A model generated the notes under the pieces. That model ran no database searches. It saw nothing but the letters and a program-made list of their open reading frames with translations, and was not told the DNA's origin. A stretch of DNA of 62,858 nucleotides, taken from positions 1 through 62,858 of the forward strand of contig PEAB01000012.1 of NCBI GenBank assembly GCA_002753395.1. The letters are read 5' to 3'. Made by a program: the position numbers and the translations under genes. Shown piece after piece: positions 1-62,858 of this stretch (positions are counted from its first letter, which is position 1; each line of letters begins with the position of its first letter). Origin of the DNA: Nitrospirae bacterium MYbinv3 (lineage in GTDB: Bacteria; Nitrospirota; Thermodesulfovibrionia; Thermodesulfovibrionales; Magnetobacteriaceae).

Positions 1-96
1 TGCTTTTCATCATGAACAACCCAAAGGATAGTAAATATAGATTCATCCCTGCCTTCCTCAAAACACTTAGCTTGTCGCTACAAAGGAGGATATAAA

Positions 97-267
97 ATGA
101 TTACACTTCAGCCAAAATATTATTCATTTGCAAGAAAAACTTCAGACTCTTGCTGTCTTAAAAAAAACATTAACGGACAGGACGTGGCCAAATACAGACC
201 ACAACCAAGAATAGCTACGTATAGATTTTTATGTGAGGCAACGAGTTCTATTTCGTATAGATTTTAG
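97..267 (+). CDS. small hypothetical protein, 56 aa
   Basis: A short reading frame begins with ATG seven bases after a strong ribosome binding site (AAAGGAGG at 82-89) and runs 56 codons to TAG. The product has two adjacent cysteines near residues 19-20 and no recognisable domain or clear membrane segment. Its last third is encoded by part of a roughly 23-base direct repeat (218-241 and 254-276), so the C-terminus may be repeat-derived. Only the strong Shine-Dalgarno sequence supports it; it could be a decayed fragment. Confidence 0.35.
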   Translation: MITLQPKYYSFARKTSDSCCLKKNINGQDVAKYRPQPRIATYRFLCEATSSISYRF

Positions 268-276
268 ATGAGGCAA
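218..276 (+). repeat. two-copy direct repeat, about 23 bp
   Basis: Two nearly identical blocks share CGTATAGATTTT followed by a short variable step and then GAGGCAA, at 218-241 and 254-276, separated by 12 bases. The first copy lies inside the 56-codon frame and the second covers its stop codon. A binding site pair or the edge of a decayed repeat are both possible. Confidence 0.5.
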
Positions 277-367
277 TTCGCCCTATATTAATATTCCTCC
301 TTCCTGTTGTATAATAACCCTTGTACTATTAGTACTGGATTGAATAAATATATTCGGAGGGTGAGGT

Positions 368-856
368 ATGGCGGCAAAGGTAACTGAAGTATTTGACGAC
401 TTGGTAAAAGTTGCTGGCAAATTTGTCGAAAAGCAGAAGGGAGCATGGGATCACTCGGCATGGTTGGACTTCCTGTCCGGTGTCCAAAAGAAGGGCTTGA
501 TCATGTCTGAGGACGTACAGCGTTATATAGGTTCGATGCTCGAATCTATGAAAAAACTATACAACGCTTCAATGGTATCTGAAAACGTTAAAAACATTGT
601 ATCAGACATATCCGAGTATACCGTTGAGTTTATAAAAAAGACTAAGGGTGTATGGGATAACAAAGAAGGAGAAGTTTTCTTGAAAGAGCTCCAGAGAAGA
701 GGCATTGAGTTGACCGATGAGACGAAATCGTATCTTGGCGGGGTACTAGAATCCGTTAAGAAGGTGTATGATTTTTCCCTCAGGACCAAGGAAACATACA
801 CCGGACAAACCACTGATAAATCAGGCTCAGAAACTGAACAACAAAGCGAAAAATAA
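368..856 (+). CDS. hypothetical protein with an internal duplication, 162 aa
   Basis: The product is hydrophilic and probably all-helical, with no signal peptide or membrane segment. It consists of two homologous units of about 60 residues, roughly 9-68 and 78-136. Each has a V-F-[VI]-[EK]-K-[QT]-K-G-[AV]-W-D core, a QR/QK-[KR]-G-[LI] step, a Y-[IL]-G-[SG]-[MV]-L-E-S-[MV]-K-K-[LV]-Y end, and a polar C-terminal tail. The start is supported by GGAGGGTGAGGT just upstream. A TATAAT-like box lies at 310-315. The family is not recognised; a helical scaffold or phasin-like role would be a guess. Confidence 0.7.
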   Translation: MAAKVTEVFDDLVKVAGKFVEKQKGAWDHSAWLDFLSGVQKKGLIMSEDVQRYIGSMLESMKKLYNASMVSENVKNIVSDISEYTVEFIKKTKGVWDNKEGEVFLKELQRRGIELTDETKSYLGGVLESVKKVYDFSLRTKETYTGQTTDKSGSETEQQSEK

Positions 857-1085
857 TATCATCTACTTAGACTTGAGACTGTTTTAGAGGCTGAGCTTGA
901 TTAACTACAGCGTATTTTAAGAAGTTACGAAGCTCCGGCATATACGGAAGCCGCCACCACTTCAAACGTCAGGGGACAATCGATATCGGTGGTGGCGCTG
1001 TGTTAAAGCCACCAACAGGGGGGCTGCGTTCTTGCATATCAGGAAGGTTTGGGATTAAATGGTTGGAATTAAGAGCTGGGTTGTC

Positions 1086-1414
1086 GGGTGCATAAGAATT
1101 TCATGGTGGTTTTTTGGAATAGAAGGAGGACTTTGTCTCTTTAACGCAGGGGTTCGTAACCCCCTCCCTCAGACCTAATACTGTTGACTTAAGGCTGTGA
1201 AAATGTAAAAAACAATAGAGAGGGCTTTGCCCTCCCTAGACCCACCCACAAGGGGACCAGTCCCCTTGACCCCGTAAATAATCTTAGTTCGTATCCTTCC
1301 ACAGCCTGCCCCTGGCTTGAACAGGGGTAAACAGGAATCCAGAAAGCGTAAAAGCATAGTTACCATGAAATATAGAGGAGAGACCTTAGTTCCAATGTTT
1401 TTCTTATACACTGG
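1086..1414. repeat. composite of dispersed palindromic repeats
   Basis: The 674-base gap between the duplicated-helix protein and the first response regulator is mostly repeat. A GGGTGCATAAGAA terminus lies at 1086-1098 and a degenerate opposite terminus (TTCTTATACAC) near 1402-1412. Between them are GGGTTCGTAACCCC (near 1150), GAGGGCTTTGCCCTCC (near 1220), AAGGGGACCAGTCCCCTT (near 1250) and, near 1325-1362, a degenerate GGAATCCAG-type copy of the second MITE family in inverse orientation. No credible gene is seen in this gap. Confidence 0.7.
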
Positions 1415-1530
1415 GCTGTCCATTGGTTTTCCTTTTTTGTTAAAATATGAAAAGCATATATGAGCATAATGGTTTTACTTAGGTGATGTAACCAGATGAA
1501 CGTTAGGCTTCTTGACGAGAAAGGGACACA

Positions 1531-1920
1531 ATGAGTAAGAAAAAGGTTCTAATAATAGACGATGAAGAAATCGTAAGGATAAGCTGCAAGAGAGTACTTG
1601 AGACTGAAGGCTACGACGTGGCTTTAGCATCATCAGGACCGATGGCGCTTGGGTTTATAACAATGGAGAGCTATGACCTGGTAATCACAGACCTTATGAT
1701 GCCAGATATGGATGGTTTTGAACTTCTCAGCACCATACGAAACAAATGGCCTTCATTAAAGGTTGTTGTTATGACAGGTTACGGCACAGATGAGACCAAC
1801 GTTAAGTCTGTCGAGTTAGGGGCAGACGTCTTTTTAAAGAAGCCTTTTCTCCCCGAACAACTGCTTACCGTTGCCAGTTCAACAATCAGTACGGAGGGGT
1901 TCTCCTTGTTTGGAGACTAA
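1531..1920 (+). CDS. single-domain response regulator (CheY-like)
   Basis: A stand-alone receiver of 129 residues. The acidic pair is D10-D11, the phosphoacceptor is D54 in TDLMMPDMDGFE, the switch threonine is T82 and the conserved lysine is K104 (KKPF). There is no output domain, so it must act through protein contact or phosphotransfer. It opens a run of three receivers that all contain an S-C-K-R-[VI]-L motif near residue 18, suggesting local duplication. No histidine kinase adjoins. Its neighbours suggest it signals to the redox proteins downstream. Confidence 0.93.
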   Translation: MSKKKVLIIDDEEIVRISCKRVLETEGYDVALASSGPMALGFITMESYDLVITDLMMPDMDGFELLSTIRNKWPSLKVVVMTGYGTDETNVKSVELGADVFLKKPFLPEQLLTVASSTISTEGFSLFGD

Positions 1921-2027
1921 CAGGTACCTGCTTATAAATCATACGAGTATACTAAAGAACCCCGCTATTGAAGAAAGAGTCCCGGAGATGACAAGAGACC
2001 AAAAAATAGAGCAACGGAGGTAACAAC

Positions 2028-2792
2028 ATGGGAAAAGGTTCAATCCTGATACTTGATGACGATTCCGTCATAACAATGAGCTGCAAACGGATCTTAGGAG
2101 CTGAGGGCTTTGACATTGTTACTGCAAACAATGGGCACGAGGCCATAAATCAGCTTGGCAAAGACGAATACGACCTCTTGATCTCAGACATAAGGCTGCC
2201 AGATATAAACGGTATAGGCGTACTTAAGGAGGCAAAGATCATAAACCCCAAAACGGACGTTGTTATGATAACGGGGTATCCGACCCTGGATGATGCCAGA
2301 CAGTGTATCAAGCTTGGTGCCTTCGAGTACGTTGAAAAACCCTTCACACCAGACTTTATGATCAACATCGCTAAGAAGATATTTGACAAGCGCGGGTGGG
2401 TACTGCGCCAGTCATACATAAACGAGTTCAGAGATTATATAGTGCCTCTACGGGGTGGTGAGAACAAACATATATATTATAAGGAAGGGGTTTGGGCTAG
2501 ACCACTGGGGGACAACATGTGGGAGATGGGCTGTGATCTGCGCGACCAGGTCTCATGCGGGGAACTCATGTACATAGACTTCATAAGAGACCTTGATTAC
2601 GTAAAAGGAGGAGATCCCTTTGCCAGGCTGCTTTCCAGCTCAGGCAGGGTTGTGGAACTCTTGTCGCCAATGAGTGCAGATATCAAGGAGGTAAACTTCA
2701 AGGCCAACGACGTACTGTCATCGCTGATGACTGACCACCTGTCAGAGGGGTGGCTGCTATGGCTGGCAAGGGTGTTTCCTATAGAGAAATAA
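2028..2792 (+). CDS. response regulator fused to a glycine-cleavage H-protein-like domain
   Basis: Residues 1-125 are an intact receiver (acidic D10-D12, phosphoacceptor D54 in SDIRLPDING, K-P-F near 105). Residues from about 150 follow the H-protein (GcvH) fold pattern: an opening V-W/W-V strand, G-D, then a central G-x-L-x-[YF]-[IV]-D, K-G-G-D, L-L-S-P-M-S, E-V-N and a final E-G-W-L. The lysine that carries lipoate in true H-proteins is missing, with glycine aligned there and no nearby lysine. It therefore cannot work as a classical lipoyl carrier. A clear ribosome site (CGGAGG) precedes the start. A docking or regulatory domain for the following redox subunits is inferred. Confidence 0.8.
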   Translation: MGKGSILILDDDSVITMSCKRILGAEGFDIVTANNGHEAINQLGKDEYDLLISDIRLPDINGIGVLKEAKIINPKTDVVMITGYPTLDDARQCIKLGAFEYVEKPFTPDFMINIAKKIFDKRGWVLRQSYINEFRDYIVPLRGGENKHIYYKEGVWARPLGDNMWEMGCDLRDQVSCGELMYIDFIRDLDYVKGGDPFARLLSSSGRVVELLSPMSADIKEVNFKANDVLSSLMTDHLSEGWLLWLARVFPIEK

Positions 2793-2872
2793 CGCATACA
2801 TCAGAGATCGGACACAGAATCAAATATCAATAGCCTGACCGTATCAGGCTACAGGAGGAAACAATATAAATT

Positions 2873-3739
2873 ATGGAAGGCAAAATTCTTATTGTTGACG
2901 ACGACCGCATAATCGTTGAAAGCTGTAAACGTGTACTGCAAAGCTCAGGTGTAGATATCACCGTCACCACATCTTCAGTTGTCGCTGTAGACCTAATCGC
3001 AAACAATGAATACGACGTTGTAATAACCGACATTATGATGCCAGAGATAGACGGCTTCGAGCTGATCAAAAAGATAAAAGAAGTAAGACCCGCTACAGGT
3101 ATCGTGGTCATAACAGGCTATCCAAACCAGCAAAATATCCAGGACGCCCTGCAGCTTGGCATCATAGACTATCTACCCAAACCCTTTACACCAAACGTCC
3201 TGACCGACATCGTGTCCAAGGCCCTTGATGTAGCGAAGAAACTCAAACCATTTATACCTGAGCCATCAGTTGAAATAGAATCAAAGGCCAAGTCTGAAGA
3301 GTTAAAGTCCATCATAGATAAATACAAAAACACCCCTGGCAGCCTGATAACCGTTCTTGCTCAGGCACAGGGGGTGATCGGTTACCTGCCGCCATCCGTG
3401 CAGAGGCTTATAGCCAAGGGCCTCAGGGTCCCTGTAAGTGAGGTACACTCGGTCGTCTCCTTTTATCCCTACTTTACAATGAAGATACGAGGTAAGCACA
3501 ACATAAAGGTGTGTGTAGGAGCGGCCTGTTACGCCAAAAGGTCCAACGAAATCCTAAATAGACTAAAGGAGACACTTGAGTTTAACGATGACCATGTTAC
3601 CCAGGACAGGTTGTTTTCATATGAGGAGGTCAGATGCCTTGGGGCGTGCGGCTATGCCGCCGTCGTTGAGATCGATAACGACACACATGGAGCCGTGGAG
3701 CCAGAGGGCGTTAGCACACTACTAAAACAATATAACTGA
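2873..3739 (+). CDS. response regulator fused to a NuoE-type [2Fe-2S] thioredoxin-like domain
   Basis: Residues 1-125 form a receiver (D9-D10 pair, phosphoacceptor in TDIMMPEIDGFE, K-P-F motif). Residues from about 140 form the whole 24-kDa NADH dehydrogenase/hydrogenase gamma module: an N-terminal helical part with the L-P-P-S-V-Q step, then ligands C-x4-C (CVGAAC) and C-x3-C (CLGAC) for one [2Fe-2S] cluster. Ordinary NuoE or HydC proteins lack a receiver. The next gene is the NuoF-like partner 10 bases on, with GAGGAGG between. Phosphorylation-controlled electron transfer or complex assembly is inferred. Confidence 0.9.
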   Translation: MEGKILIVDDDRIIVESCKRVLQSSGVDITVTTSSVVAVDLIANNEYDVVITDIMMPEIDGFELIKKIKEVRPATGIVVITGYPNQQNIQDALQLGIIDYLPKPFTPNVLTDIVSKALDVAKKLKPFIPEPSVEIESKAKSEELKSIIDKYKNTPGSLITVLAQAQGVIGYLPPSVQRLIAKGLRVPVSEVHSVVSFYPYFTMKIRGKHNIKVCVGAACYAKRSNEILNRLKETLEFNDDHVTQDRLFSYEEVRCLGACGYAAVVEIDNDTHGAVEPEGVSTLLKQYN

Positions 3740-3749
3740 GGAGGATGTT

Positions 3750-5657
3750 ATGGCAGGACTGACCATAGACGAGCTTACTAGAATAAAAGAAACCTACAAA
3801 GATCCCTCACAAGGTGATACGAAATATAATGTCATCCTCTGTGGAGGCTCAGGGTGCAGGGCTAAAGGCAGCCTAAAGATCAAAGCGGCTATTGAAAAAC
3901 AACTAGAAGACAAGGGTAACGGCAGCCTGATCTCAATTCATCTTACAGGGTGTAACGGGTTCTGTGCTCAGGGTCCTGTTATGAAAGTCTATCCAGGGGG
4001 GATTTTATATCAGAGCTTTAAGGAACAAGACGTCTCAGCCATTGTAGAGGAGCACTTTCTAAATAACCGGCCAGTTGAGAAACTCCTATACAAGGACAAC
4101 AAAGACCCCAAGGGTAAAACCACTATTGCCTCCACACAGGATATACCGTTTTATAAGCTACAGCATCAACGTGTACTTAAAAACAGGGGCTTCATTGACC
4201 CCGATGATATAAATGACTACATTGGCCGCGACGGTTATATGGCCCTGGTAAAGGCTGTAACACTGATGGAGCCGCATGACATCCTCAGATCTGTCAAGGA
4301 CAGCGGCCTCAGAGGTCGGGGCGGCGGCGGTTTTCCAACTGGTATGAAATGGGAGATTGCCTCAAAGGCAAGCGGCCCAAAGACCGATAGATGGCCGGTA
4401 ACCCAAAAGTTCCTCATCTGTAACGCCGGACCAATCTCTAGAAGCATCGTCGAAATAGACCCGCACCTCATCATAGAAGGCATGGTCATTGCCGCCAGGG
4501 CTATGGGAGCCACACAGGGTTACATATACGTCAGAGAACCTGACAACCTTTTTATTGTAAACAGGCTCAATACAACCCTGAAAAAGGCCAGAGAATGCGG
4601 TTTCATAGGAGAGAATATTTTAAACACGGGCTTTGATTTCGACAATGCGTTATCTATGGGGGCCGGTACGTTTATATGCGGTGAGGAAACGGCAATGCTC
4701 AACTCTATGGAGGGAAAACGCGGATATCCAACGTCTAAACCTCCATATCCGGCTACCAAGGGGTTGTGGGGTTATCCCACGGCCGTTGACAACGCCGAGA
4801 CCTTTGCCAACGTCCCTCAGATCATATTACATGACCCAGCGTGGTTCAGGCAGCTTGGCACAGAAGACTCGCCGGGGACGAAGATCTTCACACTGACTGG
4901 CGAGGTCAACACCAACGGCCTTATCGAGGTAGACATGGGGATCACGTTTCGCAGCATAGTCTTTGATATCGGCGGTGGGATGAAGAAAAAGAAGACCTTT
5001 AAGGCACTGAGCATAGGTGGCTCAACCGGCGGGTTCATCCCTGAAAGCCTGCTCGACATAAGGGCCTCTTACGCAGACGTTGTAAACGCCGGCACGATCA
5101 TGGGCTCAGGCAATCTCGTTGTCATGGACAACAACTCTTGCATGGTACACACCGCCATGTACGCAATGGAGTTTGCCACAGGTGAGTCTTGTGGTAAGTG
5201 TGTGCCTTGCCGCATTGGGACTAAGGTCATGTATGACAAGCTAATAAGTATAACAGAAGGCAGCGGTGTTATGAAAGACGTTGAGACGCTGCACGACTTG
5301 GCCGCCGAGGTCAAACGCACATCGCTATGTGGCTTTGGGCAGACCAACCCTCTTGCTGTACTCACCACTATAAAGTATTTTACAGACGAATACGAATCCC
5401 ACATCAAGGACAAGTGGTGCAAGGCAGGAAGGTGTAAGAAGCTGTGCACCTTTTACATAGACCAAAGCGTATGTACCGGCTGCACGTCATGTGCCCGTAA
5501 ATGTCCTCAAAACGCCATCGCAGGTGAGAAAAAGAAACCCCATGAAGTCGATCAGGCGCTGTGCGTTAAGTGCAGGAGCTGCTATGAGACATGCACGTTT
5601 GGGGCAGTCAAGATAGGGCCAAGAAATATGTTTGAATCCCAGGAGATTAAGCCATGA
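3750..5657 (+). CDS. NuoF/HydB-like flavin-FeS subunit with altered NADH-site loop
   Basis: Domain order matches the large bifurcating-type beta subunit (HydB/HndC): an N-terminal [2Fe-2S] thioredoxin-like domain (about 25-110, C-x4-C and C-x3-C), the FMN domain (G-R-G-G-G-G-F-P), a G-A-G-T-F-I-C-G-E-E motif, a 4Fe-4S site (ESCGKCVPC plus LCGFGQ), and a C-terminal two-cluster ferredoxin domain. The family loop after C-N, normally about D-E-G-D-P-G-A-F-M-D-R and lining FMN/NADH, is replaced by A-G-P-I-S-R-S and is about six residues shorter. NADH oxidation is therefore doubtful. It overlaps the next gene by 4 bases, implying translational coupling. Confidence 0.88.
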   Translation: MAGLTIDELTRIKETYKDPSQGDTKYNVILCGGSGCRAKGSLKIKAAIEKQLEDKGNGSLISIHLTGCNGFCAQGPVMKVYPGGILYQSFKEQDVSAIVEEHFLNNRPVEKLLYKDNKDPKGKTTIASTQDIPFYKLQHQRVLKNRGFIDPDDINDYIGRDGYMALVKAVTLMEPHDILRSVKDSGLRGRGGGGFPTGMKWEIASKASGPKTDRWPVTQKFLICNAGPISRSIVEIDPHLIIEGMVIAARAMGATQGYIYVREPDNLFIVNRLNTTLKKARECGFIGENILNTGFDFDNALSMGAGTFICGEETAMLNSMEGKRGYPTSKPPYPATKGLWGYPTAVDNAETFANVPQIILHDPAWFRQLGTEDSPGTKIFTLTGEVNTNGLIEVDMGITFRSIVFDIGGGMKKKKTFKALSIGGSTGGFIPESLLDIRASYADVVNAGTIMGSGNLVVMDNNSCMVHTAMYAMEFATGESCGKCVPCRIGTKVMYDKLISITEGSGVMKDVETLHDLAAEVKRTSLCGFGQTNPLAVLTTIKYFTDEYESHIKDKWCKAGRCKKLCTFYIDQSVCTGCTSCARKCPQNAIAGEKKKPHEVDQALCVKCRSCYETCTFGAVKIGPRNMFESQEIKP

Positions 5658-8137
5658 TAGAGTTTATTATAGACGATAATAAGGTCGCAGTAGAGAAAAA
5701 TACTACGATCTTAAAGGCTGCATTAGATAACAACATCTACATACCCCATCTGTGTTGGGACAGGCGTTTGACGCCTTTTGGCGGGTGCCGTATGTGTCTG
5801 GTTGAGATAGAGGGGCATAGCCGTTTCTTTGCCTCCTGTGCCACCCCTGCGGAGAACGGGATGGTCGTGCATACCCAGACGGAGGAGATCCTCAAGGCGA
5901 GAAAGATGGTGCTAGACCTGCTCTTGGTGCATCACCCCTTGGATTGTCCTATCTGTGACAAGGCTGGTAATTGTCAGCTCCAGGACCTTGCCTACAAGTA
6001 TGGCCCCTCTGTAAGCAAGTTTGTTGGAGAGAGACACAATGCCCCTGAGGATATCACAAACCCTTTGATAGAGCGCAATCCCAACAGGTGCATCATGTGT
6101 GGCAGGTGCGTTAAGGTGTGCTGGGAACACCAGGGGGTTGGGGCAATAAACTTCATAGACAGGGGTTTTGGCACTAAGATAAGTCCACCGTTTGAAGAGA
6201 CCCTCAACTGTGAGTTCTGCGGTCAGTGCATAGACAGTTGTCCCGTTGGGGCGCTTGGAAGCAAGCCCTTCAGACACAGGGCCAGTGCCTGGTTCTTGGA
6301 ACACAAGAACAACATCTGCCCATACTGTGCCGTTGGCTGCGTTATAAAATTTGACATCAGAGAGGGCAGGATACTCAATGCCCAGGGGGATGCCGTTAAA
6401 GGTATTAATAAGGGCGACCTGTGCGCTAAGGGTCGGTACGGTTTTGACTTTATATACGCAGAAAACAGGCTTAAGACCCCGTTAATCAGGAAAGATGGTG
6501 AGCTAAAGCAAACAACGTGGGAGGAAGCGGCTTTTTTTGTAGCTCGCCGTCTGCGGCATATCAAGGAAAGTAAAGGGCCTGACAGAATAGGGGCGATAGG
6601 CTCACCAAGGTGCACAAACGAGGACAATTACATGCTTCAGAGGTTTATGCGTGAGGTGGTAGGCACAAACAACATAGATTCATCGGCCAGTCTCGGCTAT
6701 GGCAGGATACATAAGGCCGTTGATATGACCTTTGGCCTAAGCAGCCTCCCCATCGACCATAACAGTCCTATAGACAAGGACGTCATCCTGCTGCTTGAAT
6801 CAGACGTGACATCCACACATCCTATTTGGGGATTGAAGTTCATCGAGGCAAAGCAAAAAGGCTCAAGGCTGATTGTGGCCGACCCCAGGGAGACCAAGCT
6901 CTCCCGTCATGCCCAGACCTGGTTAAGGATAAGACCGGGGACGTCGCAGGCGCTAGTCTACGGCATAATGAAACTTGGCATTGACGAGGGGCTGCCAGCA
7001 AGGGTTCAGATGACCACCGGTATTGGCAATTATGCCGAGATGGCCAGCATGGTACGTGAGTTTACCCCTGAGGTGGTGTCTGACATTACCGGTATAGATA
7101 AGAATGAGTTTGTGGATGCAGCCTATGAGTTTCTAAATGCCCAAAGGCGGCTTGTCGTGTTGACCGTCTGTCCGGCTGACAACAATAAGGGGTTGGACAC
7201 AGCGCTGGCCGCCTCCAATCTTGTGATGTTTACAGGTGATGGCCCAGCAGCGCTTCAGATGCCCGCTGAGTATTCTAACACGTTTGGTATCTGGAAGATG
7301 GGTATAACCCCCGACTATCTGCCCGGGTACAGAAAGATAGATGACAATCCTGGCAAGGATCTTTATACTATGCTCTACGAACCAGATCAGATAGATGCAC
7401 TGTACATAATGGGAGAGGACCCGTTGATAGCCTTCCCAAACCTCAAGAGACTCGAACAGACCATCGAGAATCTTGACCTTCTTGTGGTTCAAGACATCAG
7501 GCTTACGGAGACGTCTCGTTATGCGCACGTCGTACTGCCGGCAACGAGCTGGTCTGAGAAGGACGGTACTTTTATCAGCGCCTCTGGTCAGAGTCAGAAG
7601 GTCAACAAGATTGTTTCACCCGCTGGCGATGCGATCCCTGACTGGCAGATATTTAGAAACCTGTACCGTGTGATGCACACCCCCATAAAGATAGAGAGCC
7701 TAAAGGATTTACAGGAGGAAATTGCAGCAATTGACGTACACCCAGGGAAACAGAAGTGGAACTATATCCCCAAGCCATTTAAACTCATTCGAGATCCCAA
7801 GTATCCGCTTTCAATGGTTACGGGCAATCTTATGCAGCACTCAGGAGCGTTGTCTGTAATGTCAAAGAGCTTGACGCACGTCTTCTCCGTCGCTTTTATT
7901 CAGATAAGCGAGGCCGATGCTATCAATTATAAGCTCGAGGACGGTGCCCGCGTCTTCATACACTCTGCTGATGGCACAGCCACTACATCGGTACGTATCA
8001 CGGATGAGCTGCCACAGGGGATGCTCTTTGCCCCCATACACTTTAAGCATGGAAGGGTTAATGAGTTGTCATATGCAAATAAGGATGGCAGCATGGCGCC
8101 GGTTAACGTTTACATAGAACCGATCATCGCTGGCTAA
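5654..8137 (+). CDS. NuoG/FdhA-like molybdopterin-fold FeS protein lacking the catalytic Cys/Sec
   Basis: The N-terminus has a plant-type [2Fe-2S] site (C34, C45, C48, C62), then the His-Cys 4Fe-4S site H-x3-C-x2-C-x5-C. Two ferredoxin clusters follow (CIMCGRC..., CEFCGQC...), and then a molybdopterin oxidoreductase part with its own CPYCAVGC...LCAKG cluster. Catalytic formate dehydrogenases have Cys or Sec soon after the N-N-I-D step; here the stretch reads S-A-S-L-G-Y-G-R-I-H with no Cys and no in-frame TGA. It is probably an electron-wiring subunit rather than an active formate dehydrogenase. It follows the NuoE- and NuoF-like genes and should form one complex with them. Confidence 0.85.
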   Translation: MIEFIIDDNKVAVEKNTTILKAALDNNIYIPHLCWDRRLTPFGGCRMCLVEIEGHSRFFASCATPAENGMVVHTQTEEILKARKMVLDLLLVHHPLDCPICDKAGNCQLQDLAYKYGPSVSKFVGERHNAPEDITNPLIERNPNRCIMCGRCVKVCWEHQGVGAINFIDRGFGTKISPPFEETLNCEFCGQCIDSCPVGALGSKPFRHRASAWFLEHKNNICPYCAVGCVIKFDIREGRILNAQGDAVKGINKGDLCAKGRYGFDFIYAENRLKTPLIRKDGELKQTTWEEAAFFVARRLRHIKESKGPDRIGAIGSPRCTNEDNYMLQRFMREVVGTNNIDSSASLGYGRIHKAVDMTFGLSSLPIDHNSPIDKDVILLLESDVTSTHPIWGLKFIEAKQKGSRLIVADPRETKLSRHAQTWLRIRPGTSQALVYGIMKLGIDEGLPARVQMTTGIGNYAEMASMVREFTPEVVSDITGIDKNEFVDAAYEFLNAQRRLVVLTVCPADNNKGLDTALAASNLVMFTGDGPAALQMPAEYSNTFGIWKMGITPDYLPGYRKIDDNPGKDLYTMLYEPDQIDALYIMGEDPLIAFPNLKRLEQTIENLDLLVVQDIRLTETSRYAHVVLPATSWSEKDGTFISASGQSQKVNKIVSPAGDAIPDWQIFRNLYRVMHTPIKIESLKDLQEEIAAIDVHPGKQKWNYIPKPFKLIRDPKYPLSMVTGNLMQHSGALSVMSKSLTHVFSVAFIQISEADAINYKLEDGARVFIHSADGTATTSVRITDELPQGMLFAPIHFKHGRVNELSYANKDGSMAPVNVYIEPIIAG

Positions 8138-8162
8138 GCATTGTGGCAGTATAGAGCTAGAG

Positions 8163-8504
8163 ATGCGCGTGATTATTCAGACATCAGTGTTACTGGTGTT
8201 GTCGAATGTCTTTATGACATTTGCCTGGTATGGCCACCTAAAGAATCTACATAGCAGGCCGTGGTATATTGCAGCCCTGGTAAGCTGGGGCATTGCCCTT
8301 TTTGAGTATTTGATTCAGGTACCTGCCAACAGGATTGGGTTTGATGTGCTGAGTCTGCCACGGCTTAAAATCCTTCAGGAGGTCATAACGTTAAGTGTGT
8401 TTGTGCCTTTTGCGGTGTTTTACATGGGGCAGCCCGTAAAATTAGATTATCTGTGGGCTGCTATGTGTCTTTTGGGTGCGGTGTACTTTGTCTTTCGTGG
8501 ATAG
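8163..8504 (+). CDS. DMT-family small membrane protein (DUF486-like)
   Basis: A 113-residue protein with about four transmembrane helices. The family signature A-W-Y-G-H-L-K runs into a later W-G-I-A-L-F-E-Y and P-A-N-R-I-G segment. This family is widespread and its transport substrate, if any, is unknown. It starts 25 bases after the NuoG-like gene on the same strand and may be cotranscribed, but nothing ties it functionally to the redox complex. Confidence 0.8.
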   Translation: MRVIIQTSVLLVLSNVFMTFAWYGHLKNLHSRPWYIAALVSWGIALFEYLIQVPANRIGFDVLSLPRLKILQEVITLSVFVPFAVFYMGQPVKLDYLWAAMCLLGAVYFVFRG

Positions 8505-8510
8505 CGCTTT

Positions 8511-8545
8511 TCCCCCTCAATCTTGGAGAGGAAAGAGGGGGTGCA
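8511..8545. terminator. candidate bidirectional hairpin between convergent genes
   Basis: CCCCCTC (8513-8519) pairs with GAGGGGG downstream to give a GC-rich stem in the gap between the plus-strand DMT gene and the minus-strand small gene. There is only a short T-run, so its terminator activity is a guess from position. Confidence 0.35.
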
Positions 8546-8555
8546 CAGGCGTAAA

Positions 8556-8753
8556 TTAATAGCTGCATACGGGTTGTTCTGCCGTCTCTAAACGCTTGAG
8601 CAGGTCCTTGATAAAGACCTCTCTTTCCTTTAACCCCATGCGGAAGTCCATTTGATCGGTGTCGCAGATCTCCATACGGAGTTCGGACAGGTAGCTCTCT
8701 AATATTTCCCTTAACGTTGTTGCCTCGTCCTCGTTGAGTTCAAACTTGATCAT
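8556..8753 (-). CDS. small acidic helical protein, 65 aa, unknown
   Basis: A 65-residue soluble protein, mostly charged, predicted helical, with E-x-x-T-L-R-E-I-L-E-S-Y-L-S-E-L-R and K-E-R-E-V-F-I-K-D-L-L-K-R-L motifs. This resembles short conserved hypothetical proteins of anaerobes. A GGAGAA site precedes the ATG at the right distance. It is convergent with the DMT gene and stands alone. No function can be assigned. Confidence 0.65.
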   Translation of the reverse strand: MIKFELNEDEATTLREILESYLSELRMEICDTDQMDFRMGLKEREVFIKDLLKRLETAEQPVCSY

Positions 8754-8909
8754 CGTCGTTCTCCTTATATTGCGCTGTTTTTATTATTTTACCGCCGTAG
8801 GAGAATCAGTTAAAACCTCTGCCGCTCGTCCTTGCTCACCCTATAGTTATATGATATACCGTCGCCCTTGAAATGTCAATCAGAGGAGGGAGAGGGGAAT
8901 GTGGAGGGA

Positions 8910-8940
8910 GGAGAAGGGGGAGCTCTGCTCCCCCTTCTCC
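8910..8940. repeat. perfect 14-bp inverted repeat with a 3-base loop
   Basis: GGAGAAGGGGGAGC (8910-8923) is followed after TCT by its exact complement (8927-8940). It sits in a purine-then-pyrimidine tract of about 85 bases upstream of the Spy-like gene. The GGGAGCTCTGCTCCC core also occurs in dispersed repeats near 12092, 34840 and 61355, so it is probably a copy of one module of that family. The rest of the 8754-9073 gap shows nothing else. Confidence 0.75.
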
Positions 8941-9073
8941 CTCTCTTTCTCCTTCTTCTCCCCCATCCTTCCGCCACAAAAAAAACCTTGTAACCTTTCC
9001 CTTACTGCCGGCGACTACTAAATCAAGAAGGCAAATGGATGCCTCAAAAGAAAATCATAAGGAGGACACACAG

Positions 9074-9571
9074 ATGTTAGTAAGAAGAACGGTAAGGGCG
9101 GTATTGGTAGCAATGATGTTAACACTGACCATCACAGGGACGCTGATGGCAGGAGTGGGCGACGGACTTAAAGGCACAGGAGACACGGAGCACATACTCC
9201 TCAAGGCGCTGGTTCAACTGAACCTGACGGATGCCCAAAAATCAGCAATAGCCGGCATATTAAAAGGCCACAAGGACGAACTCAAAAGCGACATACAGGC
9301 AGTAGTCGACGCCAGAGTGCAACTGTTTGAGGCCATCCACGCAAGCATCTACGACGAGACCAAGGTAAGAGCACTCTCAAGGGTACTGGCAAACAAGGAA
9401 GAAGAACTGGCCGTGCTGCGAGCAAAGATAGTCAACGAGGTCAACTCTGTCCTGACAGTCGAGCAAAAAGCTATACTTGAACAGGCAAGGGAAGACTTTG
9501 CGGCCATGATTAAGACAAAGGTCGAGAAGATACTGACACTAATAAATACATGGATCAGTAAAAACAGCTAA
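9074..9571 (+). CDS. Spy/CpxP-like periplasmic protein
   Basis: The frame is open further upstream, but the ATG at 9074 follows GGAGGA and starts a clean signal peptide (M-L-V-R-R-T-V-R then a hydrophobic run ending near A-G-V-G), giving 165 residues. The mature part is helical with two L-T-x-x-Q elements (LTDAQKSAI and LTVEQKAIL), the hallmark of Spy/CpxP chaperones and metal-sensing periplasmic proteins. It lies just upstream of an ECF sigma operon that ends in another Spy-like gene, suggesting a shared envelope-stress response. Confidence 0.75.
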   Translation: MLVRRTVRAVLVAMMLTLTITGTLMAGVGDGLKGTGDTEHILLKALVQLNLTDAQKSAIAGILKGHKDELKSDIQAVVDARVQLFEAIHASIYDETKVRALSRVLANKEEELAVLRAKIVNEVNSVLTVEQKAILEQAREDFAAMIKTKVEKILTLINTWISKNS

Positions 9572-9657
9572 GACACTACGAGAATCCCTGGCGGGTCAAC
9601 CGCCTGCCAGGCGTTCCAAAAAAAACTTGACAATGTCAGATTTAAATAAACATAGAG

Positions 9658-9748
9658 ATTGTCTGAACTAGGATTACACGGATGAAAGGATTTACAGGAA
9701 AGAGAGATAACACAATCCTATAATCCGTTAAATCGTGGTTCAGGCATC
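9658..9748. repeat. imperfect inverted repeat (family 3)
   Basis: TGTCTGAACTAGGATTACACGGAT near the left edge is the approximate complement of ATCCGTTAAATCGTGGTTCAGGCA at the right edge, giving a palindromic element of about 90 bases between the Spy-like gene and the sigma gene. A partial copy, CCTGTAAATCC...GTGTAATTCTAGTTCA, lies at 14668-14703. Similar palindromes are known as scattered repeats in several bacterial groups. Confidence 0.65.
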
Positions 9749-9779
9749 TTAATTGCAAATATATGGAATATGACAATCA

Positions 9780-10430
9780 ATGATGAATACTACTAAAATA
9801 TATAGCGCCGCTGAGGAGCAACTATCCGAGAGCATCGTTGGCCAAAGCGATCAAGACGTTATATCCTCAATACTCAACGGCGCAATAGACGAGTTTGAGA
9901 TTATATTAAAACGCTATGAAAGATACGTATTTGCTATTGTAATTAAACACGTGCCATACGAAACAGCTCAGGAGGTGGCACACGAGGTTTTTATAAAGAT
10001 ATACTACGGACTGAGGTCATTTAGGGGCGAAACCCCCTTCAAACACTTTGTAGCAGCTATAGCAGTCCGGAGCTGCTATGATTACTGGCGGCAGTGGTAC
10101 AAGTCCAATGAGGCGCCCATGAGCACCCTGACGCAGGAACACAGTAACTGGTGCGACTCGGTTATAGCATCGGAGTCCCTGGAGATCTTTAAACAGAGCC
10201 AGAGTTCAAGGGAGGCAAAAGAGGTGCTCCACTGGGCCTTAAACGCCATGACGCTAGAGGAAAGGATGGTGCTTACACTGACACACCTTGAAGGACTATC
10301 AGTCAAAGAGGCAGCAAAGCTCTTGGGCTGGAGCGCTATCAACGTCAAGGTCAGGGCGCATCGGGCGCGAACAAAACTAAAAAAACAGATAATCAAGCTA
10401 ATCAACATAAAGGACGGTGATATGAAATGA
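9780..10430 (+). CDS. ECF-type RNA polymerase sigma factor
   Basis: The 216 residues hold the sigma region 2 helices (about 40-115, with V-A-H-E-V-F-I-K-I-Y-Y-G-L-R-S-F-R-G) and the region 4 helix-turn-helix (about 155-205, with L-T-H-L-E-G-L-S-V-K-E-A-A-K-L-L-G-W). No region 1 or 3 is present, as expected for ECF factors. There is no obvious ribosome site before the ATG-ATG start, so translation may be weak or leaderless. Its stop overlaps the next start (ATGA), fitting a sigma/anti-sigma pair. Confidence 0.9.
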   Translation: MMNTTKIYSAAEEQLSESIVGQSDQDVISSILNGAIDEFEIILKRYERYVFAIVIKHVPYETAQEVAHEVFIKIYYGLRSFRGETPFKHFVAAIAVRSCYDYWRQWYKSNEAPMSTLTQEHSNWCDSVIASESLEIFKQSQSSREAKEVLHWALNAMTLEERMVLTLTHLEGLSVKEAAKLLGWSAINVKVRAHRARTKLKKQIIKLINIKDGDMK

Positions 10431-10750
10431 CTAAGGACAACAACGATAAGATAAAAAAGATAGAACAGTCACTTATAGATAGTTTTAGGACAGAGCAAGA
10501 GATTTTGGTCAGCCCTCAGTGGCATAACAATGTCATGCAGCGCGTCAAGGCCCTCCATGCCGATAAGGTCGTCAACAATATCCCGTACTCGGAGGCACTG
10601 ATGTGGCGCTTTGTGACAGTTTCCTGCTGCGTAGCCATAATATCTTGCCTCGCTGCATTAGGTGCTGATATCAACCCTGAGCACAGCTTAACAAATCTCT
10701 TGTTAAAAGACCCGCTTGGGTTAATAACCACTCAGCCATTTTTATGGTGA
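10427..10750 (+). CDS. small single-pass membrane protein, candidate anti-sigma factor
   Basis: The 107-residue product has a charged N-terminal half (about 1-60) and one hydrophobic helix (about 62-80, with V-S-C-C-V-A-I-I-S-C), leaving a short C-terminal tail outside. It lacks the zinc-binding H-x3-C-x2-C motif of ZAS anti-sigma factors. The anti-sigma role rests on the 4-base overlap with the ECF sigma gene and on topology. Confidence 0.6.
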   Translation: MTKDNNDKIKKIEQSLIDSFRTEQEILVSPQWHNNVMQRVKALHADKVVNNIPYSEALMWRFVTVSCCVAIISCLAALGADINPEHSLTNLLLKDPLGLITTQPFLW

Positions 10751-10778
10751 GCTGACACAAAACGATAGGAGTAAGGAT

Positions 10779-11168
10779 ATGAAAAAATGGAAATTTACAG
10801 CGGCGCTAACATTGGTGTTTTTCTCCGGTGTCCTGACAGGTTCAGTGATCACCGGTCTTTACATAAAGCAGAGCATGGTAAAGGTGATACACGGCGGTCC
10901 CCCCGCCATAAAAAAGCTCATCGTTAAGCGATTAGACGAGAAATTAGACCTTACCAAACAGCAGCGAACCGAAATAGAGAAGATCGTCGGTCAAACACAG
11001 GCAGAAATCCAAAAGCTGCGTCAAAAGAATCAACCTGAGATAGAACGTATCATCGAATCAGGCATAACAGTTATGAAGACAAACCTCAACCCCGATCAGC
11101 AAAGAACACTGGAGTCGATGTACGAAAACGTAAGAAACAAATGGCACATCAAGGAAGCAGCGGACTGA
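10779..11168 (+). CDS. Spy-like membrane-anchored periplasmic protein
   Basis: A 129-residue protein with an N-terminal hydrophobic anchor (about 7-28) and a helical periplasmic part. That part carries L-D-L-T-K-Q-Q-R-T-E-I and L-N-P-D-Q-Q-R-T-L, the paired L-T-x-x-Q-type motifs of the CpxP/Spy/heavy-metal-resistance group. It is third in the sigma-factor operon, 28 bases after the candidate anti-sigma gene with a GGAGTAAGG site. It may sense misfolded protein or metal and feed the sigma switch. Its stop abuts that of the convergent gene. Confidence 0.7.
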   Translation: MKKWKFTAALTLVFFSGVLTGSVITGLYIKQSMVKVIHGGPPAIKKLIVKRLDEKLDLTKQQRTEIEKIVGQTQAEIQKLRQKNQPEIERIIESGITVMKTNLNPDQQRTLESMYENVRNKWHIKEAAD

Positions 11169-11975
11169 TCATTTCCCCTTCTTAACTATGCCGATGATGT
11201 TTGGAATGGGCCAGGGTTGGTCGTTGTTGTCTGAGCCTGTGCGTTCGATTTCGGTATCCTTAGTGGAGAGGTAGAGAGAGGCTTGCCTGCCGCCTTCCAG
11301 ATACATAGCGTTGTTTATTGATATTGGCAGCTTTAATAATATATCAATAAAGTCGTGGACTGTGTAGGGTGTACGCGTAAAGATAAACAGCACGTTGCCG
11401 CTTTTATCCATACCAAGAACGACCATGCTCCAGGCGCCGGATTGTCGGGACCAGACGTTTTTTTGCTGGCAGCTTATCATCCTTATGTTCTGTATGAAGG
11501 AGTTGTACTTGTCCTTAAGTTCATCATAATTGTGACACTCAAGGTCTACGAAAAGCACAGGGGGTACATAAGAAACGACAGGATTAAACGCAAAGAAGGC
11601 CTTATATGCCTTGGCCAGTCTGGGATTGTTTAAGTGTTTGAAGTTCTTCATAAACCCAACGCTTGTTGCACCGTCAGCCTGATACATACCGGCGTTTACG
11701 GCAAGGATAAGATTGTGTTTCTTGGCCCATTCCTTCGCAGTCATCACCTCACCTCCAAGTTCAGATACACTGAACAGTTTGAAGGCATAATAGGTTGGGT
11801 CAACCTTTACAATCGTAATCTTATAGTCATCGGCATCATGTTTTATGGGCGGATCAAACTCCTTAAGGAATAATCCATCGTCAACCTTTACCCACGCGTC
11901 ATTTCCATTGGCAGCGTTAGCTACATACAATGGCATGACACACAAAACCCAAAATAAATATAAAACTGTCTTCAT
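11169..11975 (-). CDS. secreted phosphodiester glycosidase-like protein
   Basis: The 268 residues begin with a signal peptide (about 1-21, ending V-A-N-A-A). The body matches the phosphodiester glycosidase (NAGPA/exopolysaccharide-type) domain: A-V-N-A-G-M-Y near residue 92, a central R-Q-S-G-A-W-S-M-V-V-L-G step, and the C-terminal A-M-Y-L-E-G-G-R-Q-A-S-L-Y-L active-site-region motif. Members uncap N-acetylglucosamine phosphodiesters or act on cell-surface glycans; the substrate is unknown here. It is convergent with the Spy-like gene with no spacer. Confidence 0.75.
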   Translation of the reverse strand: MKTVLYLFWVLCVMPLYVANAANGNDAWVKVDDGLFLKEFDPPIKHDADDYKITIVKVDPTYYAFKLFSVSELGGEVMTAKEWAKKHNLILAVNAGMYQADGATSVGFMKNFKHLNNPRLAKAYKAFFAFNPVVSYVPPVLFVDLECHNYDELKDKYNSFIQNIRMISCQQKNVWSRQSGAWSMVVLGMDKSGNVLFIFTRTPYTVHDFIDILLKLPISINNAMYLEGGRQASLYLSTKDTEIERTGSDNNDQPWPIPNIIGIVKKGK

Positions 11976-12049
11976 CTTTGTACTGTAAAACTGGATAATA
12001 AAATATTATAACATGTTAGCTAGGAATAAGAATTGAGATGCTTTTCCCG

Positions 12050-12166
12050 CGGGTGCATAATTTTTTATGGTTTATAGAAATAAAAGGGAGAGCTCTGCTC
12101 CCCCTCAGACGTCCTCGCAAGGGGATCAGTCCCCTTGACCCTGTAAACGCCATGTATTCTTAGTAC
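12050..12166. repeat. dispersed MITE-like repeat copy (family 1)
   Basis: A GGGTGCATAA left end (12052-12061) and a degenerate right end (TTCTTAGTACCC near 12155-12165) enclose GGGAGAGCTCTGCTCCCC and AAGGGGATCAGTCCCCTT hairpins. It occupies most of the gap upstream of the receiver gene at 12221. Confidence 0.65.
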
Positions 12167-12220
12167 CCATGCTAAAACTTTCTTCTGGTGTATTAAATAT
12201 GCTAAGCTACACTAAAGGCA

Positions 12221-13120
12221 ATGATGATTGAACAACCCCAAATCAAGGTATTGGTTATAGAAGAATCTGAGGGCAATAGTAAGATAGTTGAGGCTATTTT
12301 AGCAGAAAAAGATTCTGGCGGTTTAGAGTTAAATCAGGTAAGTTCTCTGGAGGATGCTTTGTGGCATCTTAAGCACAAAGTTTTTGATGTGATCATGATA
12401 GATCTATCTGTGCCGGATGCTCATGGTTTTGATGCTTTAATAAAGCTCAACAGGCAAGCCCCAAACATTGCCACTATTGTCATAACCGCGTCGGATTATG
12501 AAACACACATCTTAAAGGTAATCAAGACAGGCGTTGAGGATGTGGTCACTAAAGGAGACTTAGGCCAACATGCTGTCACACAGGCTATCTATCATGCTAT
12601 TGAAAGGTACAGGGCTACAGCAGAACTCAAGGATATGGTTGAGGGGTTAAGCGATAAGCAAGAGACAAGACCGTATGATCGTTTTTCTTTTTTCCCAATG
12701 ACCGACATAACGCCGCAACTGTTTGGATTGGCGCCACTGAGTCAGAGTTTACCGGAGACGTTTGCTGAGATAGTCAACTGTTACGGGGAGCTTTTGGGTG
12801 AGTTGACGAAGCGCAGGGATAATCATGTAGAGCGTTATATGACAGAGACACTTCGTGTAATAAGTCAGCAGTTGGGTCTTCTGAAGGCTGGCCCCAAAGA
12901 CGTGGTCGAAATCCACGTTACAGCTTTGAAACACAAGCTGCATGAAATAAAGCAGGATAAGATGCACCTGTATATTGAGAGGAGCCGGTTGTTGGCGCTT
13001 GATTTTATGGGCTATCTGGTGTCATATTATCGCAGCTACGCCTACCTTTCAGAAAAATACAAGCAAAACAGCCTAGATATCTCAGCCATGATTGCTGATA
13101 AGAGCGACAGGAATTATTAA
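12221..13120 (+). CDS. receiver protein with a KaiA-C/RsbU-N-like helical domain
   Basis: Residues 8-130 are a receiver with E14-E15, phosphoacceptor D61 (IDLSVPDAHGFD), T89 and K111, though the usual K-P is K-G. A linker (about 140-175) leads to a helical domain (about 177-285). There Y-G-E-L-L, P-K-D-V-V-E-I-H (225-232) and R-L-L-A-L-D-F resemble both the KaiA C-terminal domain, which has V-V-E-I-H at the same place, and the N-terminal domain of RsbU-type phosphatases. Length (299 aa) and layout equal KaiA. No kaiB or kaiC is present. A switch protein that docks on a partner kinase or phosphatase is inferred. Confidence 0.7.
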   Translation: MMIEQPQIKVLVIEESEGNSKIVEAILAEKDSGGLELNQVSSLEDALWHLKHKVFDVIMIDLSVPDAHGFDALIKLNRQAPNIATIVITASDYETHILKVIKTGVEDVVTKGDLGQHAVTQAIYHAIERYRATAELKDMVEGLSDKQETRPYDRFSFFPMTDITPQLFGLAPLSQSLPETFAEIVNCYGELLGELTKRRDNHVERYMTETLRVISQQLGLLKAGPKDVVEIHVTALKHKLHEIKQDKMHLYIERSRLLALDFMGYLVSYYRSYAYLSEKYKQNSLDISAMIADKSDRNY

Positions 13121-13150
13121 TCAAACCCCAAACAAGATTGCCAGATAGTG

Positions 13151-13156
13151 TATAAT
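13151..13156 (+). promoter_or_regulatory. candidate -10 box for a leaderless transcript
   Basis: TATAAT lies eight bases before the ATG of the double cyclic-nucleotide-binding gene, and no Shine-Dalgarno sequence separates them. Transcription would start at or next to the initiation codon. No good -35 box was seen. Confidence 0.4.
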
Positions 13157-13164
13157 ACGTATCT

Positions 13165-14496
13165 ATGTTTAATCCACAGACACACGACATCATAAAAGAG
13201 CTGGCCTTGGGTCTAGCAAACAAGGAGTTCGATGCTGGGTTGAGGAGCTCAGAACGTTTGCTTAATATCTTAAAAGAATCATGGTCTCCCAACTGTGTGG
13301 GCATCCTCAACAGCAGCGATCTAGCCCAGTTGTTTAGGCAATCAAGCCCTATTAGGTACAAGCAGGATGACATCATAGTCAACGAGGGACAGCCAACTGA
13401 TGGGCTTTACGTCATTGTAAGCGGTAGTGCTGCCCTGTCTTTTGAAAAGCAAAACGAGTTAGGATTTCCAATGAGTCTTATGTCACGCTTTATAGAGGCA
13501 CACATGGCTAACAATAAGGCGTCGGTCGATCTGTTGACTGAAGGTGATGTCTTTGGTGAATCATCACTCTTTGGTGCCCCCGTAATCCCTTACACAGCTA
13601 AGGCACTGACCGACCTGTTGCTTATTAAGATCGAAAAGACCTCAGTAGAGCTCCTGTACAGTCAAAAACCACTGCTTAGGCAGTGTCTCCTGGATCTATA
13701 TACATCCATACTTAACCGTATGACAGAGGAGGTAAGGGTGGCATCAGCTAAACGAGTAGGGCGCCTTTCAGATATCTTGGCCGGTATCACACAGCAGCCA
13801 GAAGATGCTGAGCTTGCCAAGATGGACTCACTAGTTAGCAGTGAGCCGGCAAACCCGTTTAGTCACATTAATAAGGCCAGGATGCTTCTTAAGAGAGGGG
13901 GCAAGGCGGAGGCAGTAGCAGGGTTTTTAAAGGGCGCCTCGATACTTAAGGGACTTAATGCCATGAGCAAGGCACTTGCTTTTTATAAGGTTGTTGCCCG
14001 GATAGAGCCTGATAACGTTGCTGTACAGGAGTCTATCGAAGAGCTTATGGCCATGCATCCAAGGCATCGCGGCCTGGTCAATAAGGCACGGGATTTAGAC
14101 AACAGTCTGTTTCTCTCCCTCTTAGACCCATCAGGGATTCAGTCGCTCTTTGAGAAGGCAGGGCAGCGGCAGCTTCAGGCTGGTGAGGTCGTCATTGAGG
14201 AGGGGCGGCAGGCAGATGCGACCTATATCGTCAAAAAGGGTGCGGCGTTGGTCGACATTGCGGGATTGGGCAGCATCCCGCTTACAACAGGGGACATGTT
14301 TGGCGAGCTTTCGATCTTTACCGGTGAGCCGATAACGGCCTCCGTCAGGGCCGATGGTGCCCTTGAAGTCTACGTAATAAGCAAGCCTATGATTACTGAC
14401 CTCTTAAACACCATCCCTGAGATAATATTCACCCTTGACAACGTATACCAGACAAGGACAAAGCAGATATTACAGGCACTAAAAAGGGATTACTAG
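13165..14496 (+). CDS. protein with two cyclic-nucleotide-binding domains
   Basis: The 443-residue protein has an N-terminal CNB/cupin-roll domain (about 65-190, with D-G-L-Y-V-I-V-S-G and L-L-T-E-G-D-V-F-G-E-S-S-L-F-G). A helical, TPR-like middle (about 225-300) follows, then a second CNB domain (about 325-435, with L-T-T-G-D-M-F-G-E-L-S-I-F-T-G-E-P). The canonical R in the phosphate-binding cassette is not evident in either copy. There is no DNA-binding domain, so it is not a CRP-type regulator. A class III cyclase lies 11 kb downstream. Its start looks leaderless. Confidence 0.8.
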   Translation: MFNPQTHDIIKELALGLANKEFDAGLRSSERLLNILKESWSPNCVGILNSSDLAQLFRQSSPIRYKQDDIIVNEGQPTDGLYVIVSGSAALSFEKQNELGFPMSLMSRFIEAHMANNKASVDLLTEGDVFGESSLFGAPVIPYTAKALTDLLLIKIEKTSVELLYSQKPLLRQCLLDLYTSILNRMTEEVRVASAKRVGRLSDILAGITQQPEDAELAKMDSLVSSEPANPFSHINKARMLLKRGGKAEAVAGFLKGASILKGLNAMSKALAFYKVVARIEPDNVAVQESIEELMAMHPRHRGLVNKARDLDNSLFLSLLDPSGIQSLFEKAGQRQLQAGEVVIEEGRQADATYIVKKGAALVDIAGLGSIPLTTGDMFGELSIFTGEPITASVRADGALEVYVISKPMITDLLNTIPEIIFTLDNVYQTRTKQILQALKRDY

Positions 14497-14506
14497 GATT
14501 AATTAA

Positions 14507-14654
14507 CTATAGTTTTGCACTTTCTGGATTCCTGCTTTCGCGGGAATGACATAGAGGGGTGAAATGCGCCATTTACTGTCATTCCAGCGTAAGCGGGAAT
14601 CTATTTTCAAGAGCTGTATGAAATGCTGGTTTATAAAAAAGTGCAAAAGTATAG
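14507..14654. mobile_element. MITE-like element, 17-bp terminal inverted repeats
   Basis: CTATAGTTTTGCACTTT (14507-14523) is the inverse of AAAGTGCAAAAGTATAG (14638-14654) with one mismatch, and AATTAA flanks the element on both sides (14501-14506, 14655-14660). Inside is a second inverted pair, GGATTCCTGCTTTCGCGGGAATGAC against GTCATTCC...GCGGGAATC. No coding capacity. A related copy lies at 62464-62565 and degenerate pieces near 1325-1362 and 59441-59475. Confidence 0.75.
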
Positions 14655-14667
14655 AATTAAGATCTTT

Positions 14668-14705
14668 TTCCTGTAAATCCCTTAATCTGTGTAATTCTAG
14701 TTCAT
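14668..14705. repeat. partial copy of the family 3 palindrome
   Basis: This 38-base stretch (CCTGTAAATCC, GTGTAATTCTAGTTCA) matches, in inverse orientation, the left part of the inverted repeat at 9658-9748. It lies just beyond the folD stop and next to the MITE-like element. Confidence 0.5.
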
Positions 14706-14706
14706 A

Positions 14707-15675
14707 TTAAGGTACGATGAGTAGGGGGTTGTTTAGGAGTGCGTTGTTCTGGGCGGAACGGACGGTGTTTTCGAGGAGCGTGGCTATTGTAACCGGCCCA
14801 ACACCACCAGGGACGGGGGTTACCAGCGACGCCTTTTTCAGGACACCTTCAAAGTCAATATCCCCCACGATCCTGCCATCGTTTAAGACGTTAATACCGA
14901 TGTCAATTACAACGGCACCCTCCTTAATCATATCTGCCTTTATAAGGCCGCTGACACCGGTTGCAGAGCAGACAATATCGGCATTACACAAATAAAAATC
15001 GAGATTAGTTGTGGACTTATGACAGACAGAGACTGTCGCCTCTTTAGAGAGCAGCATTATGGCCAGCGGTTTACCAACAGCCAGGCTCTTACCAATGACC
15101 ACGGCGTTTTTCCCCTGCAACTGTACGCCGTAGTACTCAAGAAGCCTTATAACGCCAAACGGTGTGCATGGCAGAAAGCCCGACGGCATACACGGCAGGT
15201 GTTCTGCATACTGTGGCAGAAACTGCTTATCATTCGCCGGTTTAGAGAATCTCTCATCAAATATCTGAAATGTGGACTCCTCGGCAGCCAGCCTCCCAAC
15301 AGAGACTGAGCCAAGACCGTCAACATCTTTTTCAGGCAGGACAGCGTTTACAACCCTTCTTGGGTTGATCCTTCGGGGCAGAGGGAAGATCACTAGCAGC
15401 CCGTTTATCCGTTCATCGCGGTTAATGTCATGAATGGAGTTTAATATTTCGTTAAGCGATATAGAGGTGGGCATCCTGTATTCGTGGGTGTTGATATTTA
15501 CGCTCTTTGCAATGTTGATTGTGGCCTGAAAATATTGCAGAGAGGCTGGGTTATCGCCCACTATCATCAGGCCCAACCCTACATCTATACCTGATCTCTT
15601 AAGGTCTTCAACCTTTTGTTTTACCCTGGCTCTGATCTCGCTGGCCAGTGTGTGGCCTTCCATTACTGCACCCAT
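14707..15675 (-). CDS. folD: FolD-like methylenetetrahydrofolate dehydrogenase with altered active site
   Basis: The 322-residue protein has the FolD fold throughout: substrate strand G-D-N-P-A-S, P-E-K-D-V-D-G-L, the NAD(P)-binding V-V-I-G-K-S, and the terminal P-G-G-V-G-P-V-T-I. FolD makes 10-formyl-tetrahydrofolate from methylene-THF. After the conserved Y48 the catalytic lysine (Y+4) is T52, and the usual L-V-Q-L-P reads L-V-I-F-P, so the conserved glutamine is also lost. About 30 extra residues follow V-G-R-L. Loss of cyclohydrolase activity is likely. It is last in a minus-strand run with atpB, atpE and an MBL hydrolase. Confidence 0.85.
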   Translation of the reverse strand: MGAVMEGHTLASEIRARVKQKVEDLKRSGIDVGLGLMIVGDNPASLQYFQATINIAKSVNINTHEYRMPTSISLNEILNSIHDINRDERINGLLVIFPLPRRINPRRVVNAVLPEKDVDGLGSVSVGRLAAEESTFQIFDERFSKPANDKQFLPQYAEHLPCMPSGFLPCTPFGVIRLLEYYGVQLQGKNAVVIGKSLAVGKPLAIMLLSKEATVSVCHKSTTNLDFYLCNADIVCSATGVSGLIKADMIKEGAVVIDIGINVLNDGRIVGDIDFEGVLKKASLVTPVPGGVGPVTIATLLENTVRSAQNNALLNNPLLIVP

Positions 15676-15699
15676 AGAGGCTCGACTATTCCTTCTTAA

Positions 15700-16341
15700 T
15701 TAGAGCTGATCCTTAAAGAAGTTGTACTTCAACTCATCGGCAATAGTTGTATATGGTCCGTGACCTGGCAAGACTTGTGTATCGGGGGGTAGTTTCATAA
15801 GGCGTCGAAAAGAGATTTGCAGGTCCTTTAGGCTGCCGCCAGGCAGGTCGGTTCTTCCAACTGAGCCGGCGAACAACGTATCACCGCTTATGAGCACACC
15901 CTTGATGTATAGAGATATGCTTCCGGGCGTGTGACCTGGTGTGTGCATGACCTCAAGCGAGTGCTCACCCATCTTGATAGTATCGCCTTCTGAGACGAGT
16001 CTGTCAGGGCGTGGCAGGTGATCTATCCTAAAGCCCCAAAAGGCTGCCATATCTCTTGATGACTCGTATATGCTAACCTCGGCTGTGTGGAAGATCAACT
16101 CTGCCATTGTGGCCTCTTTTACTTCTGGAACGGCGCCGATGTGGTCAAAGTGCGTATGAGTACACACGATGCTTTTTAGCGTTATACCAGCGTCGCCAGA
16201 CCCGCCTAATATATGTCCCAGCACTCTGTCAGGCTCATCACCTGGGTCGATGACAATAGCCTCTTTGGTCTTTTCGTCTATCAGGAGGTAACAGTTAACT
16301 TCCAGCGAGCCAACGACTATTCGTTTAACTTCAATGCCCAT
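15700..16341 (-). CDS. MBL-fold metallo-hydrolase (glyoxalase II-like)
   Basis: A 213-residue metallo-beta-lactamase fold protein with the metal-binding T-H-T-H-F-D-H motif (near residue 61), H-T-P-G-H-T-P-G-S further on, and S-G-D-T-L-F-A-G-S-V-G-R-T-D. This is the small hydroxyacylglutathione-hydrolase-like group found in most bacteria, often of unknown substrate. It lies 51 bases after atpE and 24 bases before folD on the same strand. Confidence 0.88.
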   Translation of the reverse strand: MGIEVKRIVVGSLEVNCYLLIDEKTKEAIVIDPGDEPDRVLGHILGGSGDAGITLKSIVCTHTHFDHIGAVPEVKEATMAELIFHTAEVSIYESSRDMAAFWGFRIDHLPRPDRLVSEGDTIKMGEHSLEVMHTPGHTPGSISLYIKGVLISGDTLFAGSVGRTDLPGGSLKDLQISFRRLMKLPPDTQVLPGHGPYTTIADELKYNFFKDQL

Positions 16342-16392
16342 GACCTTTCTAAATCACCCCGTAATCGCTTTCATTAATCGTTAATTGTGTTG

Positions 16393-16734
16393 TTAAAAGA
16401 ACAGGTTTTGGTTTTTTAAGAGTCCTAGTGATAGCAAGAAAGCATATAGACAGAGTGACTCTATCATACCCAGACCAATGATCAGTATAACCATGACCTT
16501 GCCGGATGCCCCAGGGTTTCTCGCAACACCCTCACATGCCTTACTAAGTCCAATACCTTGCCCAATACCAGTACCTAAAGCTGCAATACCTATACCCAAC
16601 ATGGCCCCTATAGCCGCCATAGCCTTCACATTTGACGCTGAACCACTATCTGCACCGGTAACCTCGGCAAATGCAAGAGGTGAAAAAACCGCAACCATCA
16701 TCAGTACAAGCAAAACTACTGAGAGCTTTTTCAT
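16393..16734 (-). CDS. atpE: F1Fo ATP synthase subunit c
   Basis: The 113 residues include an N-terminal signal-like presequence (about 1-23, ending A-F-A), then the two-helix hairpin with the R-N-P-G polar loop. The ion carboxylate is E92. Q59, E92, S93 and Y97 fall at the spacings of the sodium-binding residues Q32, E65, S66 and Y70 of the Ilyobacter c-ring, although the V63 and T67 positions are M90 and L94. Ion specificity is therefore open. AAGGAGGT precedes the start. It follows atpB; the other ATP synthase genes are not adjacent. Confidence 0.95.
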   Translation of the reverse strand: MKKLSVVLLVLMMVAVFSPLAFAEVTGADSGSASNVKAMAAIGAMLGIGIAALGTGIGQGIGLSKACEGVARNPGASGKVMVILIIGLGMIESLCLYAFLLSLGLLKNQNLFF

Positions 16735-16795
16735 CTCTACCTCCTTAAAAGATTTATATCATCATCAATGATATTTCTTGAAACCACAATTTAAA

Positions 16796-17467
16796 TCAGT
16801 GAGACTCGCCCACAGCGCCTGACAGATACAGCGTTGTAAGCAGGACAAATACAAAGGCTTGTATTATGCTGACGAGCGTCCCAAGTCCAAGAAAAATGAT
16901 CGGTATTATCGCAGGGGCAAGCACGCCCAACACTGATAGGATAATATGTTTTGATACCATGTTGCCAAAAAGCCTTATGGTCAACGTTACTGGTCTGGCT
17001 ATATGCCCTATCACCTCTATCAGAAACATCATAATCATAAGGGGAAGTGCGAAAACATTGCGAATAGGCCCTACAAACTGGTTTATGTAGTGCAGCTTGT
17101 GTACCTTCAACCCGTAATAATGCGTAGCTAAGAAGACTGGTAAGGCGCAAGAAGCTGTAGTATTTATATTAGCAGTAGGTGCCTCAAACCCAGGTATGAG
17201 ACCCATCAGGTTACATACAAGCACATACAGCCCCAGTGTGCTGATAAGTGGAAAGAGAGGTCTTGCCCAATGATCAAGGTTTTCCTTGCAGAGGTTATAT
17301 AGGGCCTCAATAACCGTCTCAACTACGTTCTGTAGCCCTCTTGGCACGAGACTCAACGAACCCTTTACTAACACAGCAACCGTTATCAAGATGGCCATAG
17401 CCAACCATGAGTAAGTTACATAACCCGGTACCCCAGGTATTTGTATCAATGAATGAGACTGTTCCAA
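16796..17467 (-). CDS. atpB: F1Fo ATP synthase subunit a
   Basis: The 223-residue membrane protein has about five or six helices. It carries the essential arginine in the R-P-V-T-L-T-I-R-L-F-G-N-M helix and the G-L-I-P-G-F motif typical of subunit a. It forms the ion half-channels against the c-ring. Translation seems to start with TTG, placed correctly after AAGGAGGG. It is the first gene of the minus-strand atpB-atpE-MBL-folD group; the upstream gap (17468-17727) holds a repeat copy. Confidence 0.95.
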   Translation of the reverse strand: MEQSHSLIQIPGVPGYVTYSWLAMAILITVAVLVKGSLSLVPRGLQNVVETVIEALYNLCKENLDHWARPLFPLISTLGLYVLVCNLMGLIPGFEAPTANINTTASCALPVFLATHYYGLKVHKLHYINQFVGPIRNVFALPLMIMMFLIEVIGHIARPVTLTIRLFGNMVSKHIILSVLGVLAPAIIPIIFLGLGTLVSIIQAFVFVLLTTLYLSGAVGESH

Positions 17468-17533
17468 ATACTCCCTCCTTAAATAAAGTGTATTTTACGT
17501 ACATTGCATTTAAAAGTCAAGAAGAGATTTTTT

Positions 17534-17615
17534 ATGGGCGCATAAGAAAGTCGTGGTTTGGGGAGACTCTGCCTCCCCTCAGACCCCTGCTTTAGTAGGC
17601 AAAGCCCTTCCTTCT
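17534..17615. repeat. dispersed repeat copy (family 1)
   Basis: A GGGCGCATAAGAA left end is followed by a GGGGAGACTCTGCCTCCCC hairpin and a TAGTAGGCAAAGCCCTTCC tail. It lies between the divergent atpB and chemoreceptor genes, so it could affect transcription of both. Confidence 0.55.
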
Positions 17616-17727
17616 TATTCAAACTTATTCAAATTGCGGAATTGCGGTTGACTTATTGATGTTACTTGTGATTTAATGAGAGACTTACAGGTAGTATGAA
17701 AAATAAGCATATACGGAGGGAGTAGAG

Positions 17728-19467
17728 GTGTTTAAGAACACAAAAATCGGGTTTCGTCTAGTATTTTTAGTTGGTTTTCTATCTATGCTTTTGATTGGTA
17801 TAGGGATATACGGTTTGTATGGCCTAAATGTTAGCAATAAGCAGATAGGTGAGATCTATAATAACAATCTAATACCAGTGGAACAGTTGGCAGGCGTAAA
17901 CGATTTAATGCGGGAGAACATGCAGCAGCTTTTTCTTGCCGGTATGCATGATCCAAGGATGGAGGAGAGTAAGCTGCATGATCACCCTATTACAAAACAT
18001 ACTGACGCCGTTGAGGAAAACATCGCCAAGATATCAAAGATATGGTCAGAGTACATGGCTGCATCTTTATCAGCAGAGGTAAAGGAAACAGCGGCGAAAT
18101 ATACAGAATCACGTGAGAAATTTGTTAGCAAAGGGTTACGGCATGTTATAGAGCTGCTCAAGACGGGGAGTTTTGCTGATGCAAACATACATATGGTCAA
18201 AGTTGTGGCACCATCGTTTAAAGAATCCAAAGGTATTGCGGAAAATTTGTTGAGGCTGCAAACTGAAACGGTAAAAAAGCTCTACGACACCTCAACAGCA
18301 GATTACAGGTCAATTCGTAACACATCCATTGCGACTATAATATTGGGATTGTTACTTGCCATATTTGTGGCCAGCCTCATTATAAGTTCTATCACAAGAC
18401 CTTTACAGGCATGTATTGGTACTGCCAACAGCCTGTCAGACGGTGAGCTGGCTGTTACGATAGACGCTGACCGCAAGGATGAGTTGGGTATACTTATGTC
18501 TTCCATGAAAGACATGGTAGAGAAGTTCAAGGACGTAATAAACAATGTACGAACCGCTGCTGAGAGCGTGACAGAGGGGAGCGGGGCGCTTAGCTCTACG
18601 GCTCAACTAATGTCGGATGGTTCTACGCAGCAGGCTGCATCCATTGAGGAGACGTCGTCCTCAATGCAGGAGATGACAGCTAATATAAAGCAGAGCGCTG
18701 ACAACGCCCAACAGACGGAGAGGATAGCCATGAAGTCGGCCAATGACGCAGATGAAGGTGGCAGCGCCGTAAGGGAGGCTGTAAAGGCGATGAAGGAGAT
18801 AGCCGGCAAGATATCAATCATCGAGGAGATAGCCAGGCAGACAAACCTGCTGGCCCTCAATGCAGCAATAGAGGCCGCCAGGGCAGGGGAACACGGCAAG
18901 GGGTTTGCGGTTGTGGCCTCAGAGGTGAGGAAACTAGCCGAGCGCAGCCAGAAGGCGGCTGGTGAGATCAGCCAGTTGTCCATCACCAGTGTTCAGATAG
19001 CAGAAAAGGCAGGCCAGATGCTTGTTAAGCTGGTGCCAGATATCAGAAGGACATCCGAACTGGTGCAAGAGATCACCGCCTCCAGCTCCGAACAGAGCAC
19101 TGGAGCAGATCAGATCAATAATGCTATCCAGCAGCTTAACCAGATAATACAGCAGAATGCATCAGCTGCCGAGGAGATGGCTGCTACCTCTGCGGAACTC
19201 TCCTTACAGGCTGAACAGCTTAAGAGCACTATTGCATATTTTAAGACAGGCAACAGCTCTAAGCCGCAGGGAGCAGTTAGCGCAAAAGCCAATAAACACA
19301 CGAAAAAAATAGCATTTCAAAAGGCCCCGCAGCCCCAGCATGTTGAAAAAAGACAAGGGATGTCTCAAGTGATGGATGCCCAAAAAACCGGACGAAGGGC
19401 CGAGGACAGACGCTCAGATGGCGGTGTAACCATAAAGGTCGATGACGTTGAGTTTGAAAGGTTTTAA
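17728..19467 (+). CDS. methyl-accepting chemotaxis protein
   Basis: The 579 residues have one N-terminal membrane helix (about 10-30), a four-helix-bundle periplasmic sensor (about 35-190, MCP/4HB type), a second helix (about 193-215), HAMP and a long signalling coiled coil. The tip [22 protein letters not shown] is intact. The C-terminus is polar and lacks a CheR-tethering pentapeptide. It signals through CheW to CheA; a CheW gene follows directly. Confidence 0.95.
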
Positions 19468-19480
19468 AGTGTGGTATAAT
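19453..19480 (+). promoter_or_regulatory. candidate sigma-70-type promoter for cheW
   Basis: TTTGAA (19453-19458) and TATAAT (19475-19480) are 16 bases apart and overlap the end of the chemoreceptor gene. The -10 box is consensus and the -35 is weak. It would let cheW be made independently of the receptor. Confidence 0.4.
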
Positions 19481-19515
19481 AATACTTGCTCTATTTTTAT
19501 CTATAAGGAGGTCTT

Positions 19516-20040
19516 ATGGCAGTAGCCGGTATAACAGAGTTGTCACAATATCTGACATTTAAGCTTGATGACGAGGTGTTTGCCTTAGACATAGTGAAGG
19601 TGCGGGAGGTGTTAGAGTTTTCGTCTGTAACTAAGGTGCCGAGGACGCCTGAGTTTATGCGTGGTGTTATAAACCTCAGGGGAAGCGTCGTCCCAGTGTT
19701 AGACCTGCGCTTGAAGTTTGGCATGTCGATGACAAAAAAGACCGTCAATACCTGCATAATCATAGTCGAGGTAACACTCGATAGTGAAAAGACAGTGCTC
19801 GGAACCCTCGCCGATTCGGTTCAAGAGGTTATGGAGCTTGAACCAGAAAACATAGAACCAGCACCCAGAATCGGAAGCAGGCTTAAAACAGACTTCATCC
19901 GTGGTATGGGCAAACACAACGATGAATTCATAATCATTCTAGACATTGATAAGATATTCTCTATAGAGGAACTTGCCCTTATGCAAGAGGCAGGTTCCTC
20001 AATGTCAACTGCCACAGAAGAACTTGAGGCAGTTCATTAG
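19516..20040 (+). CDS. cheW: chemotaxis coupling protein CheW
   Basis: The 174-residue CheW domain carries the typical L-T-F-K-L-D-D-E-V-F-A-L-D-I-x-K-V-R-E-V-L opening and the V-P-x-x-P-E-F-M-R-G-V-I-N-L-R-G-S-V-V-P-V-x-D-L-R-x-K-F core (split here to show only key residues), then G-T-L-A-D-S-V-Q-E-V near the middle. It bridges receptors and CheA. AAGGAGGT precedes the ATG. No cheA is in the window, so its main chemotaxis operon is elsewhere. Confidence 0.95.
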   Translation: MAVAGITELSQYLTFKLDDEVFALDIVKVREVLEFSSVTKVPRTPEFMRGVINLRGSVVPVLDLRLKFGMSMTKKTVNTCIIIVEVTLDSEKTVLGTLADSVQEVMELEPENIEPAPRIGSRLKTDFIRGMGKHNDEFIIILDIDKIFSIEELALMQEAGSSMSTATEELEAVH

Positions 20041-20081
20041 AAACACGAATTAACTGGGGCCAAAGTACCGTATAATGGGCT

Positions 20082-20215
20082 CAAGGGGACTGCCTGGCGA
20101 CTGTAGGGAGTGGACTGATAAACGAGCGTAGCGTTTGTGGGCGGGTCTGAGGGAGTGGGTTGTAACCCTTGTGTCAGTAGGCAAAACCCTCCATTTTTAA
20201 TACGTACAGGTGAAC
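20082..20215. repeat. dispersed repeat copy, degenerate (family 1)
   Basis: A degenerate TCAAGGGGACTGCC unit is followed by GTGGGCGGGTCTGAGGGAG, GGTTGTAACCC and GTAGGCAAAACCCTCC, in the module order seen in other copies. It fills the first part of the 495-base gap after cheW; the second part is the MITE-like element at 20329-20462. Confidence 0.6.
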
Positions 20216-20328
20216 TATTGTGTACCCATGAATTTTATATGAAAGTCTAAAAACATCATACACAATCAAGGACTTTCATTGCTTGTTGTGTCCGTAAGGT
20301 CATGGTGGTTCTTATGCACCCAAAAGAC

Positions 20329-20462
20329 GGGTGCATAAGAATTTCATGGGGGATAATAAAAATTAATGGGGTCAAGGAGACTGATCCCCTTGTGGGTGGG
20401 TCTGAGGAAGGGCAAAGCCCTCCATTCTATTCAAAAATCCCCACGACTTTCTTATGCACCCC
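20329..20462. mobile_element. MITE-like element with GGGTGCATAAGAA termini and 7-bp flanking repeat
   Basis: GGGTGCATAAGAATTTCATG at the left mirrors the right end CACGACTTTCTTATGCACCC. The 134-base unit is flanked on both sides by AAAAGAC (20322-20328 and 20463-20469), as expected for a target-site duplication. Another right end, CTTATGCACCC, sits at 20311-20321 just before the left flank, so two copies may be adjacent. The interior contains AAGGAGACTGATCCCCTT and GGGCAAAGCCCTCC palindromes and no gene. Confidence 0.75.
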
Positions 20463-20505
20463 AAAAGACGGGAAAAGACAGTGGTACAAATAAAAGCAAA
20501 AAGGT

Positions 20506-20511
20506 TATAAT
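20506..20511 (+). promoter_or_regulatory. candidate -10 box
   Basis: TATAAT sits 24 bases before the ATG of the HD-GYP gene, just after the repeat element and its flank. No strong -35 is visible; the repeat lies immediately upstream of the promoter region. Confidence 0.35.
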
Positions 20512-20535
20512 ATACCGTTGACGTAAGAGAAAAAT

Positions 20536-22872
20536 ATGTTTAATGACAGAGTCTTAGTTATAGAAAACGATCCATCCTCTATTGATGTTATCGTAAGATC
20601 TTTAGGAGCTAATGGTTATGATATAGCTGTTGCCAAGTCAGTGCAAGATGGCTTGGTGCTGTACCAAAAACTACAGCCGGAGCTGGTAATGTTTGACCTA
20701 TCGGTGATTGATTACAATGGGTATGAGTTCTTTGAGCAGATGTCGACAACCGGTTCAGATTCTTGTTCCCTTATGGCGTTGACATCAGGCTGTGATGAGG
20801 GGTGTTTGGACGCAAAGTGGGTAAAAGAAGGGATTAGCGTATTTTTAACAAAACCCCTTAATGCTTACGAGGTCAGCTCTGTGGTCAAAAACACAATAGA
20901 ACTTAAGCGGCTGCAAAAGGAGTGGAAGAAGGAGTTTGATGGTCGGTTAAGGGCTGAGAATGCCCTTAGTGAAATGGAAGGTCGTTACAGATATTCGATT
21001 GAGTCCATAGAAGAGTTGCAGACAATCTTTGATAATATACCGTTGGGCGTTGCGTATATCGATAAGGATTTTAGGTTTCTGAAGATCAACAGTTTTTTGG
21101 AGAAATTAATAGGATTAAACAGCGCTGAACTTGTAGGTAAGAATTGTTACAGTACTGTAGGTGAGTTTTCGAAAGACGTCTCAAAAAGCGACTTGGAAAA
21201 AATATGCAGCTTTTGTAAAAAGGATGAGTGTTTTGCCAGTAAAACGGCAACTGTAATTGAACGTCCATTAGGCGATATGGTATTAAGGGTAACGACTGTA
21301 CCGGAGTTTGACGATAGTGGCAATATATACAGGTTTTTAGAGATCGTCGAGGATATAACAATGACCAAGTATACTGAGGAGAAAATGGTAAGAAATTACC
21401 AGATACAAAGTGTGGTTGGTACAATTCTGCAGATATCCTTAGAGCCTGTCACACTTAAGGAGCAGCTTGATCAAATACTCGATCTGATCTTTTCTATCCC
21501 TAGTCTGTCTCTAAAATCTAAAGGTTCGATATTTGTTAGGAAGCCAGGCTCTGACGAACTTATTATGATGGCAGTGCGGGGGTTTAACCCAGCCCAGATA
21601 GATGCCTGTCTAAAGGTAACTTTTGGTACATGCCTGTGTGGGATTGCCGCACAGACAAGAGAAATCGTATACGCCCCCTGTATAGACGAGCGACACGTGA
21701 TAGAGGTTGATACCTATATACCTCACGGTCATTACTGCGTACCGATTATAAATAAGGGAGAGATACTTGGCGTCATTAATCTATACATTGCCTCTGGTCA
21801 TATAAGAGACAAATCAGAAGAGGAGTTTCTTTCGATAGTAGCCAACACAATAGCCGGCGTCATCGTACGTAAAATAGTTGAGGAGAGCTTAGTGGATAAG
21901 GAGGAACTCTTGCGCAGCGTAGTACAATCCACTAAGGATGCCATCGTAACGATTGAAGGGGATGGAAACATCCTGTTCTGGAACCGTGGGGCAGAAGACA
22001 TCTTTGGCTATAAAGAGAAGGATGTAAAGGGGCAGCCCCTGACGATTGTTATACCGGAGCGCTTTAGGGAGGCTCACCAACAGGGGATTAATAACGTCCT
22101 AACCAGCGGTAATTCAACGTTAGTTGGACAGACATTTGAGGTAGTTGGCCTCAGACGAGACGGCAGCGAGTTTCCAATAGAGTTGTCCCTTACTAGAGGG
22201 AAAGCGCACTTTAAGGATTTCTTTACAGGTACCATGCGTGACATCACCAATAGGAAGCGTACAGAAAAAGAACTGCAAAAAGGCATAGACAAGATGCGTA
22301 AGACCATCGGCGGCATCATACAAACCATATCCATGACCGTAGAGGTCAGAGACCCTTATACGGCAGGTCATCAACGGCGTGTGGCCAATATAGCTCGCGC
22401 TATTGCCAGCGAAATGAAGCTCTCTGAGGAGGTCGTTGACGGCATACGTATGGCCGGCGTCATACACGATATCGGCAAGATATACGTGCCCTCCGATATC
22501 CTAAGTAAGCCCGGTAAATTAAATGAACTAGAGTTCGGACTGATTAAACTGCACTCTCAGATCGGTTATGACATCTTAAAGACGATAGACTTCCCCTGGC
22601 CTGTTGCAACTATCATACTGCAGCATCACGAGAAGGTTGACGGTTCAGGTTATCCATCTGGCCTCAAGGGTGAGGAGATACTCTTGGAGGCACGCATCCT
22701 GTGTGTGGCAGACGTAGTTGAGGCTATATCCTGCCACAGACCCTACAGGGCAGCTCTTGGTATAGATACCGCCCTGGTTGAGATATCAAAAAACAGAGGG
22801 ATACTGTATGACCCCGACGTTGTGGACGCCTGTTTAACCCTTTTTCGAGAAAAGAATTTCACATTTGAATAA
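20536..22872 (+). CDS. receiver-PAS-GAF-PAS-HD-GYP cyclic-di-GMP phosphodiesterase
   Basis: The 778 residues read as a receiver (about 1-120, F-D-L-S-V-I-D-Y-N-G), a coiled linker, a PAS domain with several cysteines (about 165-280), a GAF domain (about 295-450), a second PAS (about 455-580, ending M-R-D-I-T-N-R-K) and a complete HD-GYP domain (about 595-770). The last has H-D-I-G-K, H-H-E-K-V-D-G-S-G-Y-P-S-G-L and the later A-D-V-V-E-A-I metal residues. It should hydrolyse cyclic di-GMP. A diguanylate cyclase follows 39 bases on, forming an opposing pair. Confidence 0.93.
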   Translation: MFNDRVLVIENDPSSIDVIVRSLGANGYDIAVAKSVQDGLVLYQKLQPELVMFDLSVIDYNGYEFFEQMSTTGSDSCSLMALTSGCDEGCLDAKWVKEGISVFLTKPLNAYEVSSVVKNTIELKRLQKEWKKEFDGRLRAENALSEMEGRYRYSIESIEELQTIFDNIPLGVAYIDKDFRFLKINSFLEKLIGLNSAELVGKNCYSTVGEFSKDVSKSDLEKICSFCKKDECFASKTATVIERPLGDMVLRVTTVPEFDDSGNIYRFLEIVEDITMTKYTEEKMVRNYQIQSVVGTILQISLEPVTLKEQLDQILDLIFSIPSLSLKSKGSIFVRKPGSDELIMMAVRGFNPAQIDACLKVTFGTCLCGIAAQTREIVYAPCIDERHVIEVDTYIPHGHYCVPIINKGEILGVINLYIASGHIRDKSEEEFLSIVANTIAGVIVRKIVEESLVDKEELLRSVVQSTKDAIVTIEGDGNILFWNRGAEDIFGYKEKDVKGQPLTIVIPERFREAHQQGINNVLTSGNSTLVGQTFEVVGLRRDGSEFPIELSLTRGKAHFKDFFTGTMRDITNRKRTEKELQKGIDKMRKTIGGIIQTISMTVEVRDPYTAGHQRRVANIARAIASEMKLSEEVVDGIRMAGVIHDIGKIYVPSDILSKPGKLNELEFGLIKLHSQIGYDILKTIDFPWPVATIILQHHEKVDGSGYPSGLKGEEILLEARILCVADVVEAISCHRPYRAALGIDTALVEISKNRGILYDPDVVDACLTLFREKNFTFE

Positions 22873-22911
22873 CAGTTATCATCGCGGCGAGGTCTGCTTA
22901 GTAAAGCGCAC

Positions 22912-24810
22912 ATGAAGCCAATAAGATCCATAAAGACAAAGTTAATAATACGTATTATTATTGTTTTTGTCCTGCTGTCAATGGTGTTACAGGCAATAAT
23001 GTTTTATAGTTTTAGATACCTCAGCATAGACAGCGCACAAGAAAAGGCATCAACAGTAGCAGAGTTGACAAGAGACGCCATAACATCGTTTATGATCTTA
23101 GGAGTATACGATAAACGCAGTGTGTTTCTTGACAGGATTAAGTACGCCTATGGACTGAAAGAGCTAAAGATATTAAGAGGAGCAAACGTCGTAAAGCAGT
23201 ACGGAGGCGTTTTTATAAAAGATCAAGTAAAATCACCTTTAGAACAGAGTGTTTTAGATACAGGAAATAAAGACTTTTCTTTGCAGGAAACCTTTGTGAA
23301 CGCCGAGTTTTCGTTGGTAATACCATATAAAGCATTATCAGACCACAAGGTTAGATGTCTGAATTGCCATAATGCAACGGAGGGCGAGGTGCTTGGCGCT
23401 ATTAGCCTGGTTATGGATCTGTCAAAACATCGAAAACAGAGTATCTCTATCATGTCATACATGATTATTATATCACTGGTTTTCTCTATAGGCACACTGT
23501 ACATTATCTACGTATTTTTTAAACCTTATACTGAACTGTTTCAAAGGCTCAAATTTGGCTTTCAGAAGACGCAGGAAGGCGACTTCAGTGAAACGATTGA
23601 GGTTCCTTTGTTGGATGAGGCAGGTGATGTGGCAAAGGGATTTAACAGTATGAGTGAGAATCTCTCTAAGACGCTATCGTCTATAAGCAGCAGGGTGTCG
23701 CTCTTGATAGGCCATGAGGTCTTAAAAAGCGGCAATGCCATAAAAGATACTGAAAACACGGTTGATAACCTCGTCAAGATATACAACTTCAAACGTACCA
23801 TAGAAAAGGACTCCAACAGGATAGAGATATTCTTAAGGTTTCAACAGATACTACAAGAGATGGGTATCACTACTTACTGCATATATGAGATAGATAATCA
23901 GAAGAACGTTATGTCGATTATATCATCTGACAGTCTCTTAAACGGCGTGCCAGGTTCTAAAGACATATCGACCTCCCCTGCGTGTATTTCGTATTGCAAC
24001 GACGTAATTTTAAATAACGTGCATGAATGCAGGGCAAAGAGAACAGGTAATATTGTTGACTCCAAGGAATTTCCTGCAATATGCTTTCATTTTACCCCTC
24101 CAAAGATAGTTGGTGCTGTTAACCTATGCCATTTGTGTATCCCGCTGTACGTTGGTGGTCACGTTGGTTATATCATTCAACTAATTTACCCATTTGAAGG
24201 CTCTGATCACTTTCACTCTGTACTGCCTTACGTAAAGAGTTATTTACAGGAAGGTGAGCCGGTTATCCAAGCAAAAACGTTTATGGAGCTGCTCAGAGGA
24301 CAATCACTTGTTGATCAATTGACGGGGCTTTATAACAGAAGGTATATGGATGAGATAGGCCCTAAGCTCTGCGCTCAAGCGCTGAGGAGAAATACAATAC
24401 TAGGCATTTTGATGATCGACATAGATTTCTTTAAACAGGTTAATGATGACTACGGACATGACGTTGGCGATATAGTATTAAAAAATGTTGCCACTCTGAT
24501 AAATTCTTCAGTGAGAGAGTCAGATATTGTAGTGCGCTACGGGGGTGAGGAGATTATAATCCTCTTGGTTGATGCAGTCAGTGCAAAGGCAGTAGATATA
24601 GCTGAAAAGATAAGAATAAGGATAGAAGAGACACCGATAGAGCATCCATCTGGGGTTTTGAAAAAAACCGTGAGCATTGGCGCTAGCGAATACCCCACCA
24701 ATGCAAACAAGTTCTATCAGTGCGTTAAATACGCCGATGTAGCGCTGTATAAAGCAAAGCACGATGGCCGCAACAGGGTCTATAGCTTTTCCAAAGATAT
24801 GTTAGAATAG
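22912..24810 (+). CDS. diguanylate cyclase with a periplasmic c-haem-type sensor and Cys-rich central domain
   Basis: The 632 residues show TM1 (about 12-34) and a periplasmic sensor carrying a C-L-N-C-H haem c motif (149-153). TM2 (about 178-203) and HAMP follow. A cytoplasmic domain with six cysteines (358, 362, 373, 391, 406, 409, the last two in C-H-L-C) leads to GGDEF. The active site is G-G-E-E (544-547), and the product-inhibition R-E-S-D (535-538) lies five residues before it. It should make cyclic di-GMP in response to redox or a gas ligand. It pairs with the HD-GYP gene upstream. Confidence 0.9.
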   Translation: MKPIRSIKTKLIIRIIIVFVLLSMVLQAIMFYSFRYLSIDSAQEKASTVAELTRDAITSFMILGVYDKRSVFLDRIKYAYGLKELKILRGANVVKQYGGVFIKDQVKSPLEQSVLDTGNKDFSLQETFVNAEFSLVIPYKALSDHKVRCLNCHNATEGEVLGAISLVMDLSKHRKQSISIMSYMIIISLVFSIGTLYIIYVFFKPYTELFQRLKFGFQKTQEGDFSETIEVPLLDEAGDVAKGFNSMSENLSKTLSSISSRVSLLIGHEVLKSGNAIKDTENTVDNLVKIYNFKRTIEKDSNRIEIFLRFQQILQEMGITTYCIYEIDNQKNVMSIISSDSLLNGVPGSKDISTSPACISYCNDVILNNVHECRAKRTGNIVDSKEFPAICFHFTPPKIVGAVNLCHLCIPLYVGGHVGYIIQLIYPFEGSDHFHSVLPYVKSYLQEGEPVIQAKTFMELLRGQSLVDQLTGLYNRRYMDEIGPKLCAQALRRNTILGILMIDIDFFKQVNDDYGHDVGDIVLKNVATLINSSVRESDIVVRYGGEEIIILLVDAVSAKAVDIAEKIRIRIEETPIEHPSGVLKKTVSIGASEYPTNANKFYQCVKYADVALYKAKHDGRNRVYSFSKDMLE

Positions 24811-24814
24811 AAGG

Positions 24815-25066
24815 GGAGGCTCGGCCCACTGTCGCAGGGGTTCGCACCCCCCTCCCTCAGACCTAATGTTGTTGACTTAAGCATTAATATGTAGGCAATA
24901 TGTATGCACATGGGCGACATTTTAAGCAACCACGCCTGACATTTACAGGGTCAAGGGAACAAGTTCCCTTGTGGGAGGGTCTAAGGGAGGGCAAAGCCCT
25001 CCTTTTTTTCATCTTCACAACCTTAAGTCAACAGCATTACCCCTCAGATCTTTTTCTTATGCACCC
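24815..25066. repeat. composite of two dispersed repeat families
   Basis: GGGGTTCGCACCCCCC is followed by a GTTGACTTAAGC unit (24870-24885) running into AAGCAACCACGCCTGACATTTAC. Then come AAGGGAACAAGTTCCCTT, GGGCAAAGCCCTCC, an inverse CTTAAGTCAACAGC (25022-25036) and a TTCTTATGCACCC right end (25054-25066). It fills the gap between the diguanylate cyclase and the nucleotide cyclase. Confidence 0.7.
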
Positions 25067-25073
25067 CCGCTCC

Positions 25074-25103
25074 TTGACAACATTGTCTATATTAATAGAT
25101 AAT
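25074..25103 (+). promoter_or_regulatory. promoter for a probably leaderless cyclase mRNA
   Basis: TTGACA (25074-25079) and GATAAT (25098-25103) are 18 bases apart. The predicted transcription start falls at or beside the GTG start codon at 25109, and no Shine-Dalgarno sequence precedes that codon. The -35 is a perfect consensus. Confidence 0.6.
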
Positions 25104-25108
25104 TTAGC

Positions 25109-26554
25109 GTGCAACAGGATTCAGTTATATATAAGAACATCCTAGAAAACATGAAAGATGGTGTAATGACCATCGACTTTGAGGGGCGCATCATTACGTT
25201 CAACCGTGCTGCTGAGGAGATCCTTGAGATTGACAAGGACAGTATAATTAATAAAAACTATGCCGAGATCTTCCTGCTGCATGAGGAAAACGATGACTTT
25301 AATCAGGTAATCTTCGATGCTGTATATGAATCCTCTATGAAGCACAACAAGGTCGTCTCTTTTAACGCCGGCAGTGGTATTAAGACGCTCTCTATGACAA
25401 CCACTTATTTAAGCGCCGAGGGTAGAGATATCGGTGTGATCAGCGTATTTAACGATATAACCGAGCTTACGGAGCTGCGGGATGCCTTGCGGGCAATGGA
25501 GGAGATTAAGCGGCTTAACAACGAGCTGGAGGTACACAACAAGTTTATAAGAGGGGTGTTTGGACGCTATCTGTCGGACGATATCGTAAGGAGCCTGATA
25601 GAGACGCCTGGGGGGCTAGCACTAGGTGGCAAAAAGGAAGAGATAACGATAATGATGACCGACCTGAGAGGTTTTACCTCCCTTTCTGAGAGGCTCTTGC
25701 CAGAGACAGTGGTGGCCATCTTAAACAACTATCTAGCTGCCATGACCGACATCATCCTGAAGTATAAGGGTACAATAGACGAGTTTATAGGAGATGCCAT
25801 ACTGGTTCTGTTTGGGGCGCCGATCAGTTGTGCAGATCATGCGCAGCGTGCTGTTGCCTGTGCCTTAGAGATGCAGCTTGCCATGGAGGTGGTTAATCAG
25901 TACAACCGCGATCACGGGTTTCCTAATATAGAGATGGGGATCGGTATAAATACAGGAAATGTGGTTGTCGGCAACGTGGGTTCAAGCAAGCGCACCAAAT
26001 ATGGAGTTGTCGGACGCAACGTCAACCTCACCTCAAGGATTGAGTCTTACACAACGGCCGGGCAGGTGTTTATCTCTAGTGCGACAAAGGAAAGGATAAC
26101 CCAGCCCCTACGGATTATCTCCAGCATGGAGGTAGCGCCCAAAGGGGTAAAAGAGCCTATTACCATCTACAACGTGGGCGGCATAGGAGGCATATATGAT
26201 CTTTACTTACAAGACGCAAGCGACGTTCTCAATACGCTTGAAAGAGAGCTGGTCGTTAATTTATCAATCGTGGAAGGCAAGGACACGGGCAAAGCACAGT
26301 TTGAGGCAAGCGTCGTAAAACTCTCCAACAGAGAGGCAATCATGCTGACAACCGCACCCGTAGAGCCGCTGTGCAATATGAGATTTTTTATTAAGGGGCC
26401 GGACGGTGTTTTGATATCAGACAGTCTCTACGGTAAGGTCATAGAGAAAATGAGGCCAAGTTGCGTAACAGAGCCTGGCGTGTTTAGCATAAGGGTGAAT
26501 TTTACCTCCATCCCGTCTGAGGTAAGCGATTATTTCAAAGGGCTTTTGTCGTAA
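25109..26554 (+). CDS. PAS-linked class III nucleotide cyclase
   Basis: The 481-residue soluble protein has an N-terminal PAS domain (about 5-125), a short coiled linker (about 125-150) and a class III cyclase domain (about 165-350). The metal aspartates lie in T-D-L-R-G-F-T and F-I-G-D-A-I. The residue that is lysine in adenylate cyclases (before F-I-G-D) is glutamate, and the second base-selecting position, in R-T-K-Y-G-V-V-G, is lysine. Substrate choice cannot be read off; the glutamate resembles guanylate cyclases. The last ~110 residues form a beta-rich domain that may be PilZ-like. GTG start, apparently leaderless. Confidence 0.9.
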   Translation: MQQDSVIYKNILENMKDGVMTIDFEGRIITFNRAAEEILEIDKDSIINKNYAEIFLLHEENDDFNQVIFDAVYESSMKHNKVVSFNAGSGIKTLSMTTTYLSAEGRDIGVISVFNDITELTELRDALRAMEEIKRLNNELEVHNKFIRGVFGRYLSDDIVRSLIETPGGLALGGKKEEITIMMTDLRGFTSLSERLLPETVVAILNNYLAAMTDIILKYKGTIDEFIGDAILVLFGAPISCADHAQRAVACALEMQLAMEVVNQYNRDHGFPNIEMGIGINTGNVVVGNVGSSKRTKYGVVGRNVNLTSRIESYTTAGQVFISSATKERITQPLRIISSMEVAPKGVKEPITIYNVGGIGGIYDLYLQDASDVLNTLERELVVNLSIVEGKDTGKAQFEASVVKLSNREAIMLTTAPVEPLCNMRFFIKGPDGVLISDSLYGKVIEKMRPSCVTEPGVFSIRVNFTSIPSEVSDYFKGLLS

Positions 26555-26564
26555 TTAATTACAA

Positions 26565-26697
26565 GTAGGGGAGACTCTGCCTGCTGACGCAGGGGTTAGC
26601 AACCCCCTCCCCTCAGACCCACCCACAAGGGGACCAGTCCCCTTGACCCCATTAATTTTTATTGTCCCCCATGAAATTCTTATGCACCCATGTTAAA
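26565..26697. repeat. dispersed repeat copy (family 1), right end intact
   Basis: Modules GGGGAGACTCTGCC, GGGGTTAGCAACCCCC and AAGGGGACCAGTCCCCTT are followed by CCCCCATGAAATTCTTATGCACCC. That right end, read in reverse, nearly equals the left end of the 20329 element. It lies just upstream of the cytochrome operon. Confidence 0.65.
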
Positions 26698-26768
26698 TTA
26701 AGTCATTGACAAAGGGTTGGTATCTATTTATAATAAGGAAAATTTTTAATAAAGAGGGTATTAGAATT

Positions 26769-27302
26769 ATGAGTAGTCATGCTTGGAGACCAGTAGTTGT
26801 AATTGTTGCTGTAGTTATTGCCGGGCTTGTAGTGAGGCAGATGATCATCCCGAAGGATTTTACTGCAAAGAACGGAGACTACAAGTACCAGTGGCACCGT
26901 GCCAGTAACGAGGATGAATGGAAGAGAATGGAACCAAAACACATGGGACGGGATTTCTGCCAACAGTGTCATCCCGACAAGATTGAGGCTGTGGCAGATT
27001 CAGGGCATCAGCATGTGCAGTGTGAAAACTGTCACGTCCAGTTTGACCCTGAAAAGCGTGGACACAAGACCATCGACCTGAAGGCTGATTATAAGTACCA
27101 GCTTGACATCGGTATCGACAGATCCAGGGAGTTGTGTAAAAGGTGCCACTCGCAGCTAAAGTACAGGCCATCGGTTTACACGAACTTTTCAAAGGGGCCT
27201 ATACCGTTTAAGATGATAGACCCGGAGAAGCACAACGCGGGCGTTGAGTGTGTCATGTGTCATGACGTTCACAAAACTGGTTTTAAGACTGGTGTTAAAT
27301 AA
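26769..27302 (+). CDS. membrane-anchored tetrahaem cytochrome c (module 1)
   Basis: The ATG at 26769 is preferred over the upstream in-frame start because it places a single N-terminal membrane anchor (about 6-24) at the beginning, giving 177 residues. Four C-x2-C-H haem sites follow (C-Q-Q-C-H, C-E-N-C-H, C-K-R-C-H, C-V-M-C-H). It should pass electrons on the periplasmic side to or from the FeS and NrfD proteins encoded next, in the same order as in Nrf-, Dsr- and Act-type complexes. No terminal reductase gene is adjacent. Confidence 0.88.
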   Translation: MSSHAWRPVVVIVAVVIAGLVVRQMIIPKDFTAKNGDYKYQWHRASNEDEWKRMEPKHMGRDFCQQCHPDKIEAVADSGHQHVQCENCHVQFDPEKRGHKTIDLKADYKYQLDIGIDRSRELCKRCHSQLKYRPSVYTNFSKGPIPFKMIDPEKHNAGVECVMCHDVHKTGFKTGVK

Positions 27303-27320
27303 GGGAAGGAAGGGCTGATA

Positions 27321-28100
27321 ATGAAACTAACTAGACGAGAACTTTTGAAGATGGGTCTTATTTCGATCTGCGGTGCGGTCATACCGGTCAGTGCTTTTGA
27401 GGTCTTTAAACCAGAGGCTCTGGCGTCATTGATACATCCATTCAGTAAGAAAAAGAGATGGGCTTTTGTTGTGGACACGACCAAGTGCGTAGGATGCGGG
27501 ATGTGCGTCAAGGCTTGTAAGCTTGAAAACGACGTGCCTTTCTACGCAGATATTCAAAGAACATGGGTGGAGAGGTATGTACAGCGTAAAGGTGGCGAAG
27601 TCATTATAGACTCACCGCGCGGGGCCAGATATGGTTTCACGGCAAACGACCCCCAAGGCAGAACAGATGTCCCGGAAGATGATATATCAAAGGGCTTTTT
27701 CGTTCCAAAACTGTGTAACCACTGTGAAAAACCATCATGCGTGCAGGTCTGCCCTGCCGGTGCCACGTATAAGACGGAAGATGGCGTGGTATTGGTTGAC
27801 AGGAAATGGTGTATAGGCTGCGGTTATTGCATTACAAACTGTCCTTATTTTGCAAGATTCTTCCATCCTGTCTATAATACTGCTGATAAGTGCACGTTCT
27901 GTTATCACAGGATAACCAAGGGGAGAAAGACCGCCTGTGTGGAGGCCTGTGCCTTTGGAGTCAGAAAGATAGGGCTGCTCAATGACCCCGACAGCGAGGT
28001 GTTTAATATAGTCAAGACAGAGAGGGTTGCTGTGCTAAAACCTGAATATGGAAACGAGCCGCATGTATTTTACATCGGTCTAGACCATATTGTAAGATAA
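27321..28100 (+). CDS. periplasmic four-cluster FeS protein with Tat signal (module 1)
   Basis: The 259 residues start with a twin-arginine leader (T-R-R-E-L-L-K-M-G and a hydrophobic stretch) and contain four cysteine groups of the DmsB/NrfC/DsrO type: C-V-G-C-G-M-C, C-N-H-C...C-V-Q-V-C-P, C-I-G-C-G-Y-C, and C-T-F-C...C-V-E-A-C. It carries electrons between the cytochrome and the NrfD-like quinone-reactive subunit. It sits 18 bases after the cytochrome gene and 18 before the NrfD-like gene. Confidence 0.92.
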   Translation: MKLTRRELLKMGLISICGAVIPVSAFEVFKPEALASLIHPFSKKKRWAFVVDTTKCVGCGMCVKACKLENDVPFYADIQRTWVERYVQRKGGEVIIDSPRGARYGFTANDPQGRTDVPEDDISKGFFVPKLCNHCEKPSCVQVCPAGATYKTEDGVVLVDRKWCIGCGYCITNCPYFARFFHPVYNTADKCTFCYHRITKGRKTACVEACAFGVRKIGLLNDPDSEVFNIVKTERVAVLKPEYGNEPHVFYIGLDHIVR

Positions 28101-28118
28101 ACGTGAAACTAAATTGAG

Positions 28119-29348
28119 GTGATCGATATGGAAGCAGGTTCAATAAACGAATCGGTACATGGGGCGCTGTGGACGATCAGAGAGTTGTACACGTATCCCA
28201 ATGAGTATATGTACTGGACGGTGCACATAGTGGTGTATCCGTTTTTGACGGGTCTTGTGGCGGGGGCGTTTGTGTTGTCCTCGATGTACCACGTCTTTGG
28301 TAAGGAGCAGTTAAAGCCGGTTGCAAAGTTTTCTTTAGTGTTTTCTCTGGCCTTGTTGATTATGGCGCCGGTGCCGTTGCTGTTTCACCTGACGCAGCCG
28401 TTCAGGTCGATAAACATAATGCTTACGCCGCATTTTTATTCGGCCATTGCGGCCTTTACATTGGTGTATCTGACATATATGGCAATCGTTATGTCAGAGA
28501 TATGGTTTGTGTTCAGACCGTTTATCGTAAAAAACGCCCTGGAAAAAACGGGGCTTATGGGACTGATCTACAAGGTTATGACGCTTGGATCATACGATGT
28601 CAGCGAAACGGCCTTGCACACGGATGAGAAGATCATTAAGGTACTTGCAGCAGTAGGCATTCCAGCGGCTGCGTTCCTACACGGGTATGTGGGATTTATC
28701 TTTGGTTCAGTCAAGACAGTGCCTCTGTGGAAGACGCCGTTGATGCCGTTTATATTCCTCATGTCAGCGATAATATCAGGTGTGGCCATCTGTATCATTA
28801 CCTACACGGTTGGCATGTCATTAACCAGAAAATTCATTTGCGGCGCCTCAATCAGGAGCATGGCGAAGGTCCTTTCTATGTTTCTGATTATAGCGTTCAT
28901 GCTTGAAGGCATAGACATAGTGTTTCATGCCTATACGGCAGAGGAGTTCTGGGGGATACTCAGTGAGCTCTTGTTTCAGCGATTTGCCTTTAAGATGATC
29001 GTAATCCAGTGGGTATGCGGTATGATACTACCGATGATCCTGCTTTTTATACCCAATGTTAGTATATTAAGGGCCTTTATATCGGCGTGTCTTGTTATCA
29101 TTGGTGTGTTTATGATGAGGTGGGATGTTGTAATAGGCGGTCAATCGATGTCTAGGAGCTTTGCAGGATTCCTAAATTATAAGCTGCCTATATTGCCAAC
29201 ATCTATAGAGGCCTTTAGAGAAGGACTCTTTGCCGTTATAATACTGCTTGTTGCCCCTTTTGTATTGTTGTTTATATTCAATAAGGTATTACCTGTCTTT
29301 ACCGAGGTCTTTACAGAAGAAGAATGCAAGCTGTCTGAGGGCAAATAA
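28119..29348 (+). CDS. NrfD/HmcC-like quinone-interacting membrane subunit (module 1)
   Basis: The 409-residue integral membrane protein has about ten helices. The F-L-H-G-Y-V-G-F-I-F-G-S-V-K segment and the T-P-L-M-P-F-I-F-L-M-S-A-I step are typical of the NrfD/PsrC superfamily (HmcC-like branch). It exchanges electrons between the quinone pool and the periplasmic FeS partner, with possible proton coupling. It closes the first cytochrome/FeS/NrfD set. Confidence 0.9.
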   Translation: MIDMEAGSINESVHGALWTIRELYTYPNEYMYWTVHIVVYPFLTGLVAGAFVLSSMYHVFGKEQLKPVAKFSLVFSLALLIMAPVPLLFHLTQPFRSINIMLTPHFYSAIAAFTLVYLTYMAIVMSEIWFVFRPFIVKNALEKTGLMGLIYKVMTLGSYDVSETALHTDEKIIKVLAAVGIPAAAFLHGYVGFIFGSVKTVPLWKTPLMPFIFLMSAIISGVAICIITYTVGMSLTRKFICGASIRSMAKVLSMFLIIAFMLEGIDIVFHAYTAEEFWGILSELLFQRFAFKMIVIQWVCGMILPMILLFIPNVSILRAFISACLVIIGVFMMRWDVVIGGQSMSRSFAGFLNYKLPILPTSIEAFREGLFAVIILLVAPFVLLFIFNKVLPVFTEVFTEEECKLSEGK

Positions 29349-29435
29349 TTCGCAAATGATAAGCAGCAATTCTAGATAGACACTCTATGAGGACGTCTAT
29401 CTTTAGGATTGCTGCATACAAGAGAGGTGGTGGTT

Positions 29436-30116
29436 ATGAAAAGATTAGTTGGATGTATCGTTTATGCGCTGGTAGTAGTCACCATTTTGTTGGCAGCACA
29501 CAGGCTGAGGGCGGAGCCTGGAACACCAGCACCAGAGCAAAAACAACAGACCCCTCAAAATACACAACAGGTGCCTAAGACAGCGTCAGAACAAGCAGAT
29601 GCTGAACACCACGCTACGATACCTAAGTACTTTACGACTAGACCGCCTTTTTCAGAGGGTATATTTCCATGTACCACGTGTCATGCAGGTCTAAAACCTG
29701 ATAAGACACGTCGTGAACTCTACTTTCATACAGAGATATCGCTTAAACATGCGGCAAAACAACGCTGGTGCCTTGACTGCCACGATTCAGAAAATAGGGA
29801 TAGGTTGAGACTGGCAAACGGTGACCACGTAACGTTTGAGGAGTCGTATATGTTATGCGGTCAGTGTCATGGTAACGTATTCAGAGAATGGAAGAAAGGG
29901 ATTCACGGCAAGCGCACTGGCTTGTGGAACAGCGACAAACCAGGCGACAAAGTGTATCTTTTGTGTGTAAACTGCCACAATCCACATTCACCCCAGTTTA
30001 AACCTATAAAACCTCTGCCGCTACCTGTCAGACCAAATGAGATAACAAACATAAAAGGCACCTCAACCGTGGAGATTGAAGGACATAAATTATATATACC
30101 CGTGTACGGTAAGTAA
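29436..30116 (+). CDS. tetrahaem cytochrome c (module 2)
   Basis: Start 29436 is chosen because GAGAGGTGGT precedes it and a signal sequence or anchor follows at once (K-R-L-V-G-C-I-V-Y-A-L-V-V-V). The 226-residue product has a Q/P-rich linker and four C-x2-C-H motifs (C-T-T-C-H, C-L-D-C-H, C-G-Q-C-H, C-V-N-C-H). Spacing and surrounding sequence differ from the module 1 cytochrome, so it is not a recent copy. Confidence 0.88.
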   Translation: MKRLVGCIVYALVVVTILLAAHRLRAEPGTPAPEQKQQTPQNTQQVPKTASEQADAEHHATIPKYFTTRPPFSEGIFPCTTCHAGLKPDKTRRELYFHTEISLKHAAKQRWCLDCHDSENRDRLRLANGDHVTFEESYMLCGQCHGNVFREWKKGIHGKRTGLWNSDKPGDKVYLLCVNCHNPHSPQFKPIKPLPLPVRPNEITNIKGTSTVEIEGHKLYIPVYGK

Positions 30117-30188
30117 GGTGTTTTATCTAATCGATGTGTATTGGCATTACAACAGGCGAAGAGAAGAAGGGGGATGGAAGGGATATAT

Positions 30189-31094
30189 ATGAAAAGAAGG
30201 GATTTTCTTAAAACAGCCTCAGTTGCCGTGGCGTTGGGTCTGGAGGGGATAGCGCTGCCGGATAGAGATGCTGGCGCCTCAATATGGGAGACATTTTTTC
30301 AGAAACACTTCAGGGAGATGACACAGGCAGAAAAAGAGGAGGTAGTTAAAAAACTTGAAACAGATTACAAAAAAAGATTTGGCAAAGACATAAAGGTCAA
30401 GGCAAATGGACCACTACCTAACGTTCTCTATGGCTACGGCTTGGACCTGACTCGATGCGTTGGATGCAGGAGGTGTGTATATGCCTGCGTTACTGAAAAC
30501 AACCTCTCACGTAACCCACAGATACAGTATATATCGGTTTTGCGTTTTAAAAGCGGTGAAAAGTGGGTGGACGACCTTGAGGATGCTGATAAATACTACA
30601 ACCCTGACGTAGTGCCTGAACCTGGCCACTTCTACATGCCCGTGCAGTGTCAGCAGTGCGAAAAGCCAGCCTGCACAAAGGTATGTCCCACACAGGCCAC
30701 CTGGAAGGAACCAGACGGTATCGTCGTTGTGGATTACAACTGGTGCATAGGGTGCAGATACTGTATGGCAGCGTGTCCCTATGGCGCAAGAAAGTTTAAC
30801 TGGGCGCAGCCAACTATCCCTGTTGAGCAGATCAACCCGCAAACACATTATCTTGGCAACAGGTTTAAGCATAGAGGGTGCGTTGAGAAATGTACATTCT
30901 GTATACAGCGTGTGCGTGAAAATCCGGGAAGATATCCAGCGTGTGTTGAGATCTGTCCGGTAGGGGCCAGAAAGTTTGGTAACCTGTTGGACGAAAAAAG
31001 TGAGATACGTCTCCTTATTGAAACCAAGCGGGTGTTTCGTCTAAAGGAACACTTAAACACAAATCCAAAATTCTACTATTTCTTTTCTCTTTAG
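30189..31094 (+). CDS. periplasmic FeS protein with Tat signal (module 2)
   Basis: The ATG at 30189 begins a twin-arginine leader (K-R-R-D-F-L-K-T-A), giving 301 residues; the longer upstream frame is unlikely. Four cysteine groups for 4Fe-4S clusters are present (C-V-G-C-R-R-C, C-Q-Q-C...C-T-K-V-C-P, C-I-G-C-R-Y-C, C-T-F-C...C-V-E-I-C-P). It resembles DsrO/HybA/NrfC proteins. A roughly 60-residue helical insertion precedes the first cluster, absent from module 1. Confidence 0.92.
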   Translation: MKRRDFLKTASVAVALGLEGIALPDRDAGASIWETFFQKHFREMTQAEKEEVVKKLETDYKKRFGKDIKVKANGPLPNVLYGYGLDLTRCVGCRRCVYACVTENNLSRNPQIQYISVLRFKSGEKWVDDLEDADKYYNPDVVPEPGHFYMPVQCQQCEKPACTKVCPTQATWKEPDGIVVVDYNWCIGCRYCMAACPYGARKFNWAQPTIPVEQINPQTHYLGNRFKHRGCVEKCTFCIQRVRENPGRYPACVEICPVGARKFGNLLDEKSEIRLLIETKRVFRLKEHLNTNPKFYYFFSL

Positions 31095-31107
31095 AGGAGA
31101 TTCCGTT

Positions 31108-32334
31108 ATGTTTCGTTTTATTAAAGAGCTAATATTTCATTTAACCAGAGGGAGCGCTCTCTATTACGTATGGATCATTGCCCTGTTGGCAATAATCTTT
31201 AACGGTGTTGTGGCCTATACTCATCAGTTAGAGGCAGGACTCATCGTTACAAACATGCGAGATCAGGTGTCATGGGGGGCGTATATTGCAAACTTCACCT
31301 TTTTAGTTGGCGTGGCAGCAGCGGCAGTGCTTTTGGTCATACCAGCGTATCTGTACCACTTTAAACCGATAAAAGAGATAGTTCTCTTTGGTGAGATGAT
31401 CGCTATCACGGCGTTAATAATGTGCCTGATGTTTGTTATTGTAGATCTAGGAAGACCTCAATTTGCCTGGCACATGCTAATAACACCTAACTTTCCAAAC
31501 TCTCTTCTTGTTTGGGACGTTATTGCACTCAACGGTTACCTTGTTATAAACATTGCGGCTGTTTCATATATACTCTACAGGAAGGCACACGGTTTGGAAT
31601 ACAAGATGTCAATAATGTGGCCAATTGTAATGCTGTCTATCCCATGGGCAATCAGCATACACACAGTAACGGCGTTTTTGTATAACGGTCTGTCGTCAAG
31701 ACCGTTCTGGAACGCCTCAATCGTAGCGCCAAGGTTCATTGCATCTGCCCTTTGCTCAGGCCCTGCCTTGATGATCCTCATATTTCAGGTGGCCAGGAGG
31801 CTCTCAGACATAGACGTTACCGATACCGCAATCTTTAAAATCGCTGAACTCATAGCATACGCAATGGGTTTAAACCTCTATCTGTTTGGGGCAGAGATTT
31901 TTAAGGAGTTCTACTCAGACAGCATCCACTTGGCGCCGATGAAGTACCTGTTTTTTGGTCTGAAGGGACACGACATCCTCGTACCGTTTGCCCGTACCGC
32001 TATAGTGTGCAACGTGGCGGCGTTCTTTCTGTTTTTAAATCATAAAACAAGGGAAAACTTCCTTACGTTAAATGTAGCTTGCATTCTTGTAATCATAGGT
32101 GTTTTTATAGAAAAAGGCGTAGGATTGATTATCCCAGGATTTGTGCCTGATACCCTCGGTGAGATATACGACTATTTTCCAACAGCTACGGAGGGTAAGA
32201 TATGTATAAGCATTTGGGCCACTGGCGCTCTGATCTACACGTTTATGATAAAAACGGCTATTCCCATTTATAAGGGAGAACTCTCTCTCCTGTCTAAAGG
32301 TGTTTCACCTGCTATTTCAAAGATGCGTTCCTGA
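31108..32334 (+). CDS. NrfD/DsrP-like membrane subunit (module 2)
   Basis: The 408-residue protein has about ten membrane helices. It resembles the DsrP/HybB branch: W-G-A-Y-I-A-N-F near residue 54, N-S-L-L-V-W-D near 133, and S-R-P-F-W-N-A-S-I-V-A-P-R-F near 195. It would link the membrane quinone pool to the module 2 FeS protein. DsrMK and sulfite reductase genes are absent here, so the physiological partner is unknown. Confidence 0.9.
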   Translation: MFRFIKELIFHLTRGSALYYVWIIALLAIIFNGVVAYTHQLEAGLIVTNMRDQVSWGAYIANFTFLVGVAAAAVLLVIPAYLYHFKPIKEIVLFGEMIAITALIMCLMFVIVDLGRPQFAWHMLITPNFPNSLLVWDVIALNGYLVINIAAVSYILYRKAHGLEYKMSIMWPIVMLSIPWAISIHTVTAFLYNGLSSRPFWNASIVAPRFIASALCSGPALMILIFQVARRLSDIDVTDTAIFKIAELIAYAMGLNLYLFGAEIFKEFYSDSIHLAPMKYLFFGLKGHDILVPFARTAIVCNVAAFFLFLNHKTRENFLTLNVACILVIIGVFIEKGVGLIIPGFVPDTLGEIYDYFPTATEGKICISIWATGALIYTFMIKTAIPIYKGELSLLSKGVSPAISKMRS

Positions 32335-32360
32335 TTAGACGTGAGCTTTAACGGGTATTT

Positions 32361-32588
32361 TTGATCAGAAAGCAGGAGCCATCTCTCTTAAAGCATCTGG
32401 CCTTTGCCAGCAATGTGGGACTGAGCTTTTTTGTCTCGGTCCTTGTAGGTGTGGCAATGGGACTTGGTCTAGATAGACTCTTTAATTCATCGCCATATTT
32501 GACGATAGCATTTCTGGTGCTGGGTACCATATCGGGATTTATTGAGGTATACAGGATCGCCAAGCGGGAGCTAGACAAGAATGAATAA
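32361..32588 (+). CDS. AtpZ/AtpI-type ATP synthase accessory protein
   Basis: The 75-residue protein has two membrane helices in the AtpZ pattern, a short basic lead, then G-V-A-M-G-L-G-L-D-R-L-F and a second helix with G-x-x-S-G-F-I-E-V-Y-R. It appears to start with TTG, as no ATG fits. It overlaps the next gene by 8 bases. Such pairs normally head an atpBE operon, but here atpB and atpE lie 15 kb away on the other strand. Confidence 0.75.
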   Translation: MIRKQEPSLLKHLAFASNVGLSFFVSVLVGVAMGLGLDRLFNSSPYLTIAFLVLGTISGFIEVYRIAKRELDKNE

Positions 32589-33015
32589 AGTGAATAAACT
32601 GTGCATCCCTAACGAGCGAATTGAACCGGAGCCGGCCAATCCCAGCACCCGTAGAGAATGGATGCTAATCAGTTATGCTGTCTTATTGCTAGTAATTGCG
32701 GTTTGTATAAGCCTGTATCTCAATTGGAATAGGCAGATCGTGAGTGTTGGCATAGGATGGCTTATGGGGTTTCTAAACTACAGTGTGATGAGGTGGAGCA
32801 CCAAAAGACTCATAATGCAGCAACAAGCCAAACTCATAATGATATTTCTAAATATGCTGCGTATGGGGTTTGTCTTTGTTTCTGTTATAATATTACTATT
32901 TCTAAAAGTAGTAACTATAAGCGGTCTGTTGGCAGGTTTTGCATTGATAAACATTTTAATCATAATTGATGGTTATCTAAACAGGGAAGGTTTGGATAAG
33001 GGACATGGTGGCTAG
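32581..33015 (+). CDS. atpI: ATP synthase subunit I-like protein
   Basis: A 144-residue protein with four membrane helices after a polar N-terminus. It contains the G-W-L-M-G-F-L-N-Y step of the AtpI/ATP_synt_I family, which assists c-ring assembly or magnesium supply. It overlaps the AtpZ-like gene upstream and the penicillin-binding protein gene downstream (11 bases), so the three are translationally linked. Confidence 0.75.
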   Translation: MNKVNKLCIPNERIEPEPANPSTRREWMLISYAVLLLVIAVCISLYLNWNRQIVSVGIGWLMGFLNYSVMRWSTKRLIMQQQAKLIMIFLNMLRMGFVFVSVIILLFLKVVTISGLLAGFALINILIIIDGYLNREGLDKGHGG

Positions 33016-34795
33016 AAGAAGGAATAGAATAAAGGTTTTTTTGGTCATTGTGTTTGCCTTAGTTCCTTTATCTTTGGGCTTTTTAGGCGGATTTGTGTTC
33101 TGGTCGTTGTCTGACCTTCCTCGTATAAAACAGCTTGAGGAGTACTCGCCTCTAGAGTCCTCCTTAGTGTACTCCGCTGACAATGAGCTCTTAGCAGAGC
33201 TGTTTATAGAGAGGCGTACGTTTGTGCCTTATTACAAGATACCGGCGCACGTCAAGAATGCCTTCATTGCAGTAGAAGACAACCGGTTCTATAAACACAG
33301 GGGGATAGATTTTGTAAGGATCTTTGGCGCTTTGGTAGAGGATATCAAGGCGATGGGTTTTGTACAGGGTGGCAGCACCATAACACAGCAGCTTGCCAAG
33401 ATGCTCTTTCTCAAACCTGAAAGGAGCATAGTAAGAAAGATCAAAGAGGCTGCCTTGTCTATTCAAATAGAAAGGCACTATACAAAGGACGAGATCTTAG
33501 GGCTATATCTCAATCAGACGTACTTTGGAACCCGCGCCTATGGCATAGAGGCTGCATCGTACACCTATTTTGGTAAAAGCACAGAGAAACTAAGCATTGC
33601 GGAGGCAGCGCTGATGTCGGCCATTCCCAAGGCGCCGTCGACATACTCTCCATTCAAGAATCCTCAGAAGGCGCTAAACAGGAGAAACTACGCCATAAGG
33701 AAGATGTACTCAAATGGTTTTATCACCAAGGAGCAACACGATGAGGCATTAAAGACACCGCTGCCTACCTTATACAACAGCAGGAGATACAAGGCGCCAT
33801 ATTTTATCGACTATATAAGGAGTGAATTAGAAGACAAGTATGGAGACAAGCTCTTTACAGCCGGCATAAAGATATACACCACCCTGGATTATAGGCTGCA
33901 AAGCATAGCTGATGAGGCCGTAGCCAACGGTATAAAGGCATTGAACAAGCGTGGCAGGAAGAACGTACAAGCCGCTCTGATTGCCATAGACTTACGCACT
34001 GGCACCATCAAGGCTATGGTAGGTGGAACGGACTTTTGGGAGACGCAGTTTAATCGTGTAACGCAGGCTATACGGCAGCCCGGTTCGGCCTTTAAGCCTA
34101 TTGTCTATCTGACGGCATTTGACAGTGGTATGACTCCTGATGATACAATATTAGACCAGGAGATATCGTTTCCTGGAAAGAACAAGGAAGACGTGTGGAT
34201 ACCCCAGAATTACAAGCATGAGTACAATGGCACTGTTACGCTTCGTTATGCCCTGACGCAGTCATTAAATGCGGCAACCGTCTATCTAGGCAACCAGGTA
34301 GGGCTTAAGAATGTGATTGATATGGCAAAAAAGGTTGGTATTCAGAGTAAGATCCAACCCTACATGCCATCGTGTTTGGGTGCGTCGGAGGTGACGCCCC
34401 TTGAGCTTGCCTATGCCTATTGTGTCATGGCAACAGGGAAGAGGTTTGAAAACACCGCCATCGAAAAGATCGTAGACAGGGATGGTATCGTTTTAGAGGA
34501 ATTCAATTTTAACAGCGAGGATATCATAGACGAGGCAGTTGTTGATAAGATGAAGGATGTACTTGGCTCTGTGGTGCAGCAAGGTACTGCTAAGAAGGCA
34601 CTTGTTTTAAACAGGACGGTCTATGGCAAGACCGGCACGACAGATGACTACGCCGACGCTTGGTTCATGGGCTTTGACGACAATTTTGTGGTTGGCGTTT
34701 GGGTCGGCCGCGATAACCATAAACCGATCGGCGACAAGGAAACCGGTGCAGTAGCCGCACTGCCCATCTGGATCGACTTCATGAGTCATCTGTAG
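33005..34795 (+). CDS. class A penicillin-binding protein (PBP1a type)
   Basis: The 596 residues comprise one N-terminal membrane anchor (about 10-35), a glycosyltransferase 51 domain (E-D-N-R-F-Y-K-H-R-G and G-G-S-T-I-T-Q-Q-L-A-K) and a transpeptidase domain. The latter has the nucleophile in S-A-F-K, S-L-N and K-T-G-T. It polymerises and cross-links peptidoglycan in the periplasm. It is at the short end for the family because the C-terminal accessory region is missing. Confidence 0.95.
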   Translation: MVARRRNRIKVFLVIVFALVPLSLGFLGGFVFWSLSDLPRIKQLEEYSPLESSLVYSADNELLAELFIERRTFVPYYKIPAHVKNAFIAVEDNRFYKHRGIDFVRIFGALVEDIKAMGFVQGGSTITQQLAKMLFLKPERSIVRKIKEAALSIQIERHYTKDEILGLYLNQTYFGTRAYGIEAASYTYFGKSTEKLSIAEAALMSAIPKAPSTYSPFKNPQKALNRRNYAIRKMYSNGFITKEQHDEALKTPLPTLYNSRRYKAPYFIDYIRSELEDKYGDKLFTAGIKIYTTLDYRLQSIADEAVANGIKALNKRGRKNVQAALIAIDLRTGTIKAMVGGTDFWETQFNRVTQAIRQPGSAFKPIVYLTAFDSGMTPDDTILDQEISFPGKNKEDVWIPQNYKHEYNGTVTLRYALTQSLNAATVYLGNQVGLKNVIDMAKKVGIQSKIQPYMPSCLGASEVTPLELAYAYCVMATGKRFENTAIEKIVDRDGIVLEEFNFNSEDIIDEAVVDKMKDVLGSVVQQGTAKKALVLNRTVYGKTGTTDDYADAWFMGFDDNFVVGVWVGRDNHKPIGDKETGAVAALPIWIDFMSHL

Positions 34796-34834
34796 ACGTG
34801 GTGAGATATGGGAAGAGGAAGAAGTGAGAAGAAG

Positions 34835-34900
34835 GAGAAGGGGGGCGCTCCGCCCTCCCCTCAGACCCCTCGCAAGGGGACGAGTCCCCTTGACTCCGTG
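34835..34900. repeat. dispersed repeat copy (family 1)
   Basis: GGGGGGCGCTCCGCCCTCCCC is followed by CAGACCCCTCGCAAGGGGACGAGTCCCCTTGACTCCG. It lies in the 219-base convergent gap after the penicillin-binding protein gene and could end transcripts from both sides. Confidence 0.6.
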
Positions 34901-35014
34901 ATTGTGGTGCGTAAGATGGTTAAGATGTAAGCTCTGTGCATGTACCATAGGGGAGGATTAAATGGGTGTTCCACCCATTTAATCCGACGCCAGCCTGCGG
35001 CAGCATAGGAAATG

Positions 35015-35476
35015 TTAGCAGAGGTTGGGGGGTATCATCCATTCTATCAACCATAAGTTTTGTTCGTTTTTACTCAGGCATACGACACCTGCCATTTTAA
35101 AGGCGATGATGTCGGTATCGGTTTTGTTGCACAGCAGCAGCGAGGCAAGTTTGCTGAGGTGGGGGAGGTGTCCAACGAGGGCAGCTGAGCTGTCTATTGA
35201 CTTTAGTCGTTCTGACCATATGGTTGGGGCATCGAGTGGTAAGAGGCCGTCTGTTTCAAAAACCCCATTTATGGGTTTAAGTGTATCGTTAAGAACCTTT
35301 GCTGTTTGGATGGCTCTCAGTTTGTTTGAGTGGTAGATCTTGTCGATCTTTATGTTGTTCCTTAAGAGGAATGTAGCCGTCTTTTTGATGTTTTCAATTC
35401 CAGCGTCGTTGAGTGGTCTTTGCGGGTCTTCTTCCTCGCTCTTTGCCTGACCATGTTGGATAAGATATAAGTACAT
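35015..35476 (-). CDS. sixA: SixA-like phosphohistidine phosphatase
   Basis: The start at 35476 follows AAAGGAGG, giving 153 residues. The histidine phosphatase fold is shown by L-I-Q-H-G-Q-A near the N-terminus, R-P-L-N-D-A-G, and the later L-V-G-H-L-P-H. SixA removes phosphate from HPt histidines in phosphorelays. The usual R-H-G is Q-H-G, a variant found in part of this family, so activity is probable but not certain. Confidence 0.82.
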   Translation of the reverse strand: MYLYLIQHGQAKSEEEDPQRPLNDAGIENIKKTATFLLRNNIKIDKIYHSNKLRAIQTAKVLNDTLKPINGVFETDGLLPLDAPTIWSERLKSIDSSAALVGHLPHLSKLASLLLCNKTDTDIIAFKMAGVVCLSKNEQNLWLIEWMIPPNLC

Positions 35477-35708
35477 AGCGTTTCCCTCCTTTGTCTTTGA
35501 GTTAGATTTAAAGTTTTCAGTCAATCTTTGTGCTCTTGATTATGAGTACAAAATCGAAGTCTATCATTAAGGCCAAATATTTACAATACGTTAATTGCAC
35601 CAAAAACATACAGTGTTTACCTGATTGTATTTTTGTCTATATTTTTAGTAGAATGCTTAAGCTATTTTAGCTAACAATATTAATTAACAAAGAAATTTGG
35701 AGGTTGAG

Positions 35709-36263
35709 ATGAGGCAAAAACTCATTGTTGTAATGCTCTCTTTTACTATGACACTAACTATGCTATTAACTACTAAGCTAAACGCCACTGATGATGCAAA
35801 AAGTTTGGAGAAAAAGGTATTTAGCGAATTTAAAGAAGTTATACCGAAAGAGAACATCAAAACAGTTGATGACCTGTATAAAAGGTGGTCAGAAGTTCGT
35901 GAAGAGCTTCATGCCGGTAAAAGTAAAGTAGTGATTTTAGATATTAGGACAGAGGCAGAGTTTGATAGCGGTCATATATGTGATTCAAATAATATTGATT
36001 CAGGTCTTGTCTATACAGTACCAGAAAAAATACCTGACACAGATACAGAAATCTGGGTGTTTTGTAGAACACAGAACAGAGGGGTATATTTTACGGGTTT
36101 GTTAATGAAGTACGGTTACAAAAAAGTATATCTTGTAGAGAAAGGTATTGCTGGTTGGGCTGAAAAAGGGTATCCGCTTGTAAATAAGTATATGGGTGAG
36201 ATAAAGGTAACTAATTATCAGCACAAGTTCAAGGAGGGATTTTCTTTTAGAGAGAACAAGTAG
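35709..36263 (+). CDS. secreted rhodanese-domain protein
   Basis: The ATG at 35709 lies five bases after GGAGG and opens a signal peptide (about 1-26), giving 184 residues. The rhodanese domain has L-D-I-R-T-E-A-E-F near the start and an active-site loop W-V-F-C-R-T-Q-N-R-G with its catalytic cysteine. It likely handles sulfane sulfur in the periplasm. It is directly upstream of a molybdopterin oxidoreductase, suggesting a shared sulfur-related role. Confidence 0.85.
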   Translation: MRQKLIVVMLSFTMTLTMLLTTKLNATDDAKSLEKKVFSEFKEVIPKENIKTVDDLYKRWSEVREELHAGKSKVVILDIRTEAEFDSGHICDSNNIDSGLVYTVPEKIPDTDTEIWVFCRTQNRGVYFTGLLMKYGYKKVYLVEKGIAGWAEKGYPLVNKYMGEIKVTNYQHKFKEGFSFRENK

Positions 36264-36307
36264 TCTTTACTGCATATTTGGATGATAGCTATACACTTTT
36301 TAAGGGC

Positions 36308-38407
36308 ATGGCTGACATAAAAACCATCTACAGCATATGCGGGATGTGTACCGTCAGATGCCCAATTGCGGTTGAGGTCAAAGACGGTACGATCAGACAC
36401 ATCTGGGGCAACCCCCACCTCTTAGGCGGATACAATCTCTGTGCACGAGGGGCGGCGGGCAAGGCCTTTGAGTACGACAACGAGCGGCCACAATACCCGA
36501 TGCTCAGAGATGGCAAACGAGGCAGTGGTAAGTGGAAACGTGCAAGCTGGGATGAGGCACTCGACTTCGTTGCGGATAAGCTCAACAATGTTAAAGATAA
36601 GTACGGTACCCAAAGTATCTGCCTCAGCGACAGGGGCGGGCCGCATACCGACTTCCAAAAGACATTCTTGGCGGCTATCGGATCGCCAAACTACTTCAAC
36701 CACCACGCAACCTGCTCCAACAGCGTCCACAACGCACACATCTCTATCGCCGCATATGCCAGAAACTCCGTCAGCTACGACTACAGAAACTGCAAGTACC
36801 TGGTGCTCTACGGCAGAAACCTCCTCGAATCACTCGGTACGGCAGAGTCCAATAACGTCATGGACATGCTTGAGGCAGGCGGCAGGATGACATATATAGA
36901 CGTCCGCTACAACTATACAGCCTCAAAGGCATCTAAGTTCTTCGTCATACGGCCTGCAAGCGACTACGCCCTCAACCTCGCTCTGATAAATGTCATCATA
37001 AATGAAGACCTCTACGATCACGACTTTGTGGATAGATGGGTAACTGGCCTGGACGAGTTAAGGCAGTTTGTAAGACCATATACGCCCCAATGGGCAGAAA
37101 AAGAAACGGAGATTAAGGCCGGCGAGATCAAGAAGTTGGCCTTTGAGGCCGCTGAGGCAAGCCCAGCAGTTATCTTACATCCGGGCTGGATGACAGCGTG
37201 GGGTAGCAACGACTTCTACCTCCGGCGCACTATATATACACTAAACGCCTTGTTGGGCAGCTACGAGTCCAAAGGCGGTATCGTTATCAACAAGACCCCT
37301 GCCGACACAGGCGTGAGGCTAAAAAGCTTGGTATCACAGGTTCCAAAACCAAGGGGTGAACGGTTTGACGGCTGCGGGACAAGACACAAACACCTCGGCG
37401 CTCAGTGGGGGCTTGGGCAACTCCTGCCACAGGCCATCGTCAGCGAATCACCTTATCCAATCAGGGCCTACATAGCAATGCGCCATGACCCCATTGCCTC
37501 CATGCCAGACCCGGAGGAGTTCAAACGAGCTCTGGGCAGACTCGAACTCCTCGCCTCGATAGACGTCAACTACAGCGAGACCGCCTGGTTTTCTGACTGC
37601 ATATTGCCCGAGTGCACATTCTTAGAAAGGACTGACCACGTGATTGCGCAAAACGGCCTCAAACCCCGGCTTCTCTTGAGAAGACAGGCCGTAAAACCAC
37701 GCTTTGACACCAAACCTCGATGGTATATATATAAGGAGCTTGCCAAGAGACTCGGCCTCGGACAGTTCTTCCCCTACGAATCTATCGAGGAGCTGATAGC
37801 GTGGCAACTGCAAGATACCGGCCTTACTATAGCAGACTTTGACCGCACGGGTTACGTCGAGCTAACCAAAGAGCCGCTGTGGTTTGATAGAAAGGATGCC
37901 CTGAGATTTAATACCCCATCGGGAAGACTTGAGATCATCTCCCCAACGCTTGAGGACTCATCAATCCCCTCCTTCATACCCTTTGAACGGCCGGAGGTGC
38001 TCACCGGTAATCATTTCAGACTCGTAACGAGCAAGGTAGCAGTGCACACGCAAGGACGGACGACCTCAAACATAGCGATCCTCAACGAAATCGTCTCTGA
38101 CAACCAGCTTTGGATAAACACAGACAGGGCAGCAGAACTGTCCATCAAGGACGGGGACGAGGTAGAGATAACGGTAGATGGCTTTTCAGGGAGGATAAAG
38201 GCCAGGATAACTGACCTCATACATAGGCAGGCCGCTTTTATGCTGCATGGTTTTGGCGACAGCGTTCCTGCACGCAGCAGGTCTTTTGGCAGGGGGGTAT
38301 CGGATGTCAGACTACAAAAGGGGTTGTTAAAGGTCTCTGTTGGTGGCAATTGTCCGTTGACGGAGTGTGTGGTTAGCGTTAGACCTATTGCGGAGGTTTC
38401 AGGATGA
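36308..38407 (+). CDS. molybdopterin oxidoreductase, thiosulfate/polysulfide reductase-like, no Tat signal
   Basis: About 699 residues from the ATG at 36308; a TTG ten codons upstream (36278) is also possible. It has the N-terminal 4Fe-4S site C-x2-C-x3-C...C (S-I-C-G-M-C-T-V-R-C, later N-L-C-A-R-G), the molybdopterin domains and a probable Cys ligand in H-H-A-T-C-S-N-S. It is closest in pattern to PhsA/PsrA/ArrA-type enzymes, but no twin-arginine leader is visible, so a cytoplasmic site is inferred. It overlaps the FeS gene by 4 bases and follows the rhodanese gene. Confidence 0.85.
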   Translation: MADIKTIYSICGMCTVRCPIAVEVKDGTIRHIWGNPHLLGGYNLCARGAAGKAFEYDNERPQYPMLRDGKRGSGKWKRASWDEALDFVADKLNNVKDKYGTQSICLSDRGGPHTDFQKTFLAAIGSPNYFNHHATCSNSVHNAHISIAAYARNSVSYDYRNCKYLVLYGRNLLESLGTAESNNVMDMLEAGGRMTYIDVRYNYTASKASKFFVIRPASDYALNLALINVIINEDLYDHDFVDRWVTGLDELRQFVRPYTPQWAEKETEIKAGEIKKLAFEAAEASPAVILHPGWMTAWGSNDFYLRRTIYTLNALLGSYESKGGIVINKTPADTGVRLKSLVSQVPKPRGERFDGCGTRHKHLGAQWGLGQLLPQAIVSESPYPIRAYIAMRHDPIASMPDPEEFKRALGRLELLASIDVNYSETAWFSDCILPECTFLERTDHVIAQNGLKPRLLLRRQAVKPRFDTKPRWYIYKELAKRLGLGQFFPYESIEELIAWQLQDTGLTIADFDRTGYVELTKEPLWFDRKDALRFNTPSGRLEIISPTLEDSSIPSFIPFERPEVLTGNHFRLVTSKVAVHTQGRTTSNIAILNEIVSDNQLWINTDRAAELSIKDGDEVEITVDGFSGRIKARITDLIHRQAAFMLHGFGDSVPARSRSFGRGVSDVRLQKGLLKVSVGGNCPLTECVVSVRPIAEVSG

Positions 38408-38838
38408 GGATTTATCAGAACCATGAAAGATGTATAGGCTGCTGCGCCTGTGAGATACACTGTAAGACTGAAAACGATGTACCGGTTGGCGCCCGGCTGT
38501 CAAAGATAGTTCCCGTAGGGCCAATCATAACCGGCAGCGTACCACGAATGAGTTTTATCTTTACGACCTGTTTTCATTGCAAGGAGCCTTGGTGTGTGGA
38601 GGTCTGTCCCAGTGGGGCTATGCAGAAGAGGCAGGCAGACGGCATCGTTTACGTTGATGCAGAGGCATGTGTTGGCTGCATGGCGTGCATCGACGCCTGC
38701 CCGTGGGCAATTCCACAGTGTAACGATGACACGGGGAAGGTCATAAAATGCGACTATTGTAGAGACAGGACCGGCTCAGGTTTAAAACCAGCCTGTGTTA
38801 CGGGCTGCACTACAGGCGCTCTGCACTGGGGTGAATAA
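38404..38838 (+). CDS. four-cluster FeS partner of the molybdopterin enzyme
   Basis: The 144-residue ferredoxin-like subunit carries four cysteine groups (C-I-G-C-C-A-C, C-F-H-C...C-V-E-V-C-P, C-V-G-C-M-A-C, C-D-Y-C...C-V-T-G-C). It has no signal peptide. It is the electron-transfer subunit, coupled by the ATGA overlap. No membrane anchor gene follows, so the pair may be soluble or dock on another complex. Confidence 0.92.
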   Translation: MRIYQNHERCIGCCACEIHCKTENDVPVGARLSKIVPVGPIITGSVPRMSFIFTTCFHCKEPWCVEVCPSGAMQKRQADGIVYVDAEACVGCMACIDACPWAIPQCNDDTGKVIKCDYCRDRTGSGLKPACVTGCTTGALHWGE

Positions 38839-38917
38839 GACAAAAATCCTCTATTGAAAAGAGTGATGTGTTTCTGCTACAATAATCCACAGAATGGAAA
38901 TAAATAAGAATGAATGA

Positions 38918-39796
38918 GTGTTTAAGCAGCAAATGACGAATGTTCAAAGAAAGATACTATCTTTTATAGAAAAAATACCGGCGTTGTCTCCTACTATCGC
39001 CAGGATAATTGCTATAACTGGAAATGATCTTAGTTCAGCCAGTGAGCTTGTACAAGCGATAAAGCTGGACCCCGTCTTGACGGCCAAGGTGCTTAATCTT
39101 GTAAACTCAGCCTATTTTTGTGTCCCGCAGCAGATTACATCAATAAACAGAGCTATAATCCTCTTAGGTATGAACACGATAAGAAATCTGGCTCTGAGTG
39201 CCGAGGTCTTGTCGTCGTTTAATCCAAGCACAGGAGGCTCTTTTGATGTAGACAAGTTTTGGGAACACAGTCTTGCATGTGCAGTTGGCTGTAAACTTAT
39301 AGCGATGCGTATCGAGACTGATCCAATAAAGCAGGAGGAGTATTTTATAGCTGGACTGATCCATGATATAGGTAAGATCTTCCTCATAAAGCACTTCCCA
39401 AGGGATTACTTCTCCTTGGTAAAAAAGATAACTGACTTTGAACAGTTGATCTTAAAGGAAAAGAAGTTTTTTACGCTTAACCATGCTGAGATCGGTGGTT
39501 TAATTGCGGATAAATGGGCGCTCTCCGGCGAGCTTGTAAAATCCATTACGAGTCACCATGACCAAAACGCAGTGGACTACAGTAAAATGCCGGCCACCGT
39601 GTATCTGTCTAATCGTTATTGCAAGATCAGCGGCTACAACGACGGTATTGGTATCCCAAAACCAGCAGAGCTAACTGAGGCTGACTGGCAGAGGGTTGGT
39701 CTGTCTTTGTCTATGGAAAAAGATATTTTTAGCATGTTGAACGAAAAGGTAGAAGAGGCTAAGGTGTTCCTGCATATAAGGCATACCAGCGGATGA
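38918..39796 (+). CDS. HDOD-domain signalling protein
   Basis: The 292-residue protein is a single HDOD domain (about 10-215): L-P-A/L-S-P-T-I, K-L-D-P-V-L-T-A-K-V-L-N-L-V-N-S-A-Y-F, I-x-S-I-N-R-A-I-I-L-L-G, then I-A-G-L-I-H-D-I-G-K. Such proteins are linked to motility and cyclic-di-GMP networks; here the H-D-I-G-K motif is retained. The start may be GTG 38918 or ATG 38933. It overlaps the ABC ATPase gene by 4 bases. Confidence 0.88.
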   Translation: MFKQQMTNVQRKILSFIEKIPALSPTIARIIAITGNDLSSASELVQAIKLDPVLTAKVLNLVNSAYFCVPQQITSINRAIILLGMNTIRNLALSAEVLSSFNPSTGGSFDVDKFWEHSLACAVGCKLIAMRIETDPIKQEEYFIAGLIHDIGKIFLIKHFPRDYFSLVKKITDFEQLILKEKKFFTLNHAEIGGLIADKWALSGELVKSITSHHDQNAVDYSKMPATVYLSNRYCKISGYNDGIGIPKPAELTEADWQRVGLSLSMEKDIFSMLNEKVEEAKVFLHIRHTSG

Positions 39797-40467
39797 TTGA
39801 CAGAAATGATGCACCTCTCATTGAATTAAGTAATATAACGTTTACATACGGCAATGGTAAGGCGGTTTTAGATGATGTGAGCTTTCAGTTGTACCAGGGA
39901 CAGCGTTTAGGGTTGACTGGTTCAAATGGAAGCGGTAAGACGACGATGTTTCACGTTGTTATGGGTTTGCTTGTACCCCAAAAGGGGGAAGTTGTGGTTT
40001 TTGGAAAAAAACGGCTACGGCAAGATGACTTCCTTGAGGTTAGAAGGAGGGTCGGTTTGTTGTTTCAGGACTCCGACGATCAGTTGTTTTGTCCTACTGT
40101 TGGAGAGGATGTTGCCTTTGGGCCACTGAATCTCGGTTTTACGCACGCTCAAGCAGAGGAGATAGTGTCTCAGACGTGTGAGATCTTAGGTCTGCAAGGC
40201 TTTGAAAACAGGGTAACACACAGGCTCTCAGGCGGTGAGAAAAGGATGTGCGCCTTTGCTACCATTGTAGCTATGAGACCAGAGGTCATGCTTCTGGATG
40301 AACCCACTGCGGGTCTTGCTACTGACTCGATAGAAAGAATTGTAAAGTTTCTCAATAGTTATTCAAAATCCCACGTAATCATATCACACGAAATCGGGTT
40401 TTTAAAAGAGGTTACAGACAAGATATTTATGATGAGAAGTGGCGGCTTCCATGCGCTTGATAATTAA
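39793..40467 (+). CDS. CbiO-like ABC transporter ATP-binding protein
   Basis: The 224 residues contain Walker A (G-S-N-G-S-G-K-T-T), a Q-loop in L-L-F-Q-D-S-D-D-Q-L-F, signature L-S-G-G-E-K-R, and Walker B M-L-L-D-E-P-T-A-G-L. The D-S-D-D-Q-L-F segment is typical of energy-coupling-factor ATPases of metal and vitamin importers (CbiO, NikO). No permease or substrate subunit is encoded nearby, so its transport partner is unknown. Confidence 0.9.
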   Translation: MIDRNDAPLIELSNITFTYGNGKAVLDDVSFQLYQGQRLGLTGSNGSGKTTMFHVVMGLLVPQKGEVVVFGKKRLRQDDFLEVRRRVGLLFQDSDDQLFCPTVGEDVAFGPLNLGFTHAQAEEIVSQTCEILGLQGFENRVTHRLSGGEKRMCAFATIVAMRPEVMLLDEPTAGLATDSIERIVKFLNSYSKSHVIISHEIGFLKEVTDKIFMMRSGGFHALDN

Positions 40468-40479
40468 AAGGGGTTGTTT

Positions 40480-40893
40480 ATGAGAAGGGTATTGGTATTA
40501 CTGCTATTTGTATTGTTGTCGTGCGGCAAGGATGAGGTAAAGGTTACCCCTGAGGAATCAAAGATTACTGCGTCGGCTATTGATGTAGTCGAAAAAATAC
40601 GGCAGCTTTACCAGAGTCGTGATAAGGCTGGTCTTAAAACATTAACAACCCCTGAAGCCTATTTGGGACACTTTTCGGCAACGAAGGACTTTGATACTGC
40701 ATCGTTGAAGTTTAAACCCCAATGGGTAGACGTCAAGGACTCGACAATACACGTCAATGTAGTGTGGACAGGGGTATGGAAAAAAGGCGGCGGCATCACA
40801 AACGAAAAAGGTATCTGCACCTTCGTCCTGTTGCGACAACCCGTCAAACTTACACAGATACTAAGAGAAAGCCCCTTCATTTATCCTGATTAA
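40480..40893 (+). CDS. lipoprotein of unknown function, 137 aa
   Basis: The ATG at 40480 follows AAAAGGGG. A signal peptide ends in a lipobox (L-L-S-C), so the mature protein is a lipid-anchored domain of about 120 residues. The helical start and mixed beta end, with W-V-D-V-K-D-S and N-V-V-W-T-G-V-W, resemble the NTF2-like/DUF4878 shape, but this is a weak impression. It is 12 bases after the ABC gene. Confidence 0.7.
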   Translation: MRRVLVLLLFVLLSCGKDEVKVTPEESKITASAIDVVEKIRQLYQSRDKAGLKTLTTPEAYLGHFSATKDFDTASLKFKPQWVDVKDSTIHVNVVWTGVWKKGGGITNEKGICTFVLLRQPVKLTQILRESPFIYPD

Positions 40894-40914
40894 AGACGGA
40901 TATAAGGCAGACTC

Positions 40915-43900
40915 TTGCAGGAGTTTCCACACTCAATCGTACTGAAGGCCTCAGCCGGATCAGGAAAGACCCATGCCTTGACTAAACGCTTTGTACAGTT
41001 CCTCTTATCAACAGACATACCATATAACACCCTTAGAAACGTCATAGCTATTACGTTTTCCAATAACGCCGCCAGTGAGATGCGGCAGAGGGTTGTGCTG
41101 TGGCTAAAGGAACTTGCCCTCGGTGTTGTGGATAAACTCAAAGAGCTTTCTTCCGAGATCAATGTTGACCATCATACGCTTATGGAGCGGGCGGAGGATA
41201 TGCTTGATGAGATATTTGATAGCTTTTCATTTTTTCAGGTAAAGACTATAGACAGCTTTATGGCCTCGATCTTCAAGTCCTCCGCCTTGGATCTGGGTTA
41301 TAATCCTGACTTTGATGTACTTTTGGACTATGAGGGGCTTATGGAATACGCCTTTGAGGTCTTCCTTAGGCGTGTCAGATATGGTTCGCAGGAGGCCGAG
41401 CTTATGCAGCAGGTTGTTGAACTGATACAAGAAAACAACTCAGGCGACAGGGTCTACCTATGGGAACCTACTTACGCTATCCTTAAAGAGCTAAAGGTCA
41501 TCCATCAAAAACTGGCCTCTACAGGTGCAAGACTCGTCATACGTGATCACTCTAAAGAGATGTATGCCATTAAGGACAGACTCAGACAACAGGTCGAGAC
41601 ATTAGAAGAGATGATAGAGAGGTCAGGACTTGAAAGAAGCGGTACCAGCGGCTTTAGCAGCATATTAGAAAAGATCAGAGGTTCAAAATTTGCAGACCTA
41701 ATCAAATGTGGCTTGGTGAATCGGCCAGTTAAGAAACCATCCAAGAAAAATCCCGATAGAGAGGGGTTGTATGAGGACATATGCCAGAGCTGGGAAGGAT
41801 TGACACAGGACATCAGGGGATATGTCTGGTTGTATAGTCAGACGTACTACACACCGTTTATGCGGGTTTATAGGGCGTTTGAGGCAGGGCTTGACAAGGT
41901 CAAGAGGCAGCAGAACAGCATATTTATCGACGATATATCCCTGCAACTCTCCCGATACATTGATCAGAGCGTAGTGCCCGACGTGTACTTCAGGCTTGGG
42001 CAGATCCTGTATCACTACCTTATTGATGAGTTTCAGGACACGTCGCCGATCCAGTGGAAAAACCTCACACCCCTTGTAGAAAACTCCCTCTCTCAGGGGG
42101 GAAGCCTCTTTGTTGTGGGCGATACAAAGCAGGCTATCTACGGGTTTCGCAACGCCGATTACCAGATAATGAAAGGTCTGGAGTACTCAGCCCCATTCCC
42201 ATGTGCAAAACATTACATAAGAGAGCTGGATACCAACTACAGGAGTCTGCAGGCTATCCTCAATTTCAACGAGGCAGTCTTTAAAAGGCTGTTGTTAGAG
42301 GATGCAGACTACAAGATCGCCGGTGATAGAAGCGGTCTTACAGATTACACACAGTTTGTAAAGCCCGGATGCAAGGCCAGCGGCTACGCAGAGGTACGCA
42401 TCGTTGAGTTAGATGAGGAGAGTCAGCCTGACAAGGCCATCCTTCAGGCCCATGTACAGGAACTTGTCGATCGGGGCTACAGATACAGAGATATAGCCAT
42501 CCTAACAAACACAAACACCAACGTCGTACAAGCCGCCGCCTGGCTCAATGAAAAGGGGATAGACTTTGTCTCCCACAGCAGCCTCGACATACGAAGCAGG
42601 AAGATAACCTCAGAGCTGGTCTCTCTGTTGAATTTTCTTGACTCCCCCTTGGATGACCTGTCGTTTGCGGCCTTCTGTCTTGGTGATCTGTTTGAAACGG
42701 TCGTCGTTAAGGATGGTATAAAGCTCGGAAGAGACGTCTTACAAGGATTTATTTTAGAAAACAGGGAAAACGCCCCCCTGTACAAGGCCTTTCAAGAGCA
42801 GTTTCCAGACATCTGGAAAACGTACTTTATGGGGCTTTTTAAGTCGGCCGGTTACCTGCCCCTGTACGATCTTGTTACTGATATCTACCGTTTGTTTAAG
42901 GTGTTTGAGACGTTGAGAGATGAGGAGGCCTCGCTGGTCAAACTCTTAGAGGTCATCAAGAACTACGAGGATATCGGCAACGAGACGATCCGTGACTTCT
43001 TAGACTATGCCTCCGACCAGGATAGAAACGAATCAGAATGGACTATTGACGTGCCCAAGAGCAAAGACGCCGTCAACATAATGACCGTACATAAGGCAAA
43101 GGGCCTGGGCTTTCCAGTAGTCATAGCCCTCCTGTATGGACAGCAGAACAAGGGCTTTGATTACCTGCTCGATCCGGCAGACAGCGGTCAAGGATTTGAA
43201 CAGTCTGATTATAGAGAGGTCTCCATCCTGAAGGTCAATAAGAAGATGGTCAGCATCGTACCGGAGTTCCTATCTGCCGCATACGAGGCGGAGGCTACCA
43301 AAGATAAGGTAAGCAGGCTCAACTCCTTGTACGTGGCCTTTACACGGGCTATGGCAGAACTCTACGTCATAGGGGTTAAGGGGGGCAAGGCCTCTTATCC
43401 GTTTAACCTTTTACCAGTGGATGAGTTTCAACCATCCGATAAGCCTGACTCAATCCTCACTCAAACCCATGAATCAGACGTACTCCCTTTCCCGCTGCAT
43501 TACCAGCACCCTCCCGTTACAGCTGGAGAGACATCAAGCGGGGGACTGTCAATGGGGCGCCAGACGTTAAACGTGCCCCAGCGTCAGCGAGGCGAGCTTA
43601 TCCACCGTTGTTTGAGTCTTATAGACTATAGGAAGGATGTTATGGGGCAGTTGGAGGAGGCTATCCAACGAGCGCTCAACGGCGTAATGCCAATGAACAC
43701 TCAGGGAGGACTGAAGATCGAGATAATGGACGTCTTAAGCCGCTTCTTTTTAATGGCAGACATTAAAGAATATTTTATCTACAATCCTGGCAGGGAGTTT
43801 TTGAAGGAGCAGGAGTTTGCCACGGCTGATGGCAGGCTGTTCAGGATGGACCTGGTGGTGATTGACTCAGACAGGGCAGCGGTTGTTGACTTCAAAACCA

Positions 43901-44052
43901 GCGCAGATGGCTCTGCTACACCGCAAGAACTTAACGCTCAGCGTTTACAGATGAACAACTACGTCAACATCCTGAGGGGATATCTCCGTACTAGGAGGGT
44001 AGAAGGTATCATCGCCAACGTAGACCAACTTCAGGTGTGGATGGTTGCTTGA
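40915..44052 (+). CDS. AddA/RecB-like UvrD-family helicase-nuclease
   Basis: The 1045 residues start with the helicase Walker A A-S-A-G-S-G-K-T-H, then I-A-I-T-F-S-N-N-A-A-S-E-M, a D-E-F-Q-D-T Walker B, Q-A-I-Y-G-F-R and T-V-H-K-A-K-G-L-G, in correct order. The C-terminus has a PD-(D/E)xK nuclease part with V-V-D-F-K-T-S. This is the AddA type of double-strand-break repair enzyme, which pairs with AddB (encoded at 55001). The initiation codon is TTG. Confidence 0.92.
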   Translation: MQEFPHSIVLKASAGSGKTHALTKRFVQFLLSTDIPYNTLRNVIAITFSNNAASEMRQRVVLWLKELALGVVDKLKELSSEINVDHHTLMERAEDMLDEIFDSFSFFQVKTIDSFMASIFKSSALDLGYNPDFDVLLDYEGLMEYAFEVFLRRVRYGSQEAELMQQVVELIQENNSGDRVYLWEPTYAILKELKVIHQKLASTGARLVIRDHSKEMYAIKDRLRQQVETLEEMIERSGLERSGTSGFSSILEKIRGSKFADLIKCGLVNRPVKKPSKKNPDREGLYEDICQSWEGLTQDIRGYVWLYSQTYYTPFMRVYRAFEAGLDKVKRQQNSIFIDDISLQLSRYIDQSVVPDVYFRLGQILYHYLIDEFQDTSPIQWKNLTPLVENSLSQGGSLFVVGDTKQAIYGFRNADYQIMKGLEYSAPFPCAKHYIRELDTNYRSLQAILNFNEAVFKRLLLEDADYKIAGDRSGLTDYTQFVKPGCKASGYAEVRIVELDEESQPDKAILQAHVQELVDRGYRYRDIAILTNTNTNVVQAAAWLNEKGIDFVSHSSLDIRSRKITSELVSLLNFLDSPLDDLSFAAFCLGDLFETVVVKDGIKLGRDVLQGFILENRENAPLYKAFQEQFPDIWKTYFMGLFKSAGYLPLYDLVTDIYRLFKVFETLRDEEASLVKLLEVIKNYEDIGNETIRDFLDYASDQDRNESEWTIDVPKSKDAVNIMTVHKAKGLGFPVVIALLYGQQNKGFDYLLDPADSGQGFEQSDYREVSILKVNKKMVSIVPEFLSAAYEAEATKDKVSRLNSLYVAFTRAMAELYVIGVKGGKASYPFNLLPVDEFQPSDKPDSILTQTHESDVLPFPLHYQHPPVTAGETSSGGLSMGRQTLNVPQRQRGELIHRCLSLIDYRKDVMGQLEEAIQRALNGVMPMNTQGGLKIEIMDVLSRFFLMADIKEYFIYNPGREFLKEQEFATADGRLFRMDLVVIDSDRAAVVDFKTSADGSATPQELNAQRLQMNNYVNILRGYLRTRRVEGIIANVDQLQVWMVA

Positions 44053-44144
44053 TTTGGAAGAGAAGTAAGAAAAGAAGGAGAAGGGAGTTTACCCTCCCTC
44101 GCCAATGTTTTATTTTCAAAAAACTTTTTTCTATACAATATGGT

Positions 44145-44150
44145 TATAAT
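44145..44150 (+). promoter_or_regulatory. candidate -10 box upstream of the HicB-like gene
   Basis: A TATAAT hexamer preceded by TGGT lies about 45 bases before the ATG of the small gene, in an AT-rich stretch. No clear -35. It would give the antitoxin gene its own promoter. Confidence 0.35.
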
Positions 44151-44194
44151 ACAGACATGTTTTTATATAATGTTTTTGGAAAGGGGAAACCATC

Positions 44195-44374
44195 ATGAGA
44201 TTAAAAGTAGTAGTCCATGAGGCAGAGGAAGGTGGTTATTGGGCGGAAGTTCCAGCTATTATCGGTTGTGCAACACAAGGAGACACCTTTGACGAGTTGC
44301 TGAGTAATGTTTATGAGGCTGTCGAAGGTTGTTTAACCGTGGATATCCAAGAAGTTTCTATAATTGAATTGTAG
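44195..44374 (+). CDS. HicB-like antitoxin-domain protein, no HicA nearby
   Basis: A 59-codon frame starts at ATG after AAGGGGAAA. The product fits the HicB partial RNase H fold of small type II antitoxins: a V-H-E-A-E-E-G-G-Y-W-A-E-V-P run, then G-C-A-T-Q-G-D-T-F-D-E-L-L and V-Y-E-A-V-E-G at the helix. A HicA toxin of about 60 residues is normally adjacent, but neither side encodes one, so it is a solitary or orphaned antitoxin. Confidence 0.8.
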   Translation: MRLKVVVHEAEEGGYWAEVPAIIGCATQGDTFDELLSNVYEAVEGCLTVDIQEVSIIEL

Positions 44375-44454
44375 ATCTACTTGAGCCTCTAATTTGCCAT
44401 AACAGCCCCATTGACAAAGTACCATAACTGTAATAGTTCTCCCGTATGTATGTA

Positions 44455-44510
44455 AGAATGGGGGGCTTTGCCTACTGAAAAAAAGAGGGGAGGTGTTTAA
44501 CCCCCCCAAA
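44455..44510. repeat. degenerate dispersed repeat
   Basis: GGGGGGCTTTGCCTACTGAAAAAAAGAGGGGAGGTG shows the GGCTTTGCCTAC and GAGGGGAGG modules in inverse order. It separates the HicB-like gene from the convergent Usp-like gene. Confidence 0.4.
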
Positions 44511-44552
44511 CGGTGTCTGCGTATGCAGTATTTTGGTCACCCTCCTCAGGTA

Positions 44553-45008
44553 CTATAGTACAGAGACGACTGGACATCTCATCTCTTGTGGGATCATATT
44601 CTTAGCGAACTTTTTTAAAGAGTCAAAGAAGACCGAGTAACTTACGTTTTTCGTTGCGGCCGGGACTACGATTAACCTTATGTTCTGTGTGTCGCCTTGC
44701 AGCTTGCTTATGATTTCGTCGATCTCTCCTTCTTCAATCCGCTTCTCTGTCTTTATGCCGCTTTCTGAGCAATACTGACTAACTCTTTCAAAGAAATCGT
44801 AACAGTCCTTCTCGATCTTCTTACAGACGCTGTCGGCGTTACCAAACTCTCCAAAGGCCAGCGCCGCACTGGAGGCTCCTCTTAACTCCGGCATAACGCC
44901 CATCACCATAAGGTCTGTATTAAGCTCTATTGACGTCTCCCTTCCATACAGAATTGCCTTCTTATACTCTAAACCCGGATATACTACTACTGCTACTTTC
45001 TTACTCAT
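44553..45008 (-). CDS. universal-stress-like protein linked to the TauE permease
   Basis: The start at 45008 lies after GGAGGA and gives 151 residues; the longer frame reading into the permease gene is rejected. The fold is Usp/HUP-like: S-K-K-V-A-V-V-V-Y-P near the start, a central E-K-R-I-E-E-G-E-I-D-E-I-I, then L-I-V-V-P-A. The ATP-binding G-x2-G-x9-G-[ST] motif of ATP-type Usp proteins is not clear. It follows the permease gene by 68 bases. Confidence 0.7.
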   Translation of the reverse strand: MSKKVAVVVYPGLEYKKAILYGRETSIELNTDLMVMGVMPELRGASSAALAFGEFGNADSVCKKIEKDCYDFFERVSQYCSESGIKTEKRIEEGEIDEIISKLQGDTQNIRLIVVPAATKNVSYSVFFDSLKKFAKNMIPQEMRCPVVSVL

Positions 45009-45076
45009 CTCTAAATCCTCCATTTTATATGTTTTCTTTAATATGTTGATTTCAATTATTAATCTACGATATACGT

Positions 45077-46285
45077 TTATCTTGACGATGTGCCTGCATA
45101 CTCTGTTGTACGCAGTCTTCTCTCGTACCTTATTCCCTGAATCATCTTTACTACTATTATTGCACTTAGGGCACATGCAGAGCTAAGCATTAGATATCCT
45201 GCGTAGTTGTTCCACGCCTTTTCCATAGCGTAGGCAGTCTGCATAAAATCGGGCTGCTGTGCTATCCAATCCTTTACGGCCGATTTGTTCAAGAGTAACC
45301 AATCCTTTAGCTCGGCCTTATCTGTCAGGCCTGAGGCTGCCTTTGCCCATGCGTTTAGTTTGCTGGAGTATACGTCTTTATAACCGGCCGATATGTGCTT
45401 GAACACAACCGACACACCTGACAGAAGCATCGTTACTGAGAAGTAAAGGCGAATGACAAGACCCTTTACGTACTTGGTTGCCAACGTTCCAAACTGAGCT
45501 CCTACCGCTGCTCCACACAGCATAACAACGGCTGCCACGATCTCTACTCTTCCTTTCAATGCGTATGTAAACGCTCCGTATGCACCTGATATCATAACCT
45601 CAAACAAGTCCGTACCCACGGCGATAGTTGTTGGACAGCCTATAAGATATATCAAGGAAGGCATTCTTATAAAACCGCCGCCCACGCCTAAGAATCCTGC
45701 CAAGAAACCTGTAATTGTTGCTATAGCGCCTACAATCCACATAGATATCGTTATACCCGACGTCTTAAGGTGTATCATCGGCGGCAGATGGATCTCGTGT
45801 AACCTTAAGGCCAGAGGAGACGTACCTGCGTCAGTAATCTTGCCGCCGCTTTTACTGCTCTTTCTGGATAATCCAAAGTACTCGTACAACATGTATGAGC
45901 CAAGCCCAAACAGGAGCACCATATACACGATCCTCACAATTGAGCCAACCTTACCGATCTTCTCAAGCCACATGATAAGGGTTGCTCCAAGCTCAATACC
46001 AAGGGCCGTAAAGACAACCATCAACAACCCCAGCCTTAAGTCCACGTTTCCTAGCTTTCTGTGCTTAATAGTTGCCACAACCGACTTGCCTGCTATATGC
46101 GCCATGTCAGTGCCAATGGCAAAGGCCATAGGAAAGCCAAAAACGTTTAGTGCCGGTGTTACCATAAATGCCCCGCCTACCCCAAAGAAACCTCCAATCA
46201 CTCCTACAGTTAATCCTATCAGTATCAACTGCCAGCTCATCATGTCTACGCCCGCTATGGGTAAGTGCATCATTAAAGAATCCAT
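45077..46285 (-). CDS. TauE/SafE-family permease (sulfite-exporter type)
   Basis: The 402-residue membrane protein has two repeats typical of the TSUP/TauE family, G-V-I-G-G-F-F-G-V-G-G-A-F near residue 33 and the copy G-F-L-A-G-F-L-G-V-G-G-G-F near 192, with eight or nine helices. A hydrophilic loop (about 300-350, with W-A-K/A-W-N residues) is larger than in short family members. Some members move sulfite or other sulfur compounds outward; the substrate here is inferred. Confidence 0.88.
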   Translation of the reverse strand: MDSLMMHLPIAGVDMMSWQLILIGLTVGVIGGFFGVGGAFMVTPALNVFGFPMAFAIGTDMAHIAGKSVVATIKHRKLGNVDLRLGLLMVVFTALGIELGATLIMWLEKIGKVGSIVRIVYMVLLFGLGSYMLYEYFGLSRKSSKSGGKITDAGTSPLALRLHEIHLPPMIHLKTSGITISMWIVGAIATITGFLAGFLGVGGGFIRMPSLIYLIGCPTTIAVGTDLFEVMISGAYGAFTYALKGRVEIVAAVVMLCGAAVGAQFGTLATKYVKGLVIRLYFSVTMLLSGVSVVFKHISAGYKDVYSSKLNAWAKAASGLTDKAELKDWLLLNKSAVKDWIAQQPDFMQTAYAMEKAWNNYAGYLMLSSACALSAIIVVKMIQGIRYERRLRTTEYAGTSSR

Positions 46286-46321
46286 CTTATCTTTCTCCTT
46301 TTGTTATTAATAAAGCCAGTC

Positions 46322-46492
46322 TTAGTGATTGATCTCAATCTTGTTGTACTTAATACCTAGGGCCTTAAAGAACAGCTCTATCCCTGAACCTATCAACGCC
46401 CCTAAACCCGCCATCGTGATTACCGTTAAGAGTGCAAATCCTACGTGATTGTTTTTGTTGAGTTCCACTGCCCAATTGATGATGTTTTCCAT
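46322..46492 (-). CDS. single-helix small membrane protein upstream of the permease
   Basis: A 56-codon frame has a strong ribosome site (GGAGGAG) seven bases before its ATG. It encodes a polar N-terminus (M-E-N-I-I-N-W-A-V-E-L-N-K-N), one membrane helix (about 16-40, with T-M-A-G-L-G-A-L-I-G) and a charged tail. It lies 36 bases upstream of the TauE-like gene in the same direction and may be a small subunit or helper of the permease. Confidence 0.75.
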   Translation of the reverse strand: MENIINWAVELNKNNHVGFALLTVITMAGLGALIGSGIELFFKALGIKYNKIEINH

Positions 46493-46741
46493 TTGTTACT
46501 CCTCCATATTTGTATGATTTGATGTTTAATCTTTGACTATGTCAACTTCTCTACATACATCAAGAACCATGCCAATTATAAAATTAGCCTATGAATCCAG
46601 ATATAACGTGGTTTAACAGGAATCTTTGAGTCTTATGAAAGCTATGCGGTGCAGTTATTTATATGCACATGTAACCCACAATACAAAAAAATGGCTTAAA
46701 ACAATGATGTCGTTTAATTACTGCATGCAGTATTGATACTG

Positions 46742-46815
46742 CACAAAAGATGGAGTCAAGGGGACTGCTCCCCTTGCGGAGGGGTTGAGGGGAGGCAGAG
46801 CCGCCCCACTGCTTT
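46742..46815. repeat. dispersed repeat copy (family 1)
   Basis: GGAGTCAAGGGGACTGCTCCCCTTGCGGAGGGGTTGAGGGGAGGCAGAGCCGCCCC, the usual module order. It separates the broken Rpn gene from the permease operon. Confidence 0.65.
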
Positions 46816-46827
46816 ACTTTGCCTTAT

Positions 46828-47646
46828 TCACGAGGTCGGCAATGACCCATACCTGCCTAAAAAAACCTTCAACTCCCCTACAGAAGCAGACGTCTTTAAC
46901 AGTTCCTTAAATCCCTCTAATGCCTCTATGATTCCAATGTCTTTGACTCTCCCCATAAGAGCAGTTCCTTCATCTCCATACTTGACCTCAAGTGCCACTC
47001 CTATCCCTTCAAGTAATTCCTCAATTTTGCCTTCTAGTTTGCCTTTGCGCTCTCCCTCAAGAAATGAATACTCTATCGCACCCCTTTCATCCTGCGATCG
47101 CATCTGCCAATAATCGTATATTTCAGCCTCTTCTTTACTCCAGAGTATCATCGTTGCTATATTGTAGGCCTCTTTTATCTCCGCAAAATCCGCGCACTTG
47201 GGTATCATCTTCAGGGAAGCAGCGTTTTTGATAAAATATATCCACTTATCTACTACGCTCTCTAATTCATCCTCGGTCTTGGTAAACTTGGGCAGCTATA
47301 TAAAGTTGAACTCCAGGTCTTTTAACTCCTGCTTAAGTGTAGCTGCGTTTAATATAAGATGTCTCGTTAGATAGTCATTGCCCTCAAATATACCAAAGTC
47401 AACTATACCAACATATATGACTTGATTTAACTTCGGATAGTAATCACCTTTCTCCAACTGGGCAACATAAGCCTTACTCGTGTAGTACAATACACGTTTT
47501 TCAAATCCAAACTTTTTTTGAATCTGTATCTCAACGATTGTATACAGAACTATTACAATTCTCTCCCTCTTCTTTTCTGTATCTGTTGCTTTGGTGAGGA
47601 CATATATTATATACTTTTTTCTAATATCAAATAGAGTGATATGCAA
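46828..47646 (-). pseudogene. Rpn/PD-(D/E)xK-type nuclease, broken by an in-frame stop
   Basis: Reading on the minus strand, the first part (47296-47646) has I-V-E-I-Q-I-Q-K-K-F and R-V-L-Y-Y-T-S-K-A-Y, the core of Rpn (recombination-promoting nuclease/transposase_31) proteins. A single TAG at 47296-47298 then interrupts the frame where the family has E in F-x-E-L-P-K-F. The same frame continues with L-P-K-F and a charged G-E-R-K-G-K-L-E-G-K tail to 46828. The N-terminus is also missing or degraded, as the reading frame starts within six bases of the kinase gene on the other strand. One point change plus truncation. Confidence 0.8.
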
Positions 47647-49371
47647 CTAAAACTAAGCCAGCGAATATTCCTGAGTATGCTTTCGCCAATTTTTATGGCC
47701 TTTGCCATTATCTTCATAGAGCTGCAAGACCTGAAGGAGATCTATCACAAGGTGCAGGTCATAGAGGAGATAGACGATATCTATCTCACGTTTCTTATGG
47801 CTCGTAGATATGAGAAAAACATCCTGTTGTTTAAGGAAGAGCAGGAACACATCTCACTATTTGTCGAAAGCATGAGACAACTTAGAGACGGTATAGACAA
47901 TATCAGGCACGATTACATTATTAAGGATAAAAAGACCGTCTTTAAGACCTTAAAGGACATAGTCACCCTATACGATGGTGTCATGCAGACCCTGATATCT
48001 AATAAGAAGGTCGTACAAAGGCTCATGGAGGACTTAAGCATCCTGGCAGGGCAGCTACAGCAGCAGGCGACAAACAAAGAAAACACTTATCGCCTGACAA
48101 GCTATGAAGAGAGCTACCTATTGTACAAAAAGCCTGAGTCTGCCAAACAGGCTATGCTGATATTAGAGGGTATTGTCGCAGCAGAGCCTAACCTACAGGC
48201 CATAGTGGATAACTATCGAACCCGCTTCAGCGAACTGTTGGCTAACGACAAGACACAGGAGGAAACAATCAGAAAGATGCGTCAATATGCCAGGGATATA
48301 CAAAAGACCCTGCTAGGTCTAACAAGGGCAGAGAGAGATGAGATAAGGAATAAGATCTTTAGGGCAAAGCTGTCCTTTGCATTGTCGTTTATCTTTATTG
48401 TTCTTGGGGTAATTGTTGTAAGTTATCTGCTGGCCCGTGGTATTATCAATACGCTCAAGGAGATAGAGAACGCCTTTGAAGATATCACTAAGGACGATAA
48501 CTCTGGACGCTATCTTGATATCACAGGACCGCAGGAGATTAGCTCCTTTATATCGGCTTACAATCGCACGATTGCAGACCTGGCCAGTGCGCGTGCCGCC
48601 TATGCCAACACGATCAGGAAGCTAGAAGATGCCAACATGGAATTGATGCACAAGCAGGATGAGATCATAGAAAAACGCAACATGGCGGCCATGAGACTGC
48701 TTTCCTCGGAGATTGCTCATGAGATCAACAACCCGCTGTCATCCGTTATCTCAATGCTCTACTTGTTTTATGAGGAATTGCCTGAGACGGATGATAAGAA
48801 GGAGCTTGTGCAGTTGATGTTAAAGGATACCAGCCGCTGTCAGACGCTGATCCGTGCACTAGCCGATTTTGCAAAGCAGCAGCCGCTCAAGTTAAGGGAG
48901 GTAAACCCCGCTGAACTCGTCATGGAGGCAGTTGACACGGTAAAAAGGAAATTAGACGCCAACGTGCCATACCTCACAACCTATCTTGAACAACTGCCGC
49001 CAATAATTGTCGTTGACCCGGTTCTCATCCAGCAGGTGTTTGTAAATATCCTCAACAATGCCTGCCAGTTTACCCCTGTTGATGGCATCATCCACATACG
49101 CGGCTACACGGTTGAGGATCACGTGTTGTTTAGCATTAAGGACAGCGGCAAGGGCATACCGCCAGAGGTCTTGCCGAACCTGTTTGAGCCGTTCTTCTCT
49201 ACGCGCAGAGAAAATGGAGGCACGGGGCTGGGACTCACCATCTCCAAGAAGATCGTCGACAGGCACAGAGGCAAGATCAGCGTAGAGAGCGTCATAGGCA
49301 GCGGCAGTGTCTTTAAGATACAGCTACCGATATCACAAGACCCATTGCAGAGCGGAGGTACATGCAGATAA
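47641..49371 (+). CDS. sensor histidine kinase
   Basis: The 576 residues have TM1 (about 8-24), a long helical periplasmic region (about 30-240), TM2 (about 245-268), HAMP, a coiled coil, and HisKA with the H-box S-S-E-I-A-H-E-I-N-N-P-L-S-S. The HATPase domain follows (N-I-L-N-N-A, D-S-G-K-G-I, G-G-T-G-L-G-L). It lacks a PAS sensor. It overlaps the NtrC-type regulator gene by 10 bases, so they form a two-component pair. Confidence 0.92.
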   Translation: MQLKLSQRIFLSMLSPIFMAFAIIFIELQDLKEIYHKVQVIEEIDDIYLTFLMARRYEKNILLFKEEQEHISLFVESMRQLRDGIDNIRHDYIIKDKKTVFKTLKDIVTLYDGVMQTLISNKKVVQRLMEDLSILAGQLQQQATNKENTYRLTSYEESYLLYKKPESAKQAMLILEGIVAAEPNLQAIVDNYRTRFSELLANDKTQEETIRKMRQYARDIQKTLLGLTRAERDEIRNKIFRAKLSFALSFIFIVLGVIVVSYLLARGIINTLKEIENAFEDITKDDNSGRYLDITGPQEISSFISAYNRTIADLASARAAYANTIRKLEDANMELMHKQDEIIEKRNMAAMRLLSSEIAHEINNPLSSVISMLYLFYEELPETDDKKELVQLMLKDTSRCQTLIRALADFAKQQPLKLREVNPAELVMEAVDTVKRKLDANVPYLTTYLEQLPPIIVVDPVLIQQVFVNILNNACQFTPVDGIIHIRGYTVEDHVLFSIKDSGKGIPPEVLPNLFEPFFSTRRENGGTGLGLTISKKIVDRHRGKISVESVIGSGSVFKIQLPISQDPLQSGGTCR

Positions 49372-50768
49372 GAATACTCGTAGTGGATGACGAACTAAGC
49401 CTCTGTAAGACGCTGGAGATCATACTGAAGAAAGAGGGCTATGGTGTGGTTACCACGCAGTTGGGGGTGACGGCGTTGTCTCTGATATACGAGCAGGACT
49501 TCAACGTCATCTTTACAGATCTTAATCTGCCTGACATCAGCGGTTTGGAGATTATAACGGAGGCCAAGAGGCGGATACCGTCTCCGCAGGTTATTCTTAT
49601 AACGGCCTTTGCCAGCATAGAGACGGCGGTGGATGCTATAAAGCGTGGTGCCTACGATTATCTGACAAAGCCCCTGTCGCCGGATAAGGTCAGGGTTACT
49701 ACAAAGCGGGCGATAGAGAAGCTGACGTTGACCGAGCAGGTGGATCATCTGCGTCAGGAGGTGAGCCAGTGCTTTGGTTTTGACAACATGGTTGGCAAGA
49801 GCCAGTGTATGTATGAGCTGCGTAAGACGATCCTGTATGCGGCAAAGAGCGCGGGCAGCGTGGTGATTACAGGGGAGTCGGGCACGGGCAAGGAGCTTGT
49901 GGCCAGGGCGATACACTATAACTCCAATAGGAAGGAGAACTCCTTTGTACCTGTCAACTGTGCAGCCATAGCGAAGGAGTTGATAGAATCGGAGCTGTTT
50001 GGATATGTAAGGGGCGCCTTTACGGGGGCTTTAAGGGACAAGGTCGGCTTTATAGAGCTATCAAGCGGGGGCAGCTTATTCTTAGACGAGATCGGTGAGA
50101 CGACGCCTGATTTTCAGGTCAAGCTCTTGCGAGTTATTCAGAACGGTGAATTTAACAGGGTGGGTGAGTCCTCTTATAGGAAAGTGGATGCAAGATACAT
50201 TGCCGCTACAAACAAGGACCTCAAGAAGGCCATTGCCGATGCTTCTTTTCGGGAGGACCTGTATTATAGATTAAACGTCATCAACATCCATCTTCCCCCG
50301 CTGCGGCAAAGACGTGAGGACATCCCGCTCTTAGCCGTTCATTTTATAAACAAGTATCGACAGAAGTACCCCGACAAGAATGTTACCGACTTAACGCCTG
50401 AGGCTGCCGAGGCGTTGATCAACCATGACTTCCCAGGAAATGTCAGAGAATTGGAAAACGCCATAGAACATGCCCTCGTCTTTGGCCACGGCGATAAGGT
50501 CACCGTGGATACGCTGCCGGCCACGTTCAGGGACAGGCGGGATATGGCGACAACAGCAGTTCCAAATGCAGGGCCTAAGGTATCGCTTAAGCCCCTAAAG
50601 ATGGCCAAGTACGAGTTTGAGCGTGGCTTTATCATCGAGGCGCTTAAGGAGAATGAATGTAACATATCCAAGGCAGCCAGGCTCTTGGATATCCATAGAC
50701 AAAACCTGCAGCTTAAGATAAAGGAGTTTGATATCGACGTGGACTCTCTTAAGCAGGAGAAATCTTGA
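49362..50768 (+). CDS. sigma-54-dependent response regulator (NtrC/AtoC type)
   Basis: Domains in order are a receiver (about 1-120, T-D-L-N-L-P-D-I-S-G), a sigma-54 AAA+ domain (about 140-385, with G-E-S-G-T-G-K-E, the sigma-contact loop G-A-F-T-G-A, and D-E-I-G-E) and a C-terminal Fis-type helix-turn-helix (about 420-465, N-I-S-K-A-A-R-L-L-D-I-H). It activates sigma-54 promoters; its regulon is not visible here. Its kinase precedes it. Confidence 0.95.
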   Translation: MQIRILVVDDELSLCKTLEIILKKEGYGVVTTQLGVTALSLIYEQDFNVIFTDLNLPDISGLEIITEAKRRIPSPQVILITAFASIETAVDAIKRGAYDYLTKPLSPDKVRVTTKRAIEKLTLTEQVDHLRQEVSQCFGFDNMVGKSQCMYELRKTILYAAKSAGSVVITGESGTGKELVARAIHYNSNRKENSFVPVNCAAIAKELIESELFGYVRGAFTGALRDKVGFIELSSGGSLFLDEIGETTPDFQVKLLRVIQNGEFNRVGESSYRKVDARYIAATNKDLKKAIADASFREDLYYRLNVINIHLPPLRQRREDIPLLAVHFINKYRQKYPDKNVTDLTPEAAEALINHDFPGNVRELENAIEHALVFGHGDKVTVDTLPATFRDRRDMATTAVPNAGPKVSLKPLKMAKYEFERGFIIEALKENECNISKAARLLDIHRQNLQLKIKEFDIDVDSLKQEKS

Positions 50769-50799
50769 TGATTCTGGTATCCCAGCAGGTGATCAGCAT

Positions 50800-53700
50800 A
50801 TGACTGAGGGTTTGATATTATCAGCGTATCTAAACAGGATTGCAGAAACCGCAAACCATGGAGATGCAAGAGAGGAGACCTACTACTCTACGCTGTCAGA
50901 CCTGTTAGATGCGTACATAACCTTGACCAACAGGAGGAACGTTATTGTTGCAGCGTTTCCAAAGAATACGGATGGGGGTAACCCTGACTTTAGAATCTGG
51001 GACGGCAGGCAGCACATCGTTGGATATATTGAAGCCAAAGCGCCCAACGTAGAGGATTTAAACAAGGTTGAGGGTACGGAGCAATTAAGGCGTTATCGAG
51101 ACGTATTTGCAAACCTGATACTGACCAATTTCCTGGAGTTCAGGTTATATCGTGGTGGTGAACTTATAGACAAGGTTACAATTGGCAGACCATTAGTGTT
51201 GAATAAACTAAAGATGGCCCCGCCAGTAGAGAATGAGACGGAGCTATTAAATCTGTTAGACAGGTTCTTTTCGTTCTCCTTGCCCAAGGTCTATGATGCC
51301 AGGTCTTTAGCTGTAGAGTTAGCCAAACGAACACGTTTTTTAAAGGATGTTATCATAAGTCACGAGTTCAGTAACAACGTTAAGTCAAGCGCCGGTAATA
51401 TAGCTGGATTTTATGAGGCTTTTAATACGTATCTAATCGGTAGTCTTACGAAAGAGGAGTTTGCAAATCTGTATGCCCAGACAGTCACTTACGGCCTTTT
51501 TGCAGCCAGGATGCGCTGCAACGATGGGTTTAGAAGGTTGATAGCATTTGACAGCGTACCTAAAACTCTAGGTGTTTTAAGGGATGTTTTTAGATTCATA
51601 TCATCTTCTGACCTTCCAAGGCATATGGAATGGATTATCGACGACATCTCGGAGGTATTGGCTGTAACTGATGTAAATGCCATATTGCATCAGTATTTTC
51701 ACGATGATAAGGGCGATGACCCAGTGGTTCATTTTTATGAGACCTTTCTTTCTGTGTATGACCCTGAGACAAGGGAAAAGAGAGGTGTTTATTATACTCC
51801 CGAACCGGTGGTTTCTTATATTGTGCGCTCGCTCAATATTATACTAAAAGACAAATTTGCTATGCCCTATGGGCTGGCTAGCGATAGTGTTACTTTGCTG
51901 GATCCTGCTGCCGGGACGTTTACATTCCTGACAGAGGCTTCAAAACTGGCTATAGAGGAGTACACCGCCTCATATGGCAGCGGAGACAAGTCTGGTTTTA
52001 TAAGGCGGCACATACTACAGAACTTTTATGGTTTTGAACTGATGATGGCCCCATATGCGATCGGACATATAAAGATGTCGTTTGTACTTGAGGAGATGGG
52101 CTATACATTGCAGGATGATGAGAGGGTCAGGGTGTTTATCACCAACACGCTTGATATGGAGGAATTAGAGCAGTCCAGACTTCCTGGGATGTCGTCGCTG
52201 TCAGAGGAGTCACACAAGGCAGGCGATGTAAAGAATAAGACACAGATTTTAGTGATATTGGGCAATCCTCCATATTCGGTAAGTTCTGCCAATAAATCAG
52301 TATTCATAGAAAGTGAGATGGGCGTTTACAAATTAGGCGTTGCACAAGAAAGGAACATCCAACCCCTTTCAGACGATTATATCAAGTTCATCAGATTTGC
52401 CCAATGGAAGATTGACAGGCATGGCAGGGGGCTGATTGGTATGATTACAAACAACTCCTATCTCTCAGGGCTGATACACCGCGGCATGAGGAAGTCGTTG
52501 TTGGGGAGTTTCAACCAGATATATGTGCTGAATCTCCACGGCAGCAGCCGCATCGGTGAGAGAGCGCCAGATGGTGGTAAGGATGACAACGTCTTTGACA
52601 TCCAGCAAGGGGTGTCGATTGTATTTCTTGTTAAGAAAAACAAGTTCAATGGGATCGGTAAGCTGTACTACCAAGACGTGTTTGGATTGAGAGAGAACAA
52701 GTATGACTGCCTAAACAAAAATGACGTTAGTACGACACAATGGATAGAGCTAAAGCCGTCAGAGCCTTATTACTTTTTTGTGGAGAAGGATTTCTCACTT
52801 CAGGCAGATTATGAAGTGTTTACACCTATACCTGAGATATTTGAAAAGTATTCAAGCGGTGTTACAACCCACAGAGACCACCTTGTAATAGGATTTAACC
52901 AGGAAGAAATAAGACAACGGATGATTACATTTACAGGTAATTTACCAGATGATCTAGTTGCTCAGGCATTAAATCTAAATGGTACTAATGATTGGAATAT
53001 AAAGACAGCCAGAGAGAGATTAAAAAATGTTGAATGGATGAACTATATAAAACCATATTCATATAGACCTTTTGATACAAGATTGATATGTTATTTACCA
53101 GAGTTGATTGATAGGGATAGGTGGGAGATAATGCAGAATTTTATTGAAGAAGGAAATATGGGTCTAATGATATCACGACAGGTTATAGAAGATTTCAGAC
53201 ATGCTTTTATATCTTGCAATATTGTAAATTACAATTATATAGATGTAGCTGGAAGATTTGGGACGGGCAGCTTCTTTCCACTTTATGTTTATCCTGCAAA
53301 AAATAAAAGGGAACTTTTTTCTAATCCAGATGGCAGTCAAAGGCGTATAAACATTAGTATTATAGTATCTAAATCCTTATCTAAGACTTACAAAAAAGAA
53401 CCATCACCAGAGGAAATCTTCTATTACATCTATGCTGTCCTCTATTCAAACACTTACAGAGCTAAGTATGCGGAGTTTTTAAAGATCGATTTTCCAAGAA
53501 TCCCGTTTACAAAAGACTATGACATGTTTATACGATATGTCCATTACGGCAAACGCTTAGTAGAGATGCACCTGCTAAAGTCGCCGGAGCTTGACCCGCC
53601 AATTGCAAGATATCAAGGAAGGGGTGATAACAGGGTTGTCAGACTGCAATACGATGATAAGGTAAGTCACCTTCATATCAATGACGCACAATATTTTGAA

Positions 53701-53919
53701 GGGATCATCAGGGATGTATGGGAATATCAGATAGGCGGTTATCAGGTGTGTCAGAAGTGGTTAAAAGACAGGAAGACAAGACTCCTATCCTTTGACGAGA
53801 TAAAATGCTATTGTAAGATAGTCACGGCACTTCAGAAAACCATTGAGATACAGGCTGAGATAGATATGATTTATAACAAACTGGAAAATGATATCATAAT
53901 TAGATTAAACAAGATATAA
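50800..53919 (+). CDS. type IIG/ISP-like restriction-modification protein without helicase
   Basis: The ATG at 50800 follows AGGTGA and gives 1039 residues; the longer frame overlaps the regulator gene. An N-terminal PD-(D/E)xK nuclease part has N-P-D-F-R-I-W and I-E-A-K-A-P. The N6-adenine methyltransferase follows with Y-Y-T-P-E-P-V, L-D-P-A-A-G-T-F and G-N-P-P-Y-S, and then a target-recognition C-terminus. No DEAD-box ATPase lies between nuclease and methyltransferase, unlike type ISP. The stretch about 52,900-53,400 is visibly richer in A and T than its flanks, suggesting a swapped recognition domain. Confidence 0.88.
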   Translation: MTEGLILSAYLNRIAETANHGDAREETYYSTLSDLLDAYITLTNRRNVIVAAFPKNTDGGNPDFRIWDGRQHIVGYIEAKAPNVEDLNKVEGTEQLRRYRDVFANLILTNFLEFRLYRGGELIDKVTIGRPLVLNKLKMAPPVENETELLNLLDRFFSFSLPKVYDARSLAVELAKRTRFLKDVIISHEFSNNVKSSAGNIAGFYEAFNTYLIGSLTKEEFANLYAQTVTYGLFAARMRCNDGFRRLIAFDSVPKTLGVLRDVFRFISSSDLPRHMEWIIDDISEVLAVTDVNAILHQYFHDDKGDDPVVHFYETFLSVYDPETREKRGVYYTPEPVVSYIVRSLNIILKDKFAMPYGLASDSVTLLDPAAGTFTFLTEASKLAIEEYTASYGSGDKSGFIRRHILQNFYGFELMMAPYAIGHIKMSFVLEEMGYTLQDDERVRVFITNTLDMEELEQSRLPGMSSLSEESHKAGDVKNKTQILVILGNPPYSVSSANKSVFIESEMGVYKLGVAQERNIQPLSDDYIKFIRFAQWKIDRHGRGLIGMITNNSYLSGLIHRGMRKSLLGSFNQIYVLNLHGSSRIGERAPDGGKDDNVFDIQQGVSIVFLVKKNKFNGIGKLYYQDVFGLRENKYDCLNKNDVSTTQWIELKPSEPYYFFVEKDFSLQADYEVFTPIPEIFEKYSSGVTTHRDHLVIGFNQEEIRQRMITFTGNLPDDLVAQALNLNGTNDWNIKTARERLKNVEWMNYIKPYSYRPFDTRLICYLPELIDRDRWEIMQNFIEEGNMGLMISRQVIEDFRHAFISCNIVNYNYIDVAGRFGTGSFFPLYVYPAKNKRELFSNPDGSQRRINISIIVSKSLSKTYKKEPSPEEIFYYIYAVLYSNTYRAKYAEFLKIDFPRIPFTKDYDMFIRYVHYGKRLVEMHLLKSPELDPPIARYQGRGDNRVVRLQYDDKVSHLHINDAQYFEGIIRDVWEYQIGGYQVCQKWLKDRKTRLLSFDEIKCYCKIVTALQKTIEIQAEIDMIYNKLENDIIIRLNKI

Positions 53920-53926
53920 TGAAGCA

Positions 53927-53992
53927 CGGGTGTATAAGAAAAACATGGGGAATTGAGTATATTTACGGAGTCAAGGGGGTTGCTCCACTGAA
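53927..53992. repeat. truncated dispersed repeat abutting a gene
   Basis: GGGTGTATAAGAA left end, then GGAGTCAAGGGGGTTGCTCCACTGAAG, where the copy breaks off just before the ATG at 53998. The universal stress gene's 5' region is therefore largely repeat DNA. Confidence 0.6.
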
Positions 53993-53997
53993 GTTTT

Positions 53998-54888
53998 ATG
54001 AAGATACTGGCAGCGGTTAACTCAACAGACGACGCCTACAATGCCCTTAGAAGCGCCTGCCGTTTAGCCAGAAGGATTGGCTACAGCGTTGTGGCCTTCT
54101 ACGTTGACAGGGCGGAGCTATATACAGAGGAATTCACCAGATGGCCTACGGTTAAAAGGCGTATCGAAACGGAACACGACATCCTCGCCAAAGAGGTAAT
54201 TAAAAAGTCCTACAACATCGGAAGGGAACTGGGTGCTGCTATTGAAGTGGTAATGTCCAATGGGGATCCAGCAAGAGAGATTGTTGACTACGCCTACGAA
54301 AACGGTGTTGTGAAGCTCATTACTATGGGGCATGGGGTATTGGGAGGGGCTGCTGAAAATATAGTTGAAAGTGTGGTTAAGACAGTTATCTCTGAGCTGA
54401 ACAAACCTGTACTTGTTATCAGTAATGAAAGAGAGATAAAAAGCATTTTAGTAATAATAGAGACAAATTATGATATCAGGGGAGGCAATGCAGTGGTGAG
54501 GTACGTGGGGACTTTAGCAAGGTCTTTGGGGGCTCGGGTAGGATTGGTCTGTCTCATCCCTGATCTTTTGGCAATTGCAGTGGACTACGGACACATTGGG
54601 GAGGTGCCATACATAAGAGAGCGCAGGAGCTTCAGGCGTTTTGAAAGGCTGTACAAGGAAAAGACCCAGATAATCATCTCGGAGTTCAGGCAGCACCTTG
54701 CTGGTATGAACGTTGAAGTCGAAGCGGATGTAAAAGAGACGGACGATGTAGGTGAGGTCATCGCCCAGGCACACGAGTACGACTTAATTGCCATCTGGCC
54801 CAAACAAAAAGGTAATCAAGGTTCATTTACAGAGGCGTCGAAGAATCTTCTAAACTGCCATTGGTTAAATACCCTCTTTGTACAGTAA
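53998..54888 (+). CDS. tandem universal stress protein
   Basis: The 296 residues contain two Usp domains (about 1-140 and 145-296). The first has I-T-M-G-H-G-V-L-G-G, a near match to the ATP-binding G-x2-G-x9 loop; the second is degenerate. These proteins respond to starvation or energy stress. No convincing ribosome site remains because a repeat abuts the ATG, so expression may be low. Confidence 0.82.
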   Translation: MKILAAVNSTDDAYNALRSACRLARRIGYSVVAFYVDRAELYTEEFTRWPTVKRRIETEHDILAKEVIKKSYNIGRELGAAIEVVMSNGDPAREIVDYAYENGVVKLITMGHGVLGGAAENIVESVVKTVISELNKPVLVISNEREIKSILVIIETNYDIRGGNAVVRYVGTLARSLGARVGLVCLIPDLLAIAVDYGHIGEVPYIRERRSFRRFERLYKEKTQIIISEFRQHLAGMNVEVEADVKETDDVGEVIAQAHEYDLIAIWPKQKGNQGSFTEASKNLLNCHWLNTLFVQ

Positions 54889-54892
54889 GAAG

Positions 54893-54992
54893 GATGAATA
54901 AGAAAAACGAGGGGAGTAAATATATTTACGGGGTCAAGGGGACTGGTCCCCTTGCGGAGGGGTCTGAGGGGAGGCAGCGCCTCCCCTTCTAT
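54893..54992. repeat. dispersed repeat copy (family 1)
   Basis: A degenerate left end (GGATGAATAAGAA) is followed by AAGGGGACTGGTCCCCTT, GCGGAGGGGTCTGAGGGGAGG and CAGCGCCTCCCC. It fills the gap before the AddB-like gene. Confidence 0.65.
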
Positions 54993-55000
54993 TTCTAAAC

Positions 55001-57814
55001 GTGAACATATCGTTGTTACCAAAATCAAGAGGTCTTATAGAGGAGGTTGCTGGCCGTCTCTATAGCGGTTCACCCTCTGATTACAGCGCCAGCCTTGTCA
55101 TATTTCCTGGAAAGAGGCCTGCTCATTTCCTAAGAAAGGTGTTGGGAGAGGCTGTTGGAGGCAGCTTTATACCACCAAGGGTGTTCTCTATTGATGCCTT
55201 CGTGGACTTTATATATGAAGATGGACTAGGGATGTTTAGCCCTGCCCTCGAAACCATAGATGCGGTTGCAATCCTATATAAGTGCCACATAAGAAACACC
55301 CTGACCACACGCAAGGATGGGGACACCAAAGGGTGGGAGGGTTTTGTAACACCTGACAGTTTCTTTGGTGTAGGATTGAGTATCTATCGGGATATAGAGG
55401 AACTCTGCATAGAAAAGAAGGGCATAGCCATGACCTCAGAGATAGAGGAGAGCTTTCAACAGTGGTGTCCTCTTCACAGTATGCAGAACATCCAGAAGCT
55501 CTCATTCTTCTATGAGGAATTCTATAAGACCATAACGGAGTCACGTTACTCCACCCGTTCGCTCAGGTATGTAACCGTCTCTGAAAGAATTGGCGATGTA
55601 GACCTATCCTCCTTCAAGAAGATAATAGTGGCTGGTTTCTACGGCCTGACGACGTCGGAGAGAGACCTGTTTAGACACCTTGGAGCAAACAGCAGCGTGG
55701 AGTTTATCTTCCAAGACGGCCCTAACATACATGAAAGGCTCAGGTCTCTTGGCGTCCATGACCTTGCCCCCTTGGATGATGAACAACCGGAGCCGCAGAT
55801 CGAGTTTTACGGTTCGCCCGATACGCACGGTCAGGTGTTTGCCTTAAACACGCTTTTGAAGCAGTCCGTTGAAGAACCTAGCGAGCGCACCGTCATTGCG
55901 CTGCCCTCCAGTGAGACCCTCTTCCCGCTCTTGTGCCAGAGCCTGTGCCTGCTTGACGAAATGGACTATAACATCTCACTGGGTTATCCCTTGTACAGGA
56001 CCCCTATATACGGGTTTTTCAATAACCTGATGCAGCTTATAACCACGATGGATGGCACACGCCTGTACATACACGACTATCTGAAGTTCGTCCTTCACCC
56101 CTACACAAAAAACATCCTGTTCGCTGGAAGGGCTGATATCACACGGGTCATGTTCCATACCATAGAGGAGGAGTTTGCTCCAAACAGAGCAAAGACCTTT
56201 TTCACCCTCGATGAGTTAGAAAACGATGAGGAGCTATTTGACTCTATCATAAAGAGGCTGCCTGAGTCAGCCGACATTGAAACCATAAGAGGGCACTTAA
56301 AACACATCCACGAAAATACCATCAAAAGGTTAATGAGCTTTCACGACACGGCAGACTTTGCTAGACAGTGTATTGCCATACTTACTTATATCTATGAACA
56401 GAGCACTGCCCCGATGCATCCGTTTTTTTACCCGTTTGCCGAGGCATTTATCACAACCCTGCACACGATCGCCAATTCCCTGATGAGCGATATACAGTTT
56501 GCCCATCACACGGGTTACTTCAACCTCTTTAGGAAGTACATAGCTACGTGTTACTGTCCGTTTCCAGGGACACCACTGCGTGGGATGCAAGTTCTGGGGT
56601 TTTTGGAGACCCGCAACATCAAGTTTGATCGTGTATACATCCTTGACCTCAACGAGGATGTCCTTCCCAGCGCCGGTCTTGAAGAGTCGCTCCTGCCATT
56701 TATGGCACGTCAGAAGCTGGGGCTTCCAACTGCCGTGGATAGAGAGAAATTCTCGGCCTATTACCTAGAAACGCTCATAGCAGGCGCCAAAGAGGTACAC
56801 ATATTTTTCGTAGAAAACGGCAAAAAGGCAAAGAGCAGGTTTGTAGAAAGACTCCTCTGGAAAAAGCAAAAACGAGACAACGACCTCGACAATAATGCCC
56901 ACATACAGTCTATACAGTACAAGATCGAGCTTAAAAACAACCCTCCTGTCCCGGTGATTAAGACTGAGGCTATGATAGACATCCTAAGAAATCATATACG
57001 CTACAGCGCCTCATCCCTTGAGACATATTTAGTGTGTCCACTGAGGTTTTACTATAAGTATGTCTTAAGACTTGATAAAAAGGAAAAGGCCTCACAGGAT
57101 ATAGAACCATTGGACATCGGAAGTTTTGTGCATCACGTCTTGGCACAGTATTTTAAGAGATACGTTGGCGTTACACTCACTCAGAGACACATTGATCAGC
57201 GATATATGCTTGCCTGCCTTGAGGGGGCATTTAGAGAGTTCTACGGACAGGAGCCAAGTGGCGCTGCTTACCTTTTAAAGCAACAGGTCAGGAGGCACCT
57301 GCTCGACTTTCTCGATAACTACACCTTACCCATAGTTAAGAGGACCAACACGATGGTAAAGTGTGTTGAGGAGGATATAAGTGTTAATCTGGGACATCTA
57401 AAGCTATACGGGCGTCTGGACAGGGTTGATATCAGGGATGGCTATGTGTGGGTATTAGATTACAAGACTTCCTCTAAGCTGCAGATAAACCTCAAGAAGC
57501 TGCATCTAAGTGATCGGGATAGCTGGTCTACAGCCTCCAACTGTATTCAGATGCCGTTTTACCTGTTTCTGTACTCGGAGAAGTTCGGCATTACGATAAG
57601 TGGTCTCAGGTGTGCGCATATATTCCTTGGCCGCTCTGTCATTGACGAGTCCATTGAAGAGCCTTTCCCACAAGACGCCTACGAAATCATAACTGAACTG
57701 CTCCATCTCACCCTCAAGGAGATAATAAACCCATCAATCAACCTTGAACCAACCAAGGAATCAAAGAAGGTTTGTCCAGGTTGCATCTATCGGTGCATCT
57801 GTGGGACTTATTAG
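55001..57814 (+). CDS. AddB-like PD-(D/E)xK nuclease
   Basis: The 937 residues form a UvrD-like fold without a convincing Walker A, then a RecB-family nuclease. It has Y-S-A-S-S-L-E-T-Y-L-V-C near residue 667, L-D-Y-K-T-S near 816, and a C-terminal C-P-G-C-I-Y-R-C-I-C-G. The early cysteine plus this group match the 4Fe-4S site of AddB. It would complete the AddAB repair enzyme with the AddA gene 11 kb upstream. The start is GTG with no clear ribosome site. Confidence 0.85.
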   Translation: MNISLLPKSRGLIEEVAGRLYSGSPSDYSASLVIFPGKRPAHFLRKVLGEAVGGSFIPPRVFSIDAFVDFIYEDGLGMFSPALETIDAVAILYKCHIRNTLTTRKDGDTKGWEGFVTPDSFFGVGLSIYRDIEELCIEKKGIAMTSEIEESFQQWCPLHSMQNIQKLSFFYEEFYKTITESRYSTRSLRYVTVSERIGDVDLSSFKKIIVAGFYGLTTSERDLFRHLGANSSVEFIFQDGPNIHERLRSLGVHDLAPLDDEQPEPQIEFYGSPDTHGQVFALNTLLKQSVEEPSERTVIALPSSETLFPLLCQSLCLLDEMDYNISLGYPLYRTPIYGFFNNLMQLITTMDGTRLYIHDYLKFVLHPYTKNILFAGRADITRVMFHTIEEEFAPNRAKTFFTLDELENDEELFDSIIKRLPESADIETIRGHLKHIHENTIKRLMSFHDTADFARQCIAILTYIYEQSTAPMHPFFYPFAEAFITTLHTIANSLMSDIQFAHHTGYFNLFRKYIATCYCPFPGTPLRGMQVLGFLETRNIKFDRVYILDLNEDVLPSAGLEESLLPFMARQKLGLPTAVDREKFSAYYLETLIAGAKEVHIFFVENGKKAKSRFVERLLWKKQKRDNDLDNNAHIQSIQYKIELKNNPPVPVIKTEAMIDILRNHIRYSASSLETYLVCPLRFYYKYVLRLDKKEKASQDIEPLDIGSFVHHVLAQYFKRYVGVTLTQRHIDQRYMLACLEGAFREFYGQEPSGAAYLLKQQVRRHLLDFLDNYTLPIVKRTNTMVKCVEEDISVNLGHLKLYGRLDRVDIRDGYVWVLDYKTSSKLQINLKKLHLSDRDSWSTASNCIQMPFYLFLYSEKFGITISGLRCAHIFLGRSVIDESIEEPFPQDAYEIITELLHLTLKEIINPSINLEPTKESKKVCPGCIYRCICGTY

Positions 57815-57867
57815 ATAAGTACATGGACATAAATATATTCATAAATTAGGATTGAGCATTACGTGGT

Positions 57868-57948
57868 CAAGGGGACTGGTCCCCTTGTGGGTGGGTCTGA
57901 GGGAGGGGGTTGCGAACCCCTGCGTTAGTAGGCAAAGCCCTCACTTTT
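57868..57948. repeat. dispersed repeat copy (family 1)
   Basis: GGTCAAGGGGACTGGTCCCCTTGTGGGTGGGTCTGAGGGAGGGGGTTGCGAACCCCTGCGTTAGTAGGCAAAGCCCTC. This is the clearest example of the full module order. It lies between the convergent AddB-like and radical SAM genes and could act as a two-way terminator. Confidence 0.75.
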
Positions 57949-57971
57949 TCCCTTTTCTTGTATATAGTTAA

Positions 57972-59348
57972 TTATGAGCAGCTTTGGTTTAGATAGCGAA
58001 CATAGCCTTGTATGTCTTTTAGCGCCTTCTTGACCATCCTTCTGCTGTATATACCAAATCCTGCATAGAACAGGTCTAGGGTTTTCAGGTGTCTGAAGAT
58101 ATGTTTCCATGAATAAAAGCCCTCCATTGCCTTTATAGTGCCTAACTGCAGGTCTTGTGGAGCAATCAGGGCAGGTTTATAGACTACATGGTTTATGTCG
58201 TATGTAGACCAGTCGGTGTGCAGTAGTCTCTGGGTTGCCTTGAGGTCTTCATACACGGCTGTTCCTGGCAGGGGTGTCATTATCATAAACTGAACGGAGT
58301 CAAGTTGATTTACCGTAGAAAACTCTGCCGACTCTTTTATCGTCTCCACGGTATCGGCGTCTGAGCCAAAGACAAACATACCGTGGATTTTAATGCCATA
58401 GTCCTTGAGGATGGTAGCACACTTTACGTTGTCGTCGACCTTCTGGTGTTTGTTGTATGCCCTAAGGGCCTCAGCGCTTGTTGACTCAAAGCCGATGGAG
58501 GCCGTGAACTTGCCAGAGTCTGCTAAAAGACGCAGCAGCTCTTCATCTCTGTATATGTCGGGTCTGACCATTGCAGACCATCTGGGTTTTATGCCCTCGG
58601 CAATCATACATCTCAGTATCTCTTTGGTACGTCTTTTGTTTGCGGCGAAGTTGTCATCAACTATGAACAAGGGAGACCTGGAGACGGCGACTATCCGTCT
58701 TAACTCATCGACAACCCTCTGGAGTGAGCGAAAGCGGTATTTCCTTCCAAACATTGGGCTGACAAGGCAGAAGCGACAGTTAAATGCACATCCCCGCGAG
58801 GTGGCAACGGGGTGTATATTGTAGTTCCTCCAGCCATGCACAAGACCGTAGTCTGGATCTGGCAGTGAGTCCAGGTTGGCAACTAACTCAGCCGGTGGAT
58901 TATCCACAGCGCTGCCATCTCTATCTCTGTAGGACAGGCTCTTGATAGAACTCAGAGCGGGTGCCCCCGTTTTAAGAAACTCTACAAGCTGTAAAAGCGC
59001 AGTCTCCCCCTCGCCTCTGACCACGTAGTCGGCGTGCTGCAGGCTCTCATGCGCCATGAAGGTTGGATGTGCCCCGCCCATCACGACTGGGATGCCTAAC
59101 TTTCTGGCTCTGCTGGCCGTCTCATATGCCATGTGAGTGGTCGAGGTAATAGTGGAGATGCACAGCAGGTCGGAGTTTTCAATAAAAGACCAGTCCGGTT
59201 TGCGGATGTCCTCTATGAAAGTTTTTACCTCATATCCCTTCTGTTTTAGCATAGTTGACAGTAAGACGGCTCCAACCCTGGGTATGGGGAACCTCCTAAA
59301 GATGTTTGACTGTGGAGACCTTGTCTCAATAAACGATATCCTTTTCAT
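57972..59348 (-). CDS. B12-binding radical SAM protein
   Basis: The start at 59348 follows AAAGGACA, giving 458 residues. An N-terminal cobalamin-binding domain (about 25-150) precedes the radical SAM domain with S-R-G-C-A-F-N-C-R-F-C (C-x3-C-x2-C) near residue 185. It matches the BchE-like/HpnR-like methyltransferase group. Possible targets include lipids, hopanoids or phosphonates; neighbours give no help. Confidence 0.87.
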   Translation of the reverse strand: MKRISFIETRSPQSNIFRRFPIPRVGAVLLSTMLKQKGYEVKTFIEDIRKPDWSFIENSDLLCISTITSTTHMAYETASRARKLGIPVVMGGAHPTFMAHESLQHADYVVRGEGETALLQLVEFLKTGAPALSSIKSLSYRDRDGSAVDNPPAELVANLDSLPDPDYGLVHGWRNYNIHPVATSRGCAFNCRFCLVSPMFGRKYRFRSLQRVVDELRRIVAVSRSPLFIVDDNFAANKRRTKEILRCMIAEGIKPRWSAMVRPDIYRDEELLRLLADSGKFTASIGFESTSAEALRAYNKHQKVDDNVKCATILKDYGIKIHGMFVFGSDADTVETIKESAEFSTVNQLDSVQFMIMTPLPGTAVYEDLKATQRLLHTDWSTYDINHVVYKPALIAPQDLQLGTIKAMEGFYSWKHIFRHLKTLDLFYAGFGIYSRRMVKKALKDIQGYVRYLNQSCS

Positions 59349-59413
59349 TGCCTTGTCCTTTCGGTGTTGATCATACAACATTCAACGGGGCTTTAACAAG
59401 ACTGGCTGGGATG

Positions 59414-59534
59414 TGGGTGCATAAGAAGTTGTGGGAAATTATGTCATTCCTGTGAAAGCAGGAATCTATTAGCTTGTGGATTGCCCTGTCTTGCACGACA
59501 ATGACAAGACGACCTATAAGTTTTATATACACCC
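59414..59534. repeat. MITE-like copy with a nested fragment of another family
   Basis: A GGGTGCATAAGAA left end (59414-59426) and a degenerate right end (TATATACACCC near 59524-59534) enclose GTCATTCCTGTGAAAGCAGGAATC (59441-59464), a piece of the 14507 element's inner repeat. It lies in the 278-base gap upstream of the metalloprotease. Confidence 0.6.
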
Positions 59535-59595
59535 GAGAGCTCTGCCCCTTAAAGTTTCTTAGTCAATATTCCGAATAACTATAAATACTTAACGG

Positions 59596-59601
59596 TATAA
59601 T
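59596..59601 (+). promoter_or_regulatory. candidate -10 box for the metalloprotease gene
   Basis: TATAAT is followed by ACGGAGGT at 59607-59614. A TTG immediately after the ribosome site (59615) is too close; the ATG at 59627 is the better start. Confidence 0.4.
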
Positions 59602-59626
59602 ATAAAACGGAGGTTTGAAAAAGATT

Positions 59627-61330
59627 ATGAAGCGGTGGTATGTGTTTATAGGTAGTATGCTTGTCTTGCTAGTTGTAGGGGTAGCGGCTATTGCAGAGGC
59701 GGTACCAGCAGCCCCTTTGATATATACAATTACACAACCAGACGGCAGCAGTTTTGAGGCACAAACCAAGGGTGATGAGTGGCACAACTGGATTGAAACT
59801 GCAGAGGGGTACTCGGTGGCAAAGTCTGATGATGGTTACTGGTACTATGTATCGTCATATAGTGACAGCACACCAGTGCTGACAAACATAAGGGCTAATT
59901 TATCCCCGCCTTCTGCCCTGCGTAAGCACATAATATTACCCAAGGAAGAACTCAAAAAAAAAGCAGACATTAAGAGCAAGATAAACCCAAAGGCTGCTCC
60001 TAATGGCGTATTTGCTGGCAAGATACTCTTTATCTTGGTAGAGTTTACAAACAAGGCTCATACCTATATCGAAGCGCAGTTTGCAACCTTGCTCTCGACC
60101 AATATAGCTGATTTCTACAACAAGGCGTCGTTTGGTAAGGTCACGTTGGCGCCGGCCAACGAGTCATCAGGGGCAGCCAATAATGGTGTCATAGACTGGG
60201 TCAACGTTGGTTACGCTCACCCAAACACGGGTAATTGTAGTGGCGCTGCTTGTAATGCCAACCAGCAATTGGCAAAGGATGCCATATTAGCGGCAGATGC
60301 TACTGTAAACTTTGCAGCCTTTGACTCTAATAGCGATGGTTATGTAGACACCAATGAGTTAGCCGTTGTAGTAATAGCGGCAGGGTATGAGGCCTCTTAT
60401 TCTTCTCTGCAGACTCCTAACGTATGGGGGCATCAGTGGTGCATATATAGTGTTGCTCCACCTGTGGTAGATGGTAAGACAGTAGGGGCATGTCATGGTG
60501 GTGCAGGAGGATATGGCATGTTTGGTGAAGAACACAAGACAAATGGTGTTGCCAATGCACACTTGGCCACCATGGGGATCATGGTGCACGAATTAGGGCA
60601 TCTTATATTCAAGTGGGTGGACCTGTATGATACGGACTACACCTCCGAGGGTATAGGTGTATTTAGTCTTATGTCTTCTGGAAGCTGGGGGAAGAAAAAC
60701 GGGGATACTTGGCAAGGAGAAACACCTGTATTACCAGAGGCCTATAGCAGGTACATACGCGGATGGTCTGATGGCGCCATAGGAAGCGGCACGGTATCCA
60801 TCACCGCTGCGGGGGCAGTGTCTGCTACCTCAGCCAATACAGTCTTTCGGGCTGCAACAAGCAACTCACTTCAGTACTTTCTTGTGGAAAACAGACAGGC
60901 TCAAGGATATGACAGGGGGCTAGAACAACAGTTAGGGACAGGTTTTGGCGGCGGTCTTGCCATCTTTCATATTGATGAAAGTCAATCAGGTAATTCTAAT
61001 GACAATAACCGTTTGGTCAACATGGAGACAGCCAATAATCACCAGATGTCATCAGGTTATTTCGGTGCAAATGCCAATCTCTGGTACGCAGGTAACGCCA
61101 CTACATTTGATAATAACTCAACACCCAACAGTAAATTTTACAACGGGGCATCGTCCGGTATATCAATTTCGGCCATCTCTGCTACCGCAATAGCTATGAC
61201 GGCCGTGTTTAGTTCGGTATCCTCTGTGCCTGCCTTAGATGCGTGGTCAATCGCAGGACTGATAGCGCTTTCTGCCGTGTTGATGTATAACGCACAACGC
61301 AAGCGCTTGAATAACATGGATCGCTGTTGA
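59627..61330 (+). CDS. secreted M6-family metalloprotease with IPTL-CTERM-like tail
   Basis: The 567 residues begin with a signal peptide (about 1-27). The M6 (immune inhibitor A-like) catalytic motif H-E-L-G-H lies near residue 320 and a D-L-Y-D step follows. The C-terminus has V-P-A-L-D-A-W, a membrane helix and basic R-K-R, matching the IPTL-CTERM/PEP-CTERM sorting layout (P-x-L-x-x-W, helix, Arg). It would be exported, processed and possibly surface-anchored. No exosortase gene is in the window. Confidence 0.85.
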   Translation: MKRWYVFIGSMLVLLVVGVAAIAEAVPAAPLIYTITQPDGSSFEAQTKGDEWHNWIETAEGYSVAKSDDGYWYYVSSYSDSTPVLTNIRANLSPPSALRKHIILPKEELKKKADIKSKINPKAAPNGVFAGKILFILVEFTNKAHTYIEAQFATLLSTNIADFYNKASFGKVTLAPANESSGAANNGVIDWVNVGYAHPNTGNCSGAACNANQQLAKDAILAADATVNFAAFDSNSDGYVDTNELAVVVIAAGYEASYSSLQTPNVWGHQWCIYSVAPPVVDGKTVGACHGGAGGYGMFGEEHKTNGVANAHLATMGIMVHELGHLIFKWVDLYDTDYTSEGIGVFSLMSSGSWGKKNGDTWQGETPVLPEAYSRYIRGWSDGAIGSGTVSITAAGAVSATSANTVFRAATSNSLQYFLVENRQAQGYDRGLEQQLGTGFGGGLAIFHIDESQSGNSNDNNRLVNMETANNHQMSSGYFGANANLWYAGNATTFDNNSTPNSKFYNGASSGISISAISATAIAMTAVFSSVSSVPALDAWSIAGLIALSAVLMYNAQRKRLNNMDRC

Positions 61331-61349
61331 CTTCAGACTAAGAGGAAGA

Positions 61350-61440
61350 GAAGGGGGATCTCTGCTCCCCCTCAGACCCATTCGCAAGGTGACCAGTCCC
61401 TTGACCCCATAAATGTCAGGCGTGGTTGCTGTTGACCTGT
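61350..61440. repeat. dispersed repeat copy, two families
   Basis: GGGATCTCTGCTCCCC, then a degenerate AAGGTGACCAGTCCCTT unit, then ATGTCAGGCGTGGTTGCTGTTGACC, which is the inverse of the TTGAC...AAGCAACCACGC repeat at 24870 and 62585. It precedes hisG. Confidence 0.6.
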
Positions 61441-61548
61441 TGCTCTCCCTGCTTTACTAAAACGGACATGCTTTGATATTTTAAATGGTGAGCAAATCAG
61501 AAGATATGTCTTTGCTGACGAGATCAAACAGCATAAAAGGAAAACATC

Positions 61549-62430
61549 ATGGAAAAAACAAATGTGCTTCGATTAGGGCTGCCCAAGGGGAGTCTTCAAG
61601 AGTCTACTTTCAAGCTCTTTCGCAAGGCCGGTTATCACGTCACCGTTTCCTCGCGTTCTTATTACCCTTCAATAGATGATCCAGAGCTTGAAGGCATGTT
61701 GATACGTGCTCAGGAGATGGCGCGATATGTCGAAAACGGTGTGCTTGACTGCGGCCTGACCGGTTATGACTGGATACTTGAAAACAACGCAGATGTAGAG
61801 GTTGTAACCGAGCTAAACTACGCTAAGGAGGGTTTAAAACCGGTAAGATGGGTCGTGGCCGTACCCAATGACTCGCCGATCAGAACCGTAAGAGACCTTC
61901 AGGGAAAGCGCATTGCCACTGAGCTGGTAGGCTTTACAAAGCGCTACCTCAGCGACAACAACATTGTGGCGGAGGTAGACTTCTCATGGGGCGCTACAGA
62001 GGTCAAACCCCCTCAACTGGCTGATGCCATCGTTGAACTTACCGAGACCGGCTCCTCGCTGCGGGCAAACAACCTGCGCATTGTAGAGACGATCCTGGTT
62101 TCAACCACACGGTTTATCGCCAACAAGAAGGCATGGCAGGACCCGTGGAAACAGGAAAAGATCCAAAACCTGGTACTGCTCCTAAAAGGCGCCTTAGCCG
62201 CAGAGGAACGGGTTGGACTAAAGATGAATATCCCAGAAGAAAACCTAAATGCGGTAAAGGAGATCCTTCCTGCGCTGCACTCGCCAACCATCTCTGAGTT
62301 GACTGATAAGGGCTGGCTCGCCCTTGAGGTTATCATAGAGGAACGGCTTGTCAGGCAGCTTATACCCCCGTTAAAAAAGGTCGGAGCCACAGGGATAGTC
62401 GAATACCCTCTAAACAAAGTTATTCCATAA
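61549..62430 (+). CDS. hisG: ATP phosphoribosyltransferase (long form)
   Basis: The 293-residue enzyme catalyses the first step of histidine synthesis, condensing ATP with PRPP. It has R-L-G-L-P-K-G-S-L near the start, D-C-G-L-T-G-Y-D, and the PRPP-loop region [10 protein letters not shown]. The C-terminal regulatory domain (about 215-293) makes this the hexameric, histidine-inhibited long form. No other his gene adjoins, so it is a single-gene unit here. Confidence 0.95.
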
Positions 62431-62463
62431 ACAAGAAAGATAGGTATGGTGTCCAATGCTATA

Positions 62464-62565
62464 GTTGTTCATTTTCTGGATTCCTGCCTACGCAGGAATG
62501 ACATATAAAGCCTAATAACGCCATTTCCCGTCATTCCCGCGAAAGCGGGAATCCATCTTCAAAAT
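62464..62565. mobile_element. second copy of the 14507-type MITE-like element
   Basis: A CTATAG-type left end runs into TTTTCTGGATTCCTGCCTACGCAGGAATGAC, with an inverse unit GTCATTCCCGCGAAAGCGGGAATCC. The right terminus is degraded. It lies just downstream of hisG. Confidence 0.65.
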
Positions 62566-62582
62566 CGCATTAAACGGCTATT

Positions 62583-62735
62583 TGTTGACTTAAGCATATG
62601 TATATGCGCCTAGGTAACATATTAAGCAACCACGCTGGACATTTACGGGGTCAAGGGGGACGACTCCCCTTGCGGAAGGGTCTGAGGGGAGGGGTTGCCA
62701 ACCCCTGCGTCAGTAGGCAGAGCCTCCTCTTCTAT
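62583..62735. repeat. dispersed repeat, combined families
   Basis: TTGTTGACTTAAGCATATG is followed by ATTAAGCAACCACGC and GACATTTACGGGGTCAAGGGG, then TCCCCTTGCGGAAGGGTCTGAGGGG, GGGTTGCCAACCCC and a GTAGGCAGAGCC end. It shows the family order in full. The 428-base end region (62431-62858) holds no gene; its last ~120 bases are AT-rich. Confidence 0.7.
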
Positions 62736-62858
62736 CTCTTTGCTCGTAGAGCCTCTTGCAAAAAGAAAATAGAAGAACTTTAAAAACATCTACTTTACTA
62801 CTTTCAAAAGGTCTATTGTGTATTTATTAACGCAAAAAATACTCAACTTTCTCTTTTA

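Follow-up and report, generated by a model that had tools for sequence, protein, structure and literature searches.

What does a KaiA-like protein do in a genome in which neither KaiB nor KaiC can be detected? The question is raised by a gene of Nitrospirae bacterium MYbinv3 encoding a 299-residue protein in which a receiver, a linker and a C-terminal helical domain follow one another as in KaiA. To our knowledge, no role has been described for KaiA beyond the regulation of KaiC. The gene was analysed within a window, by which we mean the whole stretch of 62,858 nucleotides, and its features are collected in Table 1 with those of a second copy from the same genome. Its reading frame opens with ATGATG, which leaves the start codon uncertain by one residue.

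Table 1. Features of the MYbinv3 locus and of its paralogue (positions in the window unless preceded by a locus handle)
Feature	Position	Strand	Remarks
AAAGG, likely Shine-Dalgarno sequence	12214..12218	+	From sequence; spacing would fit the second ATG (12224) better
KaiA3-family gene, probable orphan, 299 aa	12221..13120	+	Receiver, linker and KaiA-like C-domain
Receiver domain, residues 10-111	12248..12553	+	Active site E14/E15-D61-T89-K111
D61 codon	12401..12403	+	Presumed phospho-acceptor
Long helix 116-148 and low-confidence linker 151-166	12566..12718	+	AlphaFold2
KaiA-like helical C-domain, about residues 173-280	12737..13060	+	
VVEIH, residues 228-232	12902..12916	+	Aligns with VLEIH/VVEIH of cyanobacterial KaiA
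R254-S255-R256 in place of E-G-R	12980..12988	+	E254 invariant in 41/41 kaiBC-linked relatives
Downstream gene, two cyclic-nucleotide-binding (CNB) domains	13165..14496	+	44 bp from the KaiA3 gene; possible functional link
Paralogue of KaiA3, degenerate receiver	L029:2384-3169		Own genome
Receiver-GGDEF diguanylate cyclase	L029:3175-4089		Five bases after the paralogue

Domain architecture and likeness to KaiA

The N-terminal part of the protein is matched by Response_reg (PF00072) over residues 10-111 (E 1.8e-15, 57.5 bits), and all of its NCBIfam matches are driven by this receiver. D61 aligns with the phospho-acceptor kept in 35 of the 41 kaiBC-linked relatives, and the active site is completed by the acidic pair E14/E15, T89 and K111. 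The original prediction of a functional-looking D61 is borne out by the retention of all these residues and sets the protein apart from canonical KaiA, in which a pseudo-receiver lacks the Asp.

The full-length AlphaFold2 model, computed from an alignment of 46 sequences (mean pLDDT about 86; 85.9), shows the receiver followed by a long helix (116-148), then a segment of low confidence (151-166) and the helical C-domain, which when predicted alone forms a four-helix domain (pLDDT 84). Against re-aligned PDB chains the first seven rows for the C-domain model were all KaiA (4g86, 1r8j, 1v2z, 5n8y, 1q6a, 5jwr and 1r5q; Z 9.7-10.8 over 89-104 residues), a Z of about 10 not being decisive alone for a helical bundle, followed by RsbR-N (Z 9.1) and RsbU-N (1w53, Z 5.5 over 69 residues). 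The full-length model matches KaiA 1r8j across 293 columns covering both domains. Foldseek with the C-domain placed KaiA in the top ranks at E values above 0.2, and the claim of a KaiA fold is therefore based on this second-look alignment together with profile comparison and synteny. In hhalign the C-domain profile scored 34.1 against cyanobacterial KaiA, with column-shuffled controls (n=20) reaching at most 18.1, and the alignment placed VVEIH on the VLEIH of KaiA; KaiA chains were also the first matches of the profile in the PDB (E 0.14). The resemblance to KaiA at the sequence level is thus weak but consistent. Neither Pfam KaiA (PF07688) nor RsbU_N (PF08673) matches the protein on its own, and PF07688 finds no match across the MYbinv3 genome; among the 46 family members PF07688 is detected in 10, of which one or more exceed the curated cut-off, and PF08673 weakly in nine.

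The KaiA-like length and domain order that had been read from the bare sequence have accordingly stood up to modelling, to PDB comparison and to the kaiBC context of the relatives, as has the V-V-E-I-H at residues 228-232, which aligns with V-L/V-E-I-H of true cyanobacterial KaiA. The profile check proposed for the C-domain gave a more divided answer, a match to KaiA being obtained at the level of the family or the structure and no Pfam match for the protein alone. Canonical KaiA (PF07688; 1r8j, 4g86, 1v2z) shares domain order, length, C-domain fold and the VxEIH motif with the MYbinv3 protein, which differs in falling below the Pfam KaiA model and in residing in a genome without detectable kaiBC. 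The likeness to the RsbU N-terminus was also correctly perceived, although it is weaker than that to KaiA: the RsbU N-terminal domain (PF08673; 1w53) has the general fold in common with the C-domain, but RsbU carries a PP2C phosphatase domain and no PP2C/SpoIIE domain is present in the 299 residues.

Membership of the KaiA3 family

Full-length homologues in the same bacterial family are 30-36% identical to the protein. Public genome contigs searched with the single protein gave no match; the alignment as query gave 99 matches in many phyla, among them Synechocystis salina, Microcystis, Crocosphaera, Roseiflexus and Magnetobacterium casense. Cyanobacterial KaiA3 homologues (L062, L075, L094 and others) are matched over their length, the Synechocystis salina orthologue L094 being about 28% identical to the MYbinv3 protein. 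With KaiB and KaiC profiles built from Nitrospirota neighbours, kaiB was found directly downstream on the same strand in 81 of the 88 placed family genes, 72 of which are accompanied by kaiC as well. These kaiB-adjoining genes come from Cyanobacteria, Chloroflexota, Pseudomonadota, Nitrospirota and other groups, and the genus of MYbinv3 is represented among them. One further gene has no room on its contig for a downstream kaiB, and six are without kaiB despite such room: the MYbinv3 gene, its paralogue, the copy L021 of a second Nitrospirota genome (G006), L103, L117 and L125. Synteny and homologues together identify the family as KaiA3, to which the protein almost certainly belongs. An unrelated response regulator whose helical output domain resembles KaiA by chance might be suspected from the lack of a direct Pfam KaiA match and from a profile-to-PDB E value of only 0.14; it is extremely improbable given that homology to kaiBC-linked KaiA3 proteins is certain (E down to 1e-60) and that KaiA is the best fold match, and it is refuted by the synteny of the homologues with kaiBC.

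The combination of a receiver with a KaiA-like domain is therefore already known and is not new. KaiA3 was defined in 2024 for Sll0485 of Synechocystis sp. PCC 6803, a protein with a receiver and a KaiA-like C-domain which binds KaiC3 and promotes its autophosphorylation (Koebler et al., PMC11372060); five genera outside Cyanobacteria are named there, Nitrospirota not being among them (PMC11372060). The phosphorylatable-Asp receiver, the linker, the KaiA-like C-domain and the length of 299 residues are all common to Sll0485 and the MYbinv3 protein. However, Sll0485 is encoded beside kaiB3 and works with KaiC3, whereas in MYbinv3 KaiB and KaiC are not detectable and residues E254 and L262 are replaced.

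In magnetotactic Nitrospirota, clusters based on kaiBC have been described as being without KaiA (PMC10278575). These belong to the same bacterial family as MYbinv3, and M. casense, of the same genus, is among those that have the cluster. Despite the description as KaiA-less, a KaiA3-type gene immediately precedes the main kaiBC clusters that we examined in the family (L022-L028); MYbinv3 presents the reverse, with KaiA3 present and KaiBC not found. One divergent receiver-KaiA gene (L024:14525-15358, Ca. Magnetocorallium paracelense XS-1, G009) exceeds the Pfam KaiA cut-off (24.7 against 22.2 bits); kaiB and kaiC come after it, with two further kaiA3-kaiB-kaiC sets on the same contig. Elsewhere the KaiA C-domain is fused to sensors rather than to a lone receiver (L030:8522-9394, L145:1495-3435, L120:476-3325, L104:3087-4937 and L114:4438-6405), the partners being PAS, MASE3-PAS, solute-binding (SBP_bac_3)-PAS, PAS arrays and receiver-PAS; where the contig leaves room downstream of such a gene, kaiB follows it directly. 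Many non-cyanobacterial kaiBC systems, including the supposedly KaiA-less ones of magnetotactic Nitrospirota, thus appear to have an upstream KaiA3-type or sensor-fused KaiA gene, so that true KaiABC oscillators, or timers driven directly by signals, may be far commoner than has been thought. While the KaiA3 family itself is known, its clock-less orphan and the fusion of KaiA domains to sensors upstream of kaiBC appear to be new.

Apparent absence of KaiB and KaiC, and conservation of the two copies

The MYbinv3 genome is a draft of 3.7 Mb in 175 contigs, 96.6% complete. The gene downstream of its KaiA3 gene encodes a CNB-domain protein, not KaiB, and the genome search for kaiB and kaiC that had been suggested detects neither. 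KaiB has no match there, with 10 relatives matched over the cut-off; the best match for KaiC, at 21.7 bits, is an open reading frame with a RadA zinc motif, to be compared with 1129 bits in M. casense. The genome holds two KaiA3-family copies, neither adjoining kaiB. Neither KaiB nor KaiC was found in G006, which represents another genus of the same family and is only 79% complete. In a third Nitrospirota genome (G072, family gene L167:874-1794), where the Kai search was for KaiB, no match was obtained; the family gene there adjoins a PAS-histidine kinase-receiver hybrid. The MYbinv3 KaiA3 is very probably an orphan, although kaiBC could still have been lost in assembly or binning. The corresponding alternative is that the KaiA3-KaiB3-KaiC3 system is complete and its KaiA3 an ordinary one, with kaiB and kaiC present elsewhere in the genome but missed; it draws on the unlinked members L103, L117, L125 and L114, which have KaiB on other contigs of their genomes, and on Synechocystis, where kaiA3B3 stand together and kaiC3 apart (PMC11372060). 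We consider it unlikely, given the completeness of the assembly, the presence of two copies of which neither is beside kaiB, and the repeated absence of KaiB and KaiC in G006.

The MYbinv3 protein, its paralogue and the G006 copy form a clade (support 97/86 and 97/93; 86/94, not starred support, in a smaller 32-row tree). The kaiBC-linked Nitrospirota form a clade of their own (100/99) with the orphans outside, and a sister relationship between the two clades is not rejected (p-AU 0.489). A scenario in which the orphans left the linked Nitrospirota lineage through a recent kaiBC loss was set aside, the linked clade excluding them at 100/99.

Comparison of the two MYbinv3 copies reveals an uneven conservation. 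In the paralogue the receiver site is destroyed (G14, G15, E61 and one deletion), and identity to the MYbinv3 KaiA3 is 61% in the C-domain and only 30% in the receiver. Codon changes between the copies of the C-domain affect 15% of second positions and 52% of third positions, dS being saturated, and both reading frames are open despite this saturated synonymous divergence. The codon-position bias and the dS saturation indicate that selection maintains the C-domain with KaiB and KaiC absent from the assembly. A functionless relict of a lost Kai system would account for two of the three proteins of the clade coming from one KaiBC-less genome, and would explain why residues invariant elsewhere, and the paralogue receiver, have been lost, but is very unlikely in view of the open frames, the strong codon-position bias of the C-domain and the intact receiver active site of the MYbinv3 protein.

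The residue changes concern positions that are otherwise strictly conserved. Both MYbinv3 copies carry R254 where E254 is invariant in all 41 kaiBC-linked members, and F262 in place of the otherwise invariant L262, while the invariant R256 is changed to P in the paralogue; in the hhalign alignment the residue of KaiA opposite E254 is likewise acidic, being the D of L-D-Y-R. These changes are suggestive only, because the G006 copy retains E254 and R256, so that they mark only the MYbinv3 pair, and because one kaiBC-linked protein, L023, also reaches seven changes at 27 conserved sites.

A candidate function outside the clock

The reading that we favour, with a probability of roughly two in three, is that of an orphan KaiA3 whose C-domain has a binding partner other than KaiC. 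The protein would be a response regulator with a KaiA-type C-terminal domain, putatively dimeric, as its output and binding module. A histidine kinase would phosphorylate D61; phospho-D61 may then reposition the C-domain by way of the linker and the long helix, and so uncover or mask a binding face. Since KaiB and KaiC are undetectable in the genome, the C-domain would most likely bind a different protein, and of the partners originally envisaged, an RsbU-type phosphatase or a KaiC-like ATPase, the latter becomes unlikely. That the function is truly a non-KaiC one we propose tentatively. Somewhat short of an even chance is the wider proposal that this KaiA3 lineage left the Kai clock to become the output of an ordinary phospho-relay with a target other than KaiC, perhaps in cyclic-nucleotide signalling or partner switching, and that the KaiA C-domain, as a mobile module carried on receivers, PAS, MASE3 and solute-binding sensors, feeds signals to KaiBC across many phyla.

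A different possibility is that the C-domain has returned to the mode of RsbU-N, binding an RsbT/RsbW-type kinase (HATPase_c_2) in partner switching under the control of the receiver. The fold shared with 1w53, the weak PF08673 matches in the family and the occurrence of HATPase_c_2 proteins in the MYbinv3 genome are consistent with it, as is the position of the CNB relative in G006, between a HATPase_c_2 protein and a PAS-adenylate/guanylate cyclase. Yet HATPase_c_2 proteins are equally common in kaiBC-bearing relatives, no gene of this kind adjoins the MYbinv3 KaiA3 and RsbU_N has no match in the protein, and we regard this possibility as improbable.

For the favoured non-KaiC partner, the neighbouring CNB protein provides a lead, because among 20 relatives its closest is that of the other orphan genome, G006 (2.2e-69, 34%; others 1e-20 to 1e-31); it is only a lead, because in G006 the KaiA3 gene and the CNB relative are on different contigs. 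The CNB neighbour and the GGDEF protein beside the paralogue would loosely link the orphans to nucleotide second messengers, again as a lead only. If the orphan reading is true, a KaiA domain under selection without KaiB and KaiC may be the first known natural case of another role for KaiA, and an orphan KaiA3 would allow one to ask what the KaiA domain was doing before the clock or after it.

The window also contains eight copies of a 22-base element, AGGGGAYCAGTCCCCTTGACCC, on both strands (at 1251, 12120, 20369, 26628, 34875, 46753, 54931 and 57864), where none is expected by chance. It resembles a dispersed palindromic repeat, and one copy lies just 5' of the KaiA3 gene.
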